Part shown: positions 1 to 64,000 of the stretch, in pieces
Position numbering within the stretch: position 1 is the first letter of the stretch
Layout of the letters: each line of letters starts with the position of its first letter
Source of the DNA: Leptasterias polaris
Taxonomy: Eukaryota > Echinodermata > Asteroidea > Forcipulatida > Asteriidae
Assembly: GCA_037783415.1 (NCBI GenBank)
Contig: JAZGTN010000047.1
Coordinates: 1,674,001-1,738,000 of the forward strand
Length of the DNA stretch: 64,000 nucleotides
Reading direction: 5' to 3'
The notes under the pieces: model-generated
Told to the model about the DNA's origin: nothing
Database searches by the model: none
The model's input: the letters and a program-made list of their open reading frames with translations, nothing else
Program-made: the position numbers and the translations under genes

Positions 1-98
1 AAAGGACCAGTGGTATAAATGCAAAAATAAAATAGTTAATGGCCTGACGTTTCGCCCATATCACCAGAGTCTTTCTCACAGGCTAGTTTATTGCAATA
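1..98. mobile_element. Penelope-like element terminal fragment
   Basis: The stretch shares the terminal signature of the window's other Penelope-like copies: a GGTATAAATGCAAAA-like block followed by TGGCCTGACGTTTCG and an AGAGTCTTTCTC block. The same order is seen at 23,217-23,280 and 38,179-38,230. It is cut by the window edge and carries no coding sequence. Confidence 0.55.
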
Positions 99-194
99 GG
101 GAAGTTTTCCACCATGACCATCTTTTATACCATAAAGTTATGTGCAAATCTGTGAACAATGCTCAATCTTACCAATGTTGTACACACCCTTTAA
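99..194. mobile_element. 3' remnant of TTAA-type MITE (family A)
   Basis: It matches the right half of the element at 8,508-8,863 (GAAGTTTTCCACCATGACC, then ACCAATGTTGTACACACCCTTTAA). Only the right terminus is kept, and the left part is missing against the adjoining Penelope fragment. Confidence 0.6.
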
Positions 195-612
195 TAAAAC
201 AAAATAATGAAACAGAGTTTCAGTTGGGCGCCTCTTTTTAAAATATACAACAAATTCTGTTTGACTCAACTGCCTTTATTTCACTGCACGTTGTGTTTTG
301 CATATAGCTCTCCTCAATCACACATTTCAGAATTTCGAGGCGAGAATACTTGACAGTCTCTCCTGGCTGTAGTATAATCGGACCGTCGGGGGGCTCATGA
401 ATGTTCAGCATGCAGCCAAGGACCGAGTTATTAAAGAATAACAAATGACACTGGCGAGATCTCATGAGATTTAGACGCCTCAGTCTTATATATTTCGCCC
501 TCAAAATATTCATCCTCCTCGACTTTTAATCATGAAGGAGATATGTTGCCCGTAGACAAAGTACACCATTGGTGTGCGGGTGTACTTCCGGGTCAAAATT
601 CACCCAGATACA
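195..612. other. Non-coding, nothing recognised
   Basis: Only short open frames occur here (a 91-residue one on the minus strand at 238-513). None has a recognisable domain or a codon pattern that supports coding. Confidence 0.4.
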
Positions 613-809
613 GGGCCCAATTTCATAAAGCTGTTCAGCAGAAAATACTGCTTGACAAATTTCTCTGCTAAGCATTAATTGAGTGGGGCACCAGTCACAA
701 CAATGCAAACTTTATGTAATTTTGGCTGGTAACCTATTTCTGCTATAAGCAATACTTCTTCTGTGCTGAGCAACTTTTTGTGCTTACAGGCTTTATGAAA
801 TTTGGCCCA
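613..809. mobile_element. Fold-back element, GGGCCCAATTTCAT family
   Basis: The left end GGGCCCAATTTCATAAAGC is the near reverse complement of the right end (GCTTTATGAAATTTGGCCC, allowing mismatches). The interior has short CTTAGCA/TGCTAAG-like inverted blocks. Two relatives lie at 13,865-14,107 and 15,233-15,412. This is a non-autonomous inverted-repeat element with no protein. Confidence 0.7.
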
Positions 810-1066
810 GGTCCCATTTTTTTTTACCAGATTCCTAGTCAGCCTGACCCAGAAAAGGGTCAGGGCCCCTCATAACCCGGAATCCGGGCCATTTCTGACC
901 TGGGTGCTTTTAGACAACATGGAGTGTCAGTGGGGGTTAAAACACCACAAAATTGTTCCCGATAGACGCCATCTTTACGGGCAACTCGACTCACCCTGAC
1001 ATGTAAAGGGTGTGTAGATAGATAGTCTCGCAGACCTTACCAGTATGCCTTAATAAATAAACGCCA
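810..1066. repeat. Degenerate dispersed repeat
   Basis: It contains an AGCCTGACCC...GGGTCAGGGCCCC pattern that recurs around 6,715-6,750, and a GACGCCATCTTTACGGGCAA block at 966-985 that recurs as the terminal repeat of the element at 9,963-10,141. No coding content is seen. Confidence 0.4.
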
Positions 1067-1428
1067 TTAAAGGGTGTGTACAGCATTGGTAAGATTGAAA
1101 AAATAAATGTTCACAGATTTGCACATAACTTACATGGTATAAAGATGGTCATGGTGGAAAACTTCCCTTGAAATAATTTTGCTTGAAATGCTATACTTTT
1201 TAGGAAACGAGTAAAACGATTAGTCTTTATCACTGGTGATAAACAGTGAAAAACATAAAAACAGTAAACAGTGAAAAACATATAATGGGGTTTCTCACTG
1301 TTTTTCTCATAACTCCGAAGACCGATTTAGCTTTAACTTTCACAGGTTTGTTATTTCATGCATAATGTTGGGTCACATCAAGTGTGGATACTGGTCTTTG
1401 ACAATTACTAATGTTGTACATGCTTTAA
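1067..1428. mobile_element. TTAA-type MITE, family A
   Basis: The element begins TTAAAGGGTGTGTACA and ends with a decayed TGTACA-TGC-TTTAA, so the ends are inverted repeats and the apparent target is TTAA. The interior carries the family blocks ACATGGTATAAAGATGGTCA and TTTCACAGGTTTGTTATTTCA. TTAA targets are typical of piggyBac-type elements, but that assignment is inference, and there is no transposase. Confidence 0.75.
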
Positions 1429-1536
1429 GCTGATTTGTCTATACTGCAGGTGTTTCGGCAATCGGAAAAACCCAGTTTGAAAGACTGAAAGTGTGTATAA
1501 GATCCCTTACGATACAAGATATATTTTTCACTGTTA

Positions 1537-2727
1537 ATAGGCTGTGCAAGTCTCGCGCGTATCCGAACGAGAAAACACGTCAAACGAAGAACATTTTTAT
1601 TTCTGAAATCAAATCTTTGTTTTAAATTATATCTCATGACAAAATCTGAACAAAAAAAATAAATCATTACAATTTCATGAAATTAGTTTTAGCTTTTTAA
1701 AAAAATACGCCAAAGTGTGTTAATTATTATTAAAAACAAATTAAAACTCTGGGACAAGGATGCTTTTTTGATGTTAACTTTTTAGAAACCCCTTACGCAG
1801 ATTCGTGAAGGTCAAACGGGTTTTAAATTGACCCGTATCGCAGTTTAAAGAGGAATGCCGACGCCTCAACACCATAGACTGCAATGAAAAGGGTTCGCTT
1901 TGCAATTACAGCATCTGGCGATTATAATCGCGCATCCAAAACAAGCTTTTACATAAGTTTTATGATCGGAGGTGAGCACAAAATTCTTAATTTTTTGCAA
2001 TAACCGGAAGCTGAGGTCAAGTTTAATTCTCGGGTTTTCTTCGTTATATTAGGGAGGTTTCGCACGCGAACGGATACGCATACGCATACGTTTAGCTATC
2101 TGTAACCGTTAGCAGTCTTTCTGTTGTTTTGCAATCCCAGCGTTTTGGTGGCACTGTTCGCTGTTCCAGCACAGCACTTGGTGGCGCTGTTCAACATGGC
2201 ATCCTCCATAGACGAGCTTATGTTCATAGCTTTAGAGGAAAATGACGAAGAAACAGTGCATTTTTTCGTATTTCAAAGTCTTTAGAAATCAACAAAATGA
2301 CACGTACATGTTCAGTGATTCATTTATTTTGATACTATTCATACATATTTGGAAACAAATACAGGAGAATTACTAGAAGTTCGAGTTTTCCTACGTGTTT
2401 TTTACTTACGTGTAGCAAGCGGGATATCAGTGTCGTCTGCACGTATAGCGGATAGCGAGTAGCGTATGACGTCATAATGATGACGTATCCGTCGCACTAA
2501 CCGTATCCGTTCGTATGCGAAACCTCCCTATTGTTGAATTGGTTTTACTTTCATATTTTGTTATCACTTAGTATTGCGTTCCCAACAACATGTATAATTT
2601 TCTAGGTCACAAACTACGTTAAACTAAAATAATTGACGAAACAAAATCTCGCCCACGTAAAACTCCATATGGTTGGGACCACTATGGTCCCGGAAGTTCG
2701 AATGCGCGCGAGACTTGCACAGTCTAT
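1537..2727. mobile_element. TIR element, family B (host of a nested insertion)
   Basis: The terminal inverted repeat is ATAGRCTGTGCAAGTCTCG, read inward at both ends. The same element occurs in the opposite orientation at 18,118-18,906, which confirms the boundaries. Compared with that copy, this one carries an extra block from 2,051. There is no transposase, so it is non-autonomous. Confidence 0.75.
2051..2529. mobile_element. Nested TIR element inside family B
   Basis: The ends AGGGAGGTTTCGCACGCGAA and TTCGTATGCGAAACCTCCCT are inverted repeats that continue through CGGATACG. The paralogue at 18,118-18,906 lacks this block at the matching point (near 18,287). The extra DNA relative to that copy runs on to about 2,556, so either the right edge is uncertain or the other copy lost some bases. 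CRE-like TGACGTCA lies near the right arm. Confidence 0.65.
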
Positions 2728-2820
2728 ACACAAAAGTGAAAACTAAAATGAATAGAATATTCACTCGTTGTTCGAACGGTGTGATGGTACAAAACGAAAA
2801 CTATAATCTATAAAAGACAA

Positions 2821-3416
2821 TTAATAAATACCTCGGAGAGTTTGTGCATTCTGATTGGTCGAGGACTGGTCACGTGGGGGTGTATTAACATGTGATATAA
2901 AGACCGGCTCTGTAAAAGAGCAAATAAATGGCCCCTAAACAAGCACAATGTTATGTAAAAGTTCGTTCTGCACCGTGCTTGCTGTGCGGAAACTATCAAA
3001 TCTGTTTCTTTGCGCGTATTGTTTTTGGTTATTTTACGAGGACAGGATGGTGCCGCGTGTACGCGCATACCACGCGTATGCATAAACGCGCAGACAATGT
3101 ATCATTTTGGTAGCTGGTACGTGCATGAAGCCAAGGTAATGCAAAGCATAAAGCCGTACACCAACCAAAGTGTTTCTATTTATAGTGATGTTACTTTAAA
3201 AGTCTGGTTCTTCAAAATATGCACATAATAGTCATTTCTCTCCATTTCTGATATAGTTAATTAAGTGCAGGGGACTAGGAGCCACGCAAAAGTTGAACGG
3301 CCAAAAGAATGGCCCCTGAACATGAGTGGATTATTTCCAAAATTTACGGCGAAAGAAAAATCACAAATTCTGATGGTTCCCTACTACCCTTTTTCTTCGT
3401 TAAAGGTATTTATTAA
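2821..3416. mobile_element. Promoter-bearing TIR element, copy 1
   Basis: It starts TTAATAAATACCT and ends AGGTATTTATTAA, an exact 13-bp inverted repeat. A second copy is at 3,587-4,154. Near the left end, in order, are an ATTGG (reverse CCAAT) at 2,854, CACGTG at 2,871 and TATAAAG at 2,896, all kept in copy 2. No supported protein is encoded; the open frames of 61-91 residues overlap on both strands. Confidence 0.65.
2854..2902 (+). promoter_or_regulatory. CCAAT / E-box / TATA cluster, copy 1
   Basis: ATTGG (2,854-2,858), CACGTG (2,871-2,876) and TATAAAG (2,896-2,902) occur in an order and spacing compatible with a Pol II core promoter. The trio is retained in the second copy of the element. 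Promoter activity is inference. Confidence 0.35.
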
Positions 3417-3586
3417 TGGCAATAACAGTGTGGGTAGCCGGTCTTCACTGCGTGGTAATGACCTTGGTTGGTGGCCGGCCGCTGTTAATGGACCTCGCCT
3501 TCGGCTCGGTCCATTAACAGCGGCCAGCCACCACCCCGGTCATTACCACGCAGTGAAGACCGGCTACCCACACTGTTATTCCCTAA
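3417..3586. repeat. Long hairpin (fold-back), copy 1
   Basis: Two arms of about 75 bp flank a centre near 3,500. One reads AACAGTGTGGGTAGCCGGTC inward; the other is its reverse complement ending GACCGGCTACCCACACTGTT. A shorter relative is at 4,155-4,295. Confidence 0.85.
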
Positions 3587-4154
3587 TTAATAAATACCTC
3601 GGAGAATTTGTGCACTCTGATTGGTCGAAGACTGGTCACGTGGGGATGTATTAACATGTGATATAAAGACCGGCTCTGTAAACTAGCAAATAAATGGCCC
3701 CTAAACAAGCACAATGTTGTGTAAAAGTTATATTTGCACCGTGCTTTTTGTGCGGAAACTATCAAAACTGTTTTCTTTGTATTGTTTTTGGTTATTTTGA
3801 CGAGGACAGATGGTGCCGCGTGTACGCGCATACCACGCGTATGCGTAAACGCGCAGACAATGTATCATTTTAAGGTAGCTGGTATGCGCATGAAACAAAG
3901 GTAATGCAAACCATAAAGCCGTACACCAACTAAAGTGTTACTTTAAAAGCGCATAGTCTGGTTCTTCAAAATATGCACATAATATTATTATAGTTAATAT
4001 TATTATGTGCAAGGGACTAGGAGCCACGCAAAAGTTGAACAGCCTTAAGAATGGCCCTTGAACATGAGTGGAACATTTCCAAAATTAACGGCGAAAGAAA
4101 AATCACAAATTCTGATGATTATTACCCTTTTTCTTCGTTAAAGGTATTTATTAA
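3587..4154. mobile_element. Promoter-bearing TIR element, copy 2
   Basis: It carries the same 13-bp terminal inverted repeat as the element at 2,821-3,416 and is alignable along most of its length with scattered substitutions and small indels. The E-box (3,637-3,642) and TATAAAG (3,662-3,668) are preserved. Confidence 0.65.
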
Positions 4155-4295
4155 TGGCAATAACAGTGTGCCGGGGGAGCCGGTCTTCACTGCGTGGTAA
4201 TGACCGGGTTGGTGGCTGGCCGCTGTTAATGCCAGCCACCAACCCGGTCATTACCACGCAGTGAAGACCGGCTCCCCACACTGTTATTCCCTAAT
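4155..4295. repeat. Long hairpin (fold-back), copy 2
   Basis: The arms run through GCCGGTCTTCACTGCGTGG and its reverse complement, and the stem is nearly perfect around a short loop near 4,230. It is related to the hairpin at 3,417-3,586, and the same ACTGTTATTCCCTAAT follows both. Confidence 0.8.
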
Positions 4296-4334
4296 ATTAT
4301 TGATGTCCATCTTCATGCATAATATAATCGGCAT

Positions 4335-4575
4335 GAAGAGTTAATTAAAAGTCAAATCAACTGCAATAACTTTATTGTTGAAGGAGATATTTGTTGATCA
4401 TCTTCTTGCTTTGGTCGGTTGACTTGGCATGTGGAAGGAAATGGGGTAAAGACAGTCTGTTCCACTCCCTTGCTGCAGTGACTGTGAAGGTTCTGTCACC
4501 AGCCTTGTTGTGGGTGCGCGGGAAAATCAGACGAAAAGAGTTAGACTTGGAGCTAGATTGCAGGATTTGCATTTA
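4335..4575 (-). pseudogene. 3' end of a LINE reverse-transcriptase ORF
   Basis: On the minus strand, 4,372-4,572 encodes a tail with RTHNKAGDRTFTVTAAREWN. This resembles the conserved C-terminal block of CR1/L2-type reverse transcriptases (RT...GDR.F...A...WN.L). It is followed by a short charged tail ending in a stop and an A/T-rich 3' end. No polymerase motifs remain, so this is a 5'-truncated copy. The same block type, in diverged form, ends the LINE at 39,482-43,691. Confidence 0.65.
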
Positions 4576-6089
4576 ATCTGGTGACTGGTTGTGGAATAAT
4601 TTGTATACAAATATCAACATCATGTTTTAGTTATGCCGCAACCGTCTGGCAAAAAAGCATGGTCCCACTCTTTGGAATTGTAGGCTAACTTTTATTGCAA
4701 AGATGTGGATATTCACGTGGAACGTGAACGCAATTGCTAAAAAGGTTATTCTCTGACGTCAATATTTAACGGCCGGGATTTGAATGCTGATGATAAGCTG
4801 CACGTGCCAACCGTTTCAACTCTAAAGCTATAGGGTCAATACGTAATGCAACACCATACTTGATAAGGACTTGATATTTGCGTGGATGCGACTATAATTG
4901 ACTCGCCTGAAGACGACTATGTCTGTTTCATAATGGAGGAGGCCGGGTTCAAGTCATTAAAATCAATGCATGAAGCGAAAGTAAAAGATCACAAAAACCT
5001 CAATAACGTGAGATTTTGAATACTGAAAACGGGTTTTATGTTTTTTTTTTTAAATATAAAAAAATAACATTCAAACTTTGTCACTTTTTATGAAAGGTGT
5101 GCGTGCCTGGAAGATTAGGGCCTATTATCCACAGAGGGTGTCCTGCAAGTAATTAAGAGTTATTATGAACTTTTCTATTTGAGCAGTTAAGATGCCGACC
5201 GAGTTGACCTTTCACCCGAGGCTGCTGTATGAGTACTTTTACCAAATGCACAGTCACTCCACACTCGACTTGAATTCCACGGCACGCAATCAGTTTGGGA
5301 AAACATTCTTGAAAATCGTAATTCTAAAAAGCTATTCAATTTTACCAAATAATCCAGATTTTTTTTCTTCAAATTGGTCATTCTCTTAAACAACATCTTT
5401 CTGGGAAGCTAAAGACTGATAATCCAACATCAACTAAATCCTTTCAGTTGAGTTTCACATTCCACCGACTTTGCACTTTACCCACAAGTACTAAACCTCG
5501 ATGCTATTTATCAGAATACCCTTCGAACTATCCGTTACACCATGGTTACACGTGTAATTGACAGGACGATGCCTCTCTGACTGACCCCGGGTCACGATGC
5601 AAGGTCACGACCCCGGGTCACACACCTGACACGTTTTCACCTGCCGCGAGCCAATTTGTATCTCACCACGCAAAATGTCATGGGGCAAAACAACGTTGCT
5701 TTTCTTATAATCAAGTCATGCAACCATAGCGATAAACACATAAGGAACCTGGCTGGTGTCCAAAACATTGGCAGTGAAAATAAAATAGTACGAAGGATAT
5801 CCTGGTACTCTGCGCCATATTGAGGTCAACACAAGGTTGTGTTTTTTATTGTTCTTTTTAACGCAGTAGTTTTAATATAAATATATCAAACATTTTGAAC
5901 TTATCAAAAAAATTGTGTTAATAGTAGGGACACTGGTGTGTACACGTGCTATCCTGTAATGTATACACGTACTGACGTACTAACCCATTGTTTGGTAAAT
6001 CCAGGCGATCTCAACATTCTTACATGTAGTTTGGGGAAAGTGTAAAACACACTATTCAAGAAAATATATTTTGTGTGTGTGATTTTCCT
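4576..6089. other. Non-coding, nothing recognised
   Basis: No supported gene. Near 5,580-5,625 a GACCCCGGGTCAC block occurs twice, about 30 bp apart. Short overlapping open frames around 5,187-5,396 exist on both strands without any domain. Confidence 0.4.
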
Positions 6090-6290
6090 TTGGGGCAACA
6101 GTTTGGCTCAGTGGTTTCTTTCCCCGCCTTTCACCTCTGTGGACCCCGGTTCGAATCCCACACTCAGTCGACCAGAGCCTTACATTGTATAGATTGAGTT
6201 TTCAGTCCCTGCCAGATTGCATGGGGTTTTCCCCCTTTGTCGGGTTTTCCTCCCATAGCTCAAACTGAACATTAAATTGTATTCTTGTTT
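6090..6290 (+). mobile_element. tRNA-derived SINE
   Basis: An A-box-like TTTGGCTCAGTGG and a B box GGTTCGAATCC are spaced as in a tRNA head. A non-tRNA body with a GGGTTTTCCTCCCAT block follows. The head does not fold into a clean cloverleaf by eye, as expected for a SINE and not for a functional tRNA. Confidence 0.6.
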
Positions 6291-6539
6291 ACTAATCACC
6301 ATCTTGTTATTGACGTCACCGTTGGGCGTGTCTTGAAATAAGTAGGAGGCCCAAGCAGTGCAATTCGTCGTCAAGATAGTGAAGGAAGTATTCACATTTC
6401 GAAGAGCAAGGATATTTACCCTTTTTCACACGAGAGCAATTTAGCAGGGGCCCCTTGCTTTATTTTTACCATAAAAATGTAATATGCTTTCAGTGATTTT
6501 ACACGCAGTTCAGTTCGTGGCACTTTGTACTCTAGGGTT

Positions 6540-6830
6540 AGATTTGACTCTGCTTCCGGGTCCTTGGGGGGGGGGGGGCTGAACCATTCCTGTGTCAGTG
6601 TGACCCTGAATCTATAAATATTGACCCCCAAAAGGGTCAAACTGACGCAGAATCTAAGTTAAAACCCCATTCGTTAACCAATTTCTGTGTAAGCCTGTAT
6701 GACCAATTTCTCAGTAAGCCTGACCCATGCAGGACTCGGGTCAGGCCCCAAATGGACCATGAATTTGGGTCAATTCTCAACCGGGAGTTTCAAGAGCGTG
6801 TGCACGGCGCCAGTAGACCAGTAATTACCC
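6540..6830. repeat. Degenerate dispersed repeat with GACCC/GGGTC blocks
   Basis: Repeated inverted GACCC and GGGTC blocks occur, including TAAGCCTGACCC...GGGTCAGGCCCC. This is similar to 830-870 and probably the remnant of an inverted-repeat element. A run of ten Gs lies at about 6,569. Confidence 0.35.
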
Positions 6831-7767
6831 ATCGGCAATCGACCCCCCATGCCTCATCGCAGCCAGTAAAGATTCACGTCTCCATTGAGATATTTTTTTG
6901 TACGCGACTGCAACAGTTAATCCCTGAAATTGTAAGCTTGTGTTTGCACCGTTAGGAAATTGCTCTGCATGCACCCAGTCGTGAAATACAACATTTTGTG
7001 AGCTAATTTGTAGAGTCCGTAGAGCTGTTTTAATAGTATTTGGGCCAATGACAAGGAAGAGAAGGAACTGATGGCTCAGTGTTTGACTTTCTTCCTCAGC
7101 CAGAGTATACTTCCGGTTTGTAAGTTACTTAACCATAAAGTCAATAATTTCTACCTTCTTCCTCCAGTACTTCCTTTTTCTATTTTGTAATACAAATAGT
7201 GATAGATCATTCCCAAGTAATACCCCGTGAATAACATTACATAACTAAACACAGCGTCTGACAGTTCATAATCAATCAAATCATATACACACATAAATAA
7301 ATTTGATAATATACCGAAGGTGAACTGTAGTATCTTTAGATAGTAAAATAGGTCGCATACCATGCATTCTCATACGCTGTGAGTCTAATGTGCCTGCCTG
7401 ATGGCACGGAAGATCACTGGTATCGTCATGGTGGGTTAAAGGTAACATGCATCACTGCATCTTGGAGGAGTAAACTTTATTCCTTTCTATTTTCAAAAAA
7501 ATACAAAATACAAACAATATCTGAAAATATATTGCTCATAGCATTTCCATTAGGTAAGCAAAAATAATATAAAGGAACTGGTTGTAGAAATGGAATGTTT
7601 GTGGCGTTTGAGCTCATTGTAGTTGATATGGAACTTATGCATTGACGTCACCAAGCCGCCATCTTAGAGGAAAACTGATGATGAAACAATGGAAACACGC
7701 TGATTTGTACGCGCGGCGCACAGCACTGGCCAATGAACATCTTCCTTTTGACCTCTAGGTGAGGGCG
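6831..7767. other. Non-coding, nothing recognised
   Basis: The only notable frame is a 70-residue minus-strand one (7,151-7,363) rich in hydrophobic residues. It has no homologue that I recognise, and A/T-rich DNA produces such frames by chance. Confidence 0.35.
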
Positions 7768-7833
7768 CCCTACTCAAATGACGTCATATACATAAGGTCT
7801 ATACCTTATGCACATTCAGTCATTTGAGTAGGA
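7768..7833. repeat. Imperfect hairpin
   Basis: CCCTACTCAAATGACG on the left pairs with GTCATTTGAGTAGGA on the right around an inner CATAAGGT/ACCTTATG stem. Confidence 0.6.
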
Positions 7834-7954
7834 GGATAGAGCTCATTGGCCCATCCTGCGCGCTGCGCGCACATAGAAATAATAATGTGCGTTTTTACAT
7901 TGTTGTGCGTTTTATATTATTGTGTCATTGTTTACCTTTGGCGGCGAGATATTT

Positions 7955-8028
7955 TTTATGGGGGTGTGCAAATCTATGAACATTTGTACCTTTTACTCTT
8001 ACCAATGTTATGCACACCCATTAAAGAG
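7955..8028. mobile_element. Short remnant of MITE family A
   Basis: It contains GTGTGCAAATCTATGAACAT and TCTTACCAATGTTATGCACA, the right-end blocks of family A, ending ...CACACCCATTAAA. Confidence 0.5.
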
Positions 8029-8347
8029 GAAGGGAAGTGATCAATTCGATTGTTTTTTATACTCATTTTCCAGTAGATAGAGTCCTCATGTGATTGTGAG
8101 TGGGGAAAAATTACAAGTTTCTATTCCTCACATTAAAATGGTGTAAATTGACATTGCATTCGATATCCTTCCGGTGCAAACATTTTCAACATCAAAAACA
8201 TCTGATGACATCATTATGAGAAAAAATGGGTCACTACATTTTTGTATTAAGGGGATGTTTCGGTTCATAAGTTACTTTTTTCTGAGCGAAATTTTATACA
8301 TGACGTCATTGTAATTCAGCCTTTAAACCCCTTGGAAATATGCCGGT

Positions 8348-8397
8348 ACCGGCTTTACGTACCGGCTTTACGTACCGGCTTTACGTACCGGCTTTTA
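8348..8397. repeat. 13-bp tandem repeat, about four units
   Basis: ACCGGCTTTACGT is repeated head to tail three to four times, with the last unit diverging at its end. Confidence 0.85.
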
Positions 8398-8507
8398 CAA
8401 GAGCAAACAGGTTTTATTTACAAACGTGTTTTATTAGAGGTTTGTTATTCCTAAAAACATAAAGTGAATCAACTGTTGCATTACAAATACATGCATGGAT
8501 TATACCT

Positions 8508-8863
8508 TTAAAGGGTGTGTACATTGAACATTGGTAATTGCAAAAGACCAGCATCCACACTTGATGTGACCCAACATACACACGAAATAACAAACCTGTG
8601 AAAGTTTAAGCTCAATCAGTCTTCGGAGTCATGAGAAAACAGTGAAAACCCCCATTATTATGTTTTCACTGTTTTCAAACACCGGATTTTATCACCAGTG
8701 ATAAAGACTAATTGTTTTACTCATTTCCTAAAAAGGGTTGCTTTTCAAGCAAAACTATTTCAAGGGAAGTTTTCCACCATGACCATCTTAATGCCATGTA
8801 AAGTTATGTGCAAATCTGTGAACATTAATTTTCAATCTTACCAATGCTGTACACACCCTTTAA
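8508..8863. mobile_element. TTAA-type MITE, family A, nearly complete
   Basis: Both ends are intact: TTAAAGGGTGTGTACA on the left and TGTACACACCCTTTAA on the right, exact inverted repeats flush with TTAA. The interior is the reverse orientation of the copies at 1,067 and 16,150. Confidence 0.8.
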
Positions 8864-9515
8864 TGGCGTTCATTTTTTATCAAGGCATACTGGTAACGTC
8901 TGCGAGACTTTAGTCTATATCAATAGCTCCACTAAGTCTCGAGTATCTCTATATGGTGTGAAACTGTATCTTCAATTTCGGAATCGAAACCTTTATTAAA
9001 ATACCAGCATGGGACATGAACTTTATACAGGCCTGCCATGGATGGTTTCTGGTGTCTTTTTCTCTCTCATTGACTTCTCCAAACCTTCTCCGGAGTTTAT
9101 CCAGAAAGGATTTTACTTTCAAATGACTTTAATTTTGCAAGAATATGAATAAGGAAATGTGCTGTCTACATTTGCCCTCAATAGGTCACTTTAATCTGAA
9201 CTTTAGATCACTTTGAAATGATTTACACACTACGCAGTATACGTTATTAAGAAGTATACTGCAATTGTATATCCATGCACAACCTGTGAAGATGAATGGT
9301 TTAACTGTGTTAATTGACATTGACTCCCAAAATAAAGCAACAAAAATAATGTTGATAAATGACGTCATCAGGTGAATTGGTTCAATACTTGTCTTTATAA
9401 TTAAACCCTTCCAGAATGTACGCACGGACACTAACTTGAATAAAGCTTGATGACTAAATGAACATTAGATAATTGATCCATCCATGACTCCAAGTAAAAT
9501 TCTTATTGACCTTTC
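8864..9515. other. Non-coding, nothing recognised
   Basis: No domain-bearing frame. An 81-residue minus-strand frame at 9,186-9,431 has no recognisable feature. Confidence 0.35.
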
Positions 9516-9840
9516 CCTTTAAAGGCAGGGTATACTTTTGGTAATTGTCAAATACCATCCTAACTGTGGTGTATCCCAACATATGCATAAAGTAACAAAC
9601 CTGCAAAATTTTTGGCTCAATTGATCATCGAAGTTGCAAGAAAATAATGAAAGAAAAAACACCCTTGTTGCATACAATATTGTGCGCTTTCAGTTGCCTG
9701 AGAAAGGCTTCAGGCCTGAAGCCTTTCAAAAAATGGGGTGAAAAATTACCTCTTTATCAAAAACTACATTACTTCAAAGGGGGTCGTTTGTAACAATGTA
9801 GGCCTATAATATAACACCTCTCAAGTGCCCTTTACCAAGT
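9516..9840. mobile_element. Probable MITE related to family A
   Basis: It opens CCTTTAAAGGCAGGGTATAC and continues with a GGTAATTGTCAA block, then ACAAACCTGCAAAATTTTTGG, which parallel family A sequences. The right end is not defined. A 26-bp perfect palindrome sits inside at 9,702-9,727. Confidence 0.45.
9702..9727. repeat. 26-bp perfect palindrome
   Basis: The half-site GAAAGGCTTCAGG is followed directly by its reverse complement with no spacer. Confidence 0.9.
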
Positions 9841-9962
9841 AAGTTTGTATGATCACTAAACTTGTGGAGTAATCCCAAAGGCCCTTCCTTTCATTACCAT
9901 AGTAATCATGTCAACCGAAATTAAGTGTTGTCAGTGAGAACAATAGATAGTTCCCAGTAGAC

Positions 9963-10141
9963 GCCATCTTTACGGGCAAATCGCATTTTGGCTTGCAGGC
10001 GCGTCAAGCGCTCAAATTATTAACGCAGCCGCGTCATTCACTAACCAATCATGCAATGAGTTTTGTGAAATGTCCGCGTGCTGCACGCCGTTCTCACGCA
10101 TAACGCATGACTGTGTGTTCCAAATTGCCCGTAAAGATGGC
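9963..10141. mobile_element. Small TIR element (GCCATCTTTACGGGCAA family)
   Basis: GCCATCTTTACGGGCAA at 9,963 is mirrored by TTGCCCGTAAAGATGGC ending at 10,141. A single terminal block of the same family is at 966-985. The interior is CpG-rich compared with its surroundings. Confidence 0.6.
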
Positions 10142-10312
10142 CGATTTACGTCATACTGCAACCTATCTATAGACCAATAGCACAACGCGGAACGCACTTT
10201 CGAACATGATGCGCGCCCTTCCATTTTGGGAGTCAACTCTTTAATGAGTATGATTCTTGTGTTTGTTCGAACGTGCGTTCCGCAAGGGGTCTATTAGAGA
10301 TTTTAGTAACGT

Positions 10313-10493
10313 ATAAATTATTCATAAAACTGAGTGTTTCCAAACCTCTCTACAAATGAAAACACGAACAAATAATAAGCGTTTTTAGTAACTTATGAAG
10401 AAAGAAGTTAAATGCCTCTTATTCATTGTCTTGTAAATTATTCACGAATGTTGGTGTCTTCAAACCTCTCTATATAAGAGAAAAACATACAAC
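10313..10493. repeat. Diverged tandem duplication, about 120-bp period
   Basis: TAAATTATTCA followed by TCCAAACCTCTCTA at 10,313-10,362 recurs as TAAATTATTCA...TTCAAACCTCTCTA at 10,434-10,481. Confidence 0.5.
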
Positions 10494-12409
10494 GAGAAAA
10501 CATGTTGACACATCTTTAAAAAGATCTTTCCAAAAAGTCTGGTGCGTGTTGCGGCTACCAACAGCGTAGACTTAGCCCTGGGTCGTGAATAAATTACCCC
10601 TCATGCTGAGCTGAAAATTACCGCGCCGTTGTGGTTAGTGTCTCAAGAACATATCGCTCTTTTTCTTACAAAAAGGTTGTAATTGATTTGGACCTGTTGG
10701 GCACGCCATACTCAATTAAGAAGTTCCCGAGGCTGTATGGAAAGTTGCTTTTGAGAGGGTGGCTGGAAAAATGGGAGAGAGACTGAAAGGTGTGTGAAAC
10801 TGAAGCTCAGTATAGCCCCAAAATTCAACATCTCTGATCTTTGTGCAGCAGACACTTTCAGTATCAAGTAGCATTAGCATAAACAAATTATAGTAAAGCC
10901 CAACAAATATTCATACTAGTTTTATTCGCTAAGCAAAAACACACATGCAAACCAGTCACAGGTAGTGTACAATAGGTGTAGAAAAACCTTTGCTCAGTAG
11001 GAGACCAAGTGTCTATGTTAGAGTTTTATTACCCTTCCACTGTTTATACTTCCCCCTTAAGCTCTTCTAGCACCCCCTTAGTTAATTTCTTAGGAATCCT
11101 CTGTAATAACAATGAACCCTCTTGCATAATCCTTGGTAGTGTGGTTAGTCACCCCTGTAATTGACTTCAGATAGCAGCCTGGCAGCGCAAGGGGAACACT
11201 CCACATTTTGTGTGTTCTCCCACCATCACCTATTTCTTCGATTTTATATAACTACAACTTCATTTGCCTGTTTCAAGTGTTACTGCTATAGACTCGGTTT
11301 TTTAAAGCCATTTTGATTTTAATTTGTAACCTTCTTTGGCACTGTGTTTTGTTGTTTTTAGTGGTTTCTATAAATTCTTTTCATTGTTCGGGGTTTAGTT
11401 CAATAGTGTTAATGGTCTTGGTTTAGAGTTTACTTGGTTTATTGATGTAATTCGATCACTGGTTATGCTTTTGGTCATTGCTTTATAATCAATAAAGTTA
11501 TTTTTTATTTTTTGCTTGTTTCCTACATTTTAAGTCCCTGTCCCGCTTTTTGCATTTCCTCGCGTCTTAACCCTATTCGATCCCTAGATTAATTGAGTTT
11601 TTCTCGAGTGAGTTTCCCCAGCTTAGTTTTATTTAGTTTTATTCAAGTGATCCATTTTTCCGGGTTACAATTGCATAGTGATTTAGCTGGTAACTCGGAC
11701 TGTTAAAGCAATATTCTGCTAAGCAAATGAGCTGATGTGAAACCTACTATAACCTAAAAACTTCATACCGCAAGTTTTCTTGTAAACCGTTTTGGCTAAT
11801 GCAGAAAGTCAAACAAAACATGGATCCGGCTGATTTCCCTCCTAGCCTCGATTTGGTTTACGTTGGTTTGAACAACAAAATGGCAGCAAAAAACAGGTGG
11901 ACATTCATGTCCACCTCCACCTTAAAATAAGTACCTTCCTCGAAAGTCGGTCACGTACAGGGGATGTAGACACGGAGGGGCCATATAAAACACGGCTGTG
12001 TTTGAAGTGAGGTAAAGTTAGCGCACTGTAAATGTTACTGAGTAATTTATAACACTAGCCCGAAGAGCCCAGTGGCACAGGTATCGCAGTGGCCGAGGAA
12101 ACTAGAGCCGTTTACAGCCAGTCTATACTTTGAAACAGGTCACGCACAGCGTGTGTTTAGTATCGCTGCACTTTGAAAACAAAATAGCTAAAGAGACAAC
12201 TCTCTACTGAAGTGTCAAATGTAAAACACTTGAACTAAATACAAAGGCTGATCATGGGTTTAATCTTCGCAGTTCAAAGAGTCCGTTTTGGTGGGCGGAA
12301 GATCTTTTCGTTTCCTATAATGACTCAGGTCAGGAGTTTCATCTTTGAGATGGCAAGGCCGTTCATTTTACATAGGGCACTTCCATTGGGAAATCTTAAA
12401 GTCTTTGAA
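10494..12409. other. Non-coding stretch with a polyadenylation-like site and a TATA-like site
   Basis: AATCAATAAAG lies near 11,488 in T-rich DNA and could be a poly(A) signal or a retroelement end, but no ORF precedes it. GCCATATAAAAC near 11,980 follows a GGTCACGT block, echoing the GGTCACGTG...TATAAAG order of the elements at 2.8-4.1 kb. No supported gene. Confidence 0.35.
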
Positions 12410-12840
12410 AAAACCTACCGTACTTTATCTTGATTCAAAGAGGATGAGCAAACAATAGATTTACTATTGTTACAATGTTGTACCCAAACCTCACAGTCAC
12501 ATCGTCTCAAGGCGAGAGTTTATAAATATAAGAAGGTGTAGCATTATCAATGCTGTACCTTATCTTGGTTCAAAGACGGTAAGCAAACTGTTGAAAACAT
12601 ATAACGGATGTACCTCTTACATTGATTCGAAATAGCACAGCATTAGAAGTTTTTACAATACCAATGTTATACCTTATCTTTATTCAGAGAGTAAGTAAGC
12701 ATACTCGCAGCAAAAGTTTTAACTCTTTATTTCCGTACATGACGTTGATTCAAAAGAGAACTCAGAAGATTTTACAACACAATAATACCTTATCTTGATT
12801 CAAAAAGAGCTTAAACATTCCAGGAGAAGCATCATGCCAA
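12410..12840. repeat. Degenerate repeat array with TACCTTATCTTGATTCAAAGA motif
   Basis: About six decayed copies of a TACCTTATCTTGATTCAAAGA-like motif occur at irregular spacing (about 12,420, 12,555, 12,612, 12,670, 12,737 and 12,786), with an outlier near 13,597. Each is followed by a GAG.AAGCAAAC-like segment. Confidence 0.5.
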
Positions 12841-13074
12841 AGGCGTTGTACTAGAGAATTCTCAACTTTGACCCCTGAGGACAATGCCCGGAGTTTATCC
12901 ACCAAACATCTGAACTTCCATAGGTTTAATTACGTCTGGATACAGAGACGGTATCTGCAGATGACATCCGACGCAGACGGTGGTGTTTCGCGTTTTTGAT
13001 GCAACGTGTGCGATGCATACCACTATACCATGACACAAAATAAATGCTGAATTTTAATTTTACACGAGTAAAAC

Positions 13075-13430
13075 TTAAAGGGACACGTTGCCTTGGATTG
13101 GGCGAGTTGGTCTATAAAAAGCGTTTGTAACCGTTTGTTATGAAATGCATATGGTTAGAAAGATGTTTTAAAAGTAGAATACAATGATCCACACATGCCT
13201 CGAAATTGCGTGGTTTTCCTTTTACTTTGCGAACAACACGGTCGGCCATTAAAATGGCCGACCGTGTTAGTTCACGATGTAAAATGAAAACTACGCAATT
13301 TCGAGGCATTGTGTGGATCATTGTATTCTACTTTTAAAACATCTTTCTAACCATATGCATTTCATAACTGATGGTTACAAACGCTTTTTATAGACCAACT
13401 CGCCCGATCCAAGGCAAGGTGTCCCTTTAA
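13075..13430. mobile_element. Long fold-back MITE flanked by TTAA
   Basis: The arms are about 165 bp and near perfect: TTAAAGGGACACGTTGCCTT at the left and AAGGCAAGGTGTCCCTTTAA at the right, through CGGTCGGCCATTTT around the centre. The left arm carries a few extra bases (TTTTCCTTTTACTTTGCG against CATTTTACATCGTG). Confidence 0.85.
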
Positions 13431-13864
13431 AGGCGAAAGACAACTCAATGTAAATATGTCAAGGATTTATAAATTAAAATAGTATTATTAAAGTAAAACA
13501 TTTTAATAAACATTTAAATTTTGTTTATGATAACTAGTGTGTTTGCTGGACTTAGGACAAAGGGCTTCTAAATTTGGTCTAAATTGAAAAAGCGGGTTTC
13601 ACAGATTGATTCAAAGAGCTTAAGCGTGCTAAGAGAAGCACCCACCATGCTGACGCTGAACTGGATTTCTCAACATTGATCAATATTATTGGGACGATGC
13701 CCAAGAGTCTCAAACAGACACCAAGCTGTCCATCTGATGCTCTTGGGTCTTATCCGCTCCCGAGAAGTTGAAATGAGTCTGCATTTTTTCATCTTTAACT
13801 TCAACAACTTGAATGACGGTTTGTACGATCACCTTTAAAGGGGCTGTGTCGTTATGATCAAAGC
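13431..13864. other. Non-coding, nothing recognised beyond one outlying 12.4-kb-type motif
   Basis: A GATTGATTCAAAGAGCTTAAG block at about 13,597 belongs with the array at 12,410-12,840. No gene is supported. Confidence 0.35.
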
Positions 13865-14107
13865 TGGGCCCAATTTCATGGCTCTGCTTAAGCACAAAAT
13901 TTGCTTAAGCACCCCAAAACCTTGCTTAGTAAAACCAGATTACCGGCCAATACTCCACTCGATTGTTATGCTAACTAAACAACAGCTAAATACAAGTCAC
14001 GAGCAATGTACATCGCATGGAGTTTTGGCCAAACACGAGTATAATAAGCAAGCTTTTTTCGTGCTTAAGCAAATTTTGTGCTTAAGCAGCTCCATGAAAT
14101 TGGCCCC
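13865..14107. mobile_element. Fold-back element, GGGCCCAATTTCAT family
   Basis: The left terminus GGGCCCAATTTCATGG is mirrored by CCATGAAATTGGCCCC on the right. Inner TGCTTAAGCA-type palindromes (GCTTAAGCACAAAATTTGC and partner) extend the stem. Confidence 0.8.
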
Positions 14108-15232
14108 AGGCCTTTGTCTGCATTACGGATTTATGAACTCTCACCAAACTGTGTACGCGCGCGCCTTCGTCGTACAGCGTTATAATGGAGAGCTTATGCG
14201 CGCATGCAGTAACTCGGTCAGAGAGTTCACAGCCAAAGGCCTGCTTTGATCTTGACGACATAGCTCCTTTAAATGATTGATCTGTGACCGTGCTGTTGTA
14301 GAGTTACTTGAAGATGCTGGCGCATATTACAAATGCTAAATATTGCATTGCTGATTGACGATCTTGATTTATTTTCCAGGCCGAGCGAGGAGGAGGCGCG
14401 GGAGGATGGGTGATTGTAATTTCTTGATTTCATGAGATGAGATTTCACACCGTGGCAACACAATGACACTCTTGGAAAGACGTCATCCGTTCAGCCGATA
14501 CTTTAACTCAAAAAGTATGCCTTGGAGATTACGGGAAAATGGGGCCCGGGGCACTCCATCATCACACATTTTTCGAGTAATCTGAAGCATATGCAAAACC
14601 TTGTAAATTTTAATTCAACATGGCCGTCTCGACGGGGAAATGAACAATATTCCTCAAGAATTAAAACACATTCTAAAGCAACAGTATATCGTTGAAATTT
14701 CCTCCGCTCTGAAGCAACTCATTAAAAATACATAATTTTGACCTTTCCAAACTACAGTCCGCGCCCATGGTGACACCTCTCCACAACTATAATGCATAAA
14801 GGCACCATGAACTATGCGCACAAAAGAGAATACCATAAAATATAAATAAGATCATAGATGCGAAGTATAGCATAGACTGATAAAGGGGAAACTGCCATAT
14901 AGCCAACGCATGACAACCTTCTTGACCGTCCACAACTTAGTCAAGCCCGCCTGAATCATTGTTAAATTGAGCTAGGAGTTGAGTCAAGACTAGTGAAACC
15001 GTCAAGTTCTGCATGATTATGCAAAAGGCAGGCAGCTCATCAAAATCTTAATGAAGCGAGACAGTGATTTACACGAGCAGTGAGACTACACTAAAATGTA
15101 CATGTACATGTACATCCCCATGATTTCAAGCACGAATGTGATGGTTGATTTGAGTTTAACCAATAATGGCATGTCAGGTTTCACACAGCGTAGCCATCTT
15201 GGCTTTCTTCAATTCAGAACAAATTACTCTAG
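14108..15232. other. Non-coding, nothing recognised
   Basis: Short frames only. There is a TACATGTACATGTACAT microsatellite-like run near 15,097. Confidence 0.35.
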
Positions 15233-15412
15233 GCCCAGTCTCATTAAAGCTGTTAAGCACCCAAAACATTGCTTAGCAAAAGACTTCTGCTTAGCTGAAA
15301 CAGGTTACCAAATTACCACAGCACATGCACCAAGTTGACTTGTATCTCGATTAATTTTGCTCAGCACAAAATTGTCTGCTTAAGATGCTCGATGAAATAG
15401 GATCCATGTTGT
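15233..15412. mobile_element. Fold-back element, GGGCCCAATTTCAT family, decayed
   Basis: It begins GGCCCAGTCTCATTAAAGCT and ends TGCTCGATGAAATAGGATCC, a diverged inverted repeat. The inner CTTAGCA and TGCTTAAG blocks match the other two copies. Confidence 0.6.
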
Positions 15413-15737
15413 CTGGTTTCTAGTACCATCATCATCGTCCTTCTGCAGACGATGTGCAAGTTCCTTCCAATTAATAGTGCAATACTGGGCAGGTATTGTG
15501 ATTTGGTCTGGATGCAGCAGTCAAACATGGTTTTCTATTAATACAAGCAAACAAGGGGCCTGTCTATTTCTCTGACCGTCAGCCTCGATTTCATCAACAC
15601 GTAATAGATGTTCCGGGATCGAATAACTGAATTTGAATTTGAATTACAGCTACTTGACCCTATATACTGTCCTGACCCTCCCCTCCCTTGCACGACGCAC
15701 GACGCACGCAGGACGCACCTTGAGCGTCTACCATTTC

Positions 15738-15800
15738 TGCCATTTTGGGGGTCAATTCCTTACGGTACATTTTGTACATTTTTGACTCCCAAAATGGCGG
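15738..15800. repeat. Hairpin with GCCATTTTGGGGGTCAA arms
   Basis: GCCATTTTGGGGGTCAA at 15,738 pairs with TTGACTCCCAAAATGGC ending at about 15,798, around a 25-30 bp loop that is itself partly palindromic (TACATTTTGTACATTT). Confidence 0.7.
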
Positions 15801-16149
15801 ACAGGATAGGCGTGTTTAAGTGCGCTGCGCGTTGTGAAATTTGTGTGTGAAATGGGTCACAACAAATACACTTGTGAATCTGTATTCGAATAGTGCAAAT
15901 CCCGGATACGACGATTCAATAGAAACTGTCGCACCTGTTACTGCCTGACCCATAAACCTTTTAACAGCACGAACAAAGCCGGCCAACGTTACATTGAACT
16001 GCAAGAACTAGTACAGTACATGTACATGTGAGAAAATTTGCACTGGAGAATAAAAACTGTCATGACTGCAGTTGTGCCTCGATACAATTAAAAGAGACAG
16101 GTTCGTTGGGGTTTCTTTCGAAATGTTTCTATCCCACGGTTTGACGTCT

Positions 16150-16500
16150 TTAAAGGGTGTGTACAACAATGGTAAGATTGAAATTATAAATGTTCACTGA
16201 TTTTCACTTAACTTTACATGATATTGATAGAAGGTGGGCATGGTTGAAAATTTCCCTTGAAGTTGAAATAGTTTTGCTTGAAATGCCATAGTTTTTAGGA
16301 AATGAGTAAAACAATAGTCTTTATCTTGCAGGATAAAATCCGATAATTGAAAAAAGTTAAAACATACCTAATAGAGTTGTTCACTGTTTCTCATGACTCC
16401 AATGACCGATTAAGCTTAAACTTTCACAGGTTTGTTATTTCATGTATATGTTAGGCCACATAAAGTGTGGATACAGTGTAATGCTGTACACACCCCTTAA
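16150..16500. mobile_element. TTAA-type MITE, family A
   Basis: It runs from TTAAAGGGTGTGTACA to TGTACACACCCCTTAA. The interior shows the family blocks in the same order as the copy at 1,067. Confidence 0.8.
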
Positions 16501-18117
16501 AGGGATCATTGCGCCTTGTAAGTTGTTCGACTCTCCCCCTTGTTTTTGAAAACTTATCACGAACGGACGATACGTCATTTGTTAAATTGGAATTAGGAAA
16601 AGTACACACAATCTGTTTAGTTTTCGTGTTACAATAATTAAAGAATTTATGCTTTTATTCTTTCATACGGAAGAGTACATCCCATTATTCCAATCATAGT
16701 TTGCAAGAAACACACCATAAAGGGATGACACAAAACATCCAGGGAGGGATTGTTTTTAAAACCTTCAAATTGAAGACAAACTTGAATACTTCGGATTGCA
16801 AGTTTTTGTTTCTGAGACATATTTGTATGCAAAATCATTTTAATACTTAACTCGGTCACGTATTAACGTGGGAAAAATATTTCAGTCATTCAACTCGAGC
16901 CAGAATGTACACAAGCTTTAAACTTTGATTGGCATTTACTCTAATAGAAAAACAAACATTCACACACCACAACAATAAAAGAGGAATGCTTCATATCAAA
17001 TCTCAGACGTGGATTTACACTTTTGAACCATTGCCCGTCAGAGCGTGGCCGGACGGCCTTGTCAGAGGCACATGGCATGCCAGGACGCCACGGGTCACGG
17101 ACCTCCGAGGGTCCCATGGCCTATTCATTCCGTGACAGGCATAATAATCCTCGTAGACAAAAAAAAATCCATATATAGTGTATGCATAATTCACCCGGTT
17201 ACCGTTGTTCATATGTGTCATGTTTGGTCAACATATGTTCAAATTTTGACACTGTATCCAATATCCTTACTAATTTGCATACTTTGCATGGTGTATATAA
17301 TGCAATCCTATGCTGTAATTTCTCCCCATCAAATATTAACGGGTTCGAGATGTCAGATTTTTTTTTTTTGCCGAATACCTCAATTGTCAAAGAACCAGTT
17401 ATCGCTAAACTGGAAGTGCAACAGCTTCACTGAGTCTTGAACAACCTCAAGTCGAGTGCATTTAGTAATGATTAAAACCATATGCTGTGCGTTGGTCCAG
17501 ACGAATTTCACTAATTATTTATTTTCGGCACCACGAGTTACCGGCCATATAAAAAGATGTGCATGGTGGACACAATACTATAACACTATTTGGTTTGGGT
17601 AATTTTATCTGTTCACACTAAAACCATAGAGCAAGGACAGTCCTTGCTATGCTAAAACCAAACAGTACACTGCAGTAGTGTTCATCGGATCTCAAAGGGG
17701 ATTGGCCCTAATACATGGAGACCCATAAAAATAATATATACAATAATAATAAATATGATAATTTAACAAAATTGCGGTGATAACAATCTGTGAATCGTTA
17801 TCAAAGTGTAGCGACCTCGTTCACATTCCCTTTTACTGTAACTAAACCTAGGCAAGGGGGGAAACATTGGCCACGAACGATCGTCTCCAGTAGTATAAAC
17901 GACCTCAAGGGTGGCAGTGTATGTCCCATTATTATAATTGCATGCATGTGTAGTAACCACAATGTGTATGAATGTGCATTTTCTGTGAAGTGTAATCCCC
18001 GTTTGTACGCATTTTTTCTTTATAATTTGCATAACAATACTGAGTCTTGCAGTACGTACTAACAAAGTCCAACAACATAGATTTGAGGAGCAATGTTTAC
18101 CGTGTGTAATAGTTGTA
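16501..18117. other. Non-coding, nothing recognised
   Basis: No supported gene. AGCAAGGACAGTCCTTGCT at 17,632-17,650 is a small hairpin. Frames of 90-131 residues overlap on opposite strands and have no domain. Confidence 0.35.
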
Positions 18118-18906
18118 ATAGACTGTGCAAGTCTCGCGCGCATTCGAACTTCCGGGACCTAGTGGTCCCAACCATAATGGAGTTTTACGTGGGCGAGATT
18201 TTGTTTCGTCAATTATTTTAGTTTAACATAGGTTATGACCTAGAAAAGTATACATGTTGTTGGGAATGTAATACTAAGTGATAACAAAATATAACGAAGA
18301 AAACCCGAGAATTAAACTTGACTTCATCAGCTTCCGGTTTATATTGCAAAAAATTAAGAATTTTGTGCTCGCCTCCGATCATAAAACTTTTTTTCAAAAG
18401 CTAAAACCTTTCATAAAATTGTAATGATTTATTTTTGGTGTTCAGATTTTGTCATGAGATATTGGCCCTGTACACTATTGGTAAGATCGAAAAACACAAA
18501 TGTTCACAGATTCACACATAACTTACATGATTTAAAGTAAGTAATGGTAGAAAGGGCTCCTTAAAATATTTCTGCCTAAAATGCTATCGTTTCTGAGAAA
18601 TGAGTAAAACAATAGTTTTTATCGCGCACGATAATAAACTCGATGTTTGAAAAACAGAAAACACATAAGGTCTCTTTTCACTATTTTCTCGTGACCTCGA
18701 TGACCAATTGAGCTCAAATTTTCACAGGTTTGTTATTTCATGTATGTGGTTGATTACACAAAACATGAACACTGTCTGTGATTATTTTGTCAGCTCTGCC
18801 AATCCTGTATAATACCTTTAAAACAAAGATTTAATTTCAGAAATAAAAATGTTCTTCGTTTGACGTGTTTTCTCGTTCGGATACGCGCGAGACTTGCACA
18901 GTCTAT
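18118..18906. mobile_element. TIR element, family B, carrying a nested MITE
   Basis: The ends ATAGACTGTGCAAGTCTCG and CGAGACTTGCACAGTCTAT are exact inverted repeats. It is the reverse-oriented paralogue of 1,537-2,727 but lacks that copy's insertion. It holds its own insertion at 18,463-18,830, which the first copy lacks. Confidence 0.8.
18463..18830. mobile_element. Decayed MITE family A nested in family B
   Basis: Family A blocks (CTGTACACTATTGGTAAGAT, TTTTCACAGGTTTGTTATTTC) interrupt family B between its ATGAGATAT and AAAACAAAGATTT segments. Those segments are close together in the paralogue near 1,613-1,640, which has TTTAAA at the join, matching a TTAA target. Confidence 0.65.
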
Positions 18907-21728
18907 TATAGAAGTTAATCCATAATTTTATGGATCCCCATTTTTACTTATTACACATTGTATTAAAATAATATGATTGGCAATGTATATAGTGGCGGCT
19001 CGACCGTACGCTGCGCATGCACATTAAGTTTTTCCCTGGCGTTTTTATCCCGACTTACGGACATTTTGTTATTAAAATGTCACTTCAATGGTACAATCAT
19101 GGGGGTATAAATGTCTGCCCCCATGGTACAAATATGGAGCCACACATGTCTAATTGAATTGCACACAGGCCTCTGTGACTGTAAAACAATTTTTTTTTAA
19201 CTATCCCGTATAAATTACAGAGCCATCGCAGGCTTAATTCGAAAAATGTCAATTTAAAACTGCTGCAGTCCATTCACATGCACGTGTATGCAGGCACGTG
19301 TATGCAGGCGTCTTTGTGTATTTACTTTACGAATGAAGGTCCACTGCTTTATTGTTACAAGAGGTGCAAGATTTTAAAGTTGGATTAATAATGTGTCTTC
19401 TGTTGTTGCCGTAACGCTAAGGTCAAGCTTTGAAGTCAATGTAAACAAAACAGTCTCTCTGGCTGTCAACAACATACATGTACATGCCACGTGTGTGACG
19501 CGAGTTTAAAGAATTATGTGCATGTTTTTCACCATATCACATTATTTTACAGCGTTATATAACACAATTTTTGTAAGTGTAAACCCAAGCAGTTTTTCTA
19601 GTTCTATTTGCGCAGGAGTTCGAGGAAAACTTCGATTTTGATGATTGTGTTGTTTCCGAAATACTCAGTCAGTTCGCCAGCAGGGGGGCGGGCTACGTGT
19701 CCACAGGATCTGGGACACGTTTGTGTCAATAAATTCTTGTTTTAATTGAAAATCATACATGCGTTTGTTGAAATGTTGTGACGTAAACGAGTGAGGAAAA
19801 AATAACAACCGTATGAAAATAGATGATGACCAAAAAGGTCTGATTTGTTATTTCCTCCGGACATTTTTTATCTCTCTTTACTCTAGGATCAACAGTAGAT
19901 CGACCGTCCCACTCGATCCACACTTTGCATGTTGCACAATCTTTTAACCTTGCATTATTCAGGCCTGTGTACTAATTAATTTCAGTGTGCACTGTGCATA
20001 TCTACAAAAATATCGATTTCTTGCATGACAGTGTTTTTTAATTATGTTTGTTTTGTGTTCGCTTAAAAGAAAAAGTGACAGCTGAATAGTGTGCTTATAA
20101 TTAGAGACATACATGTATACTAATATAAACATCCTCATAGTACAATGATTTGGCTATTAACGTCGTTTATCACCACCATGGAGGTCACAAGAGGAAGATA
20201 CAATTTTAAAAGACAAAATCTTGTTTCCGGTTGGATGTCATTATTTTAAAAACTGTACAGTCGGATTGAATATTTTACTACACACACAAAATGTACTCAC
20301 CAAATTGCTTATGCACGTTGTGACAACTAGTATGTATTTACAACAGAAGACCGCAGTCCCAGCGTCGCACGAACACATCTTGGTCCGGAAGAGAGCGGAT
20401 GTTTATGAAGGCTGGGCGGGGGGAAAATCGCTTCGACCTCTCCCGTCGAATCGCCTCGACGTGCGCACGGTAGACTCGTTCCGCGGTGTCCGATCGGCGA
20501 GAGGGTGACAATCACCGGCGTGTTGTTGATGTTTAAATCACAGCTATTATGCGTGGCTTGTACAGTCGAGCGAAAGAGGTTTTATTGGTACATACAAAGA
20601 CCTCTATGAATAGGGTGACCAAAGAACTGTCTACCGTCCGTCGAGTTTTATTGTCCGTGTGGGGATATGATTGTGACAATGAAGTCACAGCAACTAGCTG
20701 CAAGCGAAGCCCAGTAGATCCACAATGTACATGTACATGTGCGGTACACTACACAATCTGTGTATGTACAAACTCGCATGGAATGTCCATACATACATGA
20801 TATCCACATAACTTATTGTACAATGTATGTACATGAACTGAATGGTATGTGTGTACATGCAAAATGTTCTTGCAGTGGCGAATGAGTTCTGAATTCTCAA
20901 ACTTTGAAATCTATTTTACGTAACAAGTTAGTTTCCTTTTCATTTGGTAATTGCATAATTTAGCTTGTGTCATGAATAATTTAACATTATGTTAAAATAC
21001 TCATCTACGGGTGCATAAATTAGTTACTGCTATAAATAAATCATGCACTCCTGATAATGAATAGTTCAGTAGTTTTTAAAAATAGTAAAGCTTCATTTAT
21101 GAATAATTAATCTGAATCATCGCTACTTTTTGTTTGTATTAATATGTATTTATTTTCTACAAAACCTCCGTAAAGGAAGAAGATGAAATACAAGTGTAAC
21201 CATAATTGTTACATATACATTTTTCAGCTACTTTATTATTTTTTTTAAAACTGATTTTGCATATTTCAGCTACTGTTGAATAATTCATATATTTTAGTAA
21301 CGAAGAGCCATCTACGTTTATAAATAATTCAGCTTCTTTTGTAATATTTCCCTGTCATATTAGTGGGGAAAAAATAAGATATTTGGGAAAAATTCAGCTC
21401 TTGTTAATTAATTAATTATTATTTTGTGTGGCAAAAAAGTGTTTAGTATTTTTTTATTATTGTCATTTTTTATTGATGCTTGCAGATTGTCAGCATTTCT
21501 AGTTAGTTTTGACCACTTTATGCTGTCCTTGCAGTCAATCTCTGCGACGTTTATGTCTTTATAATTCCATCTTAAGTTGCTCATTTCCGACAAAGCGGCT
21601 GCAGCTTGATCGCCATGGTAACATGCAATGAATGAAGTATAGGCTGCTCTTAGCAACACCCTTAGCAACAGACTAAGCCGTAGCCGAAGCCAATGATTCG
21701 AACTCGGCTTTACATAGAGTTGCTAGGT
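18907..21728. other. Non-coding, with one CpG-rich island
   Basis: Mostly A/T-rich with no supported gene. The 20,380-20,515 segment is CpG-dense against the background (see the separate entry). GTGTATGCAGGCAC is tandemly repeated near 19,284. Confidence 0.35.
20380..20515. other. Short CpG-rich segment
   Basis: It contains many CG dinucleotides (for example CCCGTCGAATCGCCTCGACG) in otherwise A/T-rich DNA. Frames are open on both strands here (95 residues plus, 62 minus), but neither has a recognisable domain. It could be a promoter or first exon, or a fragment of a GC-rich element. Confidence 0.25.
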
Positions 21729-22063
21729 CTGTACAACATTGGCAAGAATTAAAATATAAATTTCACGTAACTTACATGGTATAAAGATGGTCATGGTGGA
21801 AAACTTCCCTTTAAATAGTTTTGCTTGAAATGCCATAGTTTTTAGGAAATGAGTAAAATAATAGTCTTTATCCTGCAGGATAAATTCCGATGTTTGAAAA
21901 GAAGTTAAAACACATAAGGGTTTTTTTCACTGTTGTTTTCTCATGACTCCGAAGACCGATTTAGCTTAAACTTTCACAGGTTTTTTATTTCATGTATATG
22001 TTGGGTCACATCAAGTTTGGATACAGGTCTTTGGCAATTACCAATGTTGTACACACCCTTTAA
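21729..22063. mobile_element. TTAA-type MITE, family A, left end decayed
   Basis: The right end TGTACACACCCTTTAA is intact. The left end survives only as CTGTACAACATTGG. Internal blocks match the copy at 16,150-16,500 closely. Confidence 0.75.
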
Positions 22064-23158
22064 CCAAAACATTTAAATTATACATAGCTAACTTGAATGT
22101 ATAGATTCGAGGAAGTAACAAGTTTTCAATTCAGGTATTCCATGAAAAAAATCTGCAAAATAAGGATTAGTTAGTATGAAGTACATGGTAGTTGTAGGAA
22201 TTATTGCCTGTAGGCTATATCCCGTGTGTTGTGCAATGCACGCACGTGCTAGGGGTTTACCATGGTGTTTCTGGCAGTGGCTGCCGATTTCGTTCGCCGC
22301 AGAGCACCATGTAAACACTGGTGCTACATAATGTCCATGAATCGGTCTCATAATTCATAAAAACTTCAAAAACTGTCTTTAAAAGTGTCTCCCTTTGTTC
22401 AAGCGCCTTAAGCATCTTATTGGTGGATATGTGCGCTATATTATAAGACTACATTATTATTAGATCACGTCCACAAGCCATGTACACACATGTTTTCATA
22501 ATACATGTGTTTTGTGCACTGTCCTAGCTAAAAATTTAAAACAATAATAATTATCATCTGTCAAAATGTATATCGAGAATAATTAATAAAAAAGCAATTT
22601 TTGGGCCAGGTAACTTAAAAAAGAAGAAGTGTGGTTTCAGATACAATGTTCGATCTCCAATAGATCAACCACCATCTTTAGTACAAATTAAACTACTTGT
22701 GCCTACACAACTTTTAATTTTTTCAATCGATGGATGAAACAGAGACGCGGATCAAACCTATTTCTCCTAAACAAGACAATATACTTTGGGGCGGGGTTGG
22801 GCTAGGCGCAATTAAGTCAGCCTGCCATTCTGACGACGTTGGTAACAATGTTTTGGCCTCGACATCTCACCGGTGTAGATTGTCCACACCATATATGGTC
22901 ATTTCGAGGATCTGCCATATCGACATGGAGGGGATTGAAGATTGCCTGGACAGACGATCGTGCGCGGTGTGGTGTTTTTTTCCGTCCTGTTCTTCTTTTA
23001 AGAAGATGACTTTACCGTCTGTTGGTGTAGACTGCATGTGAATAATGAGCGACTTTACAAAAAAAAATAAAGCAGTGTGCCCATAGTAGGCCTACTAGTA
23101 CTACTACATGTAGTGTACTAATAAAAACACAACAGCAAACCGCTTTCCGTTGTCAAAG
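22064..23158. other. Non-coding, with a short retroposon tail
   Basis: Apart from the tail at 22,396-22,462, nothing is recognised. A 103-residue plus-strand frame at 22,730-23,041 has no domain and no coding support. Confidence 0.35.
22396..22462 (+). mobile_element. Retroposon 3' tail (RTE/SINE-like)
   Basis: CAAGCGCCTTAAGCATC...GTGCGCTATATTATAAGACT followed by ATTATTATTA resembles the conserved 3' hairpin and short-repeat tail of RTE-type LINEs and their SINEs. A degenerate relative is at 26,024-26,070. The family name is from memory. Confidence 0.5.
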
Positions 23159-23341
23159 AAGAAAACATAAATGAGAAAATAGAATTAGCTGTTGCAAACT
23201 GCTTACCAACCAAAAGGACCTGTGGTATAAATGCAAAAAATAAGTTAGTGGCCTGACGTTTCGACCCTAGCAGAGTCTTTCTCGACTCTGCTAGGGTCGA
23301 AACGTCAGGCCACTAACTTATTTTTTGCAAGAAAACATAAA
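23159..23341. mobile_element. Penelope-like terminal hairpin with 13-bp target duplication
   Basis: AAGAAAACATAAA (23,159-23,171 and 23,329-23,341) flanks a 157-bp insert that starts TGAGAAAATAGAATTAGC and ends CTTATTTTTTGC. The inner part is a hairpin of the Penelope terminal block GGCCTGACGTTTCGACCC and its reverse complement. Both ends match those of the insertion at 38,179-38,730. Confidence 0.8.
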
Positions 23342-23737
23342 GAAAACAGAAAATGGGGTTGGTGAGACAAAGAGGGCGCTCTGTACAGAGAGGGCGCTAT
23401 ATCTAAGCTTGCTATTACCCCCTCCAATCCAACATGTCTGACAAGAGTGTGAGACGACTGCAAAAAAAACTATATCTTCAAACCATGGAGGTAGGAATAG
23501 AGACCCAATTACACCCTTTTTGTCCTTTGTTCACAGTACCTTTTTCGGAAACAGACGGTGAGTAGCTAACATATTCAAACAATAATCCAAAAATTTAAGG
23601 TAAATCTATTGACTAATTTCTATTGTTACTTTTTTTAGGTCCATGCAAAAGATGCATGAATGATGCTTTTGACCCAACAACCACAAACAACGCAAAGGAG
23701 GTTTTTTTTTAAAATTACAGTAGGGCCCGGTAACCAG

Positions 23738-25010
23738 GCAACTGGGGCGCTGTACTCGGTTTTTTTTCGGAACTTTAACATCTGAGGTCGTAGGATCGGA
23801 CTAGGATGGATCGGTTATCCTAATAGCGCGGGGGTTATCGCTTTTTTGTATACAAATAAAAAAATATTACCAACCTGTGCTGTGTAAAGTGTCCTGTTAA
23901 TGTTATTATTATTCATTGCTGAAGTATTATTAGTATTACTTTCCACTATATGAGCTAAAAAAATACATTGTTTGCCTGATTTAATTCGTCAACGACGTCT
24001 CTGAAAGTGAGCATGCGCGTGGTGCGATTCTGGAGGAGAGCCTCATATCATCGCGACATCATGCTGACATGTGACATGTACTCCTAGAACTATGAGGTTC
24101 ATTCCGCTATTGTCTGGTAATGGAGACGATAGCGGAATGAACCTCATAGTTCTAGGAGTATGTGACATGTATGCAGGGTAAAAGGATATTGAGGGCGCAC
24201 TTCTTCACAGCGGCAGCAAATGGTATTTTAAGGAAAAAAAAACTTGTTTTAACTCCGTACTTCTGTCTGTGTACAATTTCGAGAGTGTGACACGTCCAAT
24301 GACAAAAATTCAAATTGCAAAAGTGAAAATTGGGGCAAGCACTTTGAATTTGCGTCAACAAAATGGAACTTGGCAATAAAGTGTGAAAAGATTAGGGGTA
24401 CGGTTTGATGGACATGGTCAACGGAAATTCACTAGTTCAGTAAAAAGTACATTTTTGTACAATTTTTTGTATATTTTAAACAGGAGACGATACATTCTTT
24501 CTCGGATGTCCACAAAATAATTCTCAGGGCCTTAGTTACCAATTCACTTATTGAAAGTCGTCGCTTGAGGGCGTATTGACAACGAAAAAAGAGGAATTTC
24601 TGGTACCACGGTATTAGGAGACCCACGGTAATAATATGAGGTTTGACTATACTTAAGCGCCCCAGCGAAAACTTGTAACATAAGGATTGGAAACCTCAAT
24701 TTGCTATAAATAATAATTTTTTAAACACCCAGCCACAAAAAATGCCCCAGAACAGAATGACAGAATTAACGACCCAACAAAAATTGAACAAGTCAAAATA
24801 GCTTGAAAACGGCTAGACCCAGTAACTGGGGCGCTGTACTTGTTTTTTTTCGAAATTTTGACATCTTCAGTCGTACTAGCGTCCCAGAGAATTATCGTAG
24901 GTACGATTGTAGACCTTAATTTGCTATGATTTTGAAACATCCAGCCACAAAAAATGCCTCAGAATGACAAAAAGACCCAACAAAATAGCTTTAAAAACAC
25001 CTAGTGGGTT
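23738..25010. repeat. Diverged duplicated blocks
   Basis: CTGGGGCGCTGTACTCGG then T-run and CGGAACTTTAACATCT at 23,738-23,790 recurs with changes at 24,825-24,875. A CCAGCCACAAAAAATGCC block at 24,731 recurs at 24,941, each near a GACCCAACAAAA block. This suggests an old local duplication with a period of about 0.2 to 1.1 kb. Confidence 0.5.
24070..24169. mobile_element. 82-bp hairpin insert flanked by 9-bp direct repeats
   Basis: Arms of 37 bp (24,079-24,115 and 24,124-24,160) are reverse complements with one mismatch around an 8-bp loop. TGTGACATG stands directly on both sides (24,070-24,078 and 24,161-24,169). A 9-bp target duplication is typical of Mutator-type transposition; that link is inference. 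Confidence 0.7.
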
Positions 25011-25465
25011 CTTGATATGTCTAAGACGCAACATCAGGTATTTATTTGTACTCGCAATCATGTTTTGTGCTCCAAATTGATGATTTTTTAAGTCAACAAT
25101 CGAAGAAACCGTCCATCACGAGCCACATCTCGCATGTCTCAGGAAACTCAGAAAATTTGACGGATGCCCTGCCTCAACTGTGACGACGACACGGTTCAGA
25201 GATTGCGCTCGATTTGCCCAAACTTCAGATTGAGCTGCCCAACCTACACAGCCATTCATACAAAAATGGGGACAAAGCTGGAATAGTGGATTTTCTGCAT
25301 CTAGTGTCCATTCTACAGAGGGGTGGAACTAACTAAGATGTCACTGTATTTACTCTCAAGCATGTATAGTGTACCAGTCAGTTTTAAGAGGCGGAGCAAA
25401 AATTTGTGTCATAATTCAAAAGTGTCAAAATTTGTCTTACCCCCATTAGGGTCCCTCTACATACC
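25011..25465. other. Non-coding, nothing recognised
   Basis: No frame with a domain, no clear repeat. Confidence 0.35.
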
Positions 25466-25998
25466 CTGCCAAATACAACAGAATGCAACACAGTTGAAAT
25501 GAGAACCATGCCATATGCAACAAAATGCAACAAGGGATTTTGTTGTATTGTGCAGGCATGTTGTTTGTGTTAGGATTGAGCAAGGGTGTTTGCCCTGCTA
25601 AATGCAACAGTATGCACATTTAGTGGTGACTTGGCTAATGTGTGACCATGAACTCTGCCAAATGCAACAATATCCTAGTCATTCTTCCTGTGGTGTGTGG
25701 CTGCTTTGTTCAGAAACAATGGAAGCACCCAAGCTCTAAGTTTACATACAATTGCATAATGAGGCATGATTTAGAGCTTACATAACAAGTAAAATCACTT
25801 GGCTGCTAAATGCAACAAATTCCATCAAGGTATGAATTTGAGTTGACTGCCAAATACAACAAAATGCAACACCAATATGAAGTCACTTGACTGCTAAATG
25901 CAACAAATTCAGTCAAAGAATGACATCTCAGTTGACTGCCAAATGCAACAGATTACAACAACTAATACCATTTGGTGCATATTGTTGCATTTAGCATG
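25466..25998. repeat. Dispersed CTGCYAAATRCAACA motif cluster
   Basis: Eight direct copies of CTGC(C/T)AAAT(G/A)CAACA or close variants occur at about 25,466, 25,509, 25,595, 25,655, 25,803, 25,847, 25,891 and 25,936, several followed by AAATGCAACA. An inverted copy (TGTTGCATTTAGCA) is at about 25,981. Spacing is irregular (about 40-150 bp). The cluster ends about 240 bp upstream of the first zinc-finger ORF. Confidence 0.75.
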
Positions 25999-26023
25999 GT
26001 TAGGGTTAAAATATTTGTTGTCA

Positions 26024-26080
26024 TTCAAACGCCTTGGGTACTTTATTGGTTGATGCGTGGGCTATTTAAAACTCTTGAAT
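26024..26080 (+). mobile_element. Degenerate retroposon tail
   Basis: CAAACGCCTTGGGTACTTTATTGG then GCTATTTAAAA mirrors the tail at 22,396. The TTTAAA near 26,068 could also serve as a TATA-like element for the gene downstream. Confidence 0.35.
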
Positions 26081-26236
26081 ATGCTTATTCTTTGTTCTTC
26101 TTTATCTACAGATAGAACAGTGTAACACTATGACCTTTGAACTCTGCGACCACCTTGAACTTTGACACTGATGTGATCTGATCTACACGTAAGTTTAGCC
26201 AAGTCTTTCTTCAAGGAAGCAATTATTGGGCTGGAA

Positions 26237-27277
26237 TTGAATCAAGATTTTCTAAAAAAGCAATTACTGATTCGTGAAATACATTGTACGATGCACCAAG
26301 CTATTACCATTAAAAAGGAGCTCAATCCTTCAAGTGAATTGAGTGAAAACAAAGATAGTGAAAGCAATTGTGTGAGTCTAAGTAGTTTTGTCAGCGACGG
26401 CAAGCCATTAAGTTGTGAAACTTGTGGAAAAACCTTTGCAAACACAATCCTACTCGAAGAGCATCAGCGGGTCCACACTGGAGAGAAACAATTTGTTTGT
26501 GGCGTTTGCGGTAAAGTCTTTTTTTCTAAGCACACCTTGGCGTACCATCGGCTTGTCCACACCCGAAAGAAACCATTCACCTGCGAAAACTGTGGTAAAG
26601 CCTTTTCAAAAAGTAGCAACCTATCAAGGCATCAAAGAGTTCACACACAAGAAAAACCATTTGTGTGCGATGTTTGCGGAAAGGCATTCGGTGATAAATT
26701 CAATTTGAGTCAACATCAGAAAACACACACAGGAGAGAAACCATTTGTTTGTGACATTTGTGGGAAAGCCTTCCTACTTAAAAGCACTCTCCTAAGTCAT
26801 CAAAAAATCCACACTGGAGAGACGCCCTTTAAGTGTAATATATGCGGGCAAGATTTCTCTTTTAAAAATAGCCTGACCACCCATCAGCGTGTCCACACTG
26901 GAGAGAGACCATTTGTTTGTGATCTGTGTGGAAAAGCCTTCTCTCATAAAACCACCCTGACAGACCATCAACGAGTCCACACTGGAGAGAAACCATTCCC
27001 ATGTGATCTGTGTGGGAAAGGCTTTTCCCGCGGTGATACCCTCAAAAATCATAAAAAAATCCACAGTGGAGAAAGACGATTTGCTTGTTACACCTGTGGA
27101 AAAACCTTCACTAAAAAACACACTTTGACAACTCATCAGCGTGTTCACACTGGAGAGAAGCCAAATGTTTGTGATGTATGTGGGAAAGGATTTGCTCGTA
27201 CTGACACTCTAAAAGACCATAAAAAGCTCCACACAGGTGAACGACGTAAACAACTTGCAGAAGACACTGTAAAGTAG
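26237..27277 (+). CDS. C2H2 zinc-finger protein, 10 fingers
   Basis: A 346-residue ORF. The first 53 residues are acidic and serine-rich without a known domain. Ten C2H2 fingers then follow from about residue 58 to 330, in the form C-x2-C-x12-H-x3-H joined mostly by TGE(K/R)-type linkers. Such tandem fingers bind DNA in the nucleus, usually as transcription regulators. No KRAB, BTB, SCAN or ZAD domain is visible. All ten fingers keep their C2H2 ligands. The finger sequences differ from one another, unlike the near-identical repeats in the later copies, so this looks like the oldest and best-conserved member. The start is uncertain: a TTTCTTCAAG acceptor-like site lies at about 26,213, so this may be a 3' coding exon, and the ATG chosen is simply the first in frame. 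The stop is TAG at 27,275. Confidence 0.8.
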   Translation: MNQDFLKKQLLIREIHCTMHQAITIKKELNPSSELSENKDSESNCVSLSSFVSDGKPLSCETCGKTFANTILLEEHQRVHTGEKQFVCGVCGKVFFSKHTLAYHRLVHTRKKPFTCENCGKAFSKSSNLSRHQRVHTQEKPFVCDVCGKAFGDKFNLSQHQKTHTGEKPFVCDICGKAFLLKSTLLSHQKIHTGETPFKCNICGQDFSFKNSLTTHQRVHTGERPFVCDLCGKAFSHKTTLTDHQRVHTGEKPFPCDLCGKGFSRGDTLKNHKKIHSGERRFACYTCGKTFTKKHTLTTHQRVHTGEKPNVCDVCGKGFARTDTLKDHKKLHTGERRKQLAEDTVK

Positions 27278-27289
27278 GCATAAAACTAA

Positions 27290-28170
27290 AATCAAGACTG
27301 CATTCATTTGTGACATTTATGGAAAAACCTTCTCTTGATGAATTCATCTGGAAAATCATCACAGAGTCCATGATGAGGAGAAACCATTTATTGTTGACGT
27401 ATGTGGAAAATCCTTCTTAAAAAAACATCACTTGAACTACCTTCAGTGTTTGCACACTGGAAAGAAACCATCTGCTTGTGACATTTGTGGAAAAGCCTGC
27501 CCACAAAATGACTCACTGACATACCATCAGTGTGTCCTCACTGGAGAGAAACCATTTGTTTGTGACTTTTGTGGAAAAGCCTTCAGCCACAAAAGCCATC
27601 TAACCATTCTCATGGAGTTCACACTGGAGAAAAACATTCTGCTGTGACATAGATGTAGATGTATGTGGAAAAGCTTTCTTAAAGAAATCTTCCTCGCGAC
27701 TACATGAGCTCCTTCACACATGAGAGAACTTGTGACATTTGTTGAGCAGCCTTCACTTTGAAGCAAACACTGCAGCAATATTTACTTTGCCACACTGGAC
27801 GCAAACCATTTGTTCGCAATACTTGTGGACGAGCCTTTTCAGGTAGTGGTACATTTATCCTTGCAAACCACCAACAATTCCATTTCAGTGAGAGTCCTTT
27901 TATGTGTGACATTTGTGGCAAAAGGAAGTCCACACTGGAGAGAAACCATTCATTTGTGAGAGTTGTGGATAATGTTTTACTTACAAGTGCGGTCTTACTG
28001 ACCACCATTGAACTCACACTGAGGAGAAACCATTTGTTTGTGGCCTTCGGGAAAAACCTTCACAAATACCACCTGTAAGTATAACCTGAACATCCATCAG
28101 CATGTTCACATTGGAGAGAAACCGTTTGCTGGTGGCATTTCTGGAAATGATACTCTACAAGAAGATGTCT
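27290..28170 (+). pseudogene. Decayed C2H2 zinc-finger array
   Basis: Recognisable finger pieces occur in all three forward frames (for example PFVCDFCGKAF near 27,556 and PFVRNTCGRAF near 27,806) and are broken by stops and frameshifts. Linkers still read HTGEK-like. The stretch directly follows the 10-finger gene and probably represents its lost C-terminal fingers or a neighbouring copy. No continuous frame exceeds about 106 residues. Confidence 0.75.
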
Positions 28171-28398
28171 AAATAGCTATTAGCATATCCACTTTTTAAA
28201 AGAATAAAAAAATTGTTTTTAATGATTGTGCAATTTTACATTTTTGTGGCATTTGTGAACTTTCAAGTTTGGGGTGGTGTGTCATTGCCTAGTAAGAGTA
28301 ACAATGTGGTTATTAAACATGTCTTATCATTCTCAATTGAAGACAGTTAGCTGGCAAATTAAAAATAGCTTTAACCAAAATTGTTTTGATTATTGCAG
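28171..28398 (+). other. Conserved intron-like segment ending in a splice acceptor
   Basis: The TTATCATTCTCAATTGAAGACAG block and the terminal TTTTGATTATTGCAG resemble the DNA upstream of the exons at 30,147, 33,626 and 47,223. It is probably the 3' part of an intron of a duplicated zinc-finger gene. Confidence 0.5.
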
Positions 28399-29040
28399 AT
28401 GAATGCTCAAGAGGAGTTATTTATTTATGACCTATGTGTAGCAACCTACTTGGAAAAACGCAAACTGAAAACAAGAACAAAACTCAAAAGCACGTGCTAT
28501 AAAGTCATCAGATGAACTTATGTCACATAAATTTTTTTTATTGCAAATGTCACACATAAATTATGTAATAAATTTTTCACACGTACATTGTATACAGACT
28601 GAGAGATACCAAAGGGTCCGCACTGGAGAGAAACCATTTTACTTGTGGTCTTTTTGGAAAGCATACTTCAGAAGAGGCTGTCGAAATGGTCGTTATGAGC
28701 AGTTGAGCATATCCACTTTTCGGATTCTAAAATAACAATTAAAAAATGTTGTTTTTGATGTATGAATTTTGGGAAGAAGACATTAGAATTTGTTTGTGAC
28801 GTTTGTCATAAATCTTTCTCTCATCATAAACACAGAATTGGAAAGCACCGGAGAGTGCACTCTGAAGAGAAATCGTTGTTTCTGACTTTTTGTGTAAAAG
28901 TCTTCTTAAAAAAACCACTTACTTTTCTTCAGTTCGCCACACTGAAGAAAAACAATTGATTTGTGACATTTGTCGACAACGTTTTACTAATACCTGCTCG
29001 ATCTTACCGACTGCCATTCGCCGAGTGCACACTTAGGAGA
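28399..29040 (+). pseudogene. Decayed zinc-finger gene copy
   Basis: It starts right after the acceptor-like TTGCAG with ATGAATGCTCAAGAGGAG, the same opening as the intact copies (ATGAATTCTCAAGAGAAG). The frame stops after about 38 residues. Later pieces encode broken fingers, such as FVCDVCHKSFSHHKHRIGKH at about 28,790. Multiple stops and missing ligands rule out a functional product. Confidence 0.7.
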
Positions 29041-29079
29041 AACTGTTTGTTTGTTGTTTTTTTAGAAAGATTTTTGGTT

Positions 29080-29206
29080 GAACAAAGAAAAATTGACTAG
29101 AGCGGGATTTGAACCAACGACCTCCGGTTTAACGTGCCGGCGCTCTACCAACTGAGCTATCTAGCCCTATGTTGGCGGTCTCCCTATTTTGTCAATATCT
29201 TTGTTC
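29080..29206. repeat. Inverted repeat enclosing a tRNA-like sequence
   Basis: GAACAAAGAAAAATTGAC (29,080-29,097) and GTCAATATCTTTGTTC (29,191-29,206) are inverted relative to each other and enclose the tRNA-like segment. Its 3' end overlaps the left arm. Confidence 0.65.
29094..29166 (-). tRNA. tRNA-like sequence, anticodon GTT (Asn) by position, probably pseudogene/SINE head
   Basis: The minus strand folds into a 73-nt cloverleaf. The acceptor GGCTAGA pairs with TCTAGTC with one G-U, the discriminator is A, the D arm is GCTC/GAGC, and the anticodon stem is CCGGC/ACCGG with its inner pair mismatched. The T loop is TTCAAAT, and the T stem has one mismatch. A box (TAGCTCAGTTGG) and B box (GGTTCAAATCC) are intact. 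The loop ACGTTAA places GTT at 34-36, but position 33 is C where nearly all tRNAs have T. With the mismatches, this points to a tRNA-derived repeat and not a working tRNA-Asn. No CCA is encoded, as expected in animals. Confidence 0.6.
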
Positions 29207-29510
29207 GGGGGGTGCCAGTCAGAAGCCATACAACCGCAAACTGCCGTGTAGCCAGGGATCACACGAAGTATAAACTTAGGAGACATTTTTCAAATTTTTT
29301 TTATAGAAAGTACACTCTTTAGGAAGATTTCTTTATGGACATGAGGAAAATAAAATGTAGCACTTCTTTCACTTGTTTTCTTCTTTGCAATTACCTGACT
29401 ACACGGCTACCCACCACTTATTTTCTTTATGGACATGATGAGCATACCACCTGTGAGATGCTAGAATAACTTTTTTGTGTGGAATCGTTCTTTCATTTTG
29501 ATTATAACAG

Positions 29511-30030
29511 ATTCTCAAGAGAAGACATGCAAATCCTGTGGAAAAGAGAGTGTTTTGGGGTTTTTTAATGAGTGGCAACTTACCAAAACATTAAGTGATT
29601 ACAGGTTAGTGACATTTGTCCTAAGGTGTTGAGTGGTATTTTAATTTTCAGTCAACATCAGAAAACACACAGAGGATAGAAACGGTTTATTTGTGACGAT
29701 TGTGTTAGAAAGCATTAGAGGAAAAAGGGGCTTTACAACTGCGTGGGAAAATCCACACTGGAGAGAGATCATTTTGTTTGTGACTCTTGTGGATACTTAG
29801 CTTTCACTAAATGGAAAGAATTTCAAATCAGCATGAGTAAATCCACACTGGAGAGAGATCATTTTGTTTGTGATTCTTGTGGATACTTGGCTTTCACTAA
29901 ATGGAAAGAATTTCAAATCAGCATGAGTACACCCTCACTGGGAAAACAAATCATTTTGTTTGTGATTCTTGTGGATACTAAACGTTCACTAATTGAAAAG
30001 AATTTCAAATAAGCATGAGTAAATCCACAC
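29511..30030 (+). pseudogene. Decayed zinc-finger copy with three satellite-like units
   Basis: An acceptor-like TTATAACAG ends at 29,510 and is followed by ATTCTCAAGAGAAGAC, the exon opening without its ATG. Finger remnants (CKSCGK-like) follow. From about 29,750 there are three near-identical units of roughly 90 bp beginning TCCACACTGGAGAGAGATCA, the same unit as the array at 31,975-32,800. Confidence 0.65.
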
Positions 30031-30146
30031 TGGAGAGAATGCCTCCATGCCCAAGAGTAATGTGGTTATTTAATATATACTTATCATTCTTGATTAAGAT
30101 TAATTGGCAAAAAGTTTTTATATAAAACCAATTTTGACTATTACAG

Positions 30147-30218
30147 ATATGAATTCTCAAGAGAAGACGTTAATTTGTGACTTAGGTAGGGCAGAAACCT
30201 TCTTTTAAAAAAGGCAAT
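30147..30218 (+). pseudogene. Out-of-frame 5' end of the next zinc-finger exon
   Basis: After the acceptor TTGACTATTACAG, an ATG at 30,149 opens with the same SQEKTL peptide as copies A and B. The frame then hits TAA after about 19 residues. Compared with 47,225 onward, an indel has displaced the frame before the EQQEPD segment. If this exon is used with that start, the finger array is not translated. Confidence 0.6.
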
Positions 30219-31310
30219 ATGGAAGAACAGCAAGAACCAGACTCTTCAAAGTCACCGACAATACATCGGCGCGTCAACGCTGGGGAAAAAATGTTTGGTT
30301 GTGACATTTGTGGTAAAGCATTTTTATATAAACGTAACCTTACCACTCATCAGCGTGTCCACACTAGAGAAAAAACATTTGTTTGTGACGTTTGTGAAAA
30401 AGCATTTTCTCAAAAAGGCACTTTAAGTATTCACCAGAGAATCCACACTGGAGAGAAACCATTTGTTTGTGACCTTTGTGGAAAAGCCTTTTCGCGTAAA
30501 CATCACCTGGAAAACCATCTGCGGTTCCGTAGCGGAGAGAAAGAGTTTGTTTGTGACATTTGTGGTAAAGCCTTTTTTGACAAATGTAACCTTACCACTC
30601 ATCAGCGTGTCCACACTGGAGAAAAACCATTTGTTTGTGACGTTTGTGAAAAAGCATTTTCTCAAAAAAACACTTTAAGTACTCACCAGAGAATCCACAC
30701 TGGAGAGAAACCATTTGTTTGTGACCTTTGCGGGAAAGCATTTTCTCGTAAAGACAACCTTATCAGCCACCAGTTAACCCACACGGGAGAGAAACCATTT
30801 ACTTGTGACTATTGTGGGAAAGCGTTTGTTTTTAAAAGCAACCTTGTCAGCCACCACCGAATCCATACTGGAGAGAAACCATATGTCTGCGATGTTTGTG
30901 GGAAAGCCTTTTTACACAAACGTAGCCTTACCAATCATCAGCATGTCCACACAGGAGTGAAACCTTTTGTTTGTGACACTTGTGGAAAAGGCTTCATTAA
31001 AAAACAGTCACTGCTACACCATTCTGATTTTCACACTGGAGAAAAACCATTTGCTTGTGACATTTGTGGAAAAGCCTTTTCAGAAGCAGGCTCCCTGAAA
31101 AGCCATAACTGGGTCCACACTGGAGAGAAACCATTTATTTGTGATACTTGTGGAAAAACTTTCTCACATAAATTTACACTGACATGCCATCAGCGTGTCC
31201 ACACTGGAGAGAAACCATTTGTTTGTGATGTTTGTGGGAAAGCCTTTACACAAAAATCTACTTTGACCAACCATCAGCGTGTCCACACTAAAGAGAAACC
31301 ATTTGTTTAA
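30219..31310 (+). CDS. C2H2 zinc-finger protein, 12 fingers
   Basis: A 363-residue ORF with a short leader (EEQQEPDSSKSPTIHRRVNAGEK) and 12 tandem C2H2 fingers from about residue 28 to 356, joined mostly by HTGEKPF linkers. Finger 3 ends LRFR where others end LRSH, so its last zinc ligand is lost. The others look complete. The product would be a nuclear DNA-binding protein. The ATG at 30,219 is the first in frame, but the exon's conserved start at 30,149 is out of frame, so the translation start is doubtful. The stop TAA (31,308) lies in a TTTGTTTAATACATTTGTGG context shared by copies A, B and C. More decayed fingers follow it. It may be functional or a recent pseudogene. Confidence 0.65.
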   Translation: MEEQQEPDSSKSPTIHRRVNAGEKMFGCDICGKAFLYKRNLTTHQRVHTREKTFVCDVCEKAFSQKGTLSIHQRIHTGEKPFVCDLCGKAFSRKHHLENHLRFRSGEKEFVCDICGKAFFDKCNLTTHQRVHTGEKPFVCDVCEKAFSQKNTLSTHQRIHTGEKPFVCDLCGKAFSRKDNLISHQLTHTGEKPFTCDYCGKAFVFKSNLVSHHRIHTGEKPYVCDVCGKAFLHKRSLTNHQHVHTGVKPFVCDTCGKGFIKKQSLLHHSDFHTGEKPFACDICGKAFSEAGSLKSHNWVHTGEKPFICDTCGKTFSHKFTLTCHQRVHTGEKPFVCDVCGKAFTQKSTLTNHQRVHTKEKPFV

Positions 31311-31965
<655 letters not shown>

Positions 31966-31974
31966 TGATTACAG

Positions 31975-32800
31975 GATTTCAAATCAGCATGAGTAAATCC
32001 ACACTGGGGAGAGATCATTTTGTTTTTGATACTTGTGGATACTAAACTTTCACTAGTTGGAAAGAATTTTTAAATCAGCATGAGTAAATCCACACTGGGG
32101 AGAGATAATTTGTTTGTGATTCTTGTGGATACTTAGCTTTCACTAAATGGAAATAATTTTAATCAGCATGAGTAAATCCACACTGGAGAGAGATCATTTT
32201 GTTTGTGATACTTGTGGACACTAAACTTTCACTAAATGGAAAGAATTTCAAATCAGCATGAGTAAATCCACACTGGGGAGAGATCATTTTGTTTGTGATA
32301 CTTGTGGACACTAAACTTTCACTAAATGGAAAGAATTTCAAATCAGCATGAGTAAATCCACACTGGGGAGAGATCATTTTGTTTGTGATACTTGTGGACA
32401 CTAAACTTTCACTAAATGGAAAGAATTTCAAATCAGCATGAGTAAATCCACACTGGAGAGAGATCATTTTGTTTGTGATACTTGTGGACACTAAACTTTC
32501 ACTAAATGGAAAGAATTTCAAATCAGCATGAGTAAATCCACACTGGAGAGAGATCATTTTGTTTGTGATACTTGTGGATACTAAACTTTCACTATAAAAT
32601 GGAAAGACTTTCAAATCAGCATGAATAAATCCACACTGGACAGATATTTTTGTTTGTGATACTTGTGGATACTAAACTTTCACTACCTGGAAAGCTTTTT
32701 AAATAAGCTAGAGTAAATCCACACTGAGGAGAGATCATTTTGTTTGTGATACTTGTGGACACTAAACTTTCACTAAATGGAAAGAATTTCAAATCAGCAT
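31975..32800. repeat. 90-bp tandem satellite derived from a zinc-finger unit
   Basis: Units of 88-93 bp start near ATGAGTAAATCCACACTGG at 31,989, 32,080, 32,168, 32,258, 32,348, 32,438 and 32,528. The central ones are exactly 90 bp and nearly identical. The unit still shows finger landmarks (CACACTGGAGAGAGATCATT, TTTGTTTGTGATACTTGTGG) but no open finger frame. The 151-residue open frame on the minus strand (32,159-32,614) is a by-product of the 90-bp period. Confidence 0.9.
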
Positions 32801-33440
32801 GAATAAATCCACATTGTTTGTGGTACTTGTGGATACTTAGCTTTCACTACATGTACATGTAATCAGCATGAATAAATCCACATTGTTTGTGGTACTTTGG
32901 ACACTAAACTTTCACTAAATGGAAAGAATTTCAAATCAGCATGAATAACTCCACACTGTTTGTGGTACTTTGGATACTTAGCTTTCACTACATGTACATG
33001 TAATCAGCATGAATAAATCCACATTGTTTGTGGTACTTTGGACACTAAACTTTCACTAAATGGAAAGAATTTCAAATCAGCATGAATAACTCCACACTGT
33101 TTGTGGTACTTTGGATACTTAGCTTTCACTACATGTACATGTAATCAGCATGAATAAATCCACATTGTTTGTGGTACTTTGGACACTAAACTTTCACTGA
33201 ATGGAAAGAATTTCAAATCAGCATGAATAACTCCACACTGTTTGTGGTACTTTGGATACTTAGCTTTCACTACATGTACATGTAATCAGCATGAATAAAT
33301 CCACATTGTTTGTGGTACTTTGGACACTAAACTTTCACTAAATGGAAAGAATTTCAAATCAGCATGAATAACTCCACACTGTTTGTGGTACTTGTGGATA
33401 CTTAGCTTTCACTACATGTACATGTAATCAGCATGAATAA
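32800..33440. repeat. 141-bp higher-order repeat
   Basis: ATGAATAACTCCACACTG recurs at 32,941, 33,082, 33,223 and 33,364, exactly 141 bp apart. Each unit joins two shortened derivatives of the 90-bp satellite, one containing TACATGTACATGTAATCAGC. Units are almost identical, indicating recent amplification. Confidence 0.9.
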
Positions 33441-33625
33441 ATCCATGTTGCATTCATGAGAACGAGAAGATTCGGAAAAATATTTTGTGGCATTTTTGGG
33501 ATTTTCTAGTTCAGATTAACCTCCATTCCTAAGAGTAGATTGGTAACTTAATACATACTTATCATTCTCGATTAAGAACAATTTGCAAATAGCTTTTATT
33601 TAAAATCTGTATTTGATTGTTACAG
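33441..33625 (+). other. Intron-like segment with splice acceptor
   Basis: It contains the conserved TCATTCTCGATTAAGAACAATTT-like block and ends TTTGATTGTTACAG at 33,625. Close counterparts lie before 28,399, 30,147 and 47,223. Confidence 0.6.
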
Positions 33626-33627
33626 GT

Positions 33628-36600
33628 ATGAGTTCTCAAGAGAAGACTTTAATTTGTGACTTGGGTAGAGCAACAAAAAGAAACCTGAAAAAACAGCAAG
33701 AAGCAGACACTTCAAAGTCACTGACAATACATCGGCACGTTGATGCTGGAGAAAAGAAGTTTGTCTGTGACATTTGTGGCAAAGCCTTTAAAAAAAAATT
33801 TGTCCTTACCACTCATCAGCATGTCCACACTGGAGAAAAACCATTTGTTTGTGACGTTTGTGAAAAAGCATTTTCTCAAAAAAACACTTTAAGTACTCAC
33901 CAGAGAATCCACACTGGAGAGAAACCATTTGTTTGTGACCTTTGCGGGAAAGCATTTTCTCGTAAACACAACCTTATCAGCCACCAGTTAACCCACACGG
34001 GAGAGAAACCATTTACTTGTGACTATTGTGGGAAAGCGTTTGTTTTTAAAAGCAACCTTGTCAGCCACCACCGAATCCATACTGGAGAGAAACCATATGT
34101 CTGCGATGTTTGTGGGAAAGCCTTTTCGCGTAAACATCACCTGGAAAACCATCTGCGGTCCCATACCGGAGAGAAACCATTTGTTTGTGACATTTGTGGT
34201 AAAGCCTTTTTACACAAATGTAAACTTACCACTCATCAGCGTGTCCACACTGGAGAGAAACCATCTGTTTGTGATATTTGTGGAAAAGCTTTTTCACACA
34301 AATGTACACTGACAGCCCATCAGCATATCCACACTGGAGAGAAACAATTTGCTTGTGACATTTGTGGAAAAGCCTTTCTGCGTACCAATAACCTGTTAAC
34401 GCATAAGCGTATCCACACTGGAGAGAAACCATTTGTCTGTGATATTTGTGGAAAAGCTTTCTCACATAAAGGTTCACTGACAGCCCATCAGCGTGTCCAC
34501 ACTGGAGAGAAACCATCTGTCTGCGATGTTTGTGGGAAAGCCTTTTCGCGTAAACATCACCTGGAAAACCATCTGCGGTCCCATACCGGAGAGAAACCAT
34601 TTGTTTGTGACATTTGTGGTAAAGCTTTTTCACACAAATGTACACTGACAGCCCATCAGCATATCCACACTGGAGAGAAACCATTTGTTTGTGACATTTG
34701 CGGGAAAGCATTTTCTCGTAAACACAACCTTATCAGCCACCAGTTAACCCACACGGGAGAGAAACCATTTACTTGTGACTATTGTGGGAAAGCGTTTGTT
34801 TTTAAAAGCAACCTTGTCAGCCACCACCGAATCCATACTGGAGAGAAACCATATGTCTGCGATGTTTGTGGGAAAGCCTTTTCGCGTAAACATCACCTGG
34901 AAAACCATCTGCGGTCCCATACCATAGAGAAACCATTTGTTTGTGACATTTGTGGTAAAGCCTTTTTACACAAATGTAAACTTACCACTCATCAGCGTGT
35001 CCACACTGGAGAGAAACCATCTGTTTGTGATATTTGTGGAAAAGCTTTTTCACACAAATGTACACTGACAGCCCATCAGCATATCCACACTGGAGAGAAA
35101 CAATTTGCTTGTGACATTTGTGGAAAAGCCTTTCTGCGTACCAATAACCTGTTAACGCATAAGCGTATCCACACTGGAGAGAAACCATTTGTCTGTGATA
35201 TTTGTGGAAAAGCTTTCTCACATAAAGGTTCACTGACAGCCCATCAGCGTGTCCACACTGGAGAGAAACCATCTGTCTGCGATGTTTGTGGGAAAGCCTT
35301 TTCGCGTAAACATCACCTGGAAAACCATCTGCGGTCCCATACCGGAGAGAAACCATTTGTTTGTGACATTTGTGGTAAAGCTTTTTCACACAAATGTACA
35401 CTGACAGCCCATCAGCATATCCACACTGGAGAGAAACCATTTGTTTGTGACATTTGCGGGAAAGCATTTTCTCGTAAACACAACCTTATCAGCCACCAGT
35501 TAACCCACACGGGAGAGAAACCATTTACTTGTGACTATTGTGGGAAAGCGTTTGTTTTTAAAAGCAACCTTGTCAGCCACCACCGAATCCATACTGGAGA
35601 GAAACCATATGTCTGCGATGTTTGTGGGAAAGCCTTTTCGCGTAAACATCACCTGGAAAACCATCTGCGGTCCCATACCATAGAGAAACCATTTGTTTGT
35701 GACATTTGTGGTAAAGCCTTTTTACACAAATGTAAACTTACCACTCATCAGCGTGTCCACACTGGAGAGAAACCATCTGTTTGTGATATTTGTGGAAAAG
35801 CTTTTTCACACAAATGTACACTGACAGCCCATCAGCATATCCACACTGGAGAGAAACAATTTGCTTGTGACATTTGTGGAAAAGCCTTTCTGCGTACCAA
35901 TAACCTGTTAACGCATAAGCGTATCCACACTGGAGAGAAACCATTTGTCTGTGATATTTGTGGAAAAGCTTTCTCACATAAAGGTACACTGACAGCCCAT
36001 CAGCGTGTCCACACTGGAGAGAAACCATTTGTCTGCGATGTTTGTGGGAAAGCCTTTTCGCGTAAACATCACCTGGAAAACCATCTGCGGTCCCATACCG
36101 GAGAGAAACCATTTGTTTGTGACATTTGTGGTAAAGCCTTTTTACACAAATGTAAACTTACCACTCATCAGCGTGTCCACACTGGAGAGAAACAATTTGA
36201 TGGTGACATTTGTGGAAAAGCCTTTCTGCGTACCAATAACCTGTTAACGCATAAGCGTATCCACACTGGAGAGAAACCATTTGTCTGTGATATTTGTGGA
36301 AAAGCTTTCTCACATAAAGGTACACTGACAGCCCATCAGCGTGTCCACACTGGAGAGAAACCATCTGTTTGTGATATTTGTGGAAAAGCTTTTTCACACA
36401 AATGTACACTGACAGCCCATCAGCAAATCCACACTGGAGAGAAACCATTTGTTTGTGACATTTGCGGGAAAGCATTTTCTCGTAAACACAACCTTATCAG
36501 CCACCAGTTAACCCACACGGGAGAGAAACCATTTACTTGTGACTATTGTGGGAAAGTGTTTGTTTTTAAAAGCAACCTTGTCAGCCACCGCCGAATCCAT

Positions 36601-36690
36601 ACTGCAGAGAAACCATATGTCTGCGATGTTTGTGGGAAAGCCTTTACACAAAAACAAGGCTTGACCAAACATCAGCGTGTCCACACTTAA
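33628..36690 (+). CDS. C2H2 zinc-finger protein, 35 fingers (copy A)
   Basis: The open exon reads about 1,020 residues from the ATG at 33,628. The earlier in-frame ATG at 33,613 lies in the splice-acceptor tract and is rejected. A 45-residue leader (SQEKTLICDLGRAT...) is followed by 35 fingers of 28 residues each including linkers. About ten finger types recur, including [36 protein letters not shown] and [10 protein letters not shown] nine-finger, 756-bp block is repeated: 33,958-34,713 and 34,714-35,469 are near identical, with a third copy from 35,470 that is altered later. Finger 30 reads FDGDIC, losing its first cysteine. Two linkers read TIEKP in place of TGEKP. It presumably binds DNA in the nucleus. 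The stop is TAA at 36,688. Upstream exons were not found. Assembly collapse or expansion is possible in such repeats. Confidence 0.75.
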   Translation: MSSQEKTLICDLGRATKRNLKKQQEADTSKSLTIHRHVDAGEKKFVCDICGKAFKKKFVLTTHQHVHTGEKPFVCDVCEKAFSQKNTLSTHQRIHTGEKPFVCDLCGKAFSRKHNLISHQLTHTGEKPFTCDYCGKAFVFKSNLVSHHRIHTGEKPYVCDVCGKAFSRKHHLENHLRSHTGEKPFVCDICGKAFLHKCKLTTHQRVHTGEKPSVCDICGKAFSHKCTLTAHQHIHTGEKQFACDICGKAFLRTNNLLTHKRIHTGEKPFVCDICGKAFSHKGSLTAHQRVHTGEKPSVCDVCGKAFSRKHHLENHLRSHTGEKPFVCDICGKAFSHKCTLTAHQHIHTGEKPFVCDICGKAFSRKHNLISHQLTHTGEKPFTCDYCGKAFVFKSNLVSHHRIHTGEKPYVCDVCGKAFSRKHHLENHLRSHTIEKPFVCDICGKAFLHKCKLTTHQRVHTGEKPSVCDICGKAFSHKCTLTAHQHIHTGEKQFACDICGKAFLRTNNLLTHKRIHTGEKPFVCDICGKAFSHKGSLTAHQRVHTGEKPSVCDVCGKAFSRKHHLENHLRSHTGEKPFVCDICGKAFSHKCTLTAHQHIHTGEKPFVCDICGKAFSRKHNLISHQLTHTGEKPFTCDYCGKAFVFKSNLVSHHRIHTGEKPYVCDVCGKAFSRKHHLENHLRSHTIEKPFVCDICGKAFLHKCKLTTHQRVHTGEKPSVCDICGKAFSHKCTLTAHQHIHTGEKQFACDICGKAFLRTNNLLTHKRIHTGEKPFVCDICGKAFSHKGTLTAHQRVHTGEKPFVCDVCGKAFSRKHHLENHLRSHTGEKPFVCDICGKAFLHKCKLTTHQRVHTGEKQFDGDICGKAFLRTNNLLTHKRIHTGEKPFVCDICGKAFSHKGTLTAHQRVHTGEKPSVCDICGKAFSHKCTLTAHQQIHTGEKPFVCDICGKAFSRKHNLISHQLTHTGEKPFTCDYCGKVFVFKSNLVSHRRIHTAEKPYVCDVCGKAFTQKQGLTKHQRVHT
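33958..36225 (+). repeat. 756-bp (nine-finger) tandem repeat in the copy A exon
   Basis: Finger order 3-11 is repeated as 12-20 and 21-29 with almost no nucleotide change in the first two units. The third unit diverges after its seventh finger, where finger 28 is followed directly by an LHKCKL finger. The exact multiple of 84 bp preserves both frame and finger register. Confidence 0.9.
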
Positions 36691-37400
36691 GTGAAACTAT
36701 TTGTTTAATACATTTGTGGGAAAACATTTTCAGAAAAACGTACCCTGAACAACCATTGGGGTGTCCACACTGGAGAAAAAACATTTGTTTGTGAAAAGCA
36801 TTTGCTTATAAATGTAGTCTTATTTTACACTGGAGAGAAACAATTTTTTGTTGGAAAACATTCTTATGCAAAAGTGGTCTGAGTATCCACACTGGGGAGA
36901 AACCATTTTGTTTCTGATCTTTGTTGAAAACTTCACTTTATGGCCCATCAGACACTGGAGAAAAACTATTTGCAAAGTATGTTTGCGACATAAGTGGAAA
37001 AGCCTTTTCATATAAACATACCTTGACATATCATCAGCGTACCCACACTGGGGAGAAATTAATCACACGCAAATTTTGTACTTTTTTAAAAATGATTGGC
37101 AACCTATCAAACCATTAAGTGATTACAGGTGTGTGAAATTTGCCCCAAGGGGTTAAGTGGTAATTCCATTTCAGTCAACATAAAAAAAACACACACAGGA
37201 TAGAAACGGTTTATTTGTGACATTTGTAGTAGAAAGCATAGAGGAAGAGTAGCTTTACAGCTGCATGAGAAAATCCACACTGGAGAGAGGTCATTGTTTG
37301 TGGTACTTGTGGATACTTAGCTTTCACTAATTTGAAAAAGTTTCAATTCAGCATGAGTCAATCCATGCCGGAGAGAGTTCGTTTGTTTATGTGCACTTTA
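36691..37400 (+). pseudogene. Decayed 3' fingers of copy A
   Basis: Remnants follow the same order as after 31,310: TTTGTTTAATACATTTGTGG, an EKRTLNNHW finger, then a [21 protein letters not shown] finger with a cysteine replaced. Stops and frameshifts separate them. Two satellite-type units (TCCACACTGGAGAGAGGTCA) end the block. Confidence 0.75.
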
Positions 37401-37630
37401 TGTTTTTTATGACGGAATAGTACCTTAATTCAGCAAGATTGTAATATTGTTTCCCCAATTATTGTAACTGTTTTAAGAATAGATTAAGTAGTTACTGTGG
37501 TATACTGAAGATTGTCTTTTTATACCAAGATGGAAATAGAAATAAATATGAGAACCAAGAAAAGAAGAACTTTGCTTCATTTTGTTTGTAAAAGACCCAC
37601 TTTTCATCATCATCATCAACAACACAACAT
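37400..37630. other. Non-coding segment shared by copies A, B and C
   Basis: It is near identical to 49,360-49,580 and 57,285-57,490. It includes a CATCATCATC run of variable length (near 37,606). No gene. Confidence 0.5.
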
Positions 37631-37795
37631 GCTCAGGAAGAGCGTAGCGCCTCAACAATGCAGTTTTCACTCCAGCTGGTTCTGGGCGAGTCTTTTACCA
37701 GCTGACAGATTCAGTCCCAGTGCCCTTAGGTCTTCTTTTAGGTTGTCCTTCTATCGCAAACGGGGTGACCCATTGGACGGAGCCAGCTGGGGGCA
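37630..37795 (-). pseudogene. Possible LINE endonuclease-RT C-terminal remnant (copy A)
   Basis: On the minus strand the DNA can be read as KDNLKEDLRALGLN then LAQNQLEWK, which recalls the conserved tail of some non-LTR retrotransposon reverse transcriptases (RW.D..K.D...G......A.DR..W). Stops interrupt it. Copies are at 49,580-49,745 and 57,490-57,655. The family match is from memory and tentative. Confidence 0.4.
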
Positions 37796-37840
37796 GGCTC
37801 CTTCAACAGAAGAGCAGGCTCCCCTGTTTTCATGATGTAT
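37796..37840. repeat. 21-bp unit, one to two copies (copy A)
   Basis: GGCTCCTTCAACAGAAGAGCA occurs once plus a partial second unit. This is the unexpanded state of the 32-unit array at 49,746-50,417. Confidence 0.85.
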
Positions 37841-38165
37841 CTGAACTGAGATTGGATGGGAAATAAATTGCTCCTTGTGTTTTCAGAATCTAATTATGTT
37901 GCATTGATGGAACGGTCTCAGGCATCTGAAAGTTATTTAGACCCAATCAGGGGCATATCCAGGATTTTCAAATGGGGGTGGGGGGGGGGGGGGGACACAC
38001 TTCAAGGGGCTAATTTGAAAGTTTATTGTCTATAATCCAAAATTATTTTAGCAGGTGACCAAAATTAGTTTTGAATGATAAGCACATGCAAGTTGTGAAA
38101 TTCTGGTTCATAGATAGAAGACTGAACAAATTAGTCAATTTGGAGGTACAGTATAATTGTCAAGC
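37841..38165. other. Non-coding segment shared with copies B and C
   Basis: It is alignable with 57,690-58,010. It includes a G-run of about 18 near 37,978 whose length differs between copies. Confidence 0.5.
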
Positions 38166-38743
38166 AAGTTGTTAAAATGCAAAAAGTTAGTTAGTGGCCT
38201 GACATTTCGACCCTAGCAGAGTCTTTCTCGAAGGCTAAATGACAAGACAACACACATACATGGATACAAGGCTGAGTAGGGAGAAATTGTGGATAAGGCG
38301 CATAAAGACCTTGCTCAGCCCCTTGGTTTGAACATCCAAGAAGGAAATGACTATTCCTTTTGTTTTTGCCTTCTCCTTTTTCCCCACAGATATCCATATT
38401 TTCAGTCTGCCCTATTAACTAATTATTTACTTTTCTTCCAACCCTCCATTTTGTCCTTTGTGTTTCCAACTTTTTGTGGTCAAGCCATCCCCTTCCCTCC
38501 AACACCCCCCCCCCCCCCCTTTGTCTCCATAATCCCTGCTTACCCCTGCTTTTTCTGAATGCTTTATGCTTTTCTCTCTCCACACTCTCTATTCATGTAT
38601 TTCCACTTGACTGCTCTTGTCAGCCTTGTATCCATGGGGTCGAAATGTCAGGCCACTACTAACTTTTTTCATTTTTACTACAGGTCCTTTTGGTTGGTAA
38701 GCAGTTTGCAACAGCTAATTCTATTTTCTCAAGTTGTTAAAAT
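38166..38743 (+). mobile_element. Short Penelope-like insertion with 13-bp target duplication
   Basis: AAGTTGTTAAAAT is repeated at 38,166-38,178 and 38,731-38,743. Copies B and C have this sequence once at the same place. The 552-bp insert starts GCAAAAAGTTAG and ends CTATTTTCTC, the same ends as the element at 23,172-23,328. The interior preserves the C-terminal end of the Penelope ORF (GGGAGAAATTGTGGATAAGG, LNIQEGN-like) and its C/T-rich 3' region, between inverted copies of the GGCCTGACATTTCGACCC block. It is internally deleted, with no RT. Confidence 0.85.
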
Positions 38744-39299
38744 ATCAGAGTATCACTACATGAGGATCGATAATAAAGTACAAACAAAATTAACTGAAAG
38801 CAAGAAAAACAAACTTATTTTTTTATTTACAGTTTGGCCATTTGGCCATTGATATCAGAAAACATCATAGTCAAAATAAGATAAAACTGTATTGTGGTGC
38901 AATGATAAATACTAGCTGCATTCATCTCCAATAATATGGAGATCAATTAATAATGACTAGCTGTTGAAAGCGCCCTCATGCATCTAAAAATATGTTTAAT
39001 TTGTGTGAGTTAGTCAAATCATAGAGAAAGAAATGTAGGCCAATTTTGTTGACAACTTTGCAAATTCTGGGGGTGGAATTATTCTGTACCCTCTGGTCCC
39101 CAAAACTTGGGGATACTAAATTGAAACTTTTTTTTTTGTCATCCCACGAAAAAGACTGCAGTTACCCCGCCCATTCTATACTTGCTAAACCTGAACAATA
39201 GAGGGGGTTGTTTGCAAATCGAGTTCGTCTTCTTCTTCAAAAATGTGCTGGATCTGCTTACCACCATCGAACTCGCACGGTAAAAACTGAGAAGAGAGT

Positions 39300-39300
<1 letters not shown>
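38744..39300. other. Non-coding segment shared with copies B and C
   Basis: It is near identical to 52,155-52,700 and 58,020-58,570. It carries no gene. Confidence 0.5.
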
Positions 39301-39462
<162 letters not shown>

Positions 39463-39828
39463 CTGACAGTGACAAGTAAAGACAGAACTGGCTCAGTAAG
39501 GCCAGATCACACTCCAGCACTGATCGAGTTTGGACTCAAGACGATAGGATTGAGATTAGACAAAAAAACGGCAAAAGGGTAGTTATAAATTGCGCTGAGG
39601 ACCTGCAACGCTTATAAGTCCTATATCTTCCAGCGACTTTGTGAAATACGTAATCTATTTTATTTAGCTGTTTTGAGACACGTTTCATAAGTATTTATTA
39701 CTTTCTTTAACTTTTCTTCTAAACGATATTATCTGTATCTCCTCGGTTTATTTTATTTATGTTTGTCATTGTTTCTGTGTTTGTATTTTGTGTTGTGGTC
39801 AATTTGAGGTAGTAACCATTGTATATAC

Positions 39829-40692
39829 ATGCCCATTAAACATCCTTGCATTGAATGTAATTATTCAGTTAAAACTAATCAAAATGCAATTCAGTGCGAT
39901 ATTTGTGACAACTGGACACACCTAAAGTGCACCTGTTTTTCTCTTAATGACTATAATGAATTGTCAAATAGTGACCGGCAATGGTTTTGCAAAACCTGCT
40001 TATCAAACTCCCTGCCCTTTAACTCTCTGGAAAAAAATGAATTTAATGAATTTATAGCTGAAAACAATAATTTACCAGTACAAACCCCTAATAATTATGG
40101 TGCCGCAAATGCCGATCTCTTGTCTAATCTTAACATCAATGTGGATCCTGCTATCGATAACCCAATTACCAATACGTGCGTTTATTCTGAAGAAGATCAA
40201 TTTATTAAAAATTTCAATGATGTAAATTCTGATTCATTACTGACACTAATCCATTTTAATATTCGAAGCCTCGCTAAAAACTTTGATAATTTAAAATCTC
40301 TCCTTCAGTCATTCAATGAATTTTCGCTTATTTCTCTCACTGAAACTTGGTTAAGAGAATCCTCCCCTGATATTTTCTTCCTGCCTGGCTATAAATTAAT
40401 TAATAACAATAGAAACAGTAAATTAGGTGGTGGAGTAGCCTTTTATATCAAGTCCAACATAAATTATATCATCAGACAAGATCTCTATCACTCTACTGAG
40501 TCTTTGGAGTCCCTTTTCATTGAAACAAAAAATTCAAACTCTGGTTCTAAAAACGATATTTTTGGCGTAATATATAAACCACCACAAGCTTCCCATCCGG
40601 AATTTATGACACTATTTGAAGATATTATATCACAACTCTCTACTGAAAAAAAAGATGCTTTCTCTCCGGAGATTTTAACATTAATCTCCTAG
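39829..40692 (+). pseudogene. LINE ORF 5' part: PHD-like finger and N-terminal endonuclease
   Basis: Residues 8-60 form a Cys4-His-Cys3 PHD-like finger (CIEC, CDICDNWTHLKC, WFCKTC). A linker follows, and from about residue 135 the first half of an APE-type endonuclease (HFNIRSL, SLTETWL, GGGVAFY). The endonuclease nicks target DNA for target-primed reverse transcription. The frame breaks in the A8 run at 40,646-40,653. The GDFN motif lies after it in the other frame, consistent with loss of one A. The last residues before the stop at 40,690 are therefore out-of-frame. Confidence 0.85.
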
Positions 40693-43091
40693 AATATAAT
40701 AATAATAAGAATACGCAAGATTTTCTTGACACAATTTATTCCAACTCCTTCCTCCCACTTATTGATAAACCTACAAGAATCACTAGAAACTCAGCCACCT
40801 TAATTGACAATATATTTACTAACATGTTACCCCCTCCTAATAAATCTTATATTTTAATTTCTGACATATCTGATCATTTTCCAATTTCTACATCTATCCC
40901 CTCGCATACCTTAAACAAAAGACAAGTATCTAACAGTGCACTCACTCGCAATTACACAGAGGAAGCTTTGGAAGATTTTTCTAAAGATTTGCGGGAGTTT
41001 GACTGGTCAAATGTGTATAATTCCGATGATCCTAATATTGCTTTTGAGAACTTCAACAATACATTTGAATTTCTGCATGATAAAAATATAGTAAAAATTA
41101 CAAAGAAGAAGCACAAGCAGGCACAACCTAAATCTCCATGGATTACTGCATCACTCTTAAAATCGATTAAACTAAAAAATAAACTATATTCCAAATTTAT
41201 AAAAAAATAAAATAATTTGAATCATCTCAACTATATTAAATACAGAAATATATTAACTAAAGTTCTAAGAAATGCCAAGAAAAATTACTTTGCTCTTCAA
41301 TTTGAAAAAGAGAAAAATAATGTTAAAAATACATGGAAAATTATACAATCTGTTTTAAATAAACAGCCAGTTTCTAAGAAAATAACTTCCATTTCCCACA
41401 ATGATAAAGTTGTTAATGACCCCCAAGAAATGGCAACCATTTTCAATAAACACTTCATAAACATTGGACCAAATTTGGCCAGTCAGATCCCCCATTGTGT
41501 CAAGGCTTTCCAAGAATATCTCCCTTCTACTAATCCTAACACAATGTTTTTTGCACCTGCTTCAAAGCAGGAAGTACTTAACACTTTAAATAATCTTGGT
41601 AATAAAAAAAGCTCTGGCTTTGATTGTGTCAACTCCTTTGTTGTTAAGAAAGTAATTAATGGTATAGCTGACCCTCTTACTCACATTATTAATATGTCCT
41701 TATCTACTGGAATTGTACCTGATAAACTTAAAATTGCCAAGGTTATTCCCGTCTTTAAAAAAGGAAATTCTGTTTCAATTTCCAATTACCGACCTATTTC
41801 TGTACTTACCTGTTTCTCTAAAATCTTTGAAAGAATAGTTTATAAACGCACGATTGATTTTCTAAATGCTTATAATATTTTGTCAAATTGTCAATTTGGC
41901 TTCCGTGCCAAGCATTCTACAACTCATGCAATTCTCAACTTAATTAATAAGGTTACTGGTGCTATCGACAATTGTGAAACCACTCTAGGGGTTTTCTTAG
42001 ACTTCTCCAAAGCCTTTGATACTCTTAATCATGATATTTTATTGTATAAACTTAATCACTATGGTATTAGAGGAAAACCCCTGGAGTGGTTCAAGAGCTA
42101 TTTATTTGGTAGGAAACAACATGTCTCTTTAAATGGGAGCGTTTCATCATCACAGTATTTATCATGTGGGATTCCACAGGGATCAATCCTTGGCCCCCTT
42201 CTTTTCATAATTTATATAAATGATATTGCAAATGCATCAAATATTCTATCTTGTGTACTTTATGCAGATGACTCTAACTTGTTTTATAGCCATAAAAATA
42301 TTGACACTCTCATTAATACAGTAAATACAGAACTAAAAGTGATTTATGAATGGATAAATTGTAACAAATTGTCTTTAAATGTACAAAAAACCAACTGTAT
42401 GCTTTTCAATAACACCTATGATATATTACCCAGACCAGTATATATGAACGATATCGTTATAAATCAAGTTAATAGCATTAAATTTCTGGGTCTATATATA
42501 GATAGCAAACTTACTTGGAAAAATCATATTGATTATTTGTGTAATATAATTAGTAGAAATATTGGTATTATAAATAGACTAAAAAGCTTTCTCCCTCAAA
42601 ATATCTTATTCACCCTTTATTCAACACTAATTTGTTCTTATATTGACTATGGTATATTAGCATGGGGAAATGCCTGTGCAACGATTCTTAATAGATTGAC
42701 TCTACTGCAAAAAAGGGCTATACGTATAATTTCCAATTCCAGTTACATTGAACATACTGATCCCCTATTCTATCGATTTAGTACCTTAAAGATTAAGGAC
42801 CGTTATCATTACAACCTTGCAATTTTTATGTTTCAAGTGCATCGCAATGTAATTCCAAACTCCCTTACAAGCATATTCGCTCATAATAATACTATTCATT
42901 CGCACGCTACACGTCAGGCCACTCAACTGCATATTCCATTCACTCGAACTAATCTTGCTCAAAAAACCATAAAGTTTGCTGGTCCTAAATTATGGAATTC
43001 TTTGGATTCTTCTATTGCCAATTTGAAATCAATTAATTCTTTCAAAAAATCATTAAAAAAATCCATCCTAAATATATATAAACATACATAA
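40654..43091 (+). pseudogene. LINE ORF 3' part: endonuclease end and reverse transcriptase
   Basis: After the frameshift, the frame carries GDFN, then SDISDHFPI (endonuclease end). A TAA at 41,208-41,210 interrupts it before the same frame resumes at 41,217 for 624 residues. Reverse-transcriptase blocks appear in order: SNYRPISVLTCFSKIFE, GFRAKHSTTHA, FLDFSKAFDTLNH, GIPQGSILGPLLF, and the catalytic YADD (about 42,260). KFLGLYIDSKLTW and the thumb/C-terminal tail follow. The polymerase copies element RNA at the nicked target. With only two lesions the copy is young, but it cannot make the whole protein. Confidence 0.9.
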
Positions 43092-43691
43092 ATTGTTTGC
43101 TAAATATTGGTTTACTATTGCATCTTGCTTCTTTATCAACAATGCCTTACATGTTTTGTTATTGTACTACCTTTTGTTGTCCAACCCATTGTTTGTTTAG
43201 TTTGTGTTTTGTGATATGGAGTACAACGTTCTGATGCGCTGTGTGGCTTGTTGCTGCGGTGCACGCTGCGTTCGATACAAATTTTGTGTATTGAGCGCGG
43301 CGTGTATGGCAGTGGCAGGCCGGTGCGCGTGGTGTTGCGGTGTCCCTGATGTTGTTCTCCATATGTTCGTTCTTGTATTAATTTAATTAACGTGATATAC
43401 AACTTGTACTTTGTATCTAAAGAATTTACATGTTTTCTTTATAAAAGGGAGCTCATTCACAACAAGCATTGCTTTAATTGAGCCCCCTCCATTGTGAATG
43501 TCTTCTGTTGGCATATTATAGTAATTTTGATGTTATGTATTTTTACATAACTTAATTATTAGTTTTAATTAATTTAATTCTAATTGTCATTTACTACAAA
43601 TATTTAATTTGCAATGTTGTATGGCTATTTTGCCTAATACTAAATCTTGATTATGGAAATAAAGTGAACTATCATCATCATTATCATCATC
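43092..43691 (+). other. LINE 3' UTR and repeat tail
   Basis: No ORF. A CpG-rich patch (43,225-43,330) precedes an A/T-rich end with GGAAATAAAGTGAACT and the ATC-type tail. Confidence 0.7.
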
Positions 43692-44091
43692 AAGTAGTGT
43701 CACTGTCGGTCCTACAAAAAGCCGACAACAAGCCGACAACAAGTCCAGAGTGCCGACAACACGCCGACAACAAGTTTCAAATACCTCAAAAACGGCAAAT
43801 AAACCAAGGATTTATTAGAAATATGTGTACTAAATATTAACAAAAATGCAATAGCATAAAAATTCAGACTTCTCCTGAAGTAACTTTATGCCATTAGCTA
43901 GCACTAGCAGTCCATCAGATCATTTGTGTGTGACCATTTGTTGTAACTGTTGTGTGTGACCGATCGATTTGTTTGTGATACTTGTGTGGATACTAAACTA
44001 TCACTAATTTGAAAGAGTTTCAAATTGGCATGAGTAAATCAACGCTGGAGATAGATCATTTTGTTTGTGATACTTGTGGATACTAAACTTT
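43692..44091 (+). other. Copy A segment after the LINE, with CCGACAACA repeats
   Basis: GCCGACAACAAG-type units are repeated four to five times at 43,722-43,775. Finger/satellite-derived DNA (TTTGTTTGTGATACTTGTGG) follows. Homologous to 52,914-53,334 and 58,794-59,181. The unit number differs among copies. Confidence 0.6.
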
Positions 44092-44396
44092 TGATGCTAT
44101 ATTGATGACATCTTTTTCATCTGGACTAGTGATGAAGCAAGCCTCATACAGCATAGCATTCAATAACCACATTCCTTTCACAGGACCATCAATTTCACGA
44201 TTGAATTCTCGACCAAGGAAACCCACTTTCTGGATGTCAAGGTTATAAAGACAGATGATGGCTTAACGACAGATCTCTTTGTCAAACCCACAAATAAACA
44301 TCAATACCTCCGATCCACTCAACCAGCTGTCACCCCCAACACTGCAAAAGCATAGCCTACAGTCAGGCCCTCAGACTCTGTCGAATCTGTTCTAAT

Positions 44397-45392
44397 TGTA
44401 ACAGGTTTGAGGCGCGGCTGGTGCGCACTCTTTACTGAAACACAATAAATTTACAAGAGACACGCTGTTTAGTGGTGTTGTAAAAATAGTGAAAGGTTTT
44501 ATTCATATCCCGGCTACAAATAAAAAGGGAGAGGCGATTTACACGCTGTATTATACATTATAAATGAGATGATGATAATATCTCAGATAAAAAAAGAGAA
44601 AGAGAAACCTGGCGGGTCTCGACAAAATAAAATATGAAAAGAAGTTTAAAAGGAACCCATGTGGGGTTCGACAATAAAAGCAGAAGAGAAGAATACTTAA
44701 ACAAATATAATACAATTAAACAATGCAAATCTAAGAAATGGTTTGAATGGTATAAGAAATGGCCTATCTGTTTAGCTGTGGACGCATCCGGCGAAAATGA
44801 AGAATAACTGGAAGATGACGATATGATGCTGATACTATGACGATAGGGGGCGTTGAAGCTGAAGATGGGGGACTTGATGAAGCGGTGCGAAAACAGTTCC
44901 TTGTCCTTGATCAGGGGACAGGATGACTGTTTTCGTTGCAACCAGATAAAGATGACGACGATGAACAAAGATGTGATTAAAGTTGATGTCTCGCTGTCCT
45001 GCTGGCTCTCTTGTTTTGAATCCGCCTAGAGCAGGACAGGGGATGAATATACAATAACTATGGTGAAATGAGCTGGGCTGGCGCAATCCAACGCAGATAT
45101 CCGACAGAGGCAAAGTGTACTTCTCGAAGAAACTTGGGAGGTTAGATCTTACAACTTTCCTCTGTCGGTGTCCAGTGGCCAAGTGCCAAAACACTTTCTT
45201 GGGTATGGTCACTGACCTCTGGACAACCCTTCCTCAATACACCGTGATTGGTCACAAAGCCTGCCACCAATCACCCACTCATCACACACCACCAGGCAAC
45301 CACCCACCCCTAGACTCGCCCTAATCCGAGCAGGATGTAGGTAAACTAGGGGTTTATAAAAAAAGAGGGGCCTACATTTTCATCCCATTACA
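44397..45392 (-). mobile_element. Solo LTR, 996 bp, with TAAT target duplication
   Basis: Copy C has TCTGTTCTAATGATTCTG uninterrupted near 59,484. Here a 996-bp block starting TGTAACAGG and ending CCATTACA splits it, with TAAT repeated at 44,393-44,396 and 45,393-45,396. TG...CA ends, a 4-bp duplication and no internal domain identify a solo LTR left by LTR-LTR recombination. On the minus strand a TATAAA (about 45,353) precedes an AATAAA (about 44,500), favouring minus orientation. The 125-136-residue minus-strand frames inside have no recognised domain. Confidence 0.8.
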
Positions 45393-45866
45393 TAATGATT
45401 CTCATTTTGTCCACCACTCACAGGAACTTAAGAAACACCTTGTTTCCAGGGGTCACAGCTCCCAAGCAGTAGCAGTAGCAGTCCATCGAGTGATTCAGAA
45501 AGTCAAGGCTCGTTCTAGGAAGTCTGTACTCTCCAAAGGACCCAAGCAACGTTGAAATTTCCTTTAGTTGTTACTTTTCACCCCTCACATCCTCCCATTC
45601 GTAACCAGTTCTATATTCTTCATTTTCTTCACACATCAGATCGGCTTCAACGTGCTGTACAGGAAAAACCCATAATTGCCTACCAACTCCCACTCAGTCT
45701 CAGGGATCTCATCGTCCGGGCAGAAGGCCCCCCCCCCCCCCCCCCCATTAAGGATGATGTTAATCCCCCTTTGCCTCGGGGTACTTTGAGGTTTTCCAAC
45801 ACATCTAAATGCATCAGTTGTAGACAAAACATCAGGGATTCAGACTCCTTTACCAGCCATACTGGT

Positions 45867-46136
45867 TAAGCCTGGGCGACTAGTGAAATTCACTACTTGA
45901 CTAGTTGCACCTCAAATAGTCGCAACAATGACACTAGTCGCGACTAATAACTCCCATGATGCATTGCGGTTTATTGTTTGCTGCAGGCGCAATATAGTAA
46001 AATTAATTTTTGTAGTAGTCGTGACTATTTTTGTAGTAGTCGTGGCGGCGCAATTAATCGAGTAGTTGAAAAACGGTAGTCCCGACTAGACTAATTAATC
46101 AATAGTCGCGACTTCGACAGTAGTCGCCCAGGCTTA
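45867..46136. mobile_element. hAT-type MITE, 270 bp, in Penelope (copy A)
   Basis: ATACTGGT is duplicated at 45,859-45,866 and 46,137-46,144. An 8-bp duplication is the hAT hallmark. The inverted ends are TAAGCCTGGGCGACTA and AGTCGCCCAGGCTTA. The interior is full of TAGTCGCGACTA-type palindromes. The identical insertion is in copy C (59,949-60,218). Confidence 0.9.
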
Positions 46137-46906
46137 ATACTGGTGGTACCACCCGAAGACAAGGGATTAGGTCACCTGCACCACCACTAATCTAATCTAT
46201 CTTATATCTTTCAGAGTTTGTGGTGTTCAATATATAGGTGAAACAAGAACTACACTCAAGAGGCCTTTCTACGGCCACATATCCCAATCAGCACCCAAAA
46301 GCTGGATACACCTGTAGGACACCACTTCAACCACTCCATTTTTGACATGAATTTACAGGGCATTGAGGCACTAGGTAACTGCAGAGAGACTGTTCGTCTG
46401 AGTAGGGAGAAACTATGGATAAGGTGCATAAAGACCACTCAGCCCCATGGTTTGAACATCCAAGAAGGAAATAACTAATAAACTTTTGTCTTTGCCTTCT
46501 CCCTTTCCCCCCCCCCCACAGATATCCACATTTTTGGTCTGCCCTAATTACTAATTATTTACTTTTCTTTCTAAATTCCATTTTGTCCTTTGTGTTTCCA
46601 ACTTCTTCTGGTCAAGCCATCCCCTTATCTCCATAACCCCCCCCCCCCCTTGTCTCCATAATCCTTGCCTTTTGCTTCTCTCTCTCTCTCTCTCTCCACT
46701 CTCTCTATTCTTGTATTTCCACTTGACTGCTCTTGTTACTCCTGTATGCTTGTATGTTGTTAGCCCTATAATTATAGGACTCTGTGCTGTACACATACGA
46801 AAGTGAAAGGCCGCCAGGGCTAGTATGCTGTGTGTTGTGTTGTCATTTAGCCTTCGAGAAAGACTCTGCTAGGTTCGAAACGTCAGGCCACTGACTTATT
46901 TTGTGC

Positions 46907-47222
46907 ACTAAACTTTCACTAATTGTAAAAAATTTCAAATCAGCATGAGTAAATCCACACTGGAGATATGGCATTCATGGGAAAGTACCTATACTCCAGA
47001 AGAGTTGGTCTAAATAAGCATGACCATACCCACACTAGAGAACAAAGCATTTGTAAATTTGGATGATTCAGGAATGACATTTTGTGGCATTTGTGAAATT
47101 CCTAGTTCAGGTTGATGCCTCCATTCCCAAGAGTAATGTAGTAATTTAATTTGTAATTATCATTATCGATTTAGAACAATTTCCAAATAGCATTTATTTA
47201 AAATAAATTTTGATTATTACAG
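46907..47222 (+). other. Satellite-type unit and intron-like segment before copy B exon
   Basis: A 90-bp-type unit (46,907-46,970) is followed by a decayed finger (near 47,000) and the conserved intron 3' end, with acceptor TTTTGATTATTACAG ending at 47,222. Confidence 0.6.
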
Positions 47223-47224
47223 AT

Positions 47225-48705
<1,481 letters not shown>

Positions 48706-49330
48706 TACATTTGTGGGAAAACATTTTCAGAAAAACGTACCCTGAACAACCATTGGCGTGTCCACACTGGAGAAAAACCATTTGTTTGAGAAACAATTTT
48801 TTGGTTGGAAAACATTCTTATGCAAAAGTGGCCTGAGTATCTACACTGGGGAGAAACCATTTTGTTTCTGATCTTTGTTGAAAACTTCACTTTATGGCCC
48901 ATCAGACACTGGAGAAAAACTATTTACAAAGTATGTTTGCGACATAAGTGGAAAAGCCTTTTCATATAAACATACCTTGACATATCATCAGCGTACCCAC
49001 ACTGGGGAGAAATTAATCACACGCAAATTTTGTACTTTTGTTTTAATGATTGGCAACCTATCAAACCATTAAGTGATTACAGGTGTGTGAAATTTGCCCC
49101 AAGGGGTTAAGTGGTAATTCCATTTCAGTCAACATAAAAAAAACACACACAGGATAGAAACGGTTTATTTGTGACATTTGTAGTAGAAAGCATAGAGGAA
49201 GAGTAGCTTTACAGCTGCATGAGAAAATCCACACTGGAGATGAGATCATTTTGTTTGTGATACTTGTGGATACTTAGCTTTCACTAATTTGAAAAAGTTT
49301 CAATTCAGCATGAGTCAATCAATGCCGGAG
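48706..49330 (+). pseudogene. Decayed 3' fingers of copy B
   Basis: The same order of remnants as after 36,690, with a short deletion of the finger around GAAAAGCATTTGC present in A and C. Confidence 0.7.
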
Positions 49331-49745
49331 AGAGTTCGTTTGTTTATGTGCACTTTGTTTTTTATGACGGAAAAGTACCTTAATTCAGCAAGATTGTAAT
49401 ATTGTTTCCCCAATTATTGTAACTGTTTTAAGAATAGATTAAGTAGTTACTGTGGTATACTGAAGATTGTTTTTTTATAACAAGATGGAAATAGAAATAA
49501 ATATGAGAACCAAGAAAAGAAGAACTTTGCTTCATTTTGTTTGTAAAAGACCCTCTTTTCATCATCATCATCAACACAACATGCTCAGGAAGAGCGTAGC
49601 GCCTCAACAATGCAGTTTTCACTCCAGCTGGTTCTGGGCGAGTCTTTTACCAGCTGACAGATTCAGTCCCAGTGCCCTTAGGTCTTCTTTTAGGTTGTCC
49701 TTCTATCGCAAACGGGGTGACCCATTGGACGGAGCCAGCTGGGGG
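49331..49745. other. Shared segment with LINE-like remnant (copy B)
   Basis: Near identical to 37,385-37,795 and 57,240-57,655. The plus-strand open frame through it is continuous with the 21-bp array but has no sign of selection for coding. Confidence 0.5.
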
Positions 49746-50417
49746 CAGGCTCCTTCAACAGAAGAGCAGGCTCCTTCAACAGAAGAGCAGGCTCCTTCAA
49801 CAGAAGAGCAGGCTCCTTCAACAGAAGAGCAGGCTCCTTCAACAGAAGAGCAGGCCCCTTCAACAGAAGAGCAGGCCCCTTCAACAGAAAAGCAGGCCCC
49901 TTCAACAGAAGAGCAGGATCCTTCAACAGAAGAGCAGGCTCCTTCAACAGAAGAGCAGGCTCCTTCAACAGAAGAGCAGGCTCCTTCAACAGAAGAGCAG
50001 GCTCCTTCAACAGAAGAGCAGGCCCCTTCAACAGAAGAGCAGGCCCCTTCAACAGAAGAGCAGGCCCCTTCAACAGAAGAGCAGGCTCCTTCAACAGAAG
50101 AGCAGGCTCCTTCAACAGAAGAGCAGGCTCCTTCAACAGAAGAGCAGGCTCCTTCAACAGAAGAGCAGGCTCCTTCAACAGAAGAGCAGGCTCCTTCAAC
50201 AGAAGAGCAGGCTCCTTCAACAGAAGAGCAGGCACCTTCAACAGAAGAGCAGGCCCCTTCAACAGAAGAGCAGGCCCCTTCAACAGAAGAGCAGGCCCCT
50301 TCAACAGAAGAGCAGGCCCCTTCAACAGAAGAGCAGGCTCCTTCAACAGAAGAGCAGGCTCCTTCAACAGAAGAGCAGGCTCCTTCAACAGAAGAGCAGG
50401 CTCCTTCAACAGAAGAG
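49746..50417. repeat. 21-bp minisatellite, 32 units
   Basis: CAGGCTCCTTCAACAGAAGAG is repeated 32 times with a few variants, and blocks of CCCC and CTCC variants alternate in runs. The period is a multiple of three, so four of the six frames stay open, giving QAPSTEE and LLQQKSR repeats on the plus strand, and EPALLLK and SSVEGAC on the minus. Copies A and C have only one to two units, so the expansion is specific to copy B. Confidence 0.95.
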
Positions 50418-50562
50418 CAGGATTCTTTGTTGATGTATCTGAACTGAGATTGGATGGGAAATAAATTGCTCCTTGTGTATTCATAATCTAATTTATGTTG
50501 CACTGATGTAACGGTCTCAGGCATCTGAAAATTATTTAGACCCAATCAGGGGCGTATCCGGG
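50418..50562. other. Shared flank after the minisatellite
   Basis: Homologous to 37,830-37,960 and 57,680-57,815 (TGTATCTGAACTGAGATTGG, GGTCTCAGGCATCTGAAA). Confidence 0.5.
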
Positions 50563-52020
50563 AGGGGAACCCTGTTCATAGACCCTGTTGAATCTTTAGG
50601 TAGGTGCGGATCGGGTGACATTCTGACTACAACGCGTCGATGGGACGTACCCGGTAGGCTTTAGTCAAGGCGCTCGAAAACAGACTAGCTCAAACGGCGA
50701 AACTTGTGACATTACCGCTCGCGCTGGTTGTTTTTCGTGCGTGATGTATACCATCCGGGTTTGCCGCGAGCGCCTTGACTATAGGCTACGTACCCGGTCG
50801 ATTGCATTGTATAGTCTGGTTCCATGACCAAAGATTCCCGGACGACAGGTGCCAGTCGGAGATTTTGGGGTCTGGGAACCAGACTAATCATTGTACATGG
50901 TGCTTTTATGGTGCTTTACAATCGTTCGCGTTTGTCGGTCGTTGACGTTGGGTTTACCAGTTTACGACGCGACGTCCGTGGATCACAAAACTATGAGACC
51001 CAAATCACGCAGATATCAGTAAACTTGTCTTGTCTGGATGTGTTCTGGTTTTCTAGTTCAATTTTGTTACAAAACATGTTAGTCTGACATTCGTCCATAT
51101 ACCTTAATATTTAGAAAAAAAATATATTATTAAAAAAAAATTGGAACAAAAAAGTGCATAGCTTCAAACAATTTACTGCTTTAAAAATGTTTTGTTCCCT
51201 TTTTTTGTTGAGCACATTACACGGAATTACAAGGTAAGAAAAAGAAATGCGGTCGGGCTACCGGACACATTGAAGAATGAATATCATTGGTTTTTATTTC
51301 AAGTAAGTGTTTAGAAAACCAGGATTGTACTTCGTGTTCTTAAAAACTTTAAAAATATTTCCTCAAAAAAGTCTGAGGAAAGTGGCCAGGATTCACTTTA
51401 GAATGCACCACAGAGCATCAAGGATCAAAACATTTTCCCGGGCCCTTGAGCGGGCCCCGGACCCCACGCCGTAGGAAATTCGCGCTTCGCACTCGCATTG
51501 ACGTACCCCCTCACAGTTTTCACCACACCCAGCACCAACCTTTATTTTTCAAAGTTGGAGAACACTGACATTAATTAATTGATCACATAAAAATACCCAC
51601 ATTTACAAAACTTTTTGGGGTCTCCACATTCATGTACCTCCCACAGATCTGCCTGGCGGGCCTGGGCATAGCTATAGGCCTTGGGATAGGTCCATTGCTA
51701 AAATGGTTCCGACTCCTTTTCTAATATTATGCATGATCTTCCCCGTAACTGAGTCCCCGTGTTTACAAATGCATGTATTAGTATTTCCCAATATTTTCAA
51801 TAAGGGGAATTTTCACCCCCTCCAACAAGAAAAATCTTAGAATTGCCCTTTAAGTCAGTATCACATGCGTCTTGAAAGCAGCTTTTCTCACGTTTTCACA
51901 CAAAAAACAAAGGGATTTAGACTCTCCCTCCCCAGATCTGCTGATCCAAACAACCCAATGTTGGAAATTTTTGGTGCCCCCCCCCCCCCCCCCACTTTTA
52001 AATACCTTCCGGCGGGCCTG
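50563..52020. mobile_element. About 1.46 kb insertion specific to copy B, unclassified
   Basis: Copies A and C pass from GGGGCGTATCCAGGATTTTC through a G-run to TTTTAGCAGGTGACC in about 70-100 bp. Here 1.46 kb intervenes. It includes an AGTCTGGTTCC...GGGAACCAGACT hairpin (50,812-50,887), CGAGCGCCTTGACTA inverted with TAGTCAAGGCGCTCG (50,664-50,780), and a C17 run at about 51,967 flanked by CTTCCGGCGGGCC. No protein or clear target duplication is seen. It may be several events. Confidence 0.55.
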
Positions 52021-52739
52021 TTTTAGCAGGTGACCCAAATTAGTTTTGAATGATAAGCACATGCAAGTTGTGAAATTCTGGTTCATAGATAGAAGAGTGA
52101 ACACATGAATCAATTTGGAGGTACAGTATATTGTCAATGTCTAGCAAGTTGTTAAAATATCAGAGTATTTTTACCACTACATGAGGATCGATGATAAAGT
52201 GCAAACAAAATGTACTGGATGCAAAGCAAGAAAAACAAACTTATTTTTTGATTTACAGTTTATGATTTATTTGGCCATTGAGTCAGAAAACATCATAGTC
52301 AAAACAAGATAAAACCGTATACTGTGGTGCAATGATAAAAAAAATACTAGCTGCATTTATCTCCAATAATATGGAGATCAATAAATGACTAGCTGTTGAA
52401 AGCGCCCTCATGCATCTAAAAATACGTTTAATTTGTGTGAGTTAGTCAAATCATAGAGAAAGAAATGTAGGCCAATTTTGTTGACAACTTTGCAAATTCT
52501 GGGGGTGGAATTATTCTGTACCCTCTAGTCCCCAAAACTTGGGGATACTAAATTGAAACTTTTTTTTTGTCATCCCACGAAAAAGACAGCAGTTACCCCG
52601 CCCATTCTATACTTGCTAAACCTGAACAATAGAGGGGGTTGTTTGCAAATCGAGTTCGTCTTCTTCTTCAAAAAATGTGCTGGATCTGCTTACCACCATC
52701 GAACTCGCACGGTAAAAACAGAGAAGAGAGAGCAGGAAA

Positions 52740-52740
<1 letters not shown>
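52021..52740. other. Shared non-coding segment (copy B)
   Basis: Homologous to 38,040-38,165 plus 38,731-39,300 in copy A and 57,885-58,590 in copy C. It shows the uninserted site of the short Penelope element (CAAGTTGTTAAAATATCAG near 52,146). Confidence 0.6.
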
Positions 52741-52891
<151 letters not shown>

Positions 52892-52905
52892 ATACTGACA
52901 GTGAC

Positions 52906-56550
<3,645 letters not shown>

Positions 56551-57240
56551 GTGAAACCATTTGTTTAATACATTTGTGGGAAAACATTTTCAGAAAAACG
56601 TACCCTGAACAACCATTGGGGTGTCCACACTGGAGAAAAACCATTTGTTTGTGAAAAGCATTTGCTTATAAATGTAGTCTTATTTTACACTGGAGAGAAA
56701 CAATTTTTTGTTGGAAAACATTCTTATGCAAAAGTGGTCTGAGTATCCACACTGGGGAGAAACCATTTTGTTTCTGATCTTTGTTGAAAACTTCACTTTA
56801 TGGCCCATCAGACACTGGAGAAAAACTATTTACAAAGTATGTTTGCGACATAAGTGGAAAAGCCTTTTCATATAAACATACCTTGACATATCATCAGCGT
56901 ACCCGCCCACACTGGGGAGAAATTAATCACACGCAAATTTTGTACTTTTGTTTTAATGATTGGCAACCTATCAAACCATTAAGTGATTACAGGTGTGTGA
57001 AATTTGCCCCAAGGGGTGGTAATTCCATTTCAGTCAACATAAAAAAAAACCACACAGGATAGAAACGGTTTATTTGTGACATTTGTAGTAGAAAGCATAG
57101 AGGATGAGTAGCTTTACAACTGCATGAGAAAATCCACACTGGAGAGAGATCATTTTTTTGTTTGTGATACTTGTGGATACTTAGCTTTCACTAATTTGAA
57201 AAAGTTTCAATTCAGCATGAGTCAATCCATGCCGGAGAGA
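56551..57240 (+). pseudogene. Decayed 3' fingers of copy C
   Basis: Same series as 36,691-37,400, with the GAAAAGCATTTGCTTATAAATG segment shared with A and missing from B. Confidence 0.75.
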
Positions 57241-59181
<1,941 letters not shown>

Positions 59182-60283
59182 TGATGCTATATTGATGACA
59201 TCTTTTTCATTTGGACTAGTGATGAACATGATGAAGCAAGCCTCATAGCATTCAATAACCACATTCCTTTAACAGGACCATCAATTTCACGATTGAATTC
59301 TCGACCAAGGAAACCCACTTTCTGGATGTCAAGGTTATAAAGACAGATGATGGCTTAACGACAGATCTCTTTGTCAAACCCACAAATAAACATCAATACC
59401 TCCACTCAACCAGCTGTAATACCCCCAACACTGCAAAAGCATAGCCTACAGTCTCAGGCCCTCAGACTCTGTCGAATCTGTTCTAATGATTCTGATTTTG
59501 TCCACCACTCACAGGAACTTAAGAAACACCTTGTTTCCAGGGGTCACAGCTCCCAAGCAGTAGCAGTAGCAGTCCATCGAGTGATTCAGAAAGTCAAGGC
59601 TCGTTCTAGGGAGTCTGTACTCTCCAAAGGACCCAAGCAACGTTGAAAGTTCCTTTTGTTGTTACTTTTCACCCCTCTCATCCTCCCATTCGTAACCAGT
59701 TCTATCCATCATATTCTTCACACATCAGATCGGCTTCAACGTGCTGTACAGGAAGAACCCATAATTGCCTACCAACGCCCACTCAGTCTCAGGGATCTCA
59801 TCGTCCGGGCAGAAGGCCCCCCCCCCCCATTAAGGATGATGTTAATCCCCCTTTGCCTCAGGGTACTTTGAGGTTTTCCAACACATCTAAATGCATCAGT
59901 TGTAGACAAAACATCAGGGATTCAGACTCCTTTACCAGCCATACTGGTTAAGCCCTGGCGACTAGTGAAATTCATTACTTGACTAGTTGTGCCTCAAATA
60001 GTCGCAACAATGACACTAGTCGTGACTAATAACTCCCATGATGCATTGCGGTTTATTGTTTGCTGCAGGCGCAATATAGTAAAATTAATTTTTGTAGTAG
60101 TCGCGACTATTTTTGTAGTAGTCGTGGCAGCGCAATTAATCGAGTAGTTGAAAAACAGTAGTCGCGACTAGACTAATTAATCAATAGTCGCGACTTCGAC
60201 AGTAGTCGCCCAGGCTTAATACTGGTGGTACCACCCATAAGACAAGGGATTAGGTCACCTGCACCACCACTAATCTAATCTAT
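59182..60283 (+). mobile_element. Penelope-like element (copy C), part 1
   Basis: Same truncation point and insertion site as copy A, so it was inserted before the duplication. The frame retains pieces around the RT catalytic YIDD block, the KPTNKHQYL segment and the CRICSNDSDFVHH...RGHSSQAVAVAVHR region (59,371-59,646). There is no solo LTR here. Stops and frameshifts are present. Confidence 0.85.
59949..60218. mobile_element. hAT-type MITE, 270 bp (copy C)
   Basis: Flanked by ATACTGGT at 59,941-59,948 and 60,219-60,226, with the same ends and length as 45,867-46,136. Both copies sit at the same Penelope position. Confidence 0.9.
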
Positions 60284-60600
60284 TGTAACAATAATTTTGT
60301 CCACAGATTCTTCTCAGCAGAACACAACAAAAACACACAGCAGGATACAGTTTTCTCGGTCAATTCTTTACTGGTTTATTCAACACGTCTCTACTCCAAG
60401 ACTCACATGACAAGAAGAACGTTTAGGCCACGTCTTCCCAACGAGACGGGTGTCCCAGCCGTTCAGCGAGGGGCCCGCTGCGACACAGCTCTAACAACGG
60501 TGCCGTGTCACAGCGCCCTCCAGGAGGCCGCTCGGTAACACGGCTCCCACCGAGCCCGTGCTGGCGCCCTCTCGCTGAACGGTCTGGGCCAAACGCTACA
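60284..60600 (-). repeat. LTR (3' LTR in element orientation)
   Basis: 317 bp, identical by eye to the other LTR except at the third plus-strand base (TGT against TGG). On the minus strand an AATAAA (60,375-60,380) can serve as the polyadenylation signal. Confidence 0.9.
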
Positions 60601-63123
60601 CTGCCCCCTCCAAGAACACTGCTTGTCCCCAAGCAGGCAGCGAACTCCCGTCCCGGTGGGAACACGCAACAACAACAACAACAACAACAACAAAAAGGCT
60701 GGCAAGTCTGTCCTACTATGGCTGTTGGCCTTGTGTCTCTGGTCCGGCCGTCCCCGGCGGTGGCTGTCGCTGGGTCTCCGTCGGTTCCCACTCCATCCGC
60801 TCCATCCTCCACTCGTTCCGCAGGTGCGGAGCTGATTCACAGGCTCCGCTCCATAGGTTTGTACAGTGCGGGGCTGAGCCGTTGGCTCCGTTCCATGGGG
60901 TTGTTTGCGGAGCTGATTGACAGGCTCCGCACAATAGAATTGTGTAGTGCGGAGCTGAGCCGTGGGCTCTGCTCCATTGGTTTGCACAGTGCGGAGCTGA
61001 TTCACAAGCTCCGCTCCATAGGGTTGTGCAGTGCGGAGCTGAGCTGTGGGCTCCGCTCCATTGGTTTGTACAGTGCGGAGCTGATTGACAAGCTCCGCTC
61101 CATAGGGTTGTGTAGTGCGGAGCTGAGCCGTGGGCTCTGCTCCATTGGTTTGTACAGTGCGGAGCTGATTGACAAGCTCCGCTCCATAGGGTTGTGTAGT
61201 GCGGAGCTGAGCCGTGGGCTCTGCTCCATTGGTTTGTACAGTGCGGAGCTGATTCACAAGCTCCGCTCCATAGGGTTGTGTAGTGCGGAGCTGAGCCGTG
61301 GGCTCTGCTCCATTGGTTTGTACAGTGCGGAGCTGATTCACAAGCTCCGCTCCATAGGGTTGTGTAGTGCGGAGCTGAGCCGTGGGCTCTGCTCCATTGG
61401 TTTGTACAGTGCGGAGCTGATTCACAAGCTCCGCTCCATAGGGTTGTGTAGTGCGGAGCTGAGCCGTGGGCTCTGCTCCATTGGTTTGTACAGTGCGGAG
61501 CTGATTGACAAGCTCCGCTCCATAGGGTTGTGTAGTGCGGAGCTGAGCCGTGGGCTCTGCTCCATTGGTTTGTACAGTGCGGAGCTGATTCACAAGCTCC
61601 GCTCCATAGGGTTGTGTAGTGCGGAGCTGAGCCGTGGGCTCTGCTCCATTGGTTTGTACAGTGCGGAGCTGATTCACAAGCTCCGCTCCATAGGGTTGTG
61701 TAGTGCGGAGCTGAGCCGTGGGCTCTGCTCCATTGGTTTGTACAGTGCGGAGCTGATTGACAAGCTCCGCTCCATAGGGTTGTGTAGTGCGGAGCTGAGC
61801 CGTGGGCTCTGCTCCATTGGTTTGTACAGTGCGGAGCTGGTTCACAAGCTCCGCTCCATAGGGTTGTGTAGTGCGGAGCTGAGCCGTGGGCTCTGCTCCA
61901 TTGGTTTGTACAGTGCGGAGCTGATTCACAAGCTCCGCTCCATAGGGTTGTGTAGTGCGGAGCTGAGCCGTGGGCTCTGCTCCATTGGTTTGTACAGTGC
62001 GGAGCTGATTCACAAGCTCCGCTCCATAGGGTTGTGTAGTGCGGAGCTGAGCCGTGGGCTCTGCTCCATTGGTTTGTACAGTGCGGAGCTGATTGACAAG
62101 CTCCGCTCCATAGGGTTGTGTAGTGCGGAGCTGAGCCGTGGGCTCTGCACCATTGGTTTGTACAGTGCGGAGCTGAGCCGTGTGCTCCGCTCCATAGGTT
62201 TGTACAGTGCGGAGCTGAGCCGTGTGCTCCGCTCCATAGGTTTGTGCAGTGCGGAGCTGAGCCGTGTGCTCCGCTCCATTGGTTTGTGCAGTGCGGAGCT
62301 GAGCCGTGGGCTCCGCTCCATAGGTTTGTGCAGTGCGGAGCTGATTGACAGGCTCCGCACAAAAGAAATGTGCGGGGTCGAGTTGAATCAAATTCTCTGT
62401 CTCATAGGCCTGTGCTGTCAGCCTCTGGTCAACAAGACCACGCACTTCCGTGCCGTGACTTCGTGGCTCCTGGGCCCGCTGCGGTGTAGACTGGGCATCC
62501 CCCATGTGGGCACGCTCCCGGAAGAAAGGCCCCGAAGAAAGCTGCTCCACAACCGCATGTCCGGGGTGAGGATGGCCCAGTTCCGAAAAGAGCCGCGCTC
62601 TGATGTCTCCCGCCGAATGCCACGGGGAGGGGAAGGTCGGTTCCGTGTGGGACCGCCCCAACCCCTCCCTGGTCTCTGGGGCATGCTGCGGAGAGGCACA
62701 GAACTGCTTCCTTGGAACCCGCTCCGATCCTTCCCCCCTCACGTCGGTGCTCCGTCGCCCCGACCCTTCCGCCCCTCTCATGTCGGTGCTCTGTTGAGAG
62801 AACCAGAACGATTCTGTGAGGGATCGCCCCGACCCCTCCAGCCCCCTCGTGTCTGTGCTCTGTTGAGAGAGCCGGAACGATTCCGAGGGATCGCCCCGAC
62901 CCCTCCGCCCACTTCGTGCCGGTACGTTGCGGAGGGAGCCGGAACGATTCCGTGTGGTACCGCTCCGACCCCCCGCGCCCACCTGACCCGACGTGGACGT
63001 GACTCTACTGACCTTAAGAACCTGTGGCTGACCCCCCTCATCTCCACTGTTGCTCCTACCGGCCTCTCCCAGCCCTAGGAATGATAAAATCTCATCCACT
63101 GTAGACCACAATGGCCCACCCAT
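60508..63123 (-). CDS. Long repeat-encoded ORF of the LTR element
   Basis: A minus-strand frame is open from 63,327 to 60,508 (939 residues). The first ATG lies inside the LTR, so the ATG at 63,123 (about 871 residues) is a likelier start. The N-terminal part (GGPLWSTVDEILSFLGLGEA, then Gly/Arg/Ser-rich repeats with SQQSTD motifs) could be a divergent Gag-like leader. About 510 residues are a 28-residue repeat with QLRTVQTNGAEPTAQ and QPYGAELV. No zinc knuckle or enzymatic motif is seen. An 857-residue plus-strand frame covers the same DNA. Repeats with a period divisible by three keep frames open by chance, so coding is uncertain. Confidence 0.3.
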   Translation of the reverse strand: MGGPLWSTVDEILSFLGLGEAGRSNSGDEGGQPQVLKVSRVTSTSGQVGAGGRSGTTRNRSGSLRNVPARSGRRGRGDPSESFRLSQQSTDTRGLEGSGRSLTESFWFSQQSTDMRGAEGSGRRSTDVRGEGSERVPRKQFCASPQHAPETREGLGRSHTEPTFPSPWHSAGDIRARLFSELGHPHPGHAVVEQLSSGPFFRERAHMGDAQSTPQRAQEPRSHGTEVRGLVDQRLTAQAYETENLIQLDPAHFFCAEPVNQLRTAQTYGAEPTAQLRTAQTNGAEHTAQLRTAQTYGAEHTAQLRTVQTYGAEHTAQLRTVQTNGAEPTAQLRTTQPYGAELVNQLRTVQTNGAEPTAQLRTTQPYGAELVNQLRTVQTNGAEPTAQLRTTQPYGAELVNQLRTVQTNGAEPTAQLRTTQPYGAELVNQLRTVQTNGAEPTAQLRTTQPYGAELVNQLRTVQTNGAEPTAQLRTTQPYGAELVNQLRTVQTNGAEPTAQLRTTQPYGAELVNQLRTVQTNGAEPTAQLRTTQPYGAELVNQLRTVQTNGAEPTAQLRTTQPYGAELVNQLRTVQTNGAEPTAQLRTTQPYGAELVNQLRTVQTNGAEPTAQLRTTQPYGAELVNQLRTVQTNGAEPTAQLRTTQPYGAELVNQLRTVQTNGAEPTAQLRTTQPYGAELVNQLRTVQTNGAEPTAQLRTAQPYGAELVNQLRTVQTNGAEPTAQLRTTQFYCAEPVNQLRKQPHGTEPTAQPRTVQTYGAEPVNQLRTCGTSGGWSGWSGNRRRPSDSHRRGRPDQRHKANSHSRTDLPAFLLLLLLLLLRVPTGTGVRCLLGDKQCSWRGQCSVWPRPFSERAPARARWEPCYRAASWRAL
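60601..60611 (-). promoter_or_regulatory. Candidate polypurine tract of the LTR element
   Basis: GGAGGGGGCAG on the minus strand directly abuts the downstream LTR's TGTAGCG start, as expected for the plus-strand primer of reverse transcription. Confidence 0.6.
60664..60693. repeat. CAA microsatellite
   Basis: About nine CAA units followed by AAAAGG. Confidence 0.9.
60824..62374. repeat. 42-bp / 84-bp hairpin minisatellite
   Basis: About 37 units of 42 bp run from 60,824 to 62,374 with one 3-bp slip near 60,905. From 60,947 the register is exact, and two alternating 42-bp types form an 84-bp higher-order unit over most of the array. Type 1 holds GCGGAGCT-N8-AGCTCCGC. Type 2 holds GGAGCTGAGCC-GTG-GGCTCTGCTCC with one mismatch. 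The last five units are more alike and lose the alternation. Confidence 0.95.
62720..62995. repeat. Second GC-rich minisatellite, about 75-bp period
   Basis: CGCCCCGACCCYTCC, GTCGGTGCTC and GAACGATTCCG-type blocks recur three to four times with length changes. It gives the repeated SQQSTD segments of the minus-strand frame. Confidence 0.65.
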
Positions 63124-63253
63124 TGTCTGAGTCTGGCTCGGCGTGTCCCCAGCATCTGCTGAGTCTGACGCCAAACTACCCAACACACGTGAAAACCCCC
63201 ACAGAGAAAACAATCTTTTTACCTGATTCCAGTGTCTTGCTAGTGCTCCTGCC

Positions 63254-63271
63254 GTCCCGTCGCTGCCACCA
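63254..63271 (-). promoter_or_regulatory. Candidate primer-binding site of the LTR element
   Basis: The minus strand reads TGGTGGCAGCGACGGGAC one base after the LTR end. It begins TGG, as expected for pairing with a tRNA 3' CCA. The primer tRNA is not identified. Confidence 0.6.
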
Positions 63272-63272
63272 A

Positions 63273-63589
63273 TGGAACAATAATTTTGTCCACAGATTCT
63301 TCTCAGCAGAACACAACAAAAACACACAGCAGGATACAGTTTTCTCGGTCAATTCTTTACTGGTTTATTCAACACGTCTCTACTCCAAGACTCACATGAC
63401 AAGAAGAACGTTTAGGCCACGTCTTCCCAACGAGACGGGTGTCCCAGCCGTTCAGCGAGGGGCCCGCTGCGACACAGCTCTAACAACGGTGCCGTGTCAC
63501 AGCGCCCTCCAGGAGGCCGCTCGGTAACACGGCTCCCACCGAGCCCGTGCTGGCGCCCTCTCGCTGAACGGTCTGGGCCAAACGCTACA
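63273..63589 (-). repeat. LTR (5' LTR in element orientation)
   Basis: 317 bp with AATAAA on the minus strand at 63,364-63,369. The plus-strand start is TGGAAC where the other LTR has TGTAAC, so the canonical CA terminus is changed on this internal edge only. Confidence 0.9.
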
Positions 63590-64000
63590 CTATCTTATAT
63601 CTTTCAGAGTTTGTGGTGTTCAATATATAGGTGAAACAAGAACTACACTCAAGAGGCGTTTCTATGGCCACATATCCCAATCAACACCCAAAAGCTGGAT
63701 ACACCTGTAGGACACCACTTCAACCTTCCTAACCACTCCATTTCTGACATGAATTTACAGGGCATTGAGGCACTAGGTAACTGCAGAGAGACTGTTCGTC
63801 TGAGTAGGGAGAAACTATGGATAAGGTGCATAAAGACCACTCAGCCCCATGGTTTGAACATCCAAGAAGGAAATAACTAATAAACTTTTGTCTTTGCCTT
63901 CTCCCTTTCCCCCCCACAGATATCCACATTTTTGGTCTGCCCTAATTACTAATTATTTACTTTTCTTTCTACCTTCCATTTTGTCCTTTGTGTTTCCAAC
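63590..64000 (+). mobile_element. Penelope-like element (copy C), part 2
   Basis: Continues from the LTR insertion with the GIY-YIG nuclease start (VCGVQYIGETRTTLK, then RFYGH) and the C-terminal LSREKLWIRC...LNIQEGN region and C/T-rich 3' UTR. It runs off the window. Confidence 0.85.

What the first reader, a model, noticed from the sequence alone, without database searches (positions are those of the whole stretch)
60284..63589. Very young LTR element whose body is hairpin minisatellite, with no gag-pol
The sequence shows two 317-bp LTRs differing at one base, a 4-bp CTAT duplication, an uninserted site in copy A, and PBS- and PPT-like positions on the minus strand. The interior is mainly 37 hairpin-forming 42-bp units. 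The near-identical LTRs imply recent mobilisation by another element's enzymes, so the repeats may be packaging or dimerisation signals, or cargo. I know of no named family with this body.
Basis: partly seen in the sequence, partly recalled or inferred. Interest (0 to 1): 0.8.

Follow-up and report, generated by a model that had tools for sequence, protein, structure and literature searches.

The report
Parasitic gypsy element with repeat-protein ORF
This is one of dozens of very young, stripped-down copies of a Ty3/gypsy jumping element; it has lost the copying genes, keeps a long repeat-protein reading frame, and is very likely moved by a full-length sister element found in the same genome.

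Summary
In detail: two 317-bp LTRs with one mismatch, CTAT duplicated, an exact empty site in the paralogous segment, minus-strand PBS and PPT, and about 37 42-bp units. The element is multicopy. All 30 loci behind the 40 scored LTR hits are two-LTR copies with perfect 4-bp TSDs, nearly identical LTR pairs and 6 to 67 array anchors. A related N-terminal region begins the 3165-aa frame of a full-length Ty3/gypsy family in the same genome (N-terminal region, repeat array, Gag-like segment, RT, RNase H, integrase, C2H2 finger). That family shares LTR, PBS and PPT and has 11 copies with essentially identical RT. The window element is therefore best read as a deletion derivative that lost gag-pol. 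Three of 30 copies are recombinants: 5' interior 99.9-100% identical to the autonomous copy, LTRs and 3' end of the non-autonomous type, strong evidence for co-packaging. The PBS fits tRNA-Leu(TAG). The hairpins are real, but one control suggests they may follow from codon usage, and a six-anchor copy still inserted, so a packaging role for a long array is not supported. New variant of a known kind.

The parts
63273..63589 (-). 5' LTR (317 bp) in element orientation; AATAAA on the minus strand at 63369
63254..63271 (-). Primer binding site TGGTGGCAGCGACGGGAC; 15 of 18 match the 3' end of a host tRNA-Leu(TAG) plus CCA; 6 of 30 copies carry the 18-of-18 version
63124..63272 (-). 5' leader between LTR and first in-frame ATG (contains the PBS)
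60508..63123 (-). 871-codon open reading frame including stop TGA; reads N-terminal region, 14-aa repeats and 3' region and ends about 90 nt inside the 3' LTR; same start in 27 of 30 copies
62755..62980 (-). Three degenerate 67-69 bp (about 23 codon) repeats in the N-terminal region; one copy is read in a shifted frame through a compensated indel pair (inferred from the alignment to L033)
60824..62358 (-). Tandem array of 42-bp units (84-bp dimers) = 14-aa repeats; copy number varies between loci
60601..60822 (-). 3' region related to the autonomous element's 3' end (two blocks, 84% and 81% identical), including a (TTG)n tract; ends in the polypurine tract
60601..60611 (-). Polypurine tract GGAGGGGGCAG next to the 3' LTR, identical in 30 of 30 copies and in the autonomous copy read
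60284..60600 (-). 3' LTR (317 bp)
60280..60283 (.). Target site duplication CTAT, left copy
63590..63593 (.). Target site duplication CTAT, right copy
45393..46602 (+). Paralogous segment without the insertion (empty site near 46201)

Best explanation
The element is a non-autonomous deletion derivative of a Ty3/gypsy LTR retrotransposon family that was recently active in the same genome. The full-length partner (about 10.3 kb in the copy read) has one 3165-aa frame: unique N-terminal region, 14-aa repeat array, Gag-like segment with weak zinc-knuckle and protease signals, RT, RNase H, integrase, C2H2 zinc finger. The window element kept LTRs, PBS, leader, N-terminal region, array, 3' end and PPT, and lacks everything between the array and the 3' end. 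Shown from sequence: multicopy, very young, 4-bp TSDs at an NTAN target, shared LTR/PBS/PPT, in-frame 42-nt units, recombinants with the partner. Inferred: the LTR promoter makes an RNA that is packaged by the partner's Gag, primed by tRNA-Leu(TAG), reverse transcribed and inserted in trans. The variable unit number would then come from slippage or template switching within the array during reverse transcription. Whether the remaining 871-aa frame is translated, and what it does, is open; I think it is mostly inherited coding sequence.
For: All 30 of 30 loci have perfect 4-bp TSDs, 28 of 30 of the form ATAN or NTAT, and 1 substitution in 9000 compared LTR sites (first 300 nt of each pair). The partner's LTR is 96.7% identical over 269 nt plus 90.7% over 54 nt, with an insert of about 40 nt, and has the same PPT. 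RVT_1 2e-31, RNase H 7e-35, H2C2 1e-14, rve 3e-15 and C2H2 3e-7 lie in the same 3165-aa frame. Eleven of 98 listed RT matches are about 100% identical; 10 of these 11 have an N-terminal match and 9 the PBS pattern within 12 kb. L033, L037 and L027: sequence after the PBS and N-terminal stretch 99.9-100% identical to the autonomous copy, 3' region 100% and LTRs 99.1-99.4% identical to the window copy; two ordinary copies (L010, L036) show the window pattern throughout. The rarer PBS version matches tRNA-Leu(TAG) 18 of 18.
Against: No RNA, particle or protein data. The partner was read in pieces of one copy only. The 30 loci were the best-scoring LTR hits, so the sample leans towards young copies. 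L033, L037 and L027 could in principle come from gene conversion rather than template switching. The Gag-like segment is weak: zinc knuckle, protease and Ty3 capsid all fall below their Pfam cut-offs. The commoner PBS version (24 of 30) differs from the tRNA at 3 of 18 bases, and no tRNA gene with its sequence was among the places listed (only part of 231 listed). In the first 51 codons dN/dS (0.64) does not single out the ORF frame, as another sense frame scores 0.40. Codon tests inside the array are inconclusive: 7 of 15 and 7 of 16 changes silent.
Confidence: 0.88

Rival explanations
1. The hairpin array is a cis-acting RNA signal (packaging, dimerisation or nuclear export) kept because it makes the derivative a better passenger; its coding frame is incidental.
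For: Strong hairpins on the transcript strand, z -10 for 420 nt against dinucleotide shuffles; two of three synonymous controls put the folding in the best 2.5-4.3%; some array is kept in all 30 copies.
Against: With the ORF's own codon usage 199 of 1000 synonymous versions fold as well. L016 has only 6 array anchors and still has both LTRs and a TSD. In the autonomous family the array is part of the polyprotein frame.
Confidence: 0.15
2. A semi-autonomous element: the repeat protein is made and matters, for example as a Gag-associated or competing factor, so selection keeps the frame open.
For: The frame runs to the same stop in 26 of 27 copies with the common start, at 452-1305 aa. dN/dS is 0.41 and 0.29 in two overlapping parts of the N-terminal region between the window's lineage and the autonomous-type sequence carried by L033. 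A pair of indels compensates over 81 nt.
Against: Copies are so young that open frames may just be inherited. L009 and L037 carry a shifted frame and still inserted; L027 lacks the N-terminal start. The divergence may have built up in autonomous ancestors. No homologue found in two protein searches, which are limited by shared words and length.
Confidence: 0.25
3. An ordinary satellite or minisatellite that happens to sit between two LTR fragments or arose by local duplication.
For: The array looks like a classical VNTR.
Against: 46 of 46 array places from the 150 scored matches are inside this element family; TSDs 30 of 30; empty site present.
Confidence: 0.02

Closest known systems
Ty3/gypsy (Metaviridae) LTR retrotransposons; K02A2.6-like gag-pol proteins
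   Same: RT, RNase H and integrase order and domains in the partner; PBS, PPT and LTR anatomy in the window element; the partner's pol piece is 38-65% identical to the 120 relatives listed.
   Different: The partner has roughly 1000 aa of N-terminal region plus repeat array before the Gag-like segment, in one frame, and a C2H2 finger at its end; none of the 120 listed relatives carries PF00096. considers only proteins up to about 2215 aa, so it cannot show that longer relatives with such an extension are absent. The window element itself has no gag-pol.
Plant gypsy elements with internal minisatellites: Gmr9/GmOgre of soybean (PMC3305785, abstract and discussion read) and Retand (PMC7264820 passages; PMC11963269 listing only)
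   Same: Tandem array of variable copy number inside an LTR element; in Gmr9 the repeats lie almost wholly in LTR retrotransposons.
   Different: In Gmr9 the array lies between the coding region and the 3' LTR; here it is in frame and 5' of the Gag-like segment.
Non-autonomous/autonomous pairs such as wheat RLC_Angela, WHAM/Sabrina/Wilma and barley BARE2 (PMC9744471 passages read)
   Same: Parasite and partner share LTR signals; template switching is named there as one route for LTR exchange.
   Different: Here recombinants are near-identical to both parents, and the parasite keeps a long open frame with repeats.
TRIM and LARD elements (recalled)
   Same: LTR element without pol.
   Different: TRIMs are very short and LARDs long and non-coding (recalled); this one is about 2.0-4.6 kb with a long open frame.

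Membership tests
LTR retrotransposon | Two LTRs beginning TG and ending CA, target site duplication, PBS and PPT | tested here: met
Ty3/gypsy (Metaviridae), autonomous partner | Pol order RT, RNase H, integrase | tested here: met
   RT, RNase H and integrase in this order in one frame
Ty3/gypsy (Metaviridae), autonomous partner | Gag with capsid and zinc knuckle, and an aspartic protease | tested here: inconclusive
   matches to protease, zinc knuckle and Ty3 capsid, all below their cut-offs
Ty3/gypsy, window element itself | Encodes Gag and Pol | tested here: not met
   Pfam finds nothing in the N-terminal and 3' pieces; the array piece matches GatC (E 1.9e-13, no stretch passing alone) and KH_NucS_shadow (E 2.5e-5, below cut-off), judged repeat-composition artefacts, and no gag or pol family
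Non-autonomous derivative of that gypsy family | Shares LTR, PBS, PPT and flanking interior with an autonomous family in the same genome | tested here: met
TRIM | Very short element without coding capacity (definition recalled) | tested here: not met
   3306 bp with an 871-codon frame
LARD | Over 4 kb with non-coding interior (definition recalled) | tested here: not met
   2.0-4.6 kb, long open frame
Gag-only element (TR-GAG or BARE2-like) | Keeps one of Gag or Pol (definition recalled) | tested here: not met
   no gag or pol family in the kept interior; the partner's Gag-like segment lies downstream of the array
Retand/Ogre-type element with internal minisatellite | Array between the coding region and the 3' LTR | tested here: not met
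   array is 5' of the Gag-like segment and in the long frame

The most novel reading that the evidence does not exclude
A Ty3/gypsy lineage has turned its Gag N-terminus into a hypervariable coding minisatellite. Parasitic copies that keep only this repeat protein ride on the partner's particles, with the repeat protein itself, not just the RNA, giving them entry or a competitive advantage, and with the array serving as a hotspot for exchange between parasite and host element.
Probability: 0.22. Interest if true: 0.7.

Novelty: new variant of a known kind. Interest (0 to 1): 0.5.

Why it matters
It gives, in one genome, a parasite, its likely helper and three near-identical recombinants between them, all so young that events can be read base by base. 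That makes it possible to test how LTR parasites are packaged, how often reverse transcription switches template, and whether a coding repeat array at the front of Gag matters. It is also a caution: a hairpin-rich minisatellite can be a protein-coding repeat when read on the right strand.

Tried and rejected
Protein homologues of the N-terminal region and array: none found at E up to 10 and 1 in two searches with different length ranges (both limited by shared words and length), none in the PDB by sequence at E up to 10, no Pfam match for the N-terminal and 3' pieces, none in viral contigs (16 stretches matched a pattern, none confirmed).

RNA structure as the main function: folding beats dinucleotide shuffles but not synonymous versions with the ORF's codon usage (199 of 1000); two other controls were lower (43 and 25 of 1000), so this is left open.

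Predicted fold of the array: AlphaFold2 gives a confident beta structure (pLDDT 91), but a wrong-frame control of the same stretch also gives a beta structure (78.5), Foldseek finds nothing at E <= 0.001, and such predictions for repeats are reported as unrealistic (PMC11795689, title and abstract start in a search listing). Rejected as evidence.

Codon test within the array: 7 of 15 and 7 of 16 changes silent in the ORF frame; inconclusive. An antisense frame sharing third positions gives the same low dN/dS as the ORF frame (0.39 and 0.28); one plus-strand frame with all four B-unit changes silent carries stops in the units.

The open frame by itself: Markov-simulated versions of the N-terminal and 3' stretches stay open in 1.8% and 37%, and a plus-strand frame is also open over 883 codons, so openness alone was not taken as proof of coding.

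A satellite outside the elements: none among the 46 array places, but only 150 of 1531 candidates were scored.
Full report
What is there. At 60284-63589 an LTR element sits in minus orientation: LTRs of 317 bp with one mismatch, PBS, leader, long interior, PPT, CTAT duplicated. The paralogous segment near 46201 has the same flanks with a single CTAT and no insert. The insertion interrupts sequence that next reads a short GIY-YIG-like piece (PF01541, E 0.0014, below its cut-off).

It is multicopy and very young. A search with the LTR gave 240 candidates, of which 40 were scored, all at 99-100%. These 40 hits fall into 30 loci (10 with both LTRs among the hits, 20 with one); all 30 were read, including the window. 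This sample leans towards copies with the most similar LTRs. All 30 have two LTRs and identical 4-bp duplications: GTAT 8, ATAT 7, ATAG 5, ATAC 5, CTAT 2 and three singles; 28 of 30 are ATAN or NTAT, so integration prefers an NTAN core. Over the first 300 nt of the LTR pairs there is 1 substitution in 9000 sites. Further differences lie in the last 16 nt next to the PBS in several copies, the window included. Element length ranges from 2048 to 4606 bp, mainly through the array: 6 to 67 array anchors per copy; 1208 of 1239 anchor spacings are 42 nt, 30 are 81 (one per copy) and 1 is 43.

The interior looks like coding sequence. On the minus strand one frame is open from 63348 to 60511; the first ATG is at 63123 and the frame has 871 codons, ending inside the 3' LTR. 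A plus-strand frame is also open over 883 codons. Among the 27 copies with the common start, 26 end at the same stop, with 452 to 1305 codons; L009 is shifted. Between the window's lineage and the autonomous-type sequence carried by L033, dN/dS in this frame is 0.41 over 145 codons and 0.29 over the 94 codons at its end; the other sense frames there score 1.0 or more, while one antisense frame that shares third positions scores the same. In the first 51 codons the test does not discriminate (0.64 against 0.40 in another sense frame). A 1-nt and a 2-nt indel restore each other's frame over 81 nt. Within the array the codon test is inconclusive. The stronger evidence is the partner.

The partner. 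The N-terminal region was searched in the genome: 159 matches, 150 of 174 candidates scored, the end of the list not shown. Forty-two are full-length at 99-100% (the window's lineage). Among matches at about 70%, 8 lie in open frames of 3165 aa and one in 3193 aa; others at about 70% lie in shorter frames (992-2661 aa), and a further group at about 73% lies in frames of 1273-2002 aa (18 rows). One 3165-aa copy (C5) was read in three separate pieces. It has the LTR with an insert of about 40 nt, the same PPT, the N-terminal region, 38 array anchors in one piece alone, then a stretch with protease, zinc-knuckle and Ty3-capsid matches all below cut-off, RT 2e-31, RNase H 7e-35, integrase H2C2 1e-14, rve 3e-15, and a C2H2 finger 3e-7, then the related 3' end and LTR. 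A search with an RT-containing piece gave 98 matches, from 2320 candidates of which 98 were scored. Eleven are about 100% identical (9 of them in frames of 3165 or 3193 aa), 8 other loci are at 93-99%, and the next family is at 47%. Of the 11, 10 have the N-terminal match and 9 the PBS pattern within 12 kb. The group at about 73% has no RT match nearby in that capped list (compared by eye), and one copy keeps more of the partner's 3' end (L049), so it looks like a second non-autonomous line.

Origin. The window's 3' region matches the partner's 3' end in two blocks, 84% over 209 nt and 81% over 54 nt. The array is joined to that 3' end, so loss of gag-pol by deletion is the simplest reading; a gap of about 215 nt in the 3' region is a second difference. 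In the window the 3' region is read in another frame than in the partner, whose own C-terminus ends in GQQP; this ending occurs in a shifted frame of the window element and in the shifted copies L009 and L037.

Mobilisation. The PBS occurs in two 18-nt versions, 24 and 6 of 30 copies. The rarer one matches the 3' end plus CCA of a host tRNA gene at 18 of 18, which ARAGORN calls tRNA-Leu(TAG). The commoner one differs at 3 of 18; no tRNA gene with that version was among the places shown, which lists only part of 231 sites. The 20-nt PBS pattern of the commoner version has 89 sites with up to 2 mismatches, 86 of them exact, and none in the reversed control. L033, L037 and L027 carry the partner's sequence after the PBS and in the N-terminal stretch (99.9-100%) but the window type's 3' region (100%) and LTRs (99.1-99.4%); two ordinary copies compared the same way do not. 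The switch lies in or near the array. One template switch in the array during minus-strand synthesis, primed on the non-autonomous RNA, would produce this; that step is inferred, and gene conversion is not excluded.

The repeats. The hairpins are strong against dinucleotide shuffles. Against synonymous rewrites of the same peptide the result depends on the control: 199, 43 and 25 of 1000 fold as well. The copy with 6 anchors has both LTRs and a TSD. A role in packaging is possible but not needed to explain the data. All 46 array places from the 150 scored matches are inside the family.

Comparison with the literature. Searches in the open PMC set returned, among others, plant gypsy elements with minisatellites and wheat parasite/partner systems; (tandem repeats in gag, four phrasings) returned none. 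In these listings I saw no gypsy family with a coding minisatellite before Gag; most subscription papers and the repeat databases were not searchable here, so the family may be catalogued. Papers seen: PMC3305785 (abstract and discussion), PMC9744471 and PMC7264820 (passages), the others as listings only.

Noticed in passing
window 33909-38163 and 53756-58000: Two 4.3-kb blocks of C2H2 zinc-finger arrays, 86% identical, one with a 1025-codon open frame; a duplicated zinc-finger gene cluster.
   Followed up: partly
window 49745-50421: A 21-bp tandem repeat, 32 copies at 98%, open in several frames (7-aa repeat APSTEEQ in one).
   Followed up: no
window 39829-43091: A LINE-like element: PHD finger and weak endonuclease match in one frame, RT domain in the next.
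   Followed up: partly
G000:C214 about 967-991 kb: A tandem cluster of sites with the tRNA-Leu 3' end, often about 150 bp apart; 231 sites in the genome, most of those listed in this cluster.
   Followed up: partly
G000:C58 near 1594682: An N-terminal region of the window's lineage lies in an unusually long open frame (2338 aa) without a listed RT match nearby; unexplained.
   Followed up: no
second subfamily, e.g. G000:C5:4151890 (L045, L049): Eighteen listed matches at about 73% in the N-terminal region with frames of 1273-2002 aa; the copy read keeps more of the partner's 3' end; apparently a second non-autonomous line.
   Followed up: partly
L046:629-1939 (minus strand): The autonomous frame has a C2H2 (BED-like) zinc finger after integrase, in a genome region rich in C2H2 arrays.
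   Followed up: no
last 16 nt of the LTRs in several of 30 copies: LTR differences cluster right next to the PBS, possibly from imprecise start of reverse transcription.
   Followed up: no
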